From NCBI RefSeq assembly GCF_041146795.1, contig NC_135176.1:19851786-19915785 (forward strand): a DNA stretch of 64,000 nucleotides, written 5' to 3'. The translations under genes and the position numbers were made by a program. A model generated the notes under the pieces. It did no database searches, was not told the DNA's origin, and worked only from the letters and a program-made list of their open reading frames with translations. This stretch comes from Maylandia zebra. Its lineage: Eukaryota; Chordata; Actinopteri; Cichliformes; Cichlidae. Within the stretch, counting starts at the first letter, position 1, and every line of letters starts with the position of its first letter. Shown piece by piece: positions 1 through 64,000 of the stretch.

Positions 1-1271
1 CCCACTGGGTAGTGAGTTGGATTAAACTGTGCTGCTGGAAAAGATTCAGTGCTACTTCGACTGGATAACGGTGGCTCATTTTCCACATGTTTTTGAGGAC
101 CTCTGGTTGTGGACACGGGCTTTCTGTTTCCCCTCTGTGATAGCAGCGAGTTTGGATTGATGCTGTTGTTATTGTTCAGGCCATATATGTCATCACTCTG
201 CTTTTTTTTTCTAAACATGAAACCAGACACAGCTGCCCAGGAAGGAAGTGCACATCATGATATGGTAATAAGAGAATTTGTATTTCAGAGGAGGAGGAGC
301 TTCCAAATGGGTGACCAAGGTGGTTAGTGTGTATGTGTGTGTGCAGAGACTTGTTTACTCACATGTGCATTGATGTTGGTGAAGGTGTTGCTTTTACAAA
401 TGCATTTGTCCCAGAGGCGTGCACGGCTGTGTATTTTTTTTTTTTTTTTTTTTGCCCACTTCCTGTCTCTATGCAAAAGTGTGTATACATAGCTCAGGGG
501 TGAGAAGTTCATTTGCAAGAGGAAGTGATGTTGTTATCTTGCTCAGAGAGGAGTGTGATTCGTGTGTGATATTGTGTTGACAGATTGCTGCTGGGGTCGT
601 GTCTCCACGCAGACTCTCGTGTGTTTGCTATGCAAAAGCAGCAAAAGGACCAAAGATCAATCTAAATGTTGCCATCATTTGGTGATGCAAGAAAGTGAGC
701 GAATGACAAACAAGCAAAGAATGAACCAAGCTTGATGATGGTGACGGAGGTAATTAAAAAGGTTGCAGCTAAGCTTGATGCGCGGTTGACTCAGAACAGA
801 TCAGATTAACTGTGAGCGATTGCTTGGCAGCATTTGAGTTTGACAAAGAGGCTGCTTACCGAATGTTTGATGAGGACAGGGATCAGAAGGTGGCACAAAT
901 TTGGTAGAGCGTTGCTGTCTACTTTTCGGTGCTCCGTTTATAGTCCCGAGTCATAGAGACTAATGATCTTTACCCACAATTTTTAGTATTTCATGTGTGT
1001 TTGTCTTGCTTGCATCAATTTTACATCATGCATCATTTATGTCACAAAGTTATTTCAGTCTGCTGAATATTTTGGCTGTTGTTTGATGAAACAGAACCGA
1101 ATTGTTTCTGTATACTTTATTTTGTCGTTTGCTTTAACATTACACAGTTTACCATCCTGCGGTTTCGTTTGAGAACAACAACCAAACACAGCAGCTGTGG
1201 TTAAAGTCTACTTCTTTGTTTTCAACTCTTTTGATTTTAATACTTGCTCTCTGTGTGTTCTTCTAACCACA
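1..1271. other. Upstream flank of CREBRF, no gene recognised
   Basis: This AT-rich stretch holds a T-run near 436-453 but no ORF with family resemblance. It is probably promoter, 5' non-coding exon or first-intron sequence of CREBRF, because the initiator exon at 1461 appears to be preceded by a splice acceptor. No TATA box or CpG island was convincing by eye. Confidence 0.4.
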
Positions 1272-1469
1272 GACCTGAAGCTTACCAAGAACCGCACCAG
1301 ACCACAACAGACCAGACCTGACCAGGTTGAGCCCAATTATTCACAGTCTCCCTCTCCCCCCCCCCTTAATTTATTGTGCTGATCGGACAACCTCACACCA
1401 CTGGGACTGGACAGGAGACCCAGAGGTTCCCACCACTGGAGCTCTAAGCTGTGCCTGGCAATGCCTCAG
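1272..1469 (+). other. crebrf: CREBRF exon with 5' leader and the first three codons
   Basis: A pyrimidine-rich tract ending CCACAG precedes 1272, and a clean donor (CAG|GTAAGA) follows 1469, so this looks like an internal exon. It ends with ATG CCT CAG, encoding Met-Pro-Gln. The coding exon at 5603 continues with Pro-Ser-Val-Ser-Gly-Met, which matches the N-terminus known for CREBRF. The exon's left edge is inferred from the acceptor only. A second in-frame Met at 5618 could serve as an alternative start. Confidence 0.6.
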
Positions 1470-4400
1470 GTAAGAGGTACGATAGGAGGAGGGGAAATTG
1501 TGCTGTCGCTGTTGTTGATTTGTTTTTTTCCATTAACCCATAAACCCACGAACAAAAAGTGACTTGATTTTTTTTTATTTTTAAATGGTCTGAATGAACT
1601 CTCCACAAAAATCTGAGACAAAACTTCCTGTGAGCAAGTATGCAAAACACCTGTGGACAGACAGAATCGTAGATGTGAAACACGGTTCAGGGGCTTGAAA
1701 GAGGAGAGTGACTGACCCCAGTGCTGTATGATGTCTGTAGACCCTGCATCCAAACAGCTGCTGAAGCCAGATGGGCTGACTGTGAGCGACTTTCTCAGTC
1801 CTTCTAAAAAAATAAGTGCAGAGTGCCAACTCTGAGCAGGCTTTAACATTTTTGTAATTCTCTGCGGTGCCGAATTAATAGCAACGTAGCAAAGTCAGCT
1901 CCCGGAAATGATGGTGTCAGCCTTGACAGTGTTTTTTTTTTTCTTTTTTTTTCTGCTGTTCTTTTCTCCTGTTTTATTATTCATATTAGATACCACAGGG
2001 ACTGTTTGTTTCTTAGGGTTTTGTGGTATCTTGCAAAATGTGCAAGTATGTTGTGATTGCAGCACGTCTGTAGCTGCAATCTTATCAAATAATTCCCTCA
2101 GCTGTTAGAGTGAAGAACAGGAGATGCTGGTGGTTTGTTGGGCTGAGACACGTGTTTAACTTCAGCGCTAGAACAAAAATAACAACAGCAGCTCTGGAGT
2201 AATATCTGTAGATGTTAACTTTATTGCAGATATATTAGTAATGGGTTTTATTTTAAATTGCAGGAGTGTTTTTACAGTATTTTCTATTGCTGATGGAAGT
2301 TTTTTTTTTTTTCCTTGATGATGATGATGATGGAAAAAATCAGACAGCTATCCATTATTTTGACATATTAGATCACTGATATACTGAATGTAACATGATT
2401 TTTTTCTCATAACCTTTAACTACAATATATTATTCTCTGTCAAAGTCATGGAGCATGTCTGGGAGCATTACAGGGTAGCAGGTGCTGTTGCTTCCTGATG
2501 CACCTGTCAGTAGCCATGTTTGTGGGTTATACTGATTATTAATCAGATCGGTGTGCACGCAGACACTTCCTCTGATGTTCCAATGGTGGTAAAATTATTC
2601 TCACTTTTCATGTCTGTTATGTCGTGTTTCGGTGTCCAGTGTGGCAGTAGAGGGGGAGCAGAATAAAATCACATATGAAAAGTTGTCTGTATGAGGGAGC
2701 GGATGGAAAAAAGCCTCCCATTCATGTATTTGATTATGCTTCAGTGCCCAGCTTAAGTTTGCTCAGTTCATAGTTGCGTGTTTGGGCACAATAGCTGCAG
2801 TGTTTTTGGTTGTTTTTTTGTTTTTTTTTGTGTGTGCTCTAAATGCAGAAATTTTTTTTATTTATTTATTTATTTGCTGTTGACATGAGACATGACTGCA
2901 CAGTCAGTGCTTTATCTTTTCTTTTCTCTCTCATAAATGCACACTGCTTTCTGTTTTAGTTTTTAGTATTATTGTTTATTGAAATACATCTAATGATTAT
3001 AGGAAGATTGAATGACAGATAATTGTATTGTGACTGATTATATTATGTAGGAATGATGAGATGCAGAGTCGGTCAGACTATTTAAGAAGTTGAGAAACAG
3101 CATGAACTCAATATAAAAGATGGACGTAGCCTTAGGATGTCTCCCGTTGGTTAGGCAAGACTCATCTCATTCAAGATCCCAAAAAGCTGATATTATGTAA
3201 AATATACAGAAAGAGTATTCAAGGATTTGGCAGTCATGTAAAACTTTAGGATTAACAGTAAATGGTATGAACGCAATTTTATGCTATTAATTGTGAGGGG
3301 CAGCACATGGGGGCAACAATAGACTCACGATTGGGTATTTGGAAAAAAAGAAAAGAAAAAGCTTTTTTTTTTTTTAAATTAAGGATAAGGAGGTGATCAC
3401 CACTCTGTGAAAGACTGCGTGGGCAAATTGAGCATTTATTAGTGTCACATTGCAAAGACCTGGATAATGTAATCATGTACAGTACAAAATATCCCTAAAA
3501 GATTCAACAGATGATGTTGAAATCAAGGCAATATTGACTGGTGATGAGGGCAGGGATAGCTCAGTAGGTAGAGTGGTGGCCCCATGATCGGAAGGTCGGG
3601 GGTTCGATTCCCCTGAACAGCTACCCTGAGGTACCCCTGAGCAAGGTACCGTCCCTACACACTGCTCCCCGGGCGCCCAGTGGCTGCCCACTGCTTCACT
3701 GAGTGAATGGGTTAAATGCAGAGAGGGATTTTCCCCACGGGGACCAATAAAGTACACTTTCTTCTTCTTCTTCAGGCCTTCGGACAAACAAACAAACAAA
3801 CAAAACGGCAGACATGACTTTTTTAGTGCAAATCACAGCGTGAGCTAGGGAGCACTTCTGAAACCCACTGTCTGTGAACACTGCATCGATAAATACCAGC
3901 CTGTTTTGCACAGGTCAAATGCATTTGTGATGTGATGCATCTGGGAGGTGCATTGGTAACTTGCACTTCTGTGAAACCCTTTCAAATAAGACAATGTCAA
4001 ACCGCATTCTGCACATATTCCAAGAGCACAGCTCCGTAGCAAAACAGTCCCGCTGGTAAACTGGTCTGTGTGCAGCAAATGATAGCTTCATCTATCTTTA
4101 GAAATTGAAGTCAGCTAAACTGTGAACTTACATAATTCAAATAACTGCACTCAAGTCGGATTTGTGTGTCCACTCAGCTGTTGTACAAACCTTGATCATA
4201 ATGACACAAAAATACACACAGAAAACACCTGTAGCTTCCTCCGTCTAGCTTATAATAATTCCTGGCAGAATTGAAAGTATGGCACACAAAATGTAAAAAT
4301 AATGGTAATAACTTTAGTTTTATAGCACTTCTATAGCACAGTTACAAAGTGCTTCACACTTTAGATAAAACCACACACTAAAGTCAAGTATACATGTTCA

Positions 4401-7400
4401 AACATATTGTCTTACATTCTTTCCTGCATGCACATGTTGAAAGAACGAGAAATATATGGGCGAAGGTCCTTTAAAAATGAGTTTTCATCAGTCGGTTAAA
4501 ACAACCCACAGTCACAGAGCCGACAGGCTGAAGAAGGCTGTTCCACAGTTTAGGAGCTTTAACCTCAAAAGTGCGGTCACCTCTAAATTTTAACATAGGA
4601 GGATGAAATAGTTAAGAGACACTGATGAGATTATCGGAGAGGAATAAGGTCTCAGCAGCAGCTCTGCTGTATACACAGGGTCAAGGCTCACTAGAGCCGG
4701 TGAGAACAGCAAACTCCTGGCACATCGTTTTCAGACCCCACGCGGTCTTTCGCTACTCACATTAAACATGATATATAGGTCACTTAGATAACTTAAAAAT
4801 GTTCTTGTTTGGCTTTTTTTCTGTGTTTTATTTGTTCCTCAGTAAATCGGTTTGGCTGAGATTAAAGTTATAGTTTTTACACAGCTGAATAAACATCAAA
4901 CAGAAAACTGATTAAACAGAAGTGTGAAATGGTAGAGAATTTACTCCAATGTCCTGTTATATTTTAGATAGCAAGGAGCAACGGCCGAGTTTATTAAACT
5001 CCACCGAGACAATCTGCAAATTTCATTAAAAGTTTAATAAACTATCATCTTGTCTTTATTTTTGGTTGACACATACCTAAAACACTTCAGGCTGTAAGTT
5101 AATGATAGCTATATAAGAGCAGATGCATGCTGGTGCAATAAGCTGTACGTTTTACGTTCAATGGATGCATGCTTTGATTAGTCGACTAATCGACAAAAAT
5201 AATCGGTGACTGTTCAACTACCAAAATAATTGTTTGTGGCAGCCCAACTGCACAGCAATTGTAGGAGATACATTTGAAAAGAGTAACATAAAGAAAGAAG
5301 AACTGGACCAAGGATTGAGCCCTGAGGGACACCACATGTGAGGGGCACTGATGAGGACATGTAGTTATTAATATGACATCTGAAGTGTCTTTCAGATAGT
5401 AATGATTTAAAAAAACAACAACACACATCTGATAATATGACAACAAACATTACAGAACAATATTCTTTTAAACAATAATCTTTTAAAAACTGAGCAACAT
5501 TAAAAGGAAGACAAAGGTTGAACTGAGTTTATCAGATTTTACTTGTGTTGCTGTGCATTGTTGTTTAATCAAGTGTTCCCCCCCCCCCCGTGTTTGTTGC
5601 AGCCCAGCGTCAGTGGGATGGAGCCTCCCTTTGGGGATGCCTTTCAGAACTACTCGATTGCTGACCAGGCTCTGACCAGCACTGAGCTGCTCGCCACCAG
5701 CTCTGACCCAGATTTCATGTACGAACTGGTGAGTAGACACACACAAAGACGTAAGACCTTGGTAACCATGCTTTGAATCCGGCTTCTTTTTATATTGATT
5801 CTTGTTAAGTGCTACAGTTGCTCTAAAAGACTTATATATATTTGTCAAAAAAAATCAATATAAACACTGAAAGTCACCAAGATTATTCTAAACATACATA
5901 CTCAAGTAGCTGAGCTGTAAACTAAGAAGGTTTTGATTGTGCTAAGCCACATTTATAGATTCGCCAGTGGAGACCCAGTCTCTGCCGGCGGGGCTTGATC
6001 AGACACAGCTGCTCAAGGGTCAGCTTGGCCCAAGCACCCCCACAAATATCAAAGATCAATATAAGGTTACACAGCACACTGTTTAAGGGGCCACAGAGCA
6101 GGAAAGCTGCAGGAAATCCAGTATCGTTCTTCTGATTAAAGGAAACCATATTATAAATGTTCCAATTCTTCTTTTTCTAACCTAACATTGACTTCAAGAA
6201 ACCTTAGAAACCAAAGTTATTTCATCAGTTTAATTTCTCAATTCAGCATCTTTGCTTCGCTGGTCTTCTCCTGTAAACATTTCAAATTGTGCAACTTGTT
6301 TGACAATTTGTTAAATCTGTGTGCGATGTCTAAATAGAAATCACTGGAACAGTCAAGCCAAACTGAATCAGGGCCTGTCATGTAGGGACTTTGCTGATCT
6401 GAAGTTGGTGGGTATAAATCGATTAATTTATTTTTCAGCCCGAGTTGTCTTTGACAAGAGTGCAGTGGCACAACAGTGTTACTGTGGTGAACTAATATGT
6501 CCCTAGGCTTTTAACATAACACATATAAACAAGCCAAAGTCATTTCCTGTGATGATTTTCACACAATTATCAGCCTCGCAGTTGGTTAGTTACGGCTAGT
6601 TATTAATTGCAAACAGAAAAACAGGCAGGATATCATTTGGGATGAAACAGAAGGCACTTTGGTTTTCTGGGATGCTTCCGTAGAATGAAGCTATCATTTA
6701 TGTGATAGATAATACCTGTCAAACCATCTGCTGCAATGGCAAAAGGACTTCTTCGCCAAGATTCACAATTGAAAATATTGAGGTCGGACGTGATTCCTCA
6801 CCATTTACAGGGATTATTTCAGTAATGGTGAGAAATCCTGAGGTTTATAGAAACGTTTAATGAATGCTGCCGTGGACTCGGCTTAACTTCCAGACTGGCG
6901 TTTATCAAAGCAGAGACTCGTGTCTAATTGTTTAGAAACTGTCTGACATTTGCCAGGCTCACAGGCAGGTGATATGAAGCACCGCTCATGTTGTCAGCTG
7001 CAGGTGTCTGCCTTAATTTACTGTCCTCTGTAGACTAAACAATAGTGATTGACTGCCTCACTCTCAATTTCTTTCACCCTAGTAACCCATTAATGAGATG
7101 ATGGTGTGCAGGATGACCTTCCATCTCCTTTAGTTAGTTTGTTTATCATTTGGTGTGACACCCATTTATTATTAAAGCAGCACTAGTTAGTCAGGGTGCA
7201 GAGTTTTCTAAGCTATTCAGCACAGTGGGGTGTTTTTTCTTCTTTTCTTTAACAAGAGTATTGGAAATCCTGTCTGGGGCTGCGTCAGCATCTTCTGCCC
7301 TTTTATGCAATCCCAGACTGATTTCACAATATTGACATCAGAGCTCTGTGGGGGTTGTACCATCTGTTGCAGGGCTCCCTGATCTTGGTCCTTTCATGCA

Positions 7401-10400
7401 GGTTCTTTATGGCTTTTGCTGTTTGGGACCGCTGTGTAGTGAATTTCCAGACAGTCAAACACCTGGTTGCTGGCATTATGTGGTGGCTTGTTATCATAAA
7501 TGTCTTTTATGAAAGTTAACTAAATCATTCAATAATGAAATCTAAGCTAAGTAGAATTTCATACAACATCACCTACCCTACCACCTGCCTTGATCAGCTC
7601 TCTGTCTCTTTAAACACTTTGGAGGACTTTAAAGGTCTTTTTTTTAAACTCAACAAAGCATTTAATTGTTACAAAATCTCACACAAGGTCTAATCATCAG
7701 ATAAAATGAAACGGTGGCACTTCATGTCCAATAGGTCAGCATGACTTCAATGTGAAATCTTCACTAGTCGGTGCCCTTGACTCAGTAACAGAAGAGGAGA
7801 TTGTGGGAATATTTCACATTCAGTTAGATAGTGAAATGATGACACTGCATGGCTGAAGTTTAGGAGGAAGGTGGTTGGTGGTTTGATCTCTGGCTGCTCC
7901 AGTCTGCATGCCAAAGTATCCTTAGGCAAGATACTGAACCTCAATTTGTTCTCCGATGCTTTCATTGGAGTGTAAATGCATGACTGTTGGAAAAGCATTT
8001 AGGTAGAAAAAGGTGCTCATATGAATAAGGCATGTTGTATGAAGCACTTTGATTAGAGTAGGACCAGTCCATTTACCATGATCCTTTGTGTCTGGGACAA
8101 GGACACGCACTCTAACTTTACAGATCATCCTATCCTATAACAGCTGCATGGAGGTAATTCTTTAATTTGCTGCTCTCTTCAGGACAGAGACATGAGCCAC
8201 CAGCAGAGCCCCTGTGGGGACAGCATTGTGGGGGTCGGGGATGGAGGCAAGGAGGTTGAGGGTTGCGTGGACCAGCTAATGGGTCTGGGTGAATGTGAGA
8301 CAGTCTGCAGCAGCTCGGCGTTCGAACAGTGGGACTCCTACTGGGAAGACCTCACCAGGTACTTATGATTTATTCATGTGTTGCAGCTTTTTTTTTTTTT
8401 TTTAGGCCATGTTAAACAACAACAACAACAAGTAACTGACACACAAAACTTTGACCTCTTAAACTCTGTGAAGCTGGTTTGGTTTGTAAATGAATAACTA
8501 GCAGATACTTTATATAGTGCTTTTCAAAGAGTCACAAAGTGCTTTACAAAATCCAATACAGAGCATACAAAGCCAGGCTTAAAAGCAGCAGAAAAATGGA
8601 GCAAATCACTGACTCTAAGAAAGAAGCGAAAACGAGAAGCCTTTAGCAACAGTTGAAAATGCATAGGTCACATATCACATGTGTCAACTTGAATATTGAA
8701 ATCATACAGAAACACATCCAGTGTTTGATCAACAAAGTCCCGTAAAGTTGACTTGGTGGGTTTTTGTGTGTGTGATAGTTTCTTATAAATTATGTAATTT
8801 TAAATTTTTCTGTCTTTGCTTTGAATCACGTGGGTTAGCTGACGGAGCAGAAAGTGTTGAACTATTATGAGATGCATTAACATGTTGTTGATCTGGTTTA
8901 TTTTTCATGTCATTTGCTGCTATTAAGATAGGTAGGCTTCCTGTATTTTTTTAAACTAACATTTAAAATCTGAAACTCACAGTTATGCTGTATTTTTAAA
9001 CTATTATTTAGATATTTCACCATCATCTTACTGTGGTCACGCCAGGTTTGTAGTATGAGGAGGCTGTAGTGGGCCCCTGCTTTTTATAAGCTTGCGATTG
9101 ATGATACGACTGATTTTAAGTTAAATCTGGTTTTAGTTAAATCTGTTGTTACGTCTTTCAATGAGCCTCATGAGAAAGGTCAGAAGGCTTTGAAGGTTTG
9201 TACAGAAGTAGAACAGTAATTGTGAAGGCCTGTCCTTTTGGTCTCAAATAGACGCAGCAGATGAGAATTTGAAGCAGAGAGTCGGTTAGCCGGGAGGCAG
9301 GAAGTGGTTTAAGAGGCCTGTAAACAACAAAGTAGCTGGCTGCCGCAGTCTCCTGGGGTCTCAGGTGATGCTCCGTCTGTCCTGCAGCTACCCTGATGTT
9401 TTGCTGCCAGAGTAGCTTGTGTACTCCCCTCCCCAATGTTGAGTGCAAACTGAGGGCAGACTACTGTCTCTGAAAAACAAAGTCCATTAAAACCGGGGTG
9501 GAATAGTGCTGGTTGTTGCAGGGTTTGAAAAATCTGCTGCATACAGACTTAGGTTTGGGTTGTGCCGAAGTGGAACAGAGGAAACTGCTGTATCTTTTTT
9601 TCCTAATGTGCAAACCATACTTTCCAGCTTTGACTAAGAATGTGTGTTTCGGCAACTTCAGATTAATTTTGTTATATTGTTGTGCTCTGGTGCACCAAAA
9701 TAACGTTTGGTGCTTGCTGGTCTTACCAAACTATAGTTTTCTTCACCGCACTGAAAGTGCTGAGAGAGCCTCAGAGCTTCCTGTTTATATCTTGTGGCAT
9801 GAAGAGGCTTCACTGTTATCACTGGTTTCTCACTGAAGTTACAAACTTTAAACTAAGTTAAAAGTAAAGTTGAAAAAGAAAGTTGAACAGTTACAGATTT
9901 TCTCTGAAATGTTCCAGCTTGGAAAAATGCATTTGTCTCAAGCTTTGCAAAGATAAAAGTGAAAGTGGAAGAGTCACGCTGTGCTGTGCTGTTTAACTGC
10001 TATATGACTGGACCATTGCCATCATGTGACAGGCTGCCATTGCAGTTCTAAGTAGAGACAAGTGCACTTCCACATTTAGCATCCCCTCTGTGGGGAAAAC
10101 AGGTTTTCACTGCAAGTTGCAGTAAATGAATATTTCCATTACTGGTTTTGCTGAACATTTCCAATATTTCCCTTCAGTCAGTTACTCATCTTCAAGTTTC
10201 ATATATAACAGCAGAGCATGAATGTTTAGCATGCTGAAATAGTGTTTTAGTAGTTTTTCATGAATAATAACTTGTAAATTCTAGTTTTTCTCTGATGATC
10301 ATGTTGGTCGGCTGATTATTGTATTTGCAGGGTCATTTGCATGATAAAAATGTGCATCAACAAGCTAGTATTCTAAAGATTTAACAAGCTTAGGTTATTC

Positions 10401-13400
10401 AAATGTAGACAAAAATAGGAAACAGCTGCAATGCAAAGATGTAATGAAGATACTATGACAAGAAGGCGAAGGTTTCCACTGTTGCTAGTCTGTGTCTCTC
10501 TGTATTTCACAGATACACACGGCTGGCCAGCTGTGATATCTGGGGCACCAAAGAGGTGGACTTCCTGGGATTGGATGACTTCTCCAGTCCTTACCAGGAC
10601 GAGGAGGTGATTGGTCGAACTCCGACGCTGGCTCAGCTCAACAGTGAGGACTCACAGCCTGTGGGTGAGACGCTCTACCCTCCCGCTGACCTGAGCTTGC
10701 CCCAGACTCAGTCATCCCAGCTTCCCTGTCACAGTAAGACTCTCCTGGTCCCCGGCCAAGGATCAGGCCCTGGCTCTGTTCAACCTTCACCAAGCTCCAC
10801 ATCCTCTTCCCGTCCTTCGCGCAGCCTTCTCCCGGACTTTCCTGAAGGCTCCCAAAGAGCAACCAGACCTGTTCCTTCCAGCACTGAGACTATGGCTAAG
10901 ACTCAGAGCCACCTCAGTCTCACCCAGGACCATGGTCATGCTCAAATAAAGCCCATGGTGCGTGGAACCAAAATGGGAGCCCCAACTTCCTACAGCTCTG
11001 ACTTTGTACGCAAGGCTAAAGTCCGTGTCAGTGCTGTACATAAGACCCAAGCGGACATGCCTCCCCAGACGGATTTTGAGAGGTCAGATCCCATTCTACC
11101 TCTCTCCCAGCCTCGAGTTGAGAAAGCCTCTACTTCAGCAAGTGCCGCCTTAGTGGGACTACCTGGTGCTGCCGCCGCCAGCTGTTCAGGTGGCCTGGCG
11201 AGCTTTGAAAGGAGAGTAGAGGGGACAGCGAGGAGAGAGATGCCTGTAGGCAGGTCTGCCACTGTGCCTCAGCTGGTTGAGGCGAGCCAGGCTCTGGAGA
11301 CCAGCACCTCTGGGCTGGTGATCAGCGATGGTGTTTGCAGCGGGGCTGGCAGTCTTTTGGTTGTTGAGGGTACGGAGAAGACCAAGGAAGAGGAGCACAA
11401 CTACTCTCTCTTCATGACCCGCAGCAGACTGGGCAGCAGAGGCCACCCGCAGACAGAGGAAGAGGATGAGGAGGATGAGGAGGATGAGGAAGAGGCAGAG
11501 GCAGAGGAAGAGGAAGGAGATGGGTTGGAGCTAGAAGACGAAGACCACGATGAGGGTTTTGGCAGTGAGCATGAGCTGTCTGAGAATGAAGAGGAGGAAG
11601 AAGAGGAGGACGACGAAGACTACGAAGCAGACAAGGACGATGACATGAGTGACGCCTTCTCTGAGCCAGGTAGCTACTCTCTATTTAAAATAGTTAAAGT
11701 GATTTTTATTACCTTTATTTTACCAGGTTGTCTGATTGAGATTACAATTTCTTTTAAAAGAGAGACCTGATCAAGATAGGAGCTGTACAACCCAAAACAT
11801 TGAAAAAACTCTACACGTACAACATAAAATATAAATCCACAACAATTACCCATAACAAAAAGCATTAAAAAATTAAGTGGCTAAGAGTGAGGTCAAGTAA
11901 TTTGGACATGTGAAAAGGCATGTGTGGTCCCATTTTCAGTAACTATAATCTCATTGAACGTATAAAAAAAATATGATACATTGCTACATTACAAGCAGAT
12001 GATTACAGTATTGTGTTACTTGGTATTTGGTGTCACCACAATACTGAATACACAATACATTTTTTTCTTTGTCTCTGTCTCTGTTGCATTAATTTCCTCC
12101 CCTTCCTTCTGTGTCTCTCTCTTCTGCCTCCGTCAGGCTGTGACATGGAGCTGATGGAGGACATTAAAGGGCTCACAGCAGGAGTCTCCAGCCGAAAGAG
12201 AGGAAAGCGCCGCTACTTCTGGGAGTACAGCGAGCAGCTCACCCCCTCCAAACAGGAACGCATGCTCAAGCCGTCCGAGTGGGACAGACACACGCTGCCT
12301 AGCAACCTGTACCAGAAGAACGGGCCTCTCCACGGTACTCACACATGCACAACTATATGCGCATGCAGGCATTATTAAAGTCTCGCTTTGAGCTTCAGTT
12401 TTATATGGAATTAAATAATCTTTTGCATTTAAGTGTTTCCGACATTTTATTTTACATGCCCAATATCGGCATAAAAATGATCGTATACGGCTTTTAGTGG
12501 ATAATGCAGAGTGATCAGAGACAGGCTGGTTGGATCGGTTGGATTTTCCACAGCAGCAGCTGTGCACAGCATGTTGCAGTCATGCTACAGTTTGAGTAAT
12601 CACACTGGAGTTATTAAATAAATTAAAGATGTATATTTTATTTCACACATTAAAGGACTCCTCTGTTTGCAGCAATGCAGCAAACTATTTGTCTTGTATC
12701 CATATTCTTATTTATTCAGTGTTGTAAAGGGAGTTCTTTAAGTTGAATAAAATGACTCATGTTGGATTTTGATCATCATAGTTTCAGGCTTTTAAAAGTT
12801 AGGTCATTGTCAAAAAGTTGCTGTTTGATGATTAATAATTAGGTTATTAATGCATCCCCACACCTGTCAGACCCACTGCAGGTTACCAGCTGTTGGTGCG
12901 TAGAAAATCTTTATTTAAAACTAGGGCTGTGCTATATGACCAAAATCTCATATCCCGACATCTATCGTCCCGATTACGATATAAATCACAAAAATTTAAC
13001 ATTTTCTGTAAATTATGTGAATCTCAGGCAGCTCCACTTGCGTGAAGTGTTTCCAGCAGGGCGTCGTGTACCTGTAGTCGAATGTTTTAACCGATGCATG
13101 AAACGATACATTTTTAGACATAAGTTGTAATGGCTGCCGTTTTCTTTGTGAGTATTTATTACACGGCGTGCTGCAGGGAAAAGCCTGTTCTAACGTTTGA
13201 CTCTAAGGTTTATTTTTTAGCACCTGGCGGCTCTTTTTTACTTCTCATCCGTAAACACTCTGCATACTCTTTCGCGTGATTCAGTTTATTTTGAAAAGTC
13301 TCAACAGGATCTTGAGCTTTATTGTGAAAGGTTTATGTAGAAAATAAACAAGCGGACATGCAATGGTTTTACCGTCGTTGTTGCTAACGACAACGCATAA

Positions 13401-16400
13401 AAGCAGGCGCTTGTCCGTCCGTAGTGTGGTTATATAAAATATAAGAGAAAGAGAGAACTTTAAGAAATTAATATAGCCACTACAGTGACCATCAAAACGA
13501 TGAAAAAATATTGCCGTAAACAGTTTATTTTGCGACACCACGAAACAAACGATAGCGTAAAATGAAACGATAGACGTTTTTATATCGTCATCCGATATAT
13601 ATTGTTATATCGAACAGCCCTATTTAAAACCAGATCAAGCAATTTAAAAAAACAGAGGTACACTTGCAGTTGGCTGGTTAATTTGAAGTACCATGTGCAC
13701 AACTAGTGTTTGTTCATGTTTTCGAGAACTGAAACATATAAAATGCGATTGATGTCTAACTCCTTTGTTTTGATGATCTTTACAAAGGAAAATACATGCT
13801 GAAGAAGTCTCGCCGCACAGATGTGGAAGACCTGACTCCCAATCCACGCAAGCTGCTGCAGATCGGCACAGAGCTTCGTAAACTGAACAAGGTGATCAGC
13901 GACTTGACTCCTGTGAGCGAGCTACCACTGACTGCACGGCCACGCTCTCGCAAGGAGAAAAACAAGCTGGCCTCCAGGTAAACCACGCATTCATGTGTTC
14001 GCTGTGTACACATGACAGCTGGAGAACAGCCATATGTAAAGTCCTGATGACTGCAACAGTATTATTTTCAAAAGGCTTTACCCTCTCGAGCCTGATTGTA
14101 ATAAAGATGCTGATTTGAAAATAACCTTTGTTTCTCAGTGAGATCCTCTTTCCTCCTATTGATTAGAAACTCTTCTTTCTGTCTGTGTGTTTCAGAGCTT
14201 GCCGTTTAAAAAAGAAAGCCCAATATGAAGCAAATAAAGTGAAGCTCTGGGGACTCAGCACAGAGTACGGTACGTTGGCTCTGACGCTACATGATCTAAA
14301 TCTTTACTAGAAACAACATCTGCATGTATTTTTTCTTGCACTGTTGGCAGTTCAACGGAAACTTAATAGACAATGATGACAGTGACTGTTATGACATTTT
14401 ACTTTTTTCTTTTTTTTTCTTTTCTTTGTCAGATTAGAAATAAGATCATGATTGATAAGAATAACTAAATAACTGCTCATACTTGTCACCAATTTTAAAA
14501 AGAATTGTTACAGTGTCTAACCAGAAGACAAAAGCACAGAATTTTTTGTGAATAATCTGTGGTCAAACTGGTGTTTTCCTGCAGACCGGCTGTTGTTTGT
14601 GATCAACGCCATCAAAGAGGAGATAGTGGAGCGAGTGGAGGACTCTTCTCCGCGTCCAACCAACATGTCTGACACTCTGGAGAGACTCATAAAGGAGACA
14701 CTTGGTGAGAATCGAAAAGAAACACAAGTTAAGCCCGTATTATGCTTTCTGGGGTTTTATCACTTTATTTTAGTGTTGAAGCTTTTTCTTTATACATGCA
14801 GATGTTCTGCATATTCACAAAGCCCAAAATCCATGTCAACAGGAGTTTTTATCTTCAGTGTGCCTCAATTGCTTGAAACAACTCGTGAGTCGTGAGGGAA
14901 AAGATCCCTGGCTGAAAGTAACATTTAGACAGCATCTGAACACATACAGTGTCTCACAAAAGTGTGAGTACACCCCTCACATTTGTGTAAATATTTTATT
15001 GTTTCTTTTCATGGGACATCATTGAAGATATGACGCTTTGATACAATGTAAAGTAGTCAGTGTACAGCTTGTGTAACAGTGTAAATTAGCTGTCACCTCT
15101 AAATAACTCAGCATACAGCAATTTATGTCTAAACCGCTGGCAACAACAGTGAGTACACCCCTAAGTGAAAATGTCCAAACTGTTCCCAAAATGCCAATGT
15201 TTTGTGTGGACAGCATTATTTTCCAACACTGCCTTATTTTCCATCACTATAGAGCTTCACAGGGTGCCACTGGGATCCTCTTCCACTCCTCCATAATGAC
15301 ATCATGGAGACACATTTTGCTCCTCCACCTTCCATTTGAGGATGCCCCACAGATGCTCAATAGGGTTTAAGTCTGATGACATGCTTGGCCAGTCAAGTAC
15401 CTTTACCCTCAGTTTATTTATCAAGGCACTGATCTTTTTGGAGGTGTGTTTGGGGTTGTTATCTTGTTGGAATACTTTCCTGTGGCCCAGTTTCTGAAGG
15501 GAGGGGATCATGCTCTTCTTGAGTATGTCACAGTACATGCTGGAATTCATGGTTCCCTCAATTAACTGTAGTTTCCCTGTGCCAGCAGCACTCATGCAGC
15601 CCCAAATAGCGACGTCCCACCACCATGCACCATCATGCACCATCATGCAAGGCAAGACACACTTGTCTTTGTACTCCTCACCTGGCTTCCGCCACACACC
15701 ACTGACATCATCTGAAACAAATAAGTTTATCTTGGTCTCATCAGACCACAGGTAATCCCCCCTTAGTCTGCTTGTCTTCAGCAAACTGTTTGGAGACTTT
15801 CTTGTGCATTATCTTTAGAAGAGGCTTCCTTCTGGAATGATAGCCATTTGATGCACCTCCAACCTCTGCAGCAATGCTGGCAACATCTATTTTCAAATGA
15901 CAGCCTCTGGATATGACACGAGCACGTGCACTCAAGTTCTTTGGTCAACCATGGCGAGGTTTGTTCTGAGTGGAACCTCTCCTGTGAAACTGCTGCATGG
16001 TCTTGGCCACCGTGCTGCAGCTCAGTTTCAGGGTGTTGGCAATATTCTTATAGCTAGGCCGTCTTTATATAGAATAACAATTCTTTTTTTCAGATCCTCA
16101 GAGAATTCTTTGTCGTGATGTGCCATGTTAAACCTCCAGTGACCAGTACGAGAGAGTGCGAGAGCAATTCAACACACCTGTTCCCCATTTGAACCTGAGA
16201 CCTTGTAAAAGTAACGTCTCACGTGACACCAGGAAGGGAAATGGCAAATTGGACACAATTTGGACATTTTCACTTAGGGGTGTACTCACTTTTGTTGCCA
16301 GCGGTTTAGGCAATAATGGCTGTGTGTGAGTTATTTAGAGGTGACAGCAAATTTACACTTTTGTTCAAGCCGCACACTGACTAGTATCTTCAATGTTGTC

Positions 16401-18453
16401 CCATTAAAAGATTTGACAAAATATTTACAAAAATGTGAGGGGTGTACTCATGTTTGTGAGATACTGTCCAAATGCAAGCACTGCACTAAGCTACATCTTT
16501 GCTATCATAATGACCGCACAGCTGAAACGGTCACCAGACATCATCAACAACACAAATATAAAATCTTTTTGTTTTTTGAGTCGGGGACAGTGCAGGAGCA
16601 GGACGGCCGCCATCTTGAGCGGCCGAATATTTCTATTCAGGACTCTTTGTCTCTGGTTACAGTTAGTAACCGACACTCTCTCTTGCCTCTTTTGCTGGGC
16701 TAGCTGACCAATCTGATCAGGCTGGGTTTTATTAGCATGTGGAGACTTAACTCTTTACCCCATAAAGACAACATATCATTGCCTCCTCTTAATAACATGT
16801 TTTACACCTCAGTATGTATTAATAAACACGTGGTTTGATGACAATTAGAATAGTTTCTGGGGTTTTACAAGAGTAGCTGCCGAGGCAGAGTCATTTTGTT
16901 CTGTAAGGAGGCCTGAAATATAACAGAAACCTTTCAAGTGAGAAAAGAGAAACAAGGGTTATTGCTTGTAAGCTCTCAAGGCGTAAAGAGTTAAAGATAC
17001 ATTTTTAACTTTTAGTACAGCTACAGCGATTTTCAAGGTTAGAAAAACGAATGTTCTTTGAATATTAAACCATGTAAAACCTAAAATGCAGGACCCCAAA
17101 TGAAATCGTGGACCTCTAAGTTAGCATAATATGGTCTTTTTACAGTTGACTGGCCACCAATCAATGAGATACTGTAGTTTACGGTGACTGTGAACGATGA
17201 CTAAGAATAACTTAAAAAACATTTTAAAGACCATCAGAATTAAATTCATTGCAAAACTATCAAATATATTTGATAATGAATAATTGATGTAATCAATGAT
17301 GTATCAAAGTGATAACCACAATAAATAGGCAGATGCATTGATTATATTTATCACCATATTCAGTCAGCTATAACCTTCACAATTAGATAAGCTGAGTACA
17401 AGCATACAGCAAAATTGGAAGCACCGCTGAGCTTGGTGTATACAGACAAACATAAACATCCATCCATCCATCTTCATCCGCTTATCCGAGGTCGGGTCGC
17501 GGGGGTAGCAGCCTAAGCAAAGAGGTCCAGACCTCCCTCTCCCCAGCCACCTCCTCCAGCTTGTCCGGGGGAATACCAAGGCGTTCCCAGGCCAGCCGAG
17601 AGATATAATCTCTCCAGCGTGTCCTGGGTCTGCCCCGGGGCCTCCTCCCGGTGGGACATGCCTGGAACACCTCGCCCAGGAGGCGCCCAGGGGGCATCCT
17701 TGCCAGATGCCCGAACCACCTCAGCTGGCTCCTTTCGATGTGGAGCAGCAGCTGCTCTACTCTAAGCCCCTCCCGGATGGCCGAACTTCTCACCCTATCT
17801 CTAAGGGAGAGGCCAGCCACCCTTCGGAGGAAGCTCATTTCCGCCGCTTGTATCCGCGATCTCGTTCTTTCGGTCACTACCCACAGCTCGTGGCAATAGG
17901 TGAGGGTAGGGACGTAGATCGACCGGTAAATTGAGAGCTTCGCTTTTACACTCAGCTCCCTCTTCACCACGACGGACCGGTGCAGCGTCCGCATTACTGC
18001 AGCCGCAGCCCCAATCCGTCTGTCGATCTCCAGCTCCCTTCTCCCATCACTCGCGAACAAGACCCCGAGATACTTGAACTCCTCCACTTGGGGCATAAAC
18101 AGTCCTCCAATTAAATAAAAGAGTAATAAAGATGCTTTCTACGCAATGAAAAATAAAATCAATAAATAATAATAAATTAATAATCCTAATGATAGCAGCT
18201 TTAATGGCTCAGGTAGGCAGTGAAATTGATCGATACAGTAGACGTATTTTAGTTCAGTTGAAAGTAAAAGTTAACTTTACTTTTAGTATTTAGTATAAAC
18301 ATGTTCTAATGTATCTTTGTATCTGTGTGTGCAGTGCCATCACCTGTTGCTGGGCAGACTTCAGACTTCGTCAACAAGATCTTGGAGAACACAGGACGCG
18401 GCGATCCCACTGGCGGACTGGTCGGCCTGCGAGTCCCCACCTCCAAAATCTAG
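1461..18453 (+). CDS. crebrf: CREB3 regulatory factor (Luman recruitment factor), 9 coding exons
   Basis: CREBRF is a nuclear bZIP-like protein. In mammals it binds CREB3/Luman, lowers its activity and affects stress and energy metabolism. Coding exons are 1461-1469, 5603-5728, 8183-8358, 10513-11669, 12137-12334, 13788-13977, 14196-14269, 14585-14704 and 18335-18453. All are GT-AG with matching phases, giving 722 codons against about 639 in human; the extra length is mainly in the large fourth exon. Residues about 46-140 contain the conserved [10 protein letters not shown] and [12 protein letters not shown] segments. Residues about 416-486 are a Glu/Asp-rich run ending before [22 protein letters not shown] follows at about 509-526. 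The basic region ([10 protein letters not shown], then [14 protein letters not shown]) lies at about 605-632, followed by a weak zipper. The protein ends [13 protein letters not shown]. Several introns carry transposons; the last coding intron holds both a Tc1 and a LINE. Confidence 0.95.
3550..3773 (+). repeat. tRNA-derived SINE in CREBRF intron 1
   Basis: The left end looks like a tRNA: an A box (TAGCTCAGTAGGTAGAGTGG, 3557-3576) and a B box (GGTTCGATTCC near 3600-3611) are in the right order and spacing. A non-tRNA body follows, with GGGCGCCCAGTGGCTGCCCA in the middle, ending in a (CTT)n tail. It does not fold as a complete tRNA with a plausible acceptor stem, so it is a short interspersed element and not a tRNA gene. 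The family name is not assigned. Confidence 0.75.
4295..4685 (-). mobile_element. L2-type LINE, 3' end with the last codons of its reverse transcriptase ORF
   Basis: Read on the minus strand, 4562-4470 encodes [11 protein letters not shown] and ends FNRLMKTHF before a stop. This resembles the C-terminus of L2/CR1-like ORF2 proteins. The 3' UTR has the GCACTTTGTAACTGTGCTAT and AAGTGCTATA pieces typical of L2 tails and ends in a TTATTACCATTATT-like repeat. The 5' side is broken by a hAT-like insertion at about 4686. Confidence 0.6.
4686..5250 (-). mobile_element. Partial copy of a TAGGGCTGCCAC hAT-like element
   Basis: The segment is the reverse complement of the first half of the element at 44138-45135. 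Shared pieces include GTTTGTGGCAGCCC at the end, the GATTAGTCGACTAATC palindrome, GGTCACTTAGATAACTTA and CGGTCTTTCGCTACTCA. Only one terminus (near 5250) is present; the other end stops at a GAGCCGGTGAGAAC motif. It has no coding capacity, and it lies between two pieces of an L2 LINE. Confidence 0.65.
5251..5400 (-). mobile_element. L2/CR1-like LINE fragment with the [10 protein letters not shown] motif
   Basis: The minus-strand translation contains [20 protein letters not shown], the fingers/palm motif shared by L2, Rex1 and CR1 reverse transcriptases. It is followed by the degraded [11 protein letters not shown]. The piece is probably part of the same LINE as 4295-4685, with the region between lost and replaced by a hAT-like element. 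Confidence 0.65.
7850..8085 (+). repeat. Degenerate SINE with GCAAGATACTGAACC core
   Basis: The segment has a B-box-like GGTTTGATCTCTGG. It then has the core AGTATCCTTAGGCAAGATAC, followed by TGAACCTCAATTTG, the AAGCACTTTGATTAGAGTAGG tail and a terminal AGTCCATTTACC. I recognise this order from an abundant fish SINE with a tRNA head and a LINE-like tail. It is heavily mutated and lies just before CREBRF exon 3. A related tail appears, inverted, in each unit of the tRNA-Asp array. Confidence 0.55.
8505..8560 (-). repeat. L2/SINE-type 3' tail fragment
   Basis: The reverse complement reads AAGCACTTTGTGACTCTTTG then AAAAGCACTATATAAAG, the tail shared by L2 LINEs and L2-mobilised SINEs. No body was recognised beside it. 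The rest of CREBRF intron 3 (8359-10512) shows no gene or clear repeat. Confidence 0.45.
11697..11790 (+). repeat. Degenerate interspersed repeat in CREBRF intron 4
   Basis: The ACCAGGTTGTCTGATTGAGA and TTACAATTTCTTTTAAAAGA pieces, followed by GAGACCTGATCAAGATAGG, resemble a common fish repeat segment of the form 'CCAGGTAAGTCT..TTGAGATT..AAGAGAGACCTGG'. It lies immediately after the donor of the acidic-domain exon. Family assignment is uncertain. Confidence 0.35.
12922..13622. mobile_element. Non-autonomous hAT element (701 bp) in CREBRF intron 5
   Basis: The element starts TAGGGCTGTGCTATATGACC and ends TATATCGAACAGCCCTA, giving imperfect terminal inverted repeats. It is flanked by an exact 8-bp direct repeat TTTAAAAC (12914-12921 and 13623-13630), the hAT-type target duplication. 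The termini are rich in ATATCG motifs. No transposase ORF is present, so movement would have depended on a related element. Confidence 0.85.
14947..16466 (-). mobile_element. Tc1/mariner transposon with IR/DR ends, dead transposase
   Basis: Long inverted ends are present. The outer motif GTGAGTACACCCCTCAC and the inner motif GTGAGTACACCCCTAAG occur at both termini (14964 and 15153 on the left, mirrored near 16435 and 16285 on the right). This is an IR/DR layout like that of Sleeping Beauty-type elements. The left end is TA|CAGT; the right flanking TA is mutated. The minus-strand transposase is split: 15935-15741 carries the middle, and 15784-15302 carries the catalytic part with [16 protein letters not shown] and [11 protein letters not shown] (D, D, E). 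The N-terminal helix-turn-helix portion (16118-15936) has in-frame stops. It lies in the last coding intron of CREBRF. Confidence 0.9.
17459..18093 (-). mobile_element. 5'-truncated Rex3/RTE-type LINE, 3' portion
   Basis: The minus strand encodes the C-terminal part of a non-LTR reverse transcriptase, from [16 protein letters not shown] to [11 protein letters not shown] short 3' end follows with a (GATG)n tail, seen as CCATCCATCCATC at 17459. Flanking CATAAACA repeats (17451-17458 and 18094-18101) are a target duplication. It is nearly identical to 46657-47274, differing by only a few residues (for example TYCHELW versus TYGHELW), which points to recent insertion. The RTE/Rex3 assignment rests on the protein style and GATG tail. 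Confidence 0.85.
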
Positions 18454-19544
18454 ACAGGCCGCCTTCCACTGAGAGCAGTGGACTCAGTATTATGATCGTG
18501 CTGTCCTGTTGTAACTATGCTCCCCTCTGCATGCCCCTACAACCCAGACTTTCATGCACATTGTTAGTCACACAAACACACATACCACTTCCTGTGTGTA
18601 GGTATGTGTGCTTGTTTTTGCCATGTCATCTGTATGGCATACACCCTAGCTTTCTGGCTCTGCGCACTGCGTGCAGAATCAGCGCATCACAGTTCTCCCA
18701 ACTCATTGTGAACGTCCGTTGGGGGGGAAAAGCGCCTCTAAAAGCAAGTGATGGTTAGGTGTATAGCTAATAGCACGTCCTAAATCCACTGGTGATGATT
18801 AGATGTGTTTAACATAGCATTGTGTAGGGTTGTTTCTGTTGGAGGCTGAGACAAACAGCCGCATGAGCGTAACCACTGGAATACTTTCACACGTTTGTTT
18901 GAGGTTGTAGTGACAAAGGACGAATTTACATGAAAAAAGTTCCAGTTATCATTTCTCAGAAGACTTTCACCTCACAGGGCAACAAAAGTGGACTTGAGGT
19001 TGTCAAATGAACCCAATCGAGTAAAGCACCTTGATGAAAATGGCCTTGTAAGCTGCAGTGGAAAAAGCGGCTTGTTCCGAGGCGTTACGGGGTGGCAAGA
19101 AATATTTTGTATTGAAGGCCTAAATATGTTCATGCCATCCCTGCGAAACAATAAAGCTGAGAGTTATCATTAGAGCTTTTATTAAGCGAGAGGCGTCCTG
19201 CTGGTTTGAAGCTCGTGTCAGGCAGGAGGAAGCTTAACGGCTCATAGTTGACCATGTGAAGAGGAAGCGCATGTAGCATGGTGCTTTTTGGCCTTTGTGC
19301 TGGTTATAACTGGACTGCGTGGAACAGACCAGTGTGGGATCAGACAGAAAGTGAGGAAGATGATGATGGTGGTGCTGTTGGCGGCGATAGAGATGACATA
19401 AACAGTGATCCATCTCCTCCAGGAAACTGTAAATAACTGTGTCTCCCAGCGAACGGCACCGGCTTCCCTTTTTTGTACAGTAGAGATGACCAGGCAGTTT
19501 GGTGTGTTCATACTAGTGTTTGATCAGAGTTCTATTCATTGTGC

Positions 19545-19569
19545 CTTGTGTATGTATGTGTATGTGTAT

Positions 19570-19640
<71 letters not shown>
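19545..19640. repeat. (TG)n microsatellite with TATG/TGTA interruptions at its start
   Basis: A TATGTG-type prefix passes into an uninterrupted run of TG dinucleotides from about 19576 to 19640. It lies in the presumed CREBRF 3' UTR. The ORFs across it, which would encode poly-Cys-Val or poly-His-Thr, are artefacts. Confidence 0.95.
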
Positions 19641-19644
<4 letters not shown>

Positions 19645-21007
19645 TCTCCGTAAGAGTGAGTGAGTGTGAGCGGGGCTGAACGAGGAGAGGTGATCGGCCA
19701 GAACTCCCAGCCTAGGAAAGGACTACTTATAGCGAGTGCGATGAGGGACACGCTGGTGGAGTTTGTTGTGTCTTTCAGCTGTTTCGAAGATATTCTGAAT
19801 GTACATAAACAAATGGAAGCTCTTGTCGCGTGATGCCACAGAGTCTGTGTATATAGGAGGGCTCTGCAATAGATTACTTTTGGTTTTTGGTACTTTCGTC
19901 TTTGGGGATTTTGGGGGGGGGTTTAAGGATGACAGATATTTTTCTTTTAGAGTTACAAAAAAATATTTGCACACTATCTTTTGATTATGTTTTGTACCAA
20001 AGACACATGCAACGAAATGGCGACCAGCCAGTTAAAGTAAGGTTTTGCACAGCTTACCTGACGCCGTATTGAATGTAAGATTTGTGGGAGGGTCAGGGAC
20101 TTCATAGAACTGTGAAATTAGCTTGGGTCCAATTCTGTACAGAAAAGGAACATTCATTTGCTTCTTCTTATTATTATTATTATTTTTTGAATCTAAAATT
20201 GAACCCCTCTGTTGGCTTCTCCAGTAGATTTATTGCTTAAGGAAGCCCTTCATTCCTGAACTGATTCCTCCCTCCACCTGCTCATTGTGTTAATGGCGCT
20301 AGCTAGGATGAATACCAAGAGTGCTACTAGATAAGCTATGTTACAATTTTCTTTTCTTCTTCTTCTTTTTTTTTGCTTGTTAAAATTTCTCAAACAGTAA
20401 CCAAAATCTTGTGTTCCTGTATCACTTGTTTGATTTCTGTATGTAGATGAGGTCTATAGACAAATATATTAACTGAATATTGTACATAGAAACATTAATG
20501 ATATATCTATGAATGGTGAAACGCCACTTTTCATGACAATTGATTCATTTTTAAGCATGACACATTTCTAAAGCCTATCCTTGCTTTGAGAAAGTTAGAG
20601 TACAACAAAAAACCCAACAGAAAAACCAAAAAAACATGCTCTTGTTATATTTTTGTATTTTAGCTGCCTGCTAGATTTCCCGTTGGTTTGGGAGTGTTTG
20701 TTGGTCACAGGTGGAGGTGTTTGGCTGATGGTTTGATCTATAAGCTCCACCCTTTCTGTTATTCTTAGCTGGCTGATTTGAAATACAGAGAATCAAGACA
20801 GGATTTATATAAAACACAATGCCGCGAAGTGCTGGTCTACTTTGAGGGGTCTGTGAGGGGGAACGTTGAAGTGGCGCTGTCGGCGGTTCTAGCGTGAGAG
20901 CAGATAAGGAGCGAGATACAGTGTTGTGTCAGATGGTGTAAGAAAGCCAGAGCCATCTGAGTGTGGCTGATCTGGATTCAGCGCTGTCGTTTAGATTTTC
21001 ATGCATA

Positions 21008-21387
21008 CAGCAGCGTGCAAAAGTCTCGGCGCAGATGATCTAACTGATCTAAACAAACAAAAAAAAGACGAGCAATGTAAAGAACTCTAATCATGCAAAT
21101 TAATAATCTACATATAATACTCGGAATCAGTGTAACAACAATTTTAAAAAAAATCTGGTTGACACTCATTTTTACTCCAAGCGGCATCATTACTGCCACC
21201 CACTTTGCTGAGGAAATTCAGCCCTAATAAGAAAGAAAATACACTTATCAGGCTACAGCTTCACCTTTTGGTGTCATTTTGATATAAGAGGAAAATAAAA
21301 AGATAATCATTCCATCTTTAACTTTATGCCTTTTCATATTAGTCCGCTATACAGAGTAAAACTTGCCCAGACTTTTGCATGCTGTTG
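21008..21387. mobile_element. Short mariner-like non-autonomous element (380 bp)
   Basis: The ends are inverted: CAGCAGCGTGCAAAAGTCT at the left and AGACTTTTGCATGCTGTTG at the right. Both are directly flanked by TA (21006-21007 and 21388-21389), the Tc1/mariner target. There is no transposase ORF. It lies in the presumed CREBRF 3' UTR and so would be transcribed with that mRNA. Confidence 0.8.
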
Positions 21388-24300
21388 TATTCTGTCTTGA
21401 AGCATGAATTGTGTATTTTCCTGAGATGGTCATCGCTGCCTCTGACCTTGCTTTGCTGAATTGAATCTCCATTAGTCATATCCTTCCTGACTGGTCACAG
21501 ACATAAAGAATAACTTTGGTTACCAGTTACGGTAAAGTCCTTTAAGGAGATGCTACCTATTCTGGGAATGTTTCACAATTCAAGCAGAATTGATTTATTT
21601 GGAGGTCATATTAAAACGAGAAAAATGTGAATTTGACAAAGCTGAATTCAGACTGGCGTGACGTGAGTCTGCTGATGATAAAGTTTGTGTTGTGTGACTG
21701 AATAACAGCTAGTGCTACACACACACACACACATATAGATTTTTTTACTGTTTTCCGTTCCGTCTAAAAAGGGAGAAATGGTGCTTTTTCTGAAACTAGA
21801 ATGACGAGTATCCATGATTCATATTTGATTCTTAGACTAGTTGTAGCCTAATGACTTGCTCTCCCCTTACCGTCCATAGCTATTTTCTTAGTAGTGATTC
21901 AGTTTTGTAAATAAACTATAAGTTAATATGTATCTTCTAAATGTTAAATATATGTATAGAATACTCTATCTTATATGTTTAAAAAAACCGAAAGCACTTT
22001 GTCCAAAAAAGAAAAAAAAAAACAAAAACAAAAAGAAAAGAAAAGAAAAGAAAAGAAAAGCATTTTTTTCTCTTCCATTTGCTGCTAAATGGCCTGGCGT
22101 GAATGCTGCAAGTGTACTTGACGACTACTTGCTTGGATAGGTCTATTGCCTGACTCTGCTAGGTCTGTAAACTAGCGAGGGGCAGGTGTACGACCTGACG
22201 AGGGTTAGATCTGCACATTTCTGGAGCCATGACATGATATGAGCGCACAAGAGCGTACCATTGCATGGCTTTGGGAAGCCCAGTGTCTTGACAGGATAGG
22301 TCTATTTCCTGGTCAGGGACCGAGTGAAAGTATGTTTGTGGTCTTAAAAGAAAACAAAAATTATTAAAAAAAAACCTTAAAAAAAAAAAACAAGAGGGTT
22401 TTGATTCCAGGGCCCCTACGTTGATCTTGATGCTGACCCCCTTGGCGTCACGATTCATTTGCCTTCAGTAGAGGTTTCCTATGGAAAAACTGATTCTGCT
22501 TTGGCTTCCTCTTCAGGGTGATGTACAGTGTAGACACATTTCTTCAGAGAGCTATATTGTTATCATTTGTAAACTGATTTCTACTTGTGACTTATTGAGG
22601 AGGAGGGTTTAGCCTGGGGCGGCCAGGAAGAGCTTGTTTGAAAGACGTTGCTCCCGGCCGCCTTGGGGGAAGTTACTATATCACTGTACTGTATGGCAAG
22701 CCAATTACAAATGGAGACTCAATCCGGACACTTATTGCCTTCTTAAATAACTTTTCACACACAAACAAAAATAACAACATGGCAGACAAAGTCGGCTGCC
22801 CAGAGTGGGGGGGGGCCTAACATTGTTCTGCCGATATGGTAAACAACAACAACAACAAATCAATTCAGCCTGACTGGCTCAAAACAACCTTGACTAAAGT
22901 AGCAGACGTGATGAAATGTATCTGAAAGAAAATGACTCCAAAGGTTTGAACTGCTTTGGAAGCGATGCTTTCGGGTATAATTTCATCCAGGTCTGGCAAG
23001 GGGTCAGCAGTGGTTGAAGGGCCGCTGGTTGACGGCCGGCTGACAAGAGAAGCGTGCGTGTGTTTTGCTGTCGATCACAAGGCTGGTTACAAGAAAGAGT
23101 CCTCACAGGTTTTTACATTTAACAGAATAGGCGCAAGCTGTGCAACTTTACATTCAAACCAGGAGACTCTGTGGCATTTTAACAGTTAAGGAAATGAGTG
23201 AAAATCCACGCCAGTAAAACTATTCCTTTTATTCTTTTCTGTTTTTTTTTAAATTTTTATTTCTGATTACATAAATCCTATACAGTCAAATATTAAGCTA
23301 ATAGAGTGTGTAACTTTGTGCTACTCTTGTCCAATAAAAGCTACGTGGATCCATAAAGCTCTTCTTCAGCAAATCAGGGTAATATCGTTCTTCTATCTGA
23401 CATATGTGATGACATATATAAAAATCAAAAGAAAGTATATTTATGTATTCCAATTATTGTCGCCATTCTTTACTCTGTACAAAATATTGTGCGTACTGTA
23501 TGTGTGTGAGAGAGAGTGTGTGTGCGTTATGAATCGTTAATGTCAATCACTATGGTGCAATGCTCTATAAAAGTTAAAAGCAAAGGCCAACAGACTTGTT
23601 ACAAAAAAACTCACAAAATGTCACCGTTTTGTCCAAATTTGGTCTTCTTGCAAACACAATCTGCAGCATCTTCCTCTCTGAATGGTTTCCACTCTGATTT
23701 CCAGTCGTGATCCAGCTGGGGTTTGTCACATGGTGCTGATTACGTCTCGTTGTCCCGAGAAATGCTACGAGGATTTATAAAAAAAACAAAAAAAAAAGGC
23801 ACCCGTATTCAGATGTGTTTACAGAAAACACTCCGTGTGACCATTTCATTCAGTGTAACTATGATCAGATCAGACTTCCGCCCAGATCACTTTCACTGAC
23901 TCACTGTTGGACCAATCAGAGGAAGAGTTGTACTGTTTCTTGTTTAAAACAACAACACCGCTTCTGTGCTATCGACTTGTATGATCGTTATTGTTAAGCG
24001 TACCAATACTTCTTTTGTAAAAGCCAGTCTCACGGATTTGATACCACCGCTCAAAGCCACAGAGGTTCTGTTAAAGATCACGTGGATGTAGCTTCATTCA
24101 GAAAGAGCAGTTTTGAATGAGTGCAATTAAGTGCATAGAAGTGCTCTTGAGATGATTTTTAATAGGGTAATGCTTTGTTTTACAGTGTGTAATAATTTCC
24201 AAAAAAATGTCCAGTTTCCTCCAGTACAGCTTTGTGTAATTTGGTGCTAATTCAGGAGAAAGTATTGAAATCATAAACTTCCAGTTATATTATTGGAGTC

Positions 24301-27300
24301 CAGCATGTCAGCTCAATGTGACATTTATCTATAGCCAGAATTATAAACAGTGATTATTTACTTGGACTAATCAGTTTGTCTACATGTAAACTCTTTTTTT
24401 TAGGTTTTGCTTCGTGCTCATCGTCTCGGTTTATTGGCTGCAGTAGATGGCTGTCTGCTGCAGCCAACAACCGGTAGAGACCAAAACAGAGCTACAAGGA
24501 CAGTCATGTGACCAGTTTTTCTTTGTTTTTTTAAAAAAAAAGATCTTATTGTTCCCCTTTATTGGTACCAAAGTACATATGGTAATTGTTTCCAGGAAGC
24601 TTCTTACCCTGTAAAATAGACATTACCATAAAAAATCATTACAGGAATAAAAATGTTAAATGACCTAACCTCGGACTAGCTGTGCTGTCAGGTCTAAGAG
24701 TCTGGCTTTGAGGGTTTTTTTGTGTTTTGTTTTTTGGCATTTCAAATGTATATCCTGTCTTGTTTGAACCCTTGTTGCTTGTACAAACAAAACAAAAACA
24801 TGTACTACTACCCTCCACATTTTCCCCTAAAATGAGAACGCAGCTGTCTCTGCATGGCGATTCCCTGCATAGCGCTGAGAGAATCAAGTCTGTGAGTTCC
24901 TCGCAGATCGGGAAGAATTCAGGAAAGGGTGTTCATTGTCACAAAGTTGTTGCATGGCTTTTTGGGCTCTCTGTACGCTCTGTTGTATGATTTCATACTT
25001 GCTGCTATTGAATGAGCACAAAGAGACATCAGATTTTGGTTTAGGGTGTCCATACCACAGTTACAGTATATTTATACCACACATACCTGTTGGGGTTTTT
25101 CTTTTGTTTGGTTGGGTTTTTTTTGTCCCCCCAATCTTTCTTTTTTCCCTCCCTGTGGCAGTTAAAAGACCAACAGCATTACTCACCTTGCACTTGGTTT
25201 GTACACTTAGAAGGAAAAAAAATATTTTGAATATGATGCCTGCTGAACCAGGTGCCTTAATCAGTTATATGAGAACACAAATCTGCACCTTCTGTCAGTC
25301 TGGAGGGGGTTTCCCTACAGAAACCAGGGACTGGGTTTCCCAAAACCTAAACTTGAAGTTCAATAATGAAATGAAAACCTCATCTGAAACCTAAATCAGT
25401 GCATTTTATACAATAGTCAACCTAAGAGGCAGATGAGAGCCGTTAGTCATGTCTCGATCGTAGAATAGCCTTGCTGAAGAAGAGCAGAAAAGACAACCTG
25501 TAAATTGAATTGTTTTGGGAAACCTGGTTCTGTTTTGAACTCTTTCTCTGCCCACTATGCCACGTTATCGTGTATTCTGCATTGGCTGCTGCTGCTATCA
25601 CCGCTGGTGTGTCCGCGTAGAGAAGAGCAAACGTCCACTGTGTCTGAGACAGAGGGAGACTTGGGCCTGCTTTTTACCTAGACAATTAAAATGCATTCTT
25701 CTTCTTCTAAGGTTTCGACACGGAGCACTCTGTTGCTACCTTTTGAGACCTTGTCGAGACAGGAAAAAAAAAAAAAGATCCCAAATAAACGCGAACTTTC
25801 CATTTCTTAACTTTGCTATAATGAAGTGCCAGACCCTCCTTGAAGTCAGTGTTGGCACTGAGTCGCAGGTTGCGAATGAAGCGACAAACTGAGCATGGAG
25901 GTACACTGTGGTGCTAATCTGTCAGTGGCTGGGTGCTAACATGGCTGTGTTAAATAGCTGTATTAGCCATATTATTCCTTCTGTTGATGACTCTGGTCAG
26001 TCTTGTGTTTCTGACTTCTGACCTGCTGTATGCTGATATAGCGAGGTATATAATTCTGCTGCTGCTGCTTTGCTGATGAATGTAGACTAGTCTTCCTCAG
26101 CAGGATCATACAGACAGACGAGCGTTTGGCAGAGCTTTTCCTGTTGTCTCAACAGAGGGAGACTCTTTGTCATCAGGATCCAGAAAGATCATGAATGTTG
26201 TATCTTTTAATGGCTGCTGTCCTGCTTGTGTGTTTCAATCTTTTTTTTTTTATTATCAATATGGTTTGATATTTATGCTCTGACTCTATCAAATGTTGCA
26301 CTTTTTTTCCCTAAATTATATTTTATTGTCATTTTCTCTGATCCCAGTGTTCTTGCCATTTCTTTATTTATTTGTTCGGTCCTTTAATTTAACAATGCAA
26401 GGAGACAGTGATTGGAGCTAGACTTTAAAGCTTTCCACTAAAGCAGTCTTTACCACAAGTCAGAGACTTGTCATGAGATTCACAGATCTTAATCAAAGTC
26501 ACAATGAAACTAGAAACTGTTCATACAAAAATTATATATATTTATTTTTTTGACAAAGATCCAATTAGTATAGAAGAGAATTGGGACCACTGGAAACAAT
26601 CTTCAAGTTTTGACTGGGGAAAAAAAGAAGAAGAAAAAAATCAAAATCATGAGCAAAAAGTCTGGAAAAAAAACTGGGAAGTATATCTTAATTTTTTCCC
26701 TCAACCTATTCTGTAAATAGCTTTTATGTACACACCTGTAATAGCATCTAGAGATGTAAATGTCACTAACTAATGCTCAGTTAGATTTAAATAAACTGAG
26801 CTCACCTATCACAAATTGGAAAATAGACACTTTAACATAACGATTACAAACTTAAAAAAAGTCAAATGTGAATCTAACTAAAATTAAGGAATTGTCCTAT
26901 ATTAGTTATTACTTACAAATATTTACTCTTTTTGTGCAAATAGAGTTATGATTGGTGTGACTGAGCTTCATGAGATATTCTCTGCTGACATGTACCCAGA
27001 CATCCTCTTGCATAATAGTCTAATAATGACTCCCTCCATTAAAGGAGCATTGCAACCATTTTTAAGTTGTAGATGATTTGTTTTCTTACTATAACTTGGC
27101 TGAGAAGTTTGATGTCACTGCAGCCAGCAGCCAGTTAGCACAAATACTGGAAACAGGAGACAAAGTAGGGCAGTTCTGCCAGTACTTTATAGTCACAAAT
27201 GCACGTTTGTTTTTTTAGGTGATATAGATATATATGGGGACTCTCTTTTGGCCAGGCAACCAAAAGAGACTTCAGATGTTTGCTGTGATTAGAGATGGAG

Positions 27301-28874
27301 ACTGAAAATGAAACTTTAAGCAGATTTAAGACTGAAGGTGGTCTAAGGAGATAAAAATAATTCATTATTTTCTAAGTAAACCGGTCCAAGTCAGACTACA
27401 GTTTCATTGTGAGTTTGAATTATCGCTGTCTGTGGGGCCCATGAAGCGGAAGTTTAATAAGTCCTGAGAAAAGCTCGGTGGGTCACCAGACTGAACCTTG
27501 CCTTTAGGTGACTCTTTGGTCATGACTCTGGGCTGAGGTTCAGGTGCTCCACCGCCACGGAGCTGAGGTCAGGAGTTGGCTTGCTTGCGGTCTCTAACTT
27601 TTGGTGGGGAAAATTTAGTTTTAAGGAAGTAAAACTTTACCACTGCGCCAGAGATGTTTTGCCCCTTCTAGGTGCTTTTTTAATTTTAATTTTTATCAGA
27701 GGGGCTTTGGTTCGCAGTTGTCTTGTCAGGGAACCCCTGAGATTAGCCAGGGGCCACTAAAGGCTGGTGGGCAGAGACCCCTCACCTTCCCCTTTGCAAT
27801 GAATGATGGGGAAGGGTTAATCTCCTCTTCCAGCAGACTGATTCAAGCAAACAACCACCCACACTTAATAATAATAATAAAAAAGAAAACCCCTCTTTCT
27901 ATTTCTACATACGTCCAACTCATCATCCAAACACTGCAATGATTTACATCTCCTTCCAGACTTGCCAAAATGCATGAAGCAAGAGACATTTACCGAAAAA
28001 AGACGGCATCTGTTTGGTTACTATTCTCTCTTTATAAATTTTAATAATGACAGACAGACGGAGGATTATAATAGGAAATCCATACAAGTCCAAACATGTA
28101 GCGGATGTGGAAGGTATCGGCCATACTGAGCTCCACAGCTACATGCCATTGTTACGATGCTTCTGGTCTTGTATGGTATTTGACTCGATCAACAGCATGG
28201 GATCTTTCTGTAGTTAGTCCTGTGTGTGTTCCTCTCCCCAGTCTCAGTAGGAGGGCTGTACTTCATTGCTAAGTGCTCTATAATAGATCTCTTGGTGATT
28301 ATAATTTCATAAAGAAGCAAAACCTGCAGAAAAAGTGTATCCTGCTGAAACTAACTTGATCCTCTCTTTAGCAATGACATCTATATTTGTAGTTCACATA
28401 TATGCCTGTTCAAATACAATATCTTGACAGTTGCTATATTTATGTTGTGTAATAAATGTTGTGCTGGGTTTATACTTTTGTTTTGACTAACTTTTTGTTT
28501 AACGTTGTATTTTTATTTTTTATTTTTTCTCTTCTTGGAGGCACAGTGGGTGGCTTTATGCACAGGAATGGAAAAGTAAAAGACCTTTATTTTATTATTA
28601 TTATTTTTTGGTTTGTACTGTAACAGCCCGATTCTCTTTCAGAGCTTCTGACAGTTTTTGTCTCTGGCTGCTCGACATTCTGCAGACACCTGCCCTGAAT
28701 CTCTGTTGTGTAATTGTGCCTCTCTCTTTATTTTCTGTTCTTCTTCTTCTCCTTCTTCTTCTTCTTCTTTTTTTTTTAATCGTTTTTCTCTGTTGTATCA
28801 ACCAGGAGTTGGTACCACAGCTCTGCTTGTAACCATGTTTGTCTGATTATGTTTATTGATTTTAATATCAAAAC

Positions 28875-28880
28875 AATAAA
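28875..28880 (+). promoter_or_regulatory. crebrf: Poly(A) signal, candidate distal CREBRF end
   Basis: AATAAA is followed about 45-60 bases later by a GT-rich tract (GTGTGTGTGTGAGTTTT), the usual arrangement of cleavage signals. It is the best plus-strand signal after the CREBRF stop codon and before BNIP1. Confidence 0.5.
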
Positions 28881-28900
28881 ACCATTAGCACCCCAGTCTG

Positions 28901-30686
28901 AATCTTGTTTATTTAACTGACCGAGTGTGTGTGTGAGTTTTCCAACCTGATTTTTATAAATGATTTTTGAATTTTTCGTCGCTTAAAAATGTATTTTAAG
29001 CAAATGAGTTCATAAAGAGTTCAACAAGATATGCAGGAGAGCATTCCTGAGTACACAACAGATCCAATATTACAGCAGCAGAAGACCACACCAAGACTAC
29101 AATCAGCATGGGCTCACTAAAATTGCAGCATAAGTATTTGGTGCAATCAGCATGAAAGCATGGATCCACCCTGCCTTATATCAACAGTGGCGGTGCTGTA
29201 ATGTTGTAGGGGATACTTTCTTGGTACGCTATGGGCCCCTTTGTGCAAACTGAGCATCATTTAAATACTACAGCCCACCTGAGTATTATTGTGAGCATGT
29301 CTATCCCTTTACGATAGCTGCTCAAAACTCAGATCATCTCAAACTGGTTTCTTGAACACGACAGTGAGTTCACTATTCTCAAACCTGCAGCAACTGTGTG
29401 ACGCTGTCATGTCAGTATGGACCCAAATGTCTGAGGAATGTTTCCAGCACAATCTATATATAAATAAAACGGGATCATTCAAGCGAAGTGAAACTTAAGA
29501 TCTTCACCAGTGTTTCTGGTTGATTTTTGAGTAATGCCATATTATCTCCTCCACAAGTAGTGCCTGTGAAATGGAGAGATGCCTTTATCCAGCCAAAGAG
29601 AACCACTGATAGGAACACTTCTGCTGATGGCTCTAAATTTATTTTTACCACCAGCAAATGTCATTGGGAGACTGCAACTGAAAGCAGACAGCTGCTTCTA
29701 CTACATACATAATTTCCTTGATTCTTTTTTAAAAAATACTTTAATATAATTTGATGCCCTACATGTACACCGCAGTGGTGTGTGGGATGGCGTCTCTCCC
29801 CCTCCCAACCTTTTCATAATGAAAGAAAATGTTTCCCAAAGCAACAATGTGGCTCACTGATGTGTTTATTAGGTTTGGACACATTCAGAAAAGGGCTGCA
29901 TCTAAACAGGAAGTGCTTATGATTAAGTTCTATTCATGGTTTTATTGTCTTTTGTATATAACAGTATGGAAAAAGACCACATTAAAATAGCTCTTCCACT
30001 CTTGTATTGTACATATTTTGCTGGTTTGCTGCTGTTTAGACAAAGCACAAAGTCTATCAGAAAAAGGGAGAAATTTCTGTCTGTGTCTTTGTGTCTATTA
30101 TCTTGACAGGGTTACTGCTGGGAACACGGATCAGACATGGGCCTCCTTTTTCCTTTACAGGATTTCCACAAAATTAGCTGGTGTAAAAATGACACAAGAC
30201 CCCCCTTTTCAGTACGTACTGTTAATACTAACACTTAGTAGAAAAGTAATAGTACAGGCTCTATCCATGATGTTAATAAAAAAAAAAAAGAGTATATTAG
30301 TAACAGCCGAGGCTGAATTAATTTTAGTAGTTTTTTTTAGTTAAAAATGCCACTTTTGACTCTCTAAGTATAGTTTATATATTACAAACTTAAAATTATT
30401 TAGTGGTTCTGTTTTATATGATGTTTAAACATTTGAAAACACATTTAAATTTCAGTGTGGATCCTGTCTGTCCAATAAGTAAGGACAAAATTATAGTGGA
30501 AGCTGCAGAATGATAAGTAACTGCACTTTTTTTTTAAAGGAATTATAAAATCCTATTTAAGTATTTTTTTTTTTGTTCCATTTTAAGTAACATATTTATT
30601 TATTCCACGGATAATTAACATCCGACTACCGTTGGTCCTTCGTCTTTACCTCTTTTGGACCTCCAGCTTGCCATACAAAAACAACA
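28901..30686. other. CREBRF-BNIP1 intergenic region
   Basis: It holds a Tc1 relic (29125-29450) and, near 30600-30686, the presumed BNIP1 promoter and leader. No other gene was recognised, and no TATA box stands out near the BNIP1 start. Confidence 0.5.
29125..29450 (+). mobile_element. Tc1-like transposase relic
   Basis: Pieces of a common fish Tc1-like transposase gene are visible in order. AGCATGGATCCACCCTGCC is followed by a broken 'GG-VMLWG' region (29190-29215) and CTCAAACTGGTTTCTTGAAC. AACCTGCAGCAACTGTGTGA and TCTGAGGAATGTTTCCAGCA complete the series. Internal sections are missing and stops interrupt every frame. No terminal repeats were found. Confidence 0.6.
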
Positions 30687-33600
30687 ATGGCGTCTTCTGC
30701 GGATGTTCACGTCCGAATTTGCGCACAAGAAATTATCAAATATGATCTGGAAATTAAAGCTCTCATTCAGGTAAGGAATGAAGAACGAGCGCCTTGTTTG
30801 TCCTTTCATCCTGAGCCATTTCTGAACCGTTGGTAACTCTGGAGAGCTGGCTGAACATGCGCACAACAGGTCTTCAAGTTGAGCTAAGAAGAAGCTAACG
30901 TTAACTTTCCGACAGTCAAAAGACACAAAACATTCTTGATTTTGTTTATTTTAATTAGGCAAAAAATCATTCCTGAGACAGTTATAATACTTTTGAGTAA
31001 TAAATCTCTAATTATTCAAATAACCGAGAGAAGAAAATGATCATTTATTATCAGATGTTATTTAAAAAAATATTTACGACGCACTCTTTGTTTAGTTCTG
31101 CGTTCGTGATATCCTAATTAGTAAGGGAAATTAAAATAAGTTAAAACAAATTGTTTTAGAAAATGTAAATAATATGAATATAAAAAAATATATTAAGTTG
31201 TTTTTTTTAATGGAGAAAAATGTGCTAAAATTTATACTGTATATCCTGAGCCAGATGGTGGAACGGCTGTAAGCTGAGAGACACCTGCCCTATCAAAAAG
31301 TGACCGCCAGTGTTTCTTTGTCTAATGTCTTTGGTTATATTGCTAAATAGCTCTAGTCAACAGGATTTAAAAATGGATTTCATATATAAAGTAATAAAAA
31401 ATGACATATTTTGCAAGTATTTTTATGGTTCTACATTACATTGCAATCAATCAAGTCCTTTTGGCCATTTAAAGTATCTTTATACAGCTGTTATATTTGT
31501 ATAGATTTCTGCTGTCCTCTTGGCCAGATCATCACTGACAGCTGATGTCCGTTGGTGAGGGCCAGAATGTAGAACAACCACTAAATCTCTTTTCACCACA
31601 GCAGGCAATTACAGTGCCACATCCCCTACTTCCCCTTTCCCTCTCAAGACCCCGAGTTGCTTTGAACTCCACCACTTGGGGGCAGCAGCTCATGTGTAGT
31701 GGTGGACACACCATTTCTCAGCCACCTCACACTCTGCTGCAAACTGCTCCACTGCAAGCTGGAGGTCATTGCTCGATTCAACCACCAGAACCACATCAGC
31801 AAAAAGCAGAGATGAGATCCTGAGTCCACTGAATTTGACTGCCTCCACCTCTTGGCTGCACATAGAAACTTTCTTCCAAAAAAACTTGTGAACAGAATCA
31901 ATGATAAAGGGGCAGAGCTGGTGGAGTCCAGGATTCACAGGGAATGAGTCTGACTTGCTGCCAAGCTCTCAGTACACTATGTACAATGACAAAACACTTT
32001 ATAACAATGGACCAGATGTCTCATACTCCTAAAGCACAAGCTCCTTTGCTCACACAAAGATTTGTGCATTTATGAATTCACATGATGTATGTCTTACTCG
32101 ATGTGATATAATTATAAAATATAACTAATACATTATATTTAACTCAATGTGTGTGTGTTGTCTGTAGGACATCAGGGATTGTCCAGGACCTCAGTCTGCT
32201 CTTGTGGAGCTCAATGCTCAGGTCAAAGAGAAATTCAACAAGCTGAGGCTCAGAATTCAGGTCAGGCCTCAGCTACACATCCACACGGTGCTGCATCTGA
32301 CAGGGTTTTTTTTTTTTTTTTGCTTAATATTGGATCTGTGTCATGTGATGCCATGATGTTGTTGTTTTTTTGTTTCTTCCAGGATCTGGAGCAGATGGCC
32401 AAAGAGCAGGACAAAGAGTCAGACAGAGTGGCCATCCAAACAGAGACCGAGAGCCAATGGAAGCAGATGCTGAGGTGTTTAGACGCAGACGCACACAGAC
32501 ACATCTAAAAAAAATAAGCCTGTGCAGCACCAGTCATTTTATTTTCCCCTTGAATCACTTGCCTCGTGTCCCAGTGAACATGTTGTTGGTTTCTGTTTTG
32601 TTGCGATGATAATGTAAACTGGAAATGCAGACACAAGCGAGCACTTAAGATGGAAAAAAAATCTAAAACAAAAACTTTCAGTCTCAAAATTGTTTGCTTT
32701 TTCTTGTCTGTCTTGTCAGCAACCAGACAGCGTGGAGAAAAGCTAACCTGGCTTGTAAACTTGCCATAGACAACATGGAGAAGGACGAACTGCTGCATGG
32801 TGAGGAAAACCACAACACCAGACAGAGGTAAATATAGTTTCTGCCAAGGCTCTGCTACAGAGCACTGTACTACGAAGACAGTTCAGTGTACCCCGAGTTT
32901 GTTTGCGTTATGTAGATTCCCGTACTTCTACACCTGGTTAGAGCTGCTGATATGCAGTCTGAACTTTGATCAGTGATTTTTGTATACCTGCAGCCAAACA
33001 GGAGGAAATTAATGTCACCTGTATTAATTTACCTGGTTTCTGTTTAGCTGTAAAAGGCTGATGGGGTATTATCGTTACCCTGCCGGGCAGAGGCATCGTA
33101 CACACCTTGAGAACAAGGCTGCTTAGGATTTTCAAACTGATACCATAGTTTCTGTCAGTAACTTCTATCCTCTACTTCCTGTAGTTATTACCATTACACT
33201 GTTTTCTTTCTGTTTTTAAGCCCAGGCCACCAATAATATTTCTGTTTTACACAGATGTGTGTTTATGTTTATGGAGTGTTATCAGATGAATCGCAGTATG
33301 ACAACTATGTCAAAACAACAGCTAATCTGCTGTACACTGAAATACAGATACACTTGTTAACATCTGTAAAACTATCTTTTGTCTAATGTCTGTGGTTTAA
33401 AATGCTTTCATGAACGATTATTAAATAAGATTTTTTTAATTGTTGCTTTTGGTCATTTGTGATTTAAAAAAATTGATTAAAAACTGGCACAAATGAACCA
33501 AAAAAGATAAATGAATATAAAAATAGAGTGGCTAGTTGCACTGGTGGTAGAAACACAAGGTTCTAAACTACTTAATGAGAAAAAGATTCCTTCTAGTCTC

Positions 33601-34119
33601 CAATAAATCACTTTAATATAATCTAATAATAAATTAGGCATGTCAGAACCCATCTGCAGTACTTCACCTGCTCTGTTCTGTGTGTGTGTGTGTGTTTTTG
33701 TCTCAGGAAAGCAACCAAGGAAAATTTAGTGGAAACCAGCAGCAACATCACAGAGAGTCTGATGTCTATCAGCAGGATGATGTCTGAACAGGTGAAGCAG
33801 AGTGAGGACACCATTGGCACTCTAGGTAAAAATCTAATTTTATGTTTCAGTCTCCTGTCCACATTTCCTAACCGATCCTCCTAAACCCTTAATGCCTTTA
33901 ATTCTTCGTCCTCCTTATTCAGCCACCTCATCCAGGACGGTGCAGGAAACCAACGAGGAGTTTAAAAGCATGACAGGAACCATTCACCTGGGCAGGAAGC
34001 TCATCCTGAAGTACAACCGGCGGGAGCTGACAGACAAGCTGCTCATCTTCCTTGCACTAGCCCTCTTCTTTGCCACCGTCCTCTACATCCTCAAGAAACG
34101 TCTCTTCCCCTTCATTTAG
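30687..34119 (+). CDS. bnip1: BNIP1 / SEC20 ER SNARE, 6 coding exons
   Basis: BNIP1 is the vertebrate Sec20, a tail-anchored SNARE of the endoplasmic reticulum. It acts with syntaxin-18 in Golgi-to-ER fusion and also binds BCL2-family proteins. Exons are 30687-30770, 32168-32260, 32383-32474, 32720-32827, 33707-33825 and 33923-34119, all GT-AG with consistent phases. They give 230 codons, about the length of the human protein (228). The N-terminus is MASSADVHVRICAQEIIKYD. The SNARE-type helix spans about 128-195 (KATKENLVETSSNITESLMS to EEFKSMTGTIHLGRK). The tail anchor follows NRRELTDK as LLIFLALALFFATVLYIL, and the protein ends KKRLFPFI. Intron 1 carries a LINE relic. The start was chosen by homology and by being the first ATG before the exon 1 donor. 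Confidence 0.96.
31625..31925 (-). mobile_element. Decayed LINE reverse-transcriptase fragment in BNIP1 intron 1
   Basis: The minus strand reads SGLRISSLLFADVVLVVESS then LQLAVEQFAAECEVA, matching the palm region of the Rex3/RTE-type LINE at 46110-47274 (GLRISSLIFADDVVLLASS). The second Asp of the FADD box is replaced by Val and the frame is lost on both sides. It is much older than the two near-identical LINE copies elsewhere. Confidence 0.75.
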
Positions 34120-35632
34120 TCGGCCGCCTGGGTCTGTTTTTCCTCAAGGACGTGGGGACTGGCTTGGAAGGAGTTAACACAGTGAATTGTAGGAGGTATG
34201 AAGTAGAAGCATGAACCACATGGACTCTTAGAAGCAGCACTGAAACTGGACTGTAGCACACAGAGGCGGCGTGAAGTGGGAACGTGTTACTTCTTACATA
34301 TAATATGCAATATGAAGGGTTGGAAAATATCTGAAGCTCAAGATCCACTTCAGCAGTGAAAGGAGCAAAGTGAGTAAAACTGACATCCAGAGTTTCATAG
34401 AAAACATTAAGAAGCCACAGCCTGCCTCGAGTAGATATGGTTATACAATGTATTGTCAAAAGTTTGAACGCATGTTGCAAATGGTCACAGTTGAAGAAGG
34501 GATCTGCTGCTTTTTAGCCTTTTCCTTGATGCCTCACACTGCCTCCCTGGTGTTACAGTAAGGACTCTGTTATCCTAATGTGACCATTTCTATCATTCTG
34601 GATGATGGGTCTTTTTCAGAAAGCCTGAACTTGAGGAAATTCATGTGTTTACATTGAAATTTACATTAAATTGAAGTAAATACAGAGAGCTTAAAGGTTC
34701 AGATGCTCATATTTGCCAAATTGTGTGCAGTTTTTGAAATGTTGATACCTTAAAGCACACTGTAGGTTTCACAATGCAATAAGACAGCATCTAAAGATCA
34801 GCAGCCTGTATGCTCATGTAATATCTCTTTGTACCCCTTCAGTCCAGCGTAAAAGGAAGAAAAGGTAGTCTGTGATTCTGCCCTCATGTCAGACATGTTG
34901 AAAGGTTGGGAGTTAGAGACTAAAGCAAGGGACCACTGGAGGCTTGTTTTAAGCCTCGATTGCTGCAAATAAACAAAATCCATCCAAAGAGGTGATCTGC
35001 GTGATAAAATGTTTCAGCTTATGCAAAATATTCATGTCCTCCAAGCAGAGGGCAACCTTATTTGAATTCAGCTGGAGCTTCACTTTTACAGAGATGGGAA
35101 GAAAAGAGGGGGACAGAAAAGTGAGCAACATTGTAGGACTCCATCTACTCCTGTTGAGTCATGGTTGGTTTCTGAGCTGTAGTAGTATCTTCTGACTTAA
35201 CCAGCCTTTAATTCTACAGCTTAAGAGAAAAAACAACCCCAAAGCGGGTTGCCCTCCTAGTGTCCAGTACCTTTAATTCAGAACGAGTCAGGGTCATGGT
35301 TGCAAAATGCACCAACCTTTGTTTTTGTTTACTTTTGTTATAAAGTGTGAATGTGCTCAGGAGTGTATTTAGTGTACATTTTTTTTAACCTCATGCCTTC
35401 CTTCCAAACTACTGAACCAGTAATCCAGTGAATGATTGTTGCCCTGAAAGGTGTCAGATTGTGTGAATGTTGAACAGAAGCCCCGTGGGTTAGAGTTCAT
35501 TTAAAAGTCTCAAGCACCAGCAGATGTCTTAAAACTCAAAATATCAGTTTGAACTGCAGTGCTGTTAAAAGACTTGTTCAACAGGATAGGACTAATTTAA
35601 ATAACACACTTCTGTTTGTTCATCAGTATCAC

Positions 35633-35646
35633 TTTATTTTAATAAA
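35633..35646. promoter_or_regulatory. Palindromic poly(A) signal between convergent genes
   Basis: TTTATTTTAATAAA reads as AATAAA on both strands. BNIP1 runs towards it from the left (stop 34119) and STC2 from the right (stop 36290), so one site could serve both mRNAs. That both use it is inference. Confidence 0.4.
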
Positions 35647-35859
35647 ATTCAAATAACTGTTCAGAGTTTGTGATCCATTGGAGAAAAAAAAAAACAAACC
35701 CCAAAACCACAACATTCGACACCAGAGGTCTGTATGAAATGTGAACAAGTGAACATTAAAAATACATTTCTAACACATATTGACCTATGAGTGCTTTCCT
35801 TTCTGCACACTGTGCCTCATCTGTTTCTCCATGGTACACAATATGACTTTCTCCATAAA

Positions 35860-36066
35860 TACAAAAGCAGATTCATAACTCTGTTCCTAAAATGTTGTGA
35901 TGCTGTGTAAAAGTTCAAATTGAGCAAATGTTTTTCATGAAACAGTAAAGTGTCCCAGTTTAAACACTTGGTAGGTTTTCTATGTTCAATACTGAATAAA
36001 ATATAATGCATTCTAATGGTATTTAGATTTTACACAGCGTCACAACTTTTTTGGAACTGGGCTTGT
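35860..36066. repeat. Relic of a dispersed fish DNA repeat
   Basis: The right end, GTCACAACTTTTTTGGAACT then GGGCTTGTA, and the preceding CTATGTTCAATACTGAATAA resemble the terminal part of a common teleost repeat ending 'CAACGTCCCAACTTTTTTGGAATTGGGGTTGTA'. The matching left end was not found. Confidence 0.4.
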
Positions 36067-36289
36067 AAACAGGATACTGACTTTGAGCCATGAGCTACAC
36101 TTGACCTACTGATTCCGTGTGTGTGTACGTCTGATGCTGAGCTGCAGTGGTCTGTGAGATTGAAGTGAGGTAGATAATTGTTCTTCCATCCTTAATGGAG
36201 CACAAATGCCCAGCAGATTGAATAAGTTATGATGCATTACTACACTGAATACTTTTAGCCACTACTGCTAGTATTATAGAATTGTGTAC

Positions 36290-39200
36290 TCAGTTTCCAT
36301 CTGTCTGTAGAGGAGTGACACTGGATTTCTCAGACACAACTGAATCTGGTTCAGTTGTGTCGTCTATATGACTGAGCCTGGGCCCATCCTCTGTTTGTTG
36401 CTGCAGGGGTCCCCCAGCAGCGATAGGCCATGGTGCACTGGTGGGTGGGAAAGTGCTTTGGTTGAGGGTATCGGATTGGCAGAGGGGGCAGTTTCCGGCA
36501 AGGCTGCTGCAAAGCGACCCCCAGTACTGCTCGCATTGTTCACGCAAACGGCGTCCGACCCACGTCTTGACCTCCTCTCCGCACTTCAGCAGGAAGTTCG
36601 TCAGCTCCACGTATGGCCTGGCAGGATGCGAATACATCAGGGTCATCAATAAATACTTGGCTGTTTTGTCCAAATGTACATTTAGAAAAAATGTCACTTA
36701 CAGGAAGTGCCAAAAACAATAGAATGTCCCAGTTTTATTCATTTTTCCATTTGAGCAATTAATGACATAATTTTGAATGCATTTATTTGTACACATAAAT
36801 ATCAAAACAATAAAATTGTGGCTGTTAGTAGTTAATTTGTGTGAGTTTGTGTTTCTCACCCAGGGGGAAACATTAGGTGAAACTGCACCAGGTTTTCCAC
36901 GGTGTCCATGTGATCCCGCAGTGCCAGGCAGAGCTGGTGTTTGGTGTAGCACTCTCTCTGAAGCACGCACACCATCTCCTTTATCGCCGAACACCGCCGG
37001 CTGATGCAGCTGAAACGCTGCCGCAGCCCCAATGCCAGGCACCGCAACGTGTCCTTCACAAATGCTTTGCCCTGCGAGAAAAAGGAGAACAGTGAGTGGA
37101 CGATTACAGGGAAACCTATATACATACACACGATTTCCCCCCCCACATAATGTTTTATTGCAACCATGTTTTTATTTCCAATAGTCTTTTCTATCAGATT
37201 CAAAGACTTCTATTTAGTTTTTTTATTCTATTATTGATTTATTATTTATGTCCATGTTTGATTTATCATCTTTTCAGTCATCTATAAAGTACTTTGAGTT
37301 GGTCTAAGTTCTATGAAAGTGCTACGCAAACAAAAACAATTTGTGACAGCCTTAAATCAAGGGGTTTACCTGAAGTACTGTTTAGGAAATAAAACCATTT
37401 TTATACACAGTCCTTGATTTTTAGAGGCTGAAAAGTAACAATTTTAAAATAAGGAATTTTTATTTTATTTTATTTTTTTTTTTAAGTAGTTGGATTAAAA
37501 TGGTTTGTAGTCACCGACTGTGTGACGTCTAGAACCATCAGACATCACCAGATGCTGCATTTCCTCCCTTCAGATGGTACGTCAGTCCTATACTGAAGCC
37601 ACCTTCAGTTTAAGCTCGTTTGTGGCTCTCTTTAATTTCAGTTTTATCTTCAGAGGCTGAAAACCTGCTGACTTGAAGAATATCCCATTTCTTTGCATTG
37701 AAGAACTCTTGTGCTGAATTGCTAACGCTACAGCTATTGCAATACTTTTGTTAAATCCCTTGAATTAAAGCTAAAATCTGCACTTGAATGATTTGAAACC
37801 TGTGGTGTCCAGAGACCAGAAAACCAAATGCTCTGTGAAAAACATTAGTTTTTGCTGTATGATCTTTACCTCACAATATAAAGTGCCTCAAGGCAACCGT
37901 CTTTGTTATTTGGTACCATGTAAATAGAACTGTATTGAAAAATAACTTATGACTTACAGAGAAGGGGTGAGGTTAAATAAATGTCCACTTCTTCACACTC
38001 CTTTTTGAGTATGTAAACTAAATATCTTGTAATGCATTTCACTTCATTTTTGTATACTTTAAAAGGAATATTTTTCCTAAATTACATTCTGTACACTGTT
38101 GGAAGTTCTAACAGACGCTTGGGGTAGGCTCTGAAAGCCAGACTATCCTCATCCACTTTTACAGTAGAGAGCGAGAGAAAACAAACCACAAAACCAAACC
38201 ACAACATGTTGACAGCCTGGCACAAAAACCGTTTGACCTCTGTGGATGCTCTACATAGATCTTCATGACAGCTGGTGAACTCGCCCAATCGTCAGTGTAT
38301 TTGGCCAACTGCTCAACTGGAGTAAGGTCATTTGGTGCTGCTAGCGCATTAGTACAGTATGTGAGGAAAAACAGATATAAGAGGGTGGCTGTGCATGTAC
38401 AAAGACAAATTTGAATCTGCGAGTTAAGCAGTGAAGAAAACAGAAAAAAAACAAAAACACGAACCTGTGGTGCCGACCTAAACAAATTTCAGATTGTCAT
38501 CTATACCCTCAACAAGTGCCCCAGCAATAAGTGGTGCACACTAAGAGAATGGTAAAGGCCTAAATGCTCAACCCCTACATTGAGGGGATCCGGTGGCTCT
38601 GTAATGCTGCGGGGGGCTTTTTGCTGGCACGTATTGGGTCTTAGGGGATCTGCAAATCTCTACAAAATTCTTCTGGGTGATCATCTTTATCATGTTATGA
38701 AACATGAAGCCCTGAAGAAGTTTCCCGCAACACTTTATCCTTTAATCCACGACCATCTGTATCAGGTACATTCACTCAGAGATCTTCAAAGAACATCATC
38801 TTCTGTTTCTGCTCAAACTGGGGACACATTAGGCCTGCATCATTTTCTCATACATTTCTATTCTAGTAATGTGGACAGGATGTTCCTGTTCTCTCCTTTC
38901 ACTTCCCCTCTCACGCTGTGCTGTAACTGTGCTGCCATGCATAACGATACACTGCTTCTTATACAACAAGCATTCCTCACAAATGACCGCAATGATGGAA
39001 GGGATTAAATGAAATAAAAACACGCATCCAGATATGCCTTCTCCAACCCTGCCCAGGCAACTTCTGAACTTCCCCTCAGCCTGTCAGTGCCCCACAGGCG
39101 TAACGACACAACTGACTTAATGAGTTTATTTTGAGTGTGAATGAATGTGAGACACACTGGCTTATCCTCACCTGCAAGTCGTAGTGTCCAGCGTTGTGCA

Positions 39201-41261
39201 GCAGAGTAAGACATATGTGGTCCAGCCCTCGGATTTCACAGGAGTTGTTGCTCAAACACTGAAACATCCCACAGCCAACATCAGCTGAACTCAACAGGCA
39301 ACTCTGGAGCTCCGCTACGAGACACAGTGAGAGATCAGCATTAACTTTCCAGGTGAATGTATGTGCCCAATAATATAATATTAAAAACAATACACATCCA
39401 CTGTCAAGCCTCAGACCTTTGGCCTTCACTTTTCAGAAATTAGTATTGTGCCATACTGCAAATTTTTCATATCAATCCAACACAAAGGAAATGCAGGGCC
39501 AGTAATAATAATACTTTTAACTTAAACAGGCAGCTTATGTAGGGGAGAGGAGTGTGTCATGATTTAGTAGATGAATCATCATCCATTTGCAAATTCTGAT
39601 CACATTTTAATGACCGCTAAATTACTGTGTTTGTTTATTTCCCACAATAATTAAACAAAGCACACCTTTCAGCTTTTCATACATTTTGACACTCATGTTT
39701 TTGGAGAGGTATACATTTTTCCATTTCCAAAACAAATAAAAATGTATTAAAAACAATTCACTGGGCTACATACTGAACTTAAGATAGAAACAAAGTATCG
39801 ATCCTGTCGAGCTAATATGGATCCACGTTGGTATCGACAGTATCATGTTTGGATCGAGCCCCTCAACTATCAGAAACCTATTTGTAAGTGTACGGAATGT
39901 AAATATGAGGATTTAGACATTTAAATGTTATATAGTACTTTTTGATCAGCTTTCCTTACAGATTAGACACAAAAGCACAACCAGAATTCATAAGGCACAC
40001 TGTCGATTTTTGAGAAAATGAAAGTATTTTAGTGAAAGGTTAGAGTCCGGAAAATACAGTATATGAGTTATGTAAGGTAGTTTGTTTCGGGCCAGGAGAC
40101 AGCACAGTTTCACACACTCTTCATTTTGCACTTTATGGCGCTGTTGTAAATGGTGAAAATACTAGTGCTAGTTGCACGGCGTCAACACGTTAACGAGGTA
40201 ACCGCTAACCGCAACGCTAACGCGTTGACGCCGTGCAGCCCCACGCACGGGGCGATCCGCGGTAACTCGTTAACGGAGACTTGTCGCGTTAATACAGTTA
40301 TGGCGTTAACCTCATTTTAACGAGTGTAACGCTGCAGCACTAAAATAGTAATCTCCAAATGTTCTCTTTTTACAGACCAGCGCCTCTTTGATAGCTGCCG
40401 CGTCCATCTTGTCGTTAGCTGCAGGTGAAGCGATGGGGGAGGGAGAGTTGTGTTAGTGAAGGAGAGGCCGAGTAACACGTAGAGAGAAAAGCGAGACAAA
40501 CTTGCAGTTCCATGAATATAATTATAACGTAACAGTCTAACTATATAAACGATATAGTCACACAGCTTATCTCGTATAAAAATATATCGATATATTTTTA
40601 AAAAACTCGATATATCACCCAATCCTAGCTAGAAGCATACTTTAACGGGTAAAATTAAGTGGCAAGCCGTCTTGGCTTTATGAATATGAGCTACAAGCAT
40701 ACTCTGATGGGCAAAGTTAAGTGGCAAACCGTCATACTAACTTAACTTTGTGCTGGAATTACTATGACAGCAGAAATGTGCATAAACTACTTACGGTAGG
40801 ACGTGTTGCCAAAGTAGGATGTTTTTCAGAACACCGGGAAAGGGATACAGAGGGAATGTGCATGGACAGGGTCGAACCACCGGAGTCGCGCATTGAATTA
40901 CAGTCACCAACAGCACAGGAGGTTAGAGAGGCGCGCACGGCCAACAGGTTGTCTTACAATGAGATTAAATGCGCAATAAGGGGGAGAAAAAAGTAGCACC
41001 CCTCAAGCTCTTTTTTTAAGGGCCAACAAGGGCCTCGGGCATGTAAAGTTTTCTTCAAAATGCAGTTTCCGACGCTTAAATGCGACCGTTACACGACCTG
41101 TGAAAACTTGCACGTGGCGGCTCACCTGTGCTCTGCAAAGAGAGGCGCCTTCTCATCTGGCTCACTTCTTGCTCCAGAACATCATGCTGGTCGTTGGTCA
41201 GCACATGACACACCAGCAGCAGAAAAAACACAGTGGAGACAGCGGACGCGTTCACCGGCAT
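36290..41261 (-). CDS. stc2: Stanniocalcin-2, 4 coding exons
   Basis: Stanniocalcins are secreted, disulphide-linked glycoproteins. STC2 affects calcium/phosphate handling and, in mammals, blocks the protease PAPP-A and so restrains IGF release. Minus-strand exons are 41261-41126, 39314-39172, 37071-36860 and 36617-36290, with matching phases and 272 codons (human 302). Residues 1 to about 24 form a signal peptide (core VFFLLLVCHVL). Exon 2 holds the cysteine framework DVGCGMFQCLSNNSCE with the NNS/NSC glycosylation region. Exon 3 has GKAFVKDTLRCL, FSCISRRC and LQRECYTKHQLC. Exon 4 has PYVELTNFLLKCGEE and EQCEQYWGSLCSSL, then a low-conservation Pro/Ser/Thr-rich tail. STC2 is preferred over STC1 because of the EQCEQYWGSLCS region and the BNIP1/BOD1 neighbourhood. 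The a/b teleost copy is not determined. Start codon: the ATG at 41261; an in-frame GTG precedes it. Confidence 0.93.
38575..38770 (+). mobile_element. Tc1-like transposase relic in STC2 intron 2
   Basis: The plus-strand frame reads RGSGGSVMLRGAFCWHVLGL then NLYKILLGDHLYHVMKHEA. It corresponds to the 'GGSVMLWGAF' core of Tc1-like transposases. It lacks the catalytic ends and terminal repeats. Confidence 0.55.
40060..40630 (-). mobile_element. hAT transposon 5' fragment with BED-finger start
   Basis: On the minus strand, one end reads TAGGATTGGGTGATATATCG (near 40627), a hAT-like terminus rich in ATATCG motifs. A candidate transposase start lies at 40407 (MDAAAIKEALVCKKRTFGDY), interrupted by a 178-bp insertion at 40164-40341. 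Beyond the insertion the frame continues FHHLQQRHKVQNEECVKL, which looks like the end of the BED zinc finger of hAT transposases. The rest of the transposase is absent. Location: STC2 intron 1. Confidence 0.6.
40164..40341. mobile_element. Hairpin-rich 178-bp MITE nested in the hAT fragment
   Basis: The ends are AGTGCT and AGCACT. They are flanked by AAAATACT (40156-40163) and AAAATAGT (40342-40349), an 8-bp target duplication with one mismatch. A long internal palindrome pairs GCACGGCGTCAACACGTTAA (from about 40174) with a region ending GCGTTGACGCCGTGC (to about 40237). GTTAACG motifs recur throughout. Confidence 0.65.
40632..40740 (+). repeat. Imperfect direct duplication of about 58 bp
   Basis: GCATACTTTAACGGGTAAAA, then TTAAGTGGCAAGCCGTC near 40636-40672, recurs as GCATACTCTGATGGGCAAAG, then TTAAGTGGCAAACCGTC near 40697-40733. 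Both copies follow a GCTA(G/C)AA motif. The duplication abuts the hAT fragment end in STC2 intron 1. Confidence 0.6.
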
Positions 41262-41282
41262 CACTGAGGTCGAGTCAGCGTA

Positions 41283-41346
41283 TGTGCGGTGCGGTGCGGT
41301 GCGGTGCGGTGCTCTTTTCTTCTCTTCTCTTCTCTTCTCTTCTCTT
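41283..41346. repeat. Two adjoining pentanucleotide repeats in the STC2 leader
   Basis: A (GGTGC)n run (about 41287-41310) is followed at once by a (TTCTC)n run (about 41314-41346). They lie between the STC2 TATA-like box and its start codon, so they should be transcribed in the 5' UTR as GCACC and GAGAA repeats. Confidence 0.85.
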
Positions 41347-41415
41347 GGTAGAAGTTCGCGCAGCTAGAGCTCGAAGCCTTTGAATAACTTTACTCTGTGA
41401 CGAGGAGATCGAGGC

Positions 41416-41424
41416 TATATATAT
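41416..41424 (-). promoter_or_regulatory. stc2: TATA-like box of STC2
   Basis: TATATATAT lies about 155 bases upstream of the STC2 start codon in a locally GC-richer stretch. It would place transcription start near 41390 and give a leader of roughly 125 bases. It is nearly palindromic, so orientation comes from the gene. Confidence 0.5.
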
Positions 41425-42107
41425 GTAGAGCCGCAGGAGACCGGCGCGTTCACGAAGGCTGGAGCTTGGGTCTCCACCAATCACAGCCTAGCGCCGTGAC
41501 CGCGCAGCACTTGCGCAGCTGAAGGTTTATCATTGATGAGAGTAAAAGAGGAACCTCCACCCCCTCACCCCAGCAGAAGATCCATGAATTTGAAAACAAA
41601 AAGAGACAAGTAGTGATTTCGGGGGGGGTTTTGGTTTCTTGGTTAAAAAAAAAAACACACGAAGAAGGACCCACGGAGGACAGAAATGGGATCAGGCAGA
41701 AATGGGAAGGATCACGTTGAGCGAACACACAAAAGAAAGTGAATCCCATTCCCATCAGCTCTCCCCAGAAGTGAAAATGTTCTTATAGAGGCCGCTTGTT
41801 CCTCCAGAGTCTGCGGGGGTGTGTTTGACGGCTTGCAGCTGCTTTCTTGGCGAGGCGCAGAGGCGTGCAATGAGGAACGTGTCAGACGCGCCCGGGCTGC
41901 AGCACATTGAAAGAGCACCGCGTTTTTCCAACTGTGAGGAAATCCTACAGTTTTCCTACATCATATTAGCGTGAAACAACTTCTGCGTAAACACGCAGCA
42001 TTTTTATACTAAACATCCAGGAACACTTTCACACGCGAAATACTTAATCTTTTATAGATCTCTCAAAAGGCACTAAGAAGCAGCGCAGGTAGTATGACCC
42101 GTTGTCC

Positions 42108-42151
42108 AAGCGGAGTGGGCTGCTGAGACTGCACAGCAGCCCACTCCGCTT
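42108..42151. other. Perfect 18-bp hairpin with 8-nt loop
   Basis: AAGCGGAGTGGGCTGCTG (42108-42125) is followed by the loop AGACTGCA and the exact reverse complement CAGCAGCCCACTCCGCTT (42134-42151). The stem is GC-rich and has no mismatch. It lies about 0.85 kb upstream of STC2. Its role is unknown; it is not part of a repeat that I recognise. Confidence 0.9.
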
Positions 42152-43567
42152 TTTGAGACATTGTCCCACATTGTGATGTGTTGATCTATGGCTACATCTT
42201 TACTGACAACCAAAGAAAATGAGCAAACAGAAGTAGAAGTACCAGTGCACTGCAATAACTTCTAAAGTAACAGTTTTAGAAGTTCTTTTAATAGAAAGTG
42301 AAAATATAGATGTGCACAAAAGAGCTATTGCATAGCCTCCATTTACATTCCCAAGACTTCAAGTCAAAACTGATCTAAAGTAAAATATAGTAGCTATAGT
42401 TAATTCTCCTTCACATCTTTGATACTAAACCTATAACCTGCACAGTTTGTGCATGTTAGGAATATCAGACCACCTTCCAGTAATCGCTCCATATTATTTC
42501 ACCCTAATGTCACCAAAGACACTACTGGAGCTGGAGGCAATACTTAATGATTAATTTGAGAATACTTAGATATTTATCTGTGTGAGACTTAGTTACACAT
42601 TCAAGTGTTGTTGCCACCTATTATCAAGTTTTTTGTTTGCTTCCCGTGAACAACTGGCCAATCAAAATTGGGTCAGCAGAGACTCAACTAATGTTTGATC
42701 AACTATTAAAGAACAACTTCAACTTTTTAACACCTGTCAGCCTAGAAGAAGCAACTTTTGAAACTTAGGGAACAAAATAACTGGGTTTGCATCAGAGGTT
42801 AGTGAGGGCGGTCTCTGCCTATGCAGTCACCCTTGGAAAAACCCACCAAATATTCAACTTGAGGTCAAACCACAACTTTATTGAGATAAACTAAGGTGTC
42901 TAGACTTTACATTAAGAGAACAGGCAAGGTCGTCAAATGTCATTTTGACATTGGGGAAAGAGTTAAAGAGAAATAAATCCACCAGCACTATCTGATATCA
43001 GTTATAGCGCCAGTGCTCATATCATGTAAAATCATTCAATATAGCCAGACCCCCTTTAACACTTTATACCAACAGTAACCATAAGCTCGTGTTATTTGAG
43101 CAGGAAGGTGGAGGAGAAGCCAAAAAAACCCCGTGTAACAGAAAACCTGAAAAGCTGAATACATACATGAATAGCCTGTCATTCACAGCAGTCATGCCCT
43201 TACTTTTAAGCCTTGATACAATTTAAAGAAGTGAGTTTTAGCTGCACACGAACCTGCAGAGTTAACAGACGTGAACCAGTCAGAGTAACTGCAGTGGCAC
43301 CTTTGCATATGCATGTTTAAGAATGTGTACAGCTCTCTCCTTTTACATATATTTTTGCAAAAACTTTCAGCTGTCAGGACAGATTTTTTTCCTACAAAAT
43401 CATCGTGGCCAAATAGATTCGCAATAATTGTAGTAAAGATTAATACTACAATATAAAAATGGATATGGATGGATATCAGGAAATCAAGGAGAACCTGTGC
43501 AGTCCTGTGTGGATGCAATTTGGTCTAAAATTTGTTGGACAAAGGAAATGATTGTAGTTTTTATTTA
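42152..43567. other. Gene-free interval
   Basis: No coding exon, RNA gene or recognisable transposon was found between the hairpin and the Tc1 element at 43568. The short ORFs here have no family resemblance. Confidence 0.5.
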
Positions 43568-46059
43568 CAGTGGCTTGCGAAAGTATTCGGCCCCCTTGAA
43601 CTTTTCCACATTTTGTCACATTACAGCCACAAACATGAATCAATTTTATTGGAATTCCACGTGAAAGACCAACACAAAGCGGTGTACACGTGAGAAGTGG
43701 AACGAAAATCATACATGATTCCGAACATTTTTTACAAATAAATAACTGAAAAGTGGGGTGTGCGTAATTATTCAGCCCCCTTTGGTCTGAGTGCAGTCAG
43801 TTGAACATAGACCTTGCCTGATGAGTGCTAATGACTAAATAGAGTGCACCTGTGTGTAATCTAATGTCAGTACAAATACAGCTGCTCTGTGACGCCTCAG
43901 AGGTTGTCTAAGAGAATATGAACACCATGAAGTCCAAAGAACATACCAGACAGGTCAGGGATAAAGTTATTGAGAAATTCAAAGCAGGCTTAGGCTACAA
44001 AAAGATTTCCCAAGCCTTGAACATCCCACGGAGCACTGTTCAAGCGATCATTCAGAAATGGAAGGAGTATGGTACAACTGTAAACCTACCAAGACAAGGC
44101 CGTCCACCTAAACTCACAGGCCGAACGAGGAGAGCACTAGGGCTGCCACAAACGATTATTTTGATAGTCGACTAATCACCGATTATTTTTGCGATTAGTC
44201 GACTAATCAGATCATCATCCATTGGACGTAAAACGTACAGCTTATTGCACCAGCAGCATCTGCTCTTATATAACTATCATTAGCTTACAGCTTTAAGTGT
44301 TTAAGGTATGTGCTAACTAAAAATAAAGACAAGACGATAGTTTGTTTCGGTGAAGTTTAATAAACTCCTTGCTATCTAAAATATAACAGGACACCGGAGT
44401 AGATTCTCCAGCATCTCACACTTCTGATAATCAGTTGTCTGCTTGACGTTTATTCAGCTGTGTAAAAACTATAACTTTAATCTCAGCCAAACAGATTTAC
44501 TCAGGAACAAATAAAATACTAAAAAAAAAAAAAAAAAAGCCAAACAATAACATTTTTAAGTTATCTAAGTGACTCATATGTTTAACCTGAGTAGCGAAAG
44601 ACGGCGGTGGGTTTGAAAACGATTTGCCGGGAGTCCGGTGTTCTCACGGCTCTAGTTAGCCTAGCCCCCGGCTAGCTATCGAGCTAGTGGGTAACAGACG
44701 TCTCCGAAAACGTCGAGCGCTTTTGAAAATATGCGGTGTCTTGATAAACTGAGCAGATATTTAAGGTTTCCACAGCTACATTCCCGCCTGAAAATATGTT
44801 AAACGTTTATTTTGTGACCCAGAAAGAATAATAAGAGTAATATTAAAACTAACTAGCTGCCGCCATTGTTGGAAACTGAGCTGGGCCGCGCTATGAATTC
44901 TGGGACACAGCTTCTTCTTCTTCGGGGTTTAACGGCAGCTGGCATCCTTGTACATGCAGTGCTGCCATGCCATCTTCTGTTTCAATCCGTTATTACACTC
45001 TTAAATCCTACTACATATTCCTGCGTCTTTTGTGATCTTACAAAGCTTCAAACGACGCGTCGACTATTAAATCAGTCGTCGACGATTTTGATAGTCGACG
45101 TAATCGTGACTAGTCGACTAATCGTGGCAGCCCTAGAGAGCACTGATCAGAAATGCAGCCAAGAGGCCCATGGTGACTCTGAACGAGCTGCAGAGATCTA
45201 CAGCTCAGGTGGGGGAATCTGTCCATAGGACAACTATTAGTTGTGCACTGCACAAAGTTGGCCTTTATGGAAGAGTGGCAAGAAGAAAGCAGTTAACAGA
45301 AAACAATAAAGTCCCATTTGCAGTTTGCCACAAGCCATGTGGGGGACACAGCAAAAATGTGGACGAAGGTGCTCTGGTCAGATGAAAACAAAATGCAAAA
45401 CACTATGTGTGGTGGAAAACTAACACTGCACATCACTCTGAACACACCATCCCCACTGTCAAATATGGTGGTGGCAGCATCATGCTCTGGGGGTGCTTCT
45501 CTTCAGCAGGGACAGGGAAGCTGGTCAGAGTTGATGGGAAGATGGAGCCAAATACAGGGAATCTTGGAAGAAAACCTCTTGGAGTCTGCAAAAGACTTGA
45601 GACTGGGGCGGAGGTTCACCTTCCAGCAGGACAACGATCCTAAACATAAAGCCAGGGCAACAATGGAATGGTTTAAAACAAAACATATCCATGTGTTAGA
45701 ATGGCCCAGTCAAAGTCCAGATCTAAATCCAATCGAGAATCTGTGGCAAGATCTGAAAACTGCTGTTCACAAATGCTGTCCATCTAATCTGACTGAGTTG
45801 GAGCTTATTTGCAAAGAAGAATGGGCAAGGATTTCAGTCTGTAGATGTGCAAAGCTGGTAGAGACATGCCCTAAAAGACTGGCAGCTGGAATTGCAGCGA
45901 AAGGTGGTTCTACAAAGTATTGACTCAGGGGGCTGAATAATTACGCACACCCCACTTTTCAGTTATTTATTTGTAAAAAATGTTTGGAATCATGTATGAT
46001 TTTAATTCCACTTCTCACGTGTACACCACTTTGCGTTGGCCTTTCACGTGGAATTGCAA
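43568..46059 (+). mobile_element. Tc1 transposon, inactive, interrupted by a hAT element
   Basis: The left end is TA|CAGTGGCTTGCGAAAGTATT, with an inner inverted motif around GTGTGCGTAATTATTCAGCC that is mirrored at 45929-45950. The transposase begins at 43918 with MNTMKSKEHTRQVRDKVIEK. It has a helix-turn-helix (GLGYKKISQALNIPRSTVQA) and the GRPPKLT linker, then is cut at 44138 by a 998-bp element and resumes at 45136. The catalytic half (45318-45923) is frameshifted but retains [17 protein letters not shown] and [11 protein letters not shown] (D, D, E). The right inverted repeat stops near 46059 after TTTCACGTGGAATTG, so the outer end is lost. Confidence 0.9.
44138..45135. mobile_element. 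Non-autonomous hAT element (998 bp) inside the Tc1 transposase
   Basis: The ends are TAGGGCTGCCAC and GTGGCAGCCCTA, with subterminal GTCGACTAATC motifs at both sides. It is flanked by an exact 8-bp duplication GAGAGCAC (44130-44137 and 45136-45143). Removing the element and one duplication rejoins the Tc1 coding frame (RTRRALISNAA). No transposase is encoded. A half copy lies at 4686-5250. Confidence 0.92.
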
Positions 46060-46109
46060 CTTTAATTTAAGCAGTTTAACAAAAGTATTTCATTAACTGT
46101 TTAGGAACT

Positions 46110-47274
46110 TCGAGGATACTTGAGGGTGCATGGGAGTTTGCCCAACCAGTCTACATGTGTTTTGTGGACCTGGAGAAGGCATTCGACCGTGTCCCTCGGG
46201 GCGTCCTGTGGGAGGTGTTGCGCGAGTATGGGGTGTCTGGCCCATTGCTACGGGCCATTCAATCCCTATACAACCGTTGCAAGAGCTTGGTTCGCATTGC
46301 CGGCAATAAGTCGGACTCGTTCCCGGTGGGTGATGGGCTCCGCCAAGGCTGCCCTTTGTCTCCGGTTCTGTTCATAATTTTTATGGACAGGATTTCTAGG
46401 CGCAGCCAAGTGGCGGAGGGCTTTCGCTTTGGTGGCCTCAGAATCTCATCTCTGATTTTTGCGGATGATGTGGTTCTGTTGGCTTCATCGGGTGAGGGCC
46501 TCCAGCTCGCACTGGAGCGGTTCGCAGCCGAGTGTAACGCAGCGGGAATGAGGATCAGCACCTCCAAATCTGAGGCCATGGTTCTTAGCCGGAAAAGGGT
46601 GGAGTGCCCACTCCGGGTCGGGGATGAGTTCCTGCCCCAAGTGGAGGAGTTCAAGTATCTCGGGGTCTTGTTCGCGAGTGATGGGAGAAGGGAGCTGGAG
46701 ATCGACAGACGGATTGGGGCTGCGGCTGCAGTAATGCGGACGCTGCACCGGTCAGTCATGGTGAAGAGGGAGCTGAGTGTAAAAGCGAAGCTCTCAATTT
46801 ACCGGTCGATCTACGTCCCTACCCTCACCTATGGCCACGAGCTGTGGGTAGTGACCGAAAGAACGAGATCGCGGATACAAGCGGCGGAAATGAGCTTCCT
46901 CCGAAGGGTGGCTGGCCTCTCCCTTAGAGATAGGGTGAGAAGTTCGGCCATCCGGGAGGGGCTTAGAGTAGAGCAGCTGCTGCTCCACATCGAAAGGAGC
47001 CAGCTGAGGTGGTTCGGGCATCTGGCAAGGATGCCCCCTGGGCGCCTCCTGGGCGAGGTGTTCCAGGCATGTCCCACCGGGAGGAGGCCCCGGGGCAGAC
47101 CCAGGACACGCTGGAGAGATTATATCTCTCGGCTGGCCTGGGAACGCCTTGGTATTCCCCCGGACAAGCTGGAGGAGGTGGCTGGGGAGAGGGAGGTCTG
47201 GACCTCTTTGCTTAGGCTGCTACCCCCGCGACCCGACCTCGGATAAGCGGATGAAGATGGATGGATGGATGGAT
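46110..47274 (+). mobile_element. 5'-truncated Rex3/RTE-type LINE with open reverse-transcriptase frame
   Basis: Beginning inside the reverse transcriptase (CFVDLEKAFDRVPRGVLWEV), the frame is open for 363 codons (46155-47246). It includes GLRQGCPLSPVLF, the catalytic FADDVVLL box, a thumb region and a C-terminal part ending [11 protein letters not shown] short 3' end closes with (GATG)n. An 11-bp duplication GTTTAGGAACT flanks it (46099-46109 and 47275-47285). The endonuclease and the N-terminal part are missing, so it cannot move by itself. The intact frame and match to 17459-18093 indicate a young insertion. Confidence 0.9.
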
Positions 47275-47285
47275 GTTTAGGAACT

Positions 47286-48972
47286 ATGAATATTTTATTA
47301 CACAGTCAGCCATTCCAGAGGCTCAAAAGTAATCGTACAGACATACAAATATAACTGGATTGTTTTAAAAGGTTGTTTGAAAATCATTTGCAGTCATTCT
47401 CTCCCTAAACCCTATATCCAACGGACCAATGTCTTTGTGAAAAAAATTATAGACCTAACTGTACGCGCCCACTCATGTGTGTCTGTGCTATGAGCCATAA
47501 TTTATATTTCTTGTTAAAATATTAAGCAATGAATTTAATTCCTAAAAAAAAAATCAGATGGTACATTTTGAATAAAGACCAGCCTCCGATGTCGTGTTTT
47601 TCTCATCTTGCACTCTATTTGTTGTGGTTAAATGTTTTGACTCGGAGTTTCATCAGAGTCTCCATACGAGCTAAACAAATACCTCATCTCTCTTACTCTC
47701 ACTCTACTGCTCAACTACTGGCAGCTTAGCTTCATCTTCACTGCATTCAAGTGGCCTTCAGCAGGACTGACTGAGAAACATTGTGTGTGCGTTGCAGCAG
47801 GAGGTCAAGGAAAAAAGGACAGAACGTGTGTGTGTGTGTTCATGCAGAAGACATCCTCTCACACGGGGTAATATTTGGACATTTGAAGACTATTTTCATA
47901 ACTTTTCAAGCTGATTCGGCCTCCCACAACTTGTGGTGACCACCCACACAATGACCCTTCACTGCCAACAACAAACATGCACACTCGCATGTTCAAAACA
48001 ACACCAGTGCACACACATCGCTGTGCAAATAGTATGTATGCAGGGCCTTCTTGTTCTTGCACTCTCATGATAAACACGATACATGTCTGCCTCATTGCAT
48101 ACACAAATCAGACTCACTACTAGATGTAAGATGTTTATATATGTGTTTTGTACAATAGGTTACAAAACTTGGACAACTTCAGGGATGATATAACTGGTTT
48201 TAAATGTCCCAAACCACAATGACTGCATTTTTTAATTTATGTCACTAATGTAGCCATAATATAATTCAATAAAGTCATATTTTCAGCCAAAGCTTTTATT
48301 TTTAATCATTATTGTTTCATCAAAACACCTTAAAGTGAGGTTAGATGTTCCAGTTAGCTCTACATCTCTGTCGTGTTTATCTTCTTTTGCTTTGATTTCT
48401 ACTAGATATCAATAAGTAAACATGTTTTTTTTTTATGATTCAGTTGAACATCTATAGATGATCACACGTATCACAAGTACTGTATTGATAGACAGGAGGA
48501 TGGCGGAGGATGACCAATGGATCTTACACAGTGCAAACATACACATGGTGCAAGCGTGTGGATCAGTCACCTGCCGAAAACAAGGAGTAAAATCAATAAT
48601 ATTAGCCGCAGTGACACACAAACACACTCACACACTAAGCCGACTGACTGACTTTAGGATTAAAGCCAGAGTTCATCGAGGATTTCAGAGTGACGGGGCT
48701 TCTCTTCAATGAAAACTGTAAGCACAAGAATCCCAGAGGAAGGGACACTGCTGCATAAACTTGGATGCTGATGATGCACATGACAAAAAAACATGTTTGA
48801 GTTCTTTTTCAATTTTTGCTCCTATAGTTTTGATGGTGTTTTTCCAGTACAGAATAACCATTCATGGTTTATGTATGTACCACACATACACTGCTGCATT
48901 TTTTGGCAACGATTTTCAATTAACACAACCGATTAGCAGTATAAATGTTGGGAATGGTGACAGCCCGTGCAC
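47286..48972. other. Gene-free interval
   Basis: AT-rich sequence with short GT and CA runs (about 47827-47840, 48618-48635). No exon, RNA gene or repeat family was recognised. Confidence 0.45.
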
Positions 48973-49416
48973 AGAAGACTATAGTGGACAAAAATATATT
49001 AGATCCGTAGTGGTTTAGGACTCCCAAAGAGAACGAATTGGAAACAGTTTCGATAAATGGTAGATAGATTCGTTCTTATATAGCACTTTTCTATTCTACC
49101 TGAGCACTCAAAGCGCTGTCCAGGGAGAGTTTTGAAGCTACGGTTTAGAAAAGAGCACTAACTGTCATGTGTTTGAATATTGTTTAATTCCTGAGTCTGT
49201 TCAAGGAAACCTGAAACATTAAGCAGTTGAGGACGTTCCCAAGGATGTCACAGTCTGACGTTTAACATTAAGAATAAAAAGATATTGCCTCCCCGTCGGG
49301 GAATCGAACCCTTTAGCTAAACGGCCTAAACCGTTTCCCATTCATTCTCTATGGTAGTGCTAAACCACCACGGATGTAATATATTTTTGGCCACTACGGT
49401 CTTCCGGCGCTGTTGC
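48973..49416. repeat. Fold-back derivative of the tRNA-Asp repeat unit
   Basis: The left part (48973-49288) is in the same orientation as the units at 53-55 kb: AGAAGACTATAGTGGACAAA, AGCACTCAAAGCGCTGTCC, GAGGACGTTCCCAAGGA. It runs into a truncated tRNA-Asp (49289-49311). The next part (49331-49416) is an inverted copy of the unit start, containing CCACCACGGATGTAATATAT and CGGCGCTGTTGC. The two arms (48973-49052 and 49331-49404) could pair, with about 280 bp between them. Confidence 0.8.
49289..49311 (-). pseudogene. tRNA-Asp 3' fragment
   Basis: The minus strand reads GGGTTCGATTCCCCGACGGG then GAG, identical to the T-arm and acceptor 3' strand of the intact tRNA-Asp genes at 53-55 kb. Everything 5' of the T-arm is replaced by an inverted unit segment. 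A T5 terminator remains downstream. Confidence 0.85.
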
Positions 49417-49419
49417 GAG

Positions 49420-49530
49420 TTTGAGATGCGGCGGCACTTTTAAAAAATCTCCTCTTTTACGTTTCGGGAGAGAAAACGAGTAACTCAACGCTCGCAACAC
49501 ATCCCAACGCTCCTCATTCATTGATCAAAG
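49420..49530 (+). other. Candidate first exon of the 50.3-kb gene
   Basis: The sequence ends TTGATCAAAG|GTAAGAAACG, a strong donor at 49530, after a locally GC-richer stretch free of repeats. An acceptor (TTATCAAG) sits exactly before the ATG at 50299. The link between them is inference, and no ORF is evident in this piece. Confidence 0.35.
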
Positions 49531-50298
49531 GTAAGAAACGTCGTTTGAAATAAGAGTAAACCAACAGAATACATTTACAGGTGTATATTACAGGTAACAG
49601 GCGTGTTGCGATTGCATTTACGAAGCATCCATCGCTCAGTTAAAGACGGTGGGAGTTTATCTACTGTTGTAAAGTGGCACGGTAAAAAATGAATGAACGT
49701 GATCCTTAAATAAATTGCGTGTTTCATTGACGTGTTTTGCCAGTAAATAAACTTTGTAGGTTTCCGACTGCTGTGACACTGACATTACTATAATGTGGTA
49801 CAATTAAATAACCAATAAGTGTCTTGTTATGAGATGACATGCTAAATGACTGAACCTGCTTTAAAAAAATGTATTGCTTTCATGTTGTAATGGTCAGTCA
49901 CCTTATCAATGCGAAAGTCTGTTTTGATATCTCTAACATGAGCAATGCCCACTCGTGTATGAATAAACACGATAGCTTAAATACATATATGTTGTTAATC
50001 TACCAGCAATTCTTATGTGCCATGACTACTAAGCAGTTACCACAAATTTTGCAGATATGCCAATAATCATTCAACCATGAAAGGTTTTTATTTACAGACA
50101 GAACAGTTTGTTATACCTGGAGGAAAAAACACTTTTATCGCAAATGTTGTCAATGTTCTTTCAAATTGAGTCTCGTTATTGTTCTCCTGCATCCTGCTGT
50201 GTAAACCCAGCAGCAAGATTATAACCTGAAATGTCTTTGTTTGTGTTTGGAATCAATTTTGTTTAATATAATTGTTTATTTTTTCACTGCTTATCAAG

Positions 50299-50870
50299 AT
50301 GCAGAAGAAAGTTGCGCCATATCCAGGGAAAATCTCTGTGGTGTTCCGCAAGGGGCCACTTGGATACCTTCTCCAGGACCCGTTAAAAATGACCCCAAAC
50401 TGCAGGACAAGTCTGCACCTGTGAGGGAGGATGCTGTACATCAGAATGCTCTGACTGTCATCTATCAGAGAGGAGGGGATGAGTCTGACATGAAGGAAGT
50501 GCAGGGAGAGTACATTCTGCAGTTTGGAAAGTATAAAGGGAAATCTTTCCGGTGGCTTCTGGGGAAGGATGTCGGGTACACCATGTACCTGATCAAAGAT
50601 CTCCAGAAGGAAGAGGCTGCAGGGACCTCTGTGGAAGAAGGGCATGGCAAGGAGAGCTTGCATTCATTTGTACAGTATGCCCTCAGCTTTACAGAGATAA
50701 AGACTCTTCTGAACTGCAAGACCAGCAGAATGAGTGTTGCTGCAGAAGCCTCTGAGGATGATCAGCTGGTTGGCTTTGGCTCACGAGCCAAGAGCACCTG
50801 GAAGGAGATTCGGGAGTCTCCTTTCTACGAGGCAGAGAGACAAAGATGGGTGGAAGAAAAGAGGAAATAG
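50299..50870 (+). CDS. Unknown protein with FGKYKGKSFRWLL motif; possible frameshift
   Basis: The function is not known to me. From about 50390 to the stop at 50868-50870 the frame reads NDPKLQDKSAPVRED, then GDESDMKEVQGEYILQFGKY and KGKSFRWLLGKDVGYTMYLI, and later LVGFGSRAKSTWKEIRES. This resembles uncharacterised fish proteins with the same GKYKG block. Upstream, a different frame from the ATG at 50299 gives KKVAPYPGKISVVFRKGPLG and YLLQDPLK, which looks more protein-like than the frame in register (CAISRENLCGVPQG). The two would join if the A-run 50385-50389 had one more or two fewer bases. So this is either a gene with a start inside the exon, a spliced form using the CTTCTCCAG acceptor near 50375, or a frameshifted pseudogene. 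It is directly followed by a hAT insertion. Confidence 0.5.
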
Positions 50871-50896
50871 GGGAGAAACTGTTGATATTGTACATA

Positions 50897-51807
50897 TAGG
50901 GCTGCTCAATTAATCGAATTTTAATCTCGATTACGATCTGGGCTTTCAACGATCATTAAAAAAGACTGAGCCGATTATTAGCCCCTCCCTCATGCTTTAC
51001 TCTCGCGCTGCTCCGTGTGGCAAATCGAGAGCACCTCTCTGCATTTCGAACACGTGTCACAACAATTAAGAGCAGCGGTCCCCAACCTTTTTTGCGCCAC
51101 GGACCTGGCAGTTTATGCCCGACAATATTTTCATGGACCGGCCTTTAAGGTGTCGCGGATAAATACAACAAAATAAAACTAGTACCAGTACCGGAAAAAA
51201 AAGATGATTTATTCATAACACATGTGAAAAGACCAAGGAAAACCGAGTAAACGATAAAAACGATAACAAAATAACGCTGAAAACCGATAAAACCCCTGAA
51301 AACACCTGAGCCTCAACTCTCGCGGCCCGGTAACAAACAACTCACGGACCGGTGCCGGTCCGAGGCCCGCGAGTTGGGGACCGTTGATTAAGAGGACCCG
51401 AGGGAAGCTCGGAAAGCTAAACAGAAGTTATTTGGAGAGGAGGGTGACTGCCGTTGGTTGAAAAGAGAGATAAAACAAACTTCAGTGGTGTGGAAACATT
51501 ATGGGTTCGCGGAGTCAGACGTGGATCAAGCAGACATAGTGTGTAAACTTTGCTACGGTGTCGTAGCTGCACCACAGAGCAACACTGCAAAGTTCACTAA
51601 ACATAGATGTTTACATTTTTCATTTATTTTTTATATTGCAAACATTTGCACTGTTATCAGTATTTGCACACTATTTTATATTATTTTTTGACAATCTTTA
51701 AAGTCATTATTCAATACATTGTTAAATAAATATCGTCAAATAATTGAGATCTCAATTTCAGTGAAAATAATCGTGATTATCATTTTTGCCATAATCGAGC
51801 AGCCCTA
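50897..51807. mobile_element. Internally deleted hAT element with BED-finger remnant
   Basis: The ends are TAGGGCTGCTCAATTAATCG and ATAATCGAGCAGCCCTA. An exact 8-bp duplication TGTACATA flanks it (50889-50896 and 51808-51815). Inside, 51458-51600 on the plus strand encodes SVVWKHYGFAESDVDQADIV, then CKLCYGVVAAPQSNTAKFTK and H. This is the Cys-Cys-His part of a BED zinc finger from the transposase N-terminus. The remainder of the transposase is deleted. A second hAT element sits inside at 51075-51386. Confidence 0.9.
51075..51386. mobile_element. Non-autonomous hAT element (312 bp), nested
   Basis: The ends are CAGCGGTCCCCAACC and GTTGGGGACCGTTG. An exact 8-bp duplication ATTAAGAG flanks it (51067-51074 and 51387-51394). 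Its subterminal parts are rich in CGGACCGG/CCGGTCC motifs. It interrupts the leader of the outer hAT element, so it arrived later. Confidence 0.9.
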
Positions 51808-52423
51808 TGTACATAAGATAGTTTTGTTCTAGTTTTGTAATGTTTATTTTGTTTCTATAAATAAACTGATTGTAAATATAAAAATGTGAATAAATTGTGT
51901 TCTGTAAAAATAGCAGCACAGCTCTCTTCTTTATAACCTCTTAGAGTTAACCTGTATGTTTATATACCTGTGTGTGCTCACCATCAGGTAATCAGTTTTA
52001 AAAAGCTGTGAGTGCTGCCCTGAAAGCTTACATATTATTTCTAAATCACTTCATGTAATGATAACAAGCCATCCTTTCTCTAGTGGGGTCTCACAGCTTT
52101 TATCTTTATAATCTTTCTGGTTGATTTGTAATATTAGAAACATGACTGCTGTCTTTTATCTGTTTGACTATACAGCCTGTCTCAGACATGACAACCAGAC
52201 AGTGTCTGAAGTTATCTTTAATACATGCAACACAGCTGGAGATAGTCCAGACACTTTCTCACTTCTGATGATAATATTTTTGGTTTAGGTATTGTTGCTT
52301 TCTGGCTTGAAGCTTATCTACAAAAGCAGTTCAATAAGGAGAGATCATGTGGAAAAAACGAACATGATTTATTGAGATACAGAAATAAATGTAACTGTTT
52401 GGCAGTTAGACTCCAATGACCCA

Positions 52424-52585
52424 TCATAGCAGAAGAAATCTCAGCAGTGACAGGATTTTGCATAAGCCACACCCCAGAGTCAAAATGCTGATAGTAATGA
52501 AGATGAAGATGGAGGCTGGGACAGGGTTCTGAGTGACCACAGTGAGGAGGAGAAAGGAGAGGAGGCGGGCTGCATGGCTGCGGAT
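52424..52585 (-). CDS. Candidate terminal exon of a small membrane protein
   Basis: On the minus strand a good acceptor (CTTCTGCGTTTCAG) precedes 52585. In phase 0 the next 53 codons read IRSHAARLLSFLLLTVVTQN, then PVPASIFIFITISILTLGCG and LCKILSLLRFLLL, then stop. A hydrophobic stretch of more than 20 residues suits a membrane segment. A minus-strand AATAAA follows at 52373-52368, about 50 bases after the stop. No upstream exon was identified and I do not recognise the protein, so chance is possible. Confidence 0.25.
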   Translation of the reverse strand: MRSHAARLLSFLLLTVVTQNPVPASIFIFITISILTLGCGLCKILSLLRFLLL

Positions 52586-53442
52586 CTGAAACGCAGAAGC
52601 AGAAGAGCAACAGATTTAAACCATGCTCGGTGAAGGCAGGCAAGAGCATGACTGGAATAAAGTAATGATGTCAGTACTGAGTTTGTGCTGGAAAATGAAT
52701 AGATATAAACTAACAGTTTATAGTTTTAGCTTTAGTCTTTGTATTAAAAGTTGGATGTGTGCATAATTGTAGACTATATGTCTGGTATGTATCATCTCAA
52801 AACTGTGATGATACAGATTAGTCTGAGTTATGTAGTAATGCAGGAAAATTGTTCCACAGGCCATAACACTATATAATATAAACAAAATGATAATCAAATA
52901 ATAAGAAAAAGCAAAGTGAAAAATAAATGTTACCCACAATAAGTAAATTGAAAATGGTGTTTAACTTTTGATAATGTAACACAACCTTTGTCCCAACCAG
53001 GACTCGAACCCGCGCTCAGACAGTTCAGTGTAAAAAAAAACCCCAAACTCTTTTTTTTTTCCCCCAATGCCCGAAAAGCTGCCATTTGATTGGCTGTTTC
53101 TCCGTTTAACCTATACGCGATGGGCCAACTCTATCCACAGTGGGCTAGTATTGCCGTTTCCCCGTTTTGATACGTTAAGTTGTGCACGCCTGTAATGTAT
53201 ATGACGTTTTATGGTAGATGGATTAGTTCTTATATAGCACTTTTCTTTTCTACCTGAGCACTCAAAGCGCTGTCGAGGGAGAGTTTTAAAGCTACAGTTT
53301 AGAAAAGTTCAGTAACTGTCATGTGTTTGAATATTGTTTGATTCCTGAGTCTGTTCAAGGAAACCTGAAACATTAAGCAGTTGAGGACGTTCCCAAGGAC
53401 GTCACAGTCTGACGTTTAACATCAAGAACAAAAAGATATTGC

Positions 53443-53514
53443 CTCCCCGTCGGGGAATCGAACCCCGGTCTCCCGCGTGACAGGCGGGGATACTCACCAC
53501 TATACTAACGAGGA
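53443..53514 (-). tRNA. tRNA-Asp(GTC), copy 1
   Basis: The 72-nt minus-strand sequence begins TCCTCGTTAGTATAGTGGTG and ends GGGTTCGATTCCCCGACGGG then GAG. This is the canonical vertebrate cytosolic tRNA-Asp. The anticodon GTC is the complement of 53479-53481. The A and B boxes are intact, the acceptor stem pairs TCCTCGT with ACGGGGA, and a T5 Pol III terminator lies 8-13 bases downstream (AAAAA at 53430-53434). CCA is not encoded, as is normal. Confidence 0.96.
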
Positions 53515-54091
53515 AGGTGACATCGGACTCGTATGTTCCAGGACCGATCGTGACTCAACTATGTCCACAGTGGGATAGTATTGCCGTTTCCCCGTTTTGA
53601 TACGTTAAGTTGTGCACGCCTGTAATGTGTATCAAGTGTTACGTGCAAATAATAGCGGACAGAGATTATAATGACTAGAAGCCTCAACGCAGAGTTCTCT
53701 ACCGTCAACGAAAGAGACAAAACATCTTTCAAAACAACCATAATGAACGTATCACGTATAAACTACAACAGCGCCAGAAGACTATAGTGGACAAAAATAT
53801 ATTACATCCGTAGTGGTTTAGGACTCCCATTCCCAAGAATTGGAAACAGTTTCGGTAAATGGTAGATAGATTCGTTCTTATATAGCACTTTTCTATTCTA
53901 CCTGAGCACTCAAAGCGCTGTCGAGGGAGAGTTTTGAAGCTACGGTTTAGAAAAGAGCACTAACTGTCATGTGTTTGAATATTGTTTAATTCCTGAGTCT
54001 GTTCAAGGAAACCCTGAAACATTAAGCAGTTGAGGACGTTCCCAAGGACGTCACAGTCTGACGTTTAACATCAAGAATAAAAAGTTATTGC

Positions 54092-54163
54092 CTCCCCGTC
54101 GGGGAATCGAACCCCGGTCTCCCGCGTGACAGGCGGGGATACTCACCACTATACTAACGAGGA
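54092..54163 (-). tRNA. tRNA-Asp(GTC), copy 2
   Basis: Identical in the tRNA body to copy 1, with intact internal promoter boxes and a T5 terminator downstream (AAAAA near 54078-54082). Its 5' flank differs from copy 1 (GTGTCATCGGACTCGTATGT, then TGCAGTACCGATCG) and matches copy 3. Confidence 0.96.
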
Positions 54164-54705
54164 AGGTGTCATCGGACTCGTATGTTGCAGTACCGATCGT
54201 GACCCAACTATGTCTTCAGCGTGGTAGTATCTCTGTTTCCCTCGTTTTGATATCAAGTTTTACGTGTAAATAATAGAGATTATAATGACTAGAAGCCTCA
54301 ACGCAGAGTTCTCTACCGTCAACGAAAGAGACAAAACATCTTTCAAAACAACCATAATGAACGTATCACGTATAAACTACAACAGCGCCAGAAGACTATA
54401 GTGGACAAAAATATATTACACCCGTAGTGGTTTAGGACTCCCATAGAGAAGGAATTGGAAACAGTTTCGGTAAATGGTAGATAGATTCGTTCTTATATAG
54501 CACTTTTCTATTCTACCTGAGCACTCAAAGCGCTGTCCAGGGAGAGTTTTGAAGCTACGGTTTAGAAAAGAGCACTAACTGTCATGTGTTTGAATATTGT
54601 TTAATTCCTGAGTCTGTTCAAGGAAACCTGAAACATTAAGCAGTTGAGGACGTTCCTAAGGACGTCACAGTCTGACGTTTAACATCAAGAATAAAAAGTT
54701 ATTGC

Positions 54706-54777
54706 CTCCCCGTCGGGGAATCGAACCCCGGTCTCCCGCGTGACAGGCGGGGATACTCACCACTATACTAACGAGGA
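54706..54777 (-). tRNA. tRNA-Asp(GTC), copy 3
   Basis: Identical tRNA body, boxes and terminator to copy 2, including flanks on both sides. The pair is the youngest duplication of the array. Confidence 0.96.
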
Positions 54778-55319
54778 AGGTGTCATCGGACTCGTATGTT
54801 GCAGTACCGATCGTGACCCAACTATGTCTTCAGCGTGGTAGTATCTCTGTTTCCCTCGTTTTGATATCAAGTTTTACGTGTAAATAATAGAGATTATAAT
54901 GACTAGAAGCCTCAACGCAGAGTTCTCTACCGTCAACGAAAGAGACAAAACATCTTTCAAAACAACCATAATGAACGTATCACGTATAAACTACAACAGC
55001 GCCAGAAGACTATAGTGGACAAAAATATATTACACCCGTAGTGGTTTAGGACTCCCATAGAGAAGGAATTGGAAACAGTTTCGGTAAATGGTAGATAGAT
55101 TCGTTCTTATATAGCACTTTTCTATTCTACCTGAGCACTCAAAGCGCTGTCCAGGGAGAGTTTTGAAGCTACGGTTTAGAAAAGAGCACTAACTGTCATG
55201 TGTTTGAATATTGTTTAATTCCTGAGTCTGTTCAAGGAAACCTGAAACATTAAGCAGTTGAGGACGTTCCCAAGGACGTCACAGTCTGACGTTTAACATT
55301 GAGAATAAAAAGATAGTGC

Positions 55320-55391
55320 CTCCCCGTCGGGGAATCGAACCCCGGTCTCCCGCGTGACAGGCGGGGATACTCACCACTATACTAACGAGGA
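55320..55391 (-). tRNA. tRNA-Asp(GTC), copy 4
   Basis: The tRNA body is identical to the others. The 3' trailer has one change (CACTATC in place of CAATATC) before the T5 terminator, and the 5' flank reads GTGTCACCGGAGTCTTATGT. Its unit is the last complete one before the inserted element at 55722. Confidence 0.96.
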
Positions 55392-55721
55392 AGGTGTCAC
55401 CGGAGTCTTATGTTGCAGTACCAATCGTGACTCAACTATGTCCACAGTGGGATAGCCTGTAATGCATATCAAGTTTTACGTGCAAATAATAGCGGACAGA
55501 GATTATAATGACTAGAAGCCTCAACGCAAAGTTCTCTATCGTCAACGAAAGAGACTAAACCTCTTCCAAAACAACCATAATGAACGAATCATGTATAAAG
55601 TCGAAACAGCGCCAAAAGACAATAGTGGACAGAAATATATTACATCCGTAGTGGTTTAGGACTCCCATAGCGAAGGACTTGGAAACTGTTTCGGTAAATG
55701 GTAGATGGATTAGTCCTTATA

Positions 55722-57503
55722 CAGTGGCGGAGCGGGGGGGGGGGGGGGGGGGGGGGGGGGTGGCTTACTGGGCTTAAGCCCGGGTTGTTTTTTCAGAAGC
55801 CCGGGGTCTTTTGGAGTGTATGAACATAAGGAGCTTCTTTCAAAGAAAAAACTCTGGTAAATGTTATTTCATATATTATGCTTTGTATGTTGTTCAGTAT
55901 ATTTCTATGCAAAACAAGAGGAATTTCAATACACAGTATATTCACAATTTAAACCAGATATTTACATACACTTTATGGAAAACGCAAGAACATTTTTTTT
56001 CTGTACAACATCAATTTAGAGTAAACTTGTTTTGTTTTGGATAAATAAATATTGAAATATCTTTTGAATTAGTTAAATGTCAGAATAAAGAGAGACAGGG
56101 CTGTCTATTTTTTGTCACCTTCATCAAATTTAGGAGTACATGTACACTAAGTTTATTGTTAATTAATAAGAAAACTTCAGACGATTCCATTCTGAGCTGA
56201 AGAAGCTTCTGATAGGTTAGTAGAGTCCATGTGAGTAAATTGGTGGCACACCTGTGGATGCATATAAGGCAAAACACAGAGCCTGTTTCTTCGAAATGGG
56301 AAAATCAGACTGCAGGTCATAACTTCTTACCTGAAGTTCAGTTCACCTGACACTCGGACCGGCGGCTGCCTCGGGTCTCTCCTCCTGCCTCCCCTTCCCT
56401 CATCCACCTGCTGGCCTCTGTGGAAGCCCCGCCATAGCCACCACCAAACAACTGAGTTATTTTTACACATCGACCTGCATCTGGCCAATCCACCACCTCT
56501 CATTGTTCATGCCATTACAAAAAAAAAAAAAAAAAAGTCACTGGGCATATGCCCGGTATGCCCGATGGCCAGTCCAGCTATGTTAACCTGCAACCAAATC
56601 TGCAGCTCCATACAGCAATGTTACGACTTAGATTACATCTTATAACTCATAACTCTTATGTTAGCTGCCCTCAGTAGCATACTGTCTGATATATTCAACG
56701 GCTGCAATAATTCTTTAAGTGTAATTTTTTCCTTGGTATTCTAATTTCACCGAAGTTTACTAAACTCAACAAACTTAATATTACTTACCTGGACATTTAT
56801 TCTGTTCTCATTTTCTTTCACTGAAAAATTGTTTCCTGTAGTGCCGTCTTTCGTGCTTGGCTCTCCTACCTTTGCTAACTACCTTTGCTAACATGATGCA
56901 CATAGCGCAGAAGCCGATGCTGCATTCACTTACATTCGGATATCTGAGCTTCACCGTGAAAACATAATCGGACATTTGATATTTGATTGAATTTTATTGT
57001 TTTGCCTTTGGGGTGGCACCTGGAGTGGCCAGTCTGGTTGGGGGTGGCCTGTGCCCCCCCAGGCCACCCCGCTGGACACACCACTGGTGGAAGGCAACAA
57101 CTGAAAATATGAAATAAACACACATGTAAGCTGAGACTCTCTAAAGAGACAGAGTTGTTGTTTGGCTTTTCATTTCGCCATTTGTTGATTCACTCGAAGA
57201 GCAAGTAATGTAATATGGGTCAAGTGATCTGTTTGACATCAATCTTTTGTGATACACCATCATATTTGCATTATTTGTACAGTACGAATGATTTGCCTTG
57301 GTACCTGGTCAAACTTCAGTTCTCCTCTGTCTGCCTGGCTGCGCTTCTCCAAGAGCGCACTCGCAGTGCTTCAAATATTGTGTGTAGTTTTTGTTTTGTC
57401 AGCCAGGCATCTAACTATGAAAAAAATACACTCCAAAAGACCCCGGGCTTCTGAAAAAACAACCCGGGCTTAAGCCCAGTAAGCCACCCCCGCTCCGCCA
57501 CTG
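55722..57503. mobile_element. 1.8-kb inverted-repeat DNA element inserted in a tRNA-Asp unit
   Basis: About 90 bp at each end are inverted copies: CAGTGGCGGAGC, a G-run, then TGGCTTACTGGGCTTAAGCC and CGGGTTGTTTTTTCAGAAGC on the left, mirrored at 57414-57503. Inside are two further GC-rich pieces of similar style: GGGCATATGCCCGGTATGCC near 56543, and a CCAGTCTGGTTGGGGGTGGC region with a CACCACTG end near 57025-57086. This suggests a composite of related elements. No transposase ORF was found. About 190 bp of the tRNA unit is missing at the insertion, so no clean target duplication can be seen. Confidence 0.75.
55734..55760. repeat. 27-base poly-G run
   Basis: An uninterrupted G run inside the left terminal repeat of the 55722-57503 element. 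The right terminal repeat has only five C at the mirrored place (CCACCCCCGCTCC), so the run expanded after insertion or is poorly determined by sequencing. Confidence 0.95.
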
Positions 57504-57566
57504 GTTAAGGACCTTCCCAAGGATGTCACAGTCTGACTTTCAACATTATGAATGAAAACGTATTGC

Positions 57567-57624
57567 CTCCCCGTCAGGGAATCGAACCCCAGTTTCCCGC
57601 GTGACAGGCGGGGATACTCACCAC
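57567..57624 (-). pseudogene. tRNA-Asp pseudogene, 5' truncated
   Basis: The minus strand retains the anticodon arm, variable loop, T-arm and 3' acceptor strand of tRNA-Asp. The 5' acceptor strand and first part of the D-arm (beyond 57624) are replaced by unrelated sequence. There are substitutions in the T-stem and acceptor 3' side (GTCAGGG, CCCCAGT, GTTTCCC on the plus strand), and the terminator is reduced to TTTT. Confidence 0.9.
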
Positions 57625-57775
57625 CAAACATGACTGTATAAATTTGCAACAGCGCCAGAAGACTATAGTGGACAAAGAATATATTACATTCGTAGTGGTT
57701 TAGGACTCCCATAGAGAATGAATTGGAAAGTTCGGGACCGTTTAGGTACATGGAAGATGGACCCGTTCTTATTAG

Positions 57776-57860
57776 GGGTGTGTTTAAATAATCGATTTTC
57801 CCATTTAAATCAATTTTAGCTTGAATAACACCATATCGATTCATTGAATCCTGAATCAAT
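57776..57860 (+). mobile_element. Single hAT-like terminus
   Basis: TAGGGGTGTGTTTAAATAAT followed by CGATTTTCCC and repeated ATCGATT motifs resembles the left end of a hAT family with AATCGATT subterminal repeats. No right terminus or transposase was found. Confidence 0.4.
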
Positions 57861-58393
57861 TTTTAAATACAAATCTACTTTTCCAGAAACACCTGAACAT
57901 ACACAGACCTTCAGTGCTGAAAGCCTACAGCACACAGATTCTGAAGCTGCAGGTTTTGTCACTCTCCAACCAAAATTCACTGAACAAACAGCAAAAGAAG
58001 ATCAAAACTACGCTTCAGGTTTGATAAACATCGTCATTAATTCCCTTTTATTTTTGCTGATTTGCTTCCACCACGATCGCACATCCTGCATCGCTCTTTC
58101 TCTCTCTCTCTCTCTTCAAGAACAGTTTCCCCATCTCAAATCTGTTTTCTGTATTATTCGCTTGCTTATTATGCATCAGTCTACCGTTGTGTGCAGTGCT
58201 GTCCCGCTGTTTTTTTTAAATGACCTCGGACAAGAAAGCATCATTTTTACTGTTCAACACTGGAGAAATTTAAACTTTTTAAAATATGCCAAATTGCAAA
58301 ACGCTTACCTGTGTCTGTAATAAAACATCTTTGACTTTGCTCTGCTTCACTTCAGCAGCATCGAGTAATGATCATATTGAGCGAAATGCTGCG

Positions 58394-58627
58394 TCAGACA
58401 GCTTCTTTTATGTTAGACTTAACAAAGAAAACTAATAAACGCCATACACCAGCTTTCTTTACACAGAAATTGCTGCAGAGGTTTCCATCATTAAAAAGCG
58501 TTACTGTCATTTCCTCTCTGTTAACTGTATTGCCATCTCCTTTAAAGACAAACTGATAAAAATATGGTGTATCCACTGATGAAAGCTTAGCAACTAAGAA
58601 GAGGTAGAGAAAGACAAAGAGGGACAT
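58394..58627 (-). CDS. Candidate secreted or membrane protein exon, unknown
   Basis: A minus-strand ATG at 58627 with a good context (GCCACCATGTCC) starts MSLFVFLYLFLVAKLSSVDT, a plausible signal peptide. The frame continues PYFYQFVFKGDGNTVNREEM, TVTLFNDGNLCSNFCVKKAG and beyond, and is open to 58394. The KKAG|GTGTATGG junction could be a donor. I do not recognise a family and found no partner exon. The candidate exon at 52424-52585 is on the same strand but in a different phase. Confidence 0.25.
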   Translation of the reverse strand: MSLFVFLYLFLVAKLSSVDTPYFYQFVFKGDGNTVNREEMTVTLFNDGNLCSNFCVKKAGVWRLLVFFVKSNIKEAV

Positions 58628-59336
58628 GGTGGCAGTTGTTTTTAATGTAAGCACATGAGATGGACAAACTTCATATTAAGCACACACACCAAAGAAAAAT
58701 CTGACATGATGAAATGAAAAATTATGGCCTGTAAACATGAAACAAATTCATTCATTGCATTGTTCTTCAGTAATTTAGTTTTTTCCCCCTCAGTCTATCA
58801 AAAATGAGTGCAGACAGTGTGCAAGCATAAAAAATAAAAATAAAAAAAAGGAACAGGAAACTGGAAAATGATAGGCATATCATAGGCATAAACAGAGTGA
58901 GTGAACAATTGGCTCTGTATTTAAAAAATATATAATTGCTAAAAAAAAGAAAAAAAAAGAAAGAAAAAGTAATGCACATTGGAAAAAACCCCAAACAAAC
59001 AAAAAAAGCCAGTACCGAAAAAAAATTAACAATCCACACTCAAACGACGACAGTGCACCACTCAGCGTTGTAGCCCTTCTCCCGAAGCAGCCTCACGCAG
59101 GAGCAATGACACACTCCTGACTAATCCATTGAATTGGAGGCACAAAACAGCCTCCTCTTTCCTCCTCTTCATCGTCCACCCGTCCGATGCTGCACCTTTC
59201 CAAAGGTTAATGCAGCCATACAGAATGTGCAGACCACTAGAGACCAGCATGTGTGCCTGTATCGAGAGAGAGAGAGACTACTCATTTTTGAGCTGCTGTC
59301 GACCTTACGCTGTGCTTTGGGTTTTAAACACACACC

Positions 59337-61188
59337 TCAGGGGGTTTTGGGGCCAGAGGCAGACGGAGCCTCTTGTGGTTCTGTCTGTTCAGATGGAGCA
59401 GAGTTCAAACTCGAGGTGCTTTCCTCCTTCCTGTCCCCTGACAGAAAGTCGTGGATGGCTGTTTCTATGTGCGGTCGGAAAGTGTGGTTCATCTTGGGGT
59501 CCACGACCTGAGTTATGATCCTGTCCACACCAGACTCCAGCATGCCCGATCTTAAAATACATAAATAAATTATGGCTGAGTGCATGGTTGTGCAAAAGTC
59601 TTCAGTCACTTCCTCATTTCTTTATATTTTGCTAGGAAAATGGGAAATAGATACACCAATTTATTGAAGCATGTGTAAACATAAACTGAAATACAATGTT
59701 TAACACAAAAACCCAAAAAGTGAGTACTTCAAAAACAGATCATTTCTTTATTTTATATATAACCTGTTCACTACAGTCTTTTTACTAATTTACGTAAAGA
59801 AATTAGATGTAAAAAAAACCCCAAAAGCCAACATGTGAGTGTGCACTGCAGTAGTGCTGTTGTGGAAGGAAAGCTCTGGTTTGCACAGTCTGCATTTAAC
59901 TTTATTTATTCATCCTGTTTTGTGGTTGGCGCTACGTTCTTCTTCATTAATATTGAGCGCAGTCTTGGCAGACGACATAGGCGATAAGCCCTCATACCTC
60001 CCTGTAGTGTGTTGCAGTTACAAAAACACATTTATGTGGTTTTAGTGTATGACACGTCAACAATGAAATTCCACATCAACTAATTTTTATAGGTGACATT
60101 GTCAATTGTGTTAATTAACCCTATTATCAGGCAGACAACTGAAAATCAATGCTGTTCATGTGCTGTAGATAGTTTTTAAGGCTTGCAACTCATTCAGTGT
60201 CCTCATATTTTTAAGGACACACTGCACACCATGCTGAGCTACACCAATTTTTCAGCTAATGACTGTTTGGCAGTCAGCTTGTTGGTGCAAAAATACCATT
60301 TTATGTCTGTCAAACTGCATTATCTTTGGCATTTTTCATAGATTAAACTAAAGAAACCGGAACAGATGATATGTCAAAAGATACAGTTTTTGTCTGTTAC
60401 GTGTCAACAAGAAAGATTCATTCCTTGAGTTAGGTGCCTATTTTTTCCTTGAAGGATTCATAAGCCAGTGTTACATAGCTTAACAAACAAAACAATAGTC
60501 AGGTACAAAGGCTGGACTAAAAACGAGTGAAAAAGCAGCAAATGTTCAAAGAAAAACTTTGAAAGACCTTCTGAAAGCCTGTAGAACTATTGGTAAACGA
60601 AAAAAAGCTCCTTGGAAGTCTGGCTCCTTGGAAGCTCACATGTGTAGTACATTCTAAACAGGAGCTGAAAGGTTGCAAAAAGCTCAAAGGAAACACTCAC
60701 TGAACAACACTTTGCCTCAGTCCGTTCCTCATCTGGTTCTTGTTGATGGACGGGTTCCAGTTCTGCGTGCTCAGGTGCGATGTGACGAAGTTGTCCACTT
60801 TCTGTCGCAGGTTCTGATAGGCCGGCTGACAACAACAACAGCGCGGTAAATATGCAGCAATAGCGCACACTAAGTAACGGAGTACACTGTGCGTTGAAAG
60901 TATACTGTAGTATACTGTAGCCAGCTAAAAAGACACTCGGATAGATTTAGGACAGTTAAAGTGGCACTGACACGGATAACTTTGTTTGTGTCAGGTTAGC
61001 TAAAGTTAAACACAAACAAAGCAGAGTTAGTAGATTACCTTTGTATCGACGTCGGCTAAACAGTCCCGACGGAACTCATCAAAAAGACCCCGGTTTTTCA
61101 GATGCTCCACAATCATCCCGATGAGCTGCGGGTCTCCCGGTGGGAGGTTGGCCGGATTGACGTTAACATTACCGCTTCCCTCGGCCAT
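59337..61188 (-). CDS. bod1: BOD1, biorientation of chromosomes in cell division 1
   Basis: BOD1 inhibits PP2A-B56 at kinetochores and is needed for correct chromosome biorientation; its core is related to the Shg1 subunit of COMPASS. Minus-strand exons are 61188-61039, 60825-60701 and 59550-59337, with phases 0 and 2 matching. They give 162 codons (human about 185). Residues about 15-50 read [20 protein letters not shown], then [10 protein letters not shown]. Residues about 51-130 hold [33 protein letters not shown], then [11 protein letters not shown] and [15 protein letters not shown]. The C-terminal tail is Ser/Glu/Pro-rich and divergent. The start is the first ATG of the exon, in agreement with family N-termini. 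It is head-to-head with HTATSF1. Confidence 0.94.
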
Positions 61189-61656
61189 GCCAAACCCAGG
61201 AGACTATTTTATTACTTACCTGTTAGCTGCATTGAACTAGCCAACCACTTAACTATCCACACTAGTTATTCTACAAGACGTACGTTCGATTCATTGCCCT
61301 CGAACAAACTGCGGACAAAGTGATCGTTAGTCTTGCTGAACAGCAGACGCTCTTTTAAAAAAGGTAGAAGCAGAAGAGCAAATCGAATGCCTCCTTTTCC
61401 CCCTTGTCTTCCACGCACGCGCACAAGTGGCATAACCTCGGATGTACTTCGTTTTAGTGCCGTTGTTACTAACTGAGGGTAAATCAAAACGTTAGCGGGT
61501 TGCGCTGAAACGTTCATTTAGAAATAAAAAAAAGAATAATTATAACACATTCAAAGCACAAAGCTGGTTCTGTGGCGGGGATCTGACTAAGATAATCTGC
61601 ACCGTTAACTTTCGCACCAGCCAGAGCTCACTGTGCCTGGACTATCGCTGTGAAAG
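61189..61656. promoter_or_regulatory. Probable bidirectional promoter of BOD1 and HTATSF1
   Basis: The BOD1 start codon (61188, minus) and the presumed HTATSF1 leader exon are less than 0.5 kb apart and point away from each other. The leader exon ends GCTGTGAAAG|GTAACGC at 61656, and the coding exon starts directly after an acceptor at 62082. No TATA box was seen, as is usual for such housekeeping pairs. Exact start sites cannot be placed from sequence alone. Confidence 0.5.
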
Positions 61657-62081
61657 GTAACGCTAGCCATGGCTAACATCAACACACTTAATCTAAGTGT
61701 TAATCACGGACATAAAAATATAGCAGAGGTGAATGACCGAATTAACCTGATATTAACTCAGATACAGCCCCCTTTTGAAGACGGGCTGTAGGTTTTAGCT
61801 CACATTGAGTCCAGCTGTCGGTTGTTATCCTTGACATTGTGAAGGATTAAAGCAGCTGGCTGACATTTTCGGCAGTTACAGTATAGTAACAATGATGGTA
61901 CTCATATGTGATTAGTTGGCTAGGGGCAGTTAGATGGGTGAGTAATATCCAGATTATGAACCTGTGCAAGACTCCAGAGCAGGATATTAAATCCAGGCTA
62001 TTTCGGTGTGATAAAGTTGTCATACAGTGTCTCTCTATATGTCTGAACATGGTAATCTAATGTGTCACTTTCTTGTCGTAG

Positions 62082-62937
62082 ATGAGTGGCAAATCAGATC
62101 CCAACAAAGAGTTTATGGAGCAGCTGCGGCTGCAAGAGCTCTATGATCAGAGAAATGAAGATGGCTCAGACCCATACACCTACACCGATCCAGAGGATGG
62201 GACTGTGTATGACTGGGATCATGAAAAGAAGGCCTGGTTTCCCAAAGTACAAGCTTTCTTTGACTCTCAGCTTTTCTTTCTTAAGCTTTTTTTAGTCTAC
62301 ATTGAATTGAAGCAGCTTTACCTTATAAATACAGTCAAAAACTTGCTGTTGCTCTTGGGATCATTTTCCTGTTGCATGACCCCATTCTGGCCATGCTTCA
62401 GCTGTTGGAGAGATGTTAGTACAGTACAGGGTATTGCACTGACCTGTGGAGTGTTGGTATTTGATACAGAAACTATATTGTTATAGTTTTCTTACTTGGC
62501 TATTGGAAGTGTGTAGTTTTCTTTTTATATAGCATAAAAGCGCTGACTAGTAAAATTAAAGTGAAAAAACAAAGTTATCATTTATTTTATGATAACAGCT
62601 TTTATTAGATGTGTCAAAATTGGTCCGAGTTGATTTCTGTGTCAATATTAAGTAGGTTTGATTTGTTCCTCTAGATAACAGAGGACTTCATGGCAGCCTA
62701 CCAGGCCAACTATGGCTTCACTGAGAAATCGGCTCCGGATGGAAAGAACGCTTCCCTGACCAGCACCAACCCAGCAGCACCCGGGCCTGACAGCAAACCA
62801 CCACAAAAACCAACAGAAAAGGAGAAACCAGAAGATCCCGCCCCAAACTCGGCCTCAGAGCAGCATGAGACGCCAGGCAAAGAAACCAAACAGAAAGGGG
62901 AGAAGAGGAAAGCTGAGCAAGGTAAACTGGCATCCAA

Positions 62938-63014
<77 letters not shown>

Positions 63015-64000
63015 TATAAATCTAATAAGAAATTGTGCTGCTGTTATTATGTTAATTTACTAACTGTTTTTATACAGTTATGTGCAAGTTTTAAGTTGTA
63101 AGTGGAATGTCACTCTTGATCAGTTTCCCTTTTTCTGCCCGTAGGATGGTTTGATATTGATGAAAATAAAAACACGAATGTCTACGTGTCAGGTTAGTAT
63201 CACCTACATATCCTTCTTCTGAATGCCAAGAAGCTGGCGTCCCATAAAGTACCTGACTCTGTTTATCACGTGGCGCTCTCTTGCTCTAATCTTTCTCTCC
63301 TGGTCTCTTCTTCTCAGGCCTGCCTCCTGACATCAGCTCCGAGGAGTTTGCAGAGCTGATGTCAAAGTGTGGGATTGTAATGAGGGACCCCATCACCGAA
63401 GAGTACAAAGTCAAACTTTACAAAGACAAAGAAGGAAATCTGAAGGGAGATGGTCTTTGCTGCTATCTAAAGGTTAGTCTGTCCTGCTCGGTCAATGCCC
63501 CAGACACGCACCATAACTGTGCAAATGTTGTCACTTAATATTGGCAATATTGGCCATAGAGGGTGCCATACGTGGAGCAACAACGTTATTTGTAGTCCTC
63601 TTGTTGAGTGGTGAGACAAATCTCCTGCTCTTGCTTTCTTTACTCTGGTCAAATGACTGTGTGTACTTGTTTGTGGTTCTCTGCAGAAGGAGTCTGTGGA
63701 TCTGGCTATACGCCTGATTGATGAGTCAGAGGTCCGAGGTTATAAACTGCATGTGGAAGCCGCACGGTTTGAGCTGAAGGGGCAGTATGACGCCAGCAAA
63801 AAGAAGAAGAAAAGCAAAGATTATAAGAAGAAGCTACAGCAGCAGCAGAAGTAAATTCTGTTTTCTGTTCTTATCTGTTTATTTCTGTGTAGCAGGAATG
63901 AACTCCTCAGTAGAAGCACTACTGGCCGCTGTTTCTTTATTCTTTGTTTTGTTTTGTAGACAGTTGGATTGGAGGCCAGAGAAAAAAGGAGACGCGAGGA
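62082..64000 (+). CDS. htatsf1: HTATSF1 (Tat-SF1), 5' part, runs off the window
   Basis: Tat-SF1 (yeast Cus2 relative) binds the U2 snRNP protein SF3B1 and acts in splicing and elongation. Exons are 62082-62246, 62675-62921, 63145-63192, 63318-63472, 63687-63850 and 63960 onward, giving 273 codons in view. The start is the ATG directly after a splice acceptor (MSGKSDPNKEFMEQLRLQEL). Residues about 41-70 hold VYDWDHEKKAWFPK and ITEDFMAAYQANYGF. A poorly conserved Pro/Lys/Glu-rich stretch follows, then GWFDIDENKNTNVYVSGLPP, the start of the first RRM with RNP2 NVYVSGL. RNP1 is GNLKGDGLCCYLK. After the RRM come the Lys-rich DASKKKKKSKDYKKK and QLDWRPEKK. The second RRM and acidic tail lie outside the window. 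A CA microsatellite follows the second donor. Confidence 0.95.
62941..63010. repeat. (CA)35 microsatellite
   Basis: A pure CA run of 70 bases starts 19 bases after the donor at 62922-62923 in HTATSF1. ORFs that translate it are artefacts. Confidence 0.97.

Follow-up and report, generated by a model that had tools for sequence, protein, structure and literature searches.

A homogeneous cluster of tRNA-Asp(GTC) genes in Maylandia zebra with a recent centre and older edges

Introduction

The organization of tRNA genes in clusters varies widely among fishes. Clusters hold 87% of the tRNA genes and pseudogenes of stickleback and 65% of those of zebrafish and are reported to turn over fast, while three further teleosts show comparatively little clustering; teleost clusters reach fifty and more members (Bermudez-Santana et al., 2010; PMC2888827). 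A much larger tandem organization has been described at human 1q23.3, where a tRNA variable number tandem repeat is made of 7.3-kb units, with 9-43 of them per allele (Darrow and Chadwick, 2014; PMC4041453). Mouse strains have likewise been reported to gain and lose tRNA genes (PMC13169703). Regarding tRNA-Asp itself, the 72-nt AspGTC sequence found in the present work occurs in exactly the same form at 11 human loci (PMC4694795), and the human tRNA Asp GTC 2-1 has the same body sequence with added ends (PMC12217144).

Here we describe a tandem array of tRNA-Asp(GTC) genes in a 64,000-nt stretch of the Maylandia zebra genome (C10:19851786-19915785, hereafter the window), taken from an assembly of 962 Mb in 63 contigs. 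The array is very probably a homogeneous cluster of functional nuclear genes, predicted to be transcribed by Pol III, which would have spread by tandem duplication while selection acted on the tRNA body.

Anatomy of the Array

Searching the 64-kb window from end to end, ARAGORN identified four tRNA-Asp(gtc) genes, all on the minus strand (Table 1). The Rfam model RF00005 recovers the same four with 59.4 bits each, against a gathering score of 29, and all of them have a cloverleaf and the anticodon GTC. Neither method found any further tRNA gene above threshold in the window. The genes, numbered n1 to n4 from the head of the array to its tail, are arranged head to tail with start-to-start spacings, in order of increasing coordinate, of 649, 614 and 614. 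Each is followed by a T5 run that starts 8 nt past the gene end and represents a Pol III terminator (4/4 genes), and the 72-nt bodies show no difference in any of the six pairwise comparisons. The original prediction of four identical minus-strand genes with one T5 each, set in tandem units of 610-650 bp, is borne out by these data. The array end that it gave, 55721, is exact, as a transposon-like insert starts at 55722, and its array start, 53213, falls within two bases of the point at which inter-unit similarity ends (53211).

Weak U6atac and WsnRNA59 matches in the window were disregarded, their scores being under the respective gathering scores. The window also contains a stanniocalcin exon and further kinds of repeats, among them reverse transcriptase and DDE transposase sequences. 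An RVT_1 reverse-transcriptase ORF and a DDE transposase fragment are located at 46080-47246 and 45297-45923, at lower coordinates than the array.

Table 1. Features of the tRNA-Asp array, its surroundings and the large array on C8 (window coordinates unless another contig is given)
Feature	Coordinates	Strand	Evidence and remarks
tRNA-Asp(GTC) gene n1, head unit	55320..55391	-	ARAGORN; RF00005, 59.4 bits; T5 downstream
tRNA-Asp(GTC) gene n2	54706..54777	-	ARAGORN; RF00005, 59.4 bits; T5 downstream
tRNA-Asp(GTC) gene n3	54092..54163	-	ARAGORN; RF00005, 59.4 bits; T5 downstream
tRNA-Asp(GTC) gene n4, tail unit	53443..53514	-	ARAGORN; RF00005, 59.4 bits; T5 downstream
Most recent duplication or homogenisation	54044..55270	-	54044-54656 and 54658-55270 identical base for base, 613 nt
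Two adjoining short dispersed repeat fragments in spacer	54380..54547 (coordinates of one unit)	-	~90 nt, then ~65-80 nt; genome matches
Decayed fifth unit, array head	57504..57772	-	Same orientation as array; RF00005, 21.3 bits, under gathering score of 29
Transposon-like insert with inverted ends	55722..57503	.	Inverted arms and junctions; splits decayed unit from array
Tail fragment holding only upstream flank of another unit	53126..53211	-	92% identical to 53556-53641
Truncated local copy, 4 kb from array	48972..49311	-	Last 23 nt of tRNA plus spacer, 97.6% identical to array
Tandem tRNA array, ~103 kb	C8:28504893-28608050	Gln on opposite strand	191 ARAGORN genes

Age of the Duplication

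The central part of the array carries the trace of its latest duplication or homogenisation. At a shift of 614, the sequence matches itself over 613 consecutive bases (Table 1). How this identity is distributed between the units depends on how they are cut. If each gene is grouped with the spacer upstream of it, n2 and n3 show just 5 differences in 614 sites. If it is grouped with the downstream spacer instead, the same pair shows 21 mismatches in 612 positions and a further 39 positions with gaps; the pair with 5/614 is then n1 and n2, whose differences all lie inside 46 nt (54657-54702). The claim that units 2 and 3 match almost completely along their entire length is thus correct for the former cut and not for the latter.

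The picture is different on the upstream side of n1, at the head, and n4, at the tail. The 320 nt preceding these two genes are at K2P distances of 0.097-0.128 from those of the central units as well as from each other. The downstream spacer of n1, in contrast, is only 0.021 (K2P) from those of n2 and n3, and the head edge of the array has therefore diverged on its outer side only, a point that counts against our reading of the locus. The corresponding distances for n4 are inflated, because its downstream spacer was taken with ~13 nt past the array end.

Tandem duplication, recent in the central units, is well supported by these comparisons. The centre of the array is recent and its outer sides are older, and the array overall is old. 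Regarding the recent amplification that had been proposed, it holds for the central units in view of their 613-nt identity, but not for the array as a whole, nor can the identical tRNA bodies be taken to indicate a recent origin. The human loci mentioned above have the same 72-mer, and in the array the bodies are identical although the upstream spacers differ by ~10%. The amplification can therefore be dated from the spacers only.

Conservation of the tRNA Body

Constraint on the tRNA was assessed in an alignment of n1, n3 and n4, n2 being omitted since its 260 upstream nt are those of n3. Among 499 ungapped columns, 45 are variable, all of them outside the 72 columns of the tRNA (hypergeometric P = 0.00063, assuming independent sites). 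When ~13 nt past the array end are included, all 53 variable columns among 519 again lie outside the tRNA (P = 0.00023), and the longest invariant run in that alignment reaches 82 columns (permutation P = 0.0032). This is the pattern that purifying selection on the tRNA body leaves, and gene conversion confined to the body would also fit. Unlike the intact bodies, the tRNA relic of the decayed unit has changes: its first 14 nt are unrecognisable, and three changes are present in the other 58.

No exact copies of the tRNA were found in viral and prokaryote collections, and the spacer motif was absent from the viral collection. Both results carry little weight, as these are not fish collections.

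Edges of the Array

The array is larger and older than originally claimed, with a decayed fifth unit, a tail fragment and a truncated copy all lying beyond the range first assigned to it (Table 1). The tail fragment was presumably joined to the array end through a deletion. A 90-nt repeat that is also present in the spacer occurs in inverted form (49325-49415) next to the truncated copy, at a distance of 13 nt. A possible tRNA relic near 53000 (GGGTTCGAGTCC) was dropped, its match consisting of 12 positions including one mismatch.

The insert between the decayed unit and the array may be hAT-like, judging from its end motif CAGTG...CACTG, and no direct target-site duplication was seen at its junctions (55722, 57503). 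In a genome search with most of the insert as the query (40 of 3126 candidates scored), 39 of the 43 places among the matches listed are confined to a central stretch of ~780 nt, with 94-95% identity, which indicates that a many-copy repeat is nested within the insert. A run of 27 G on the plus strand (55734-55760) lies just within the insert edge that adjoins the array.

Relatives Elsewhere in the Genome

The whole array was compared with the genome (58 matches listed, 40 of 1175 candidates scored), and so was one spacer (52 matches listed, 40 of 988 candidates scored); the numbers of matches are lower bounds, and the search skips very common words. The matches listed for the array comprise those in the window, a cluster at C8:26.785-26.794 Mb, a 91-nt fragment on C2, a tRNA-Asp on C14 in which one base is changed, and the large array on C8.

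The C8 cluster has spacers related to those of the window. ARAGORN found no tRNA gene in a copy of this cluster that lacked parts of its sequence, and a reading of the cluster as a collection of dead genes was dropped on account of these gaps. Two pairs of stretches within it are 97.0% identical over 707 nt and 98.1% over 309 nt, and its identity to the window's unit is mostly 68-91%. In a tree of the upstream flanks, with the four C10 units and five C8 segments (C8a-C8e), the C10 units are split from the C8 segments with a support of 1.000. Distances are 0-0.109 within C10, 0.022-0.082 among C8a, C8b and C8c, and 0.308-0.370 between C8a-c and C10, the last values being inflated by a barely alignable stretch in the C8a-c segments. 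C8d and C8e spoil the picture of a tidy homogenised C8 array and in this respect count against our reading of the locus: their distances, both to one another and to the remaining C8 segments, are 0.243-0.312, and C8e is nearer to C10 (0.222-0.251) than to C8a-c (0.265-0.269). Since C8a-c form a tight group and C8d and C8e remain outside it, homogenisation of the units is local and incomplete, which agrees with birth-and-death evolution plus occasional tandem duplication.

The large C8 array resembles that of the window in being tandem and in including tRNA-Asp(GTC), and differs from it in its mixed Val-Val-Gln-Asp units, mostly of 2051 bp (36 of 52 inter-unit spacings). ARAGORN assigns its genes to Gln(CTG) (52), Val(CAC) (46), Asp(GTC) (40), Val(TAC) (30) and Val(AAC) (23), the last two being alternatives in a single slot of the unit. 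Among the matches listed, those to the window array are of 72-86 nt and extend past the tRNA by ~11 nt at most, and the window spacer has no match there among those listed for it (40 of 988 candidates scored). One body is common to 34 of the 40 Asp genes and differs from that of the window at four sites. Its anticodon-stem changes are paired, a C-G pair having become T-A, and it therefore looks like a stable divergent isodecoder. The usual form of the T loop is GGTTCGA; the commonest Val bodies of this array have GGTCCGA instead. A T4 run is found within 40 nt downstream of all Asp (40/40) and Val(CAC) (46/46) genes, of 7 of the 53 Val(AAC/TAC) genes and of none of the 52 Gln genes. Many of the Gln and Val(AAC/TAC) genes may be inactive.

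Alternative Explanations

A unit that carries a tRNA might be a mobile element, either a SINE headed by the tRNA or some other tRNA-carrying element inserted repeatedly, and the original prediction had named dispersed identical units as the observation that would point in this direction. The presence of two short dispersed fragments within the spacer, of a truncated copy 4 kb away and of related units on C8 could be seen as traces of such an element. No dispersed whole unit was found, though, among the matches listed for either the array or the spacer (40 of 1175 and 40 of 988 candidates, respectively). Those of the spacer include 9 from the window region and 11 from the C8 cluster, and all of the long ones are among these 20, so that no full-length dispersed copies as expected of a SINE or other mobile element are seen in this set. 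The remaining 32 are of only 62-91 nt each and all fall on two adjacent sub-segments, of which the first has 10 and the second 22. This indicates that the spacer holds two dispersed-repeat fragments, and no dispersal of the entire unit is seen among the matches listed. In addition, the array copies run head to tail in a single orientation at near-constant spacing, and the tRNA bodies are constrained, in contrast with SINE heads, which drift. A mobile origin of the unit is very improbable on these grounds. Inspection by eye showed no target-site duplication near the truncated copy. We hold it to be just as improbable that the near-identity of the central units stems from an assembly duplication, as 613 identical bases might suggest: 63 contigs for 962 Mb suggest that long reads were used, and these would span an array of less than 3 kb; moreover, five clustered differing sites lie just beyond the identical run, and the remaining units are clearly distinct.

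Gene conversion is harder to set apart from tandem duplication by unequal crossing-over, since the two leave much the same pattern. On the strongest version of this view, the central spacers would owe their identity to conversion among old units, with no new duplication. The differences between n1 and n2, five in number and clustered beside the identical run, form a mosaic of the kind that conversion tracts can leave, and the same process could account for some of the identity between spacers as well as for that of the bodies. The identical run nevertheless corresponds to one unit (613 for a period of 614), and a single duplication needs no added assumption. Conversion in place of a new duplication is therefore rather unlikely, and for part of the spacer identity it is a serious rival to tandem duplication.

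Origin and Function

According to the model that we favor, in which tandem duplication built the array, the unit of ~610-650 bp made of gene and spacer would have been multiplied by misaligned recombination. The newest units would be the central ones, and those at the edges would have accumulated changes, lost part of their sequence or been interrupted by the insert. Selection would preserve the tRNA body as the spacers drift. tRNA genes each have an internal promoter, and with its own T5 terminator every copy in the array is predicted from its sequence to be transcribed by Pol III and to be functional. The locus would then be a compact example of tRNA birth-and-death, in which constant bodies are set among drifting spacers, the centre is new, the edges decay and a related cluster exists on C8.

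Since the human tandem repeat varies between 9 and 43 units and mouse strains gain and lose tRNA genes, it is plausible by analogy that copy number in this array varies between individuals. One might speculate that the ordinary vertebrate tRNA-Asp of the fish comes mainly from the array in the window, perhaps with its C8 relative, and that the large C8 array supplies a divergent form from its 40 Asp genes. We regard this idea as quite doubtful; if it were true, copy number here would represent a real dosage setting for aspartate decoding.

Comparison with Known tRNA Clusters

The human 1q23.3 repeat resembles the present array in being a tRNA-bearing tandem repeat, and in its comparison with mouse only its tRNA genes and a CTCF site are reported as conserved. 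It is composed of 7.3-kb units whose variation in number has been demonstrated, whereas the array of the window has 0.6-kb units, four of them intact, in one assembly; a word search of the available text found no mention of Asp (Darrow and Chadwick, 2014; PMC4041453). A closer parallel is found in the homogeneous clusters of teleosts, defined as parallel genes of one isoacceptor within 1000 nt (Bermudez-Santana et al., 2010; PMC2888827). With its parallel Asp(GTC) genes and the spacings given above, the array fits this definition, and differs from those clusters in being small. Tandem tRNA clusters are well known in some fish, of which the array in the window is a clear but ordinary case.
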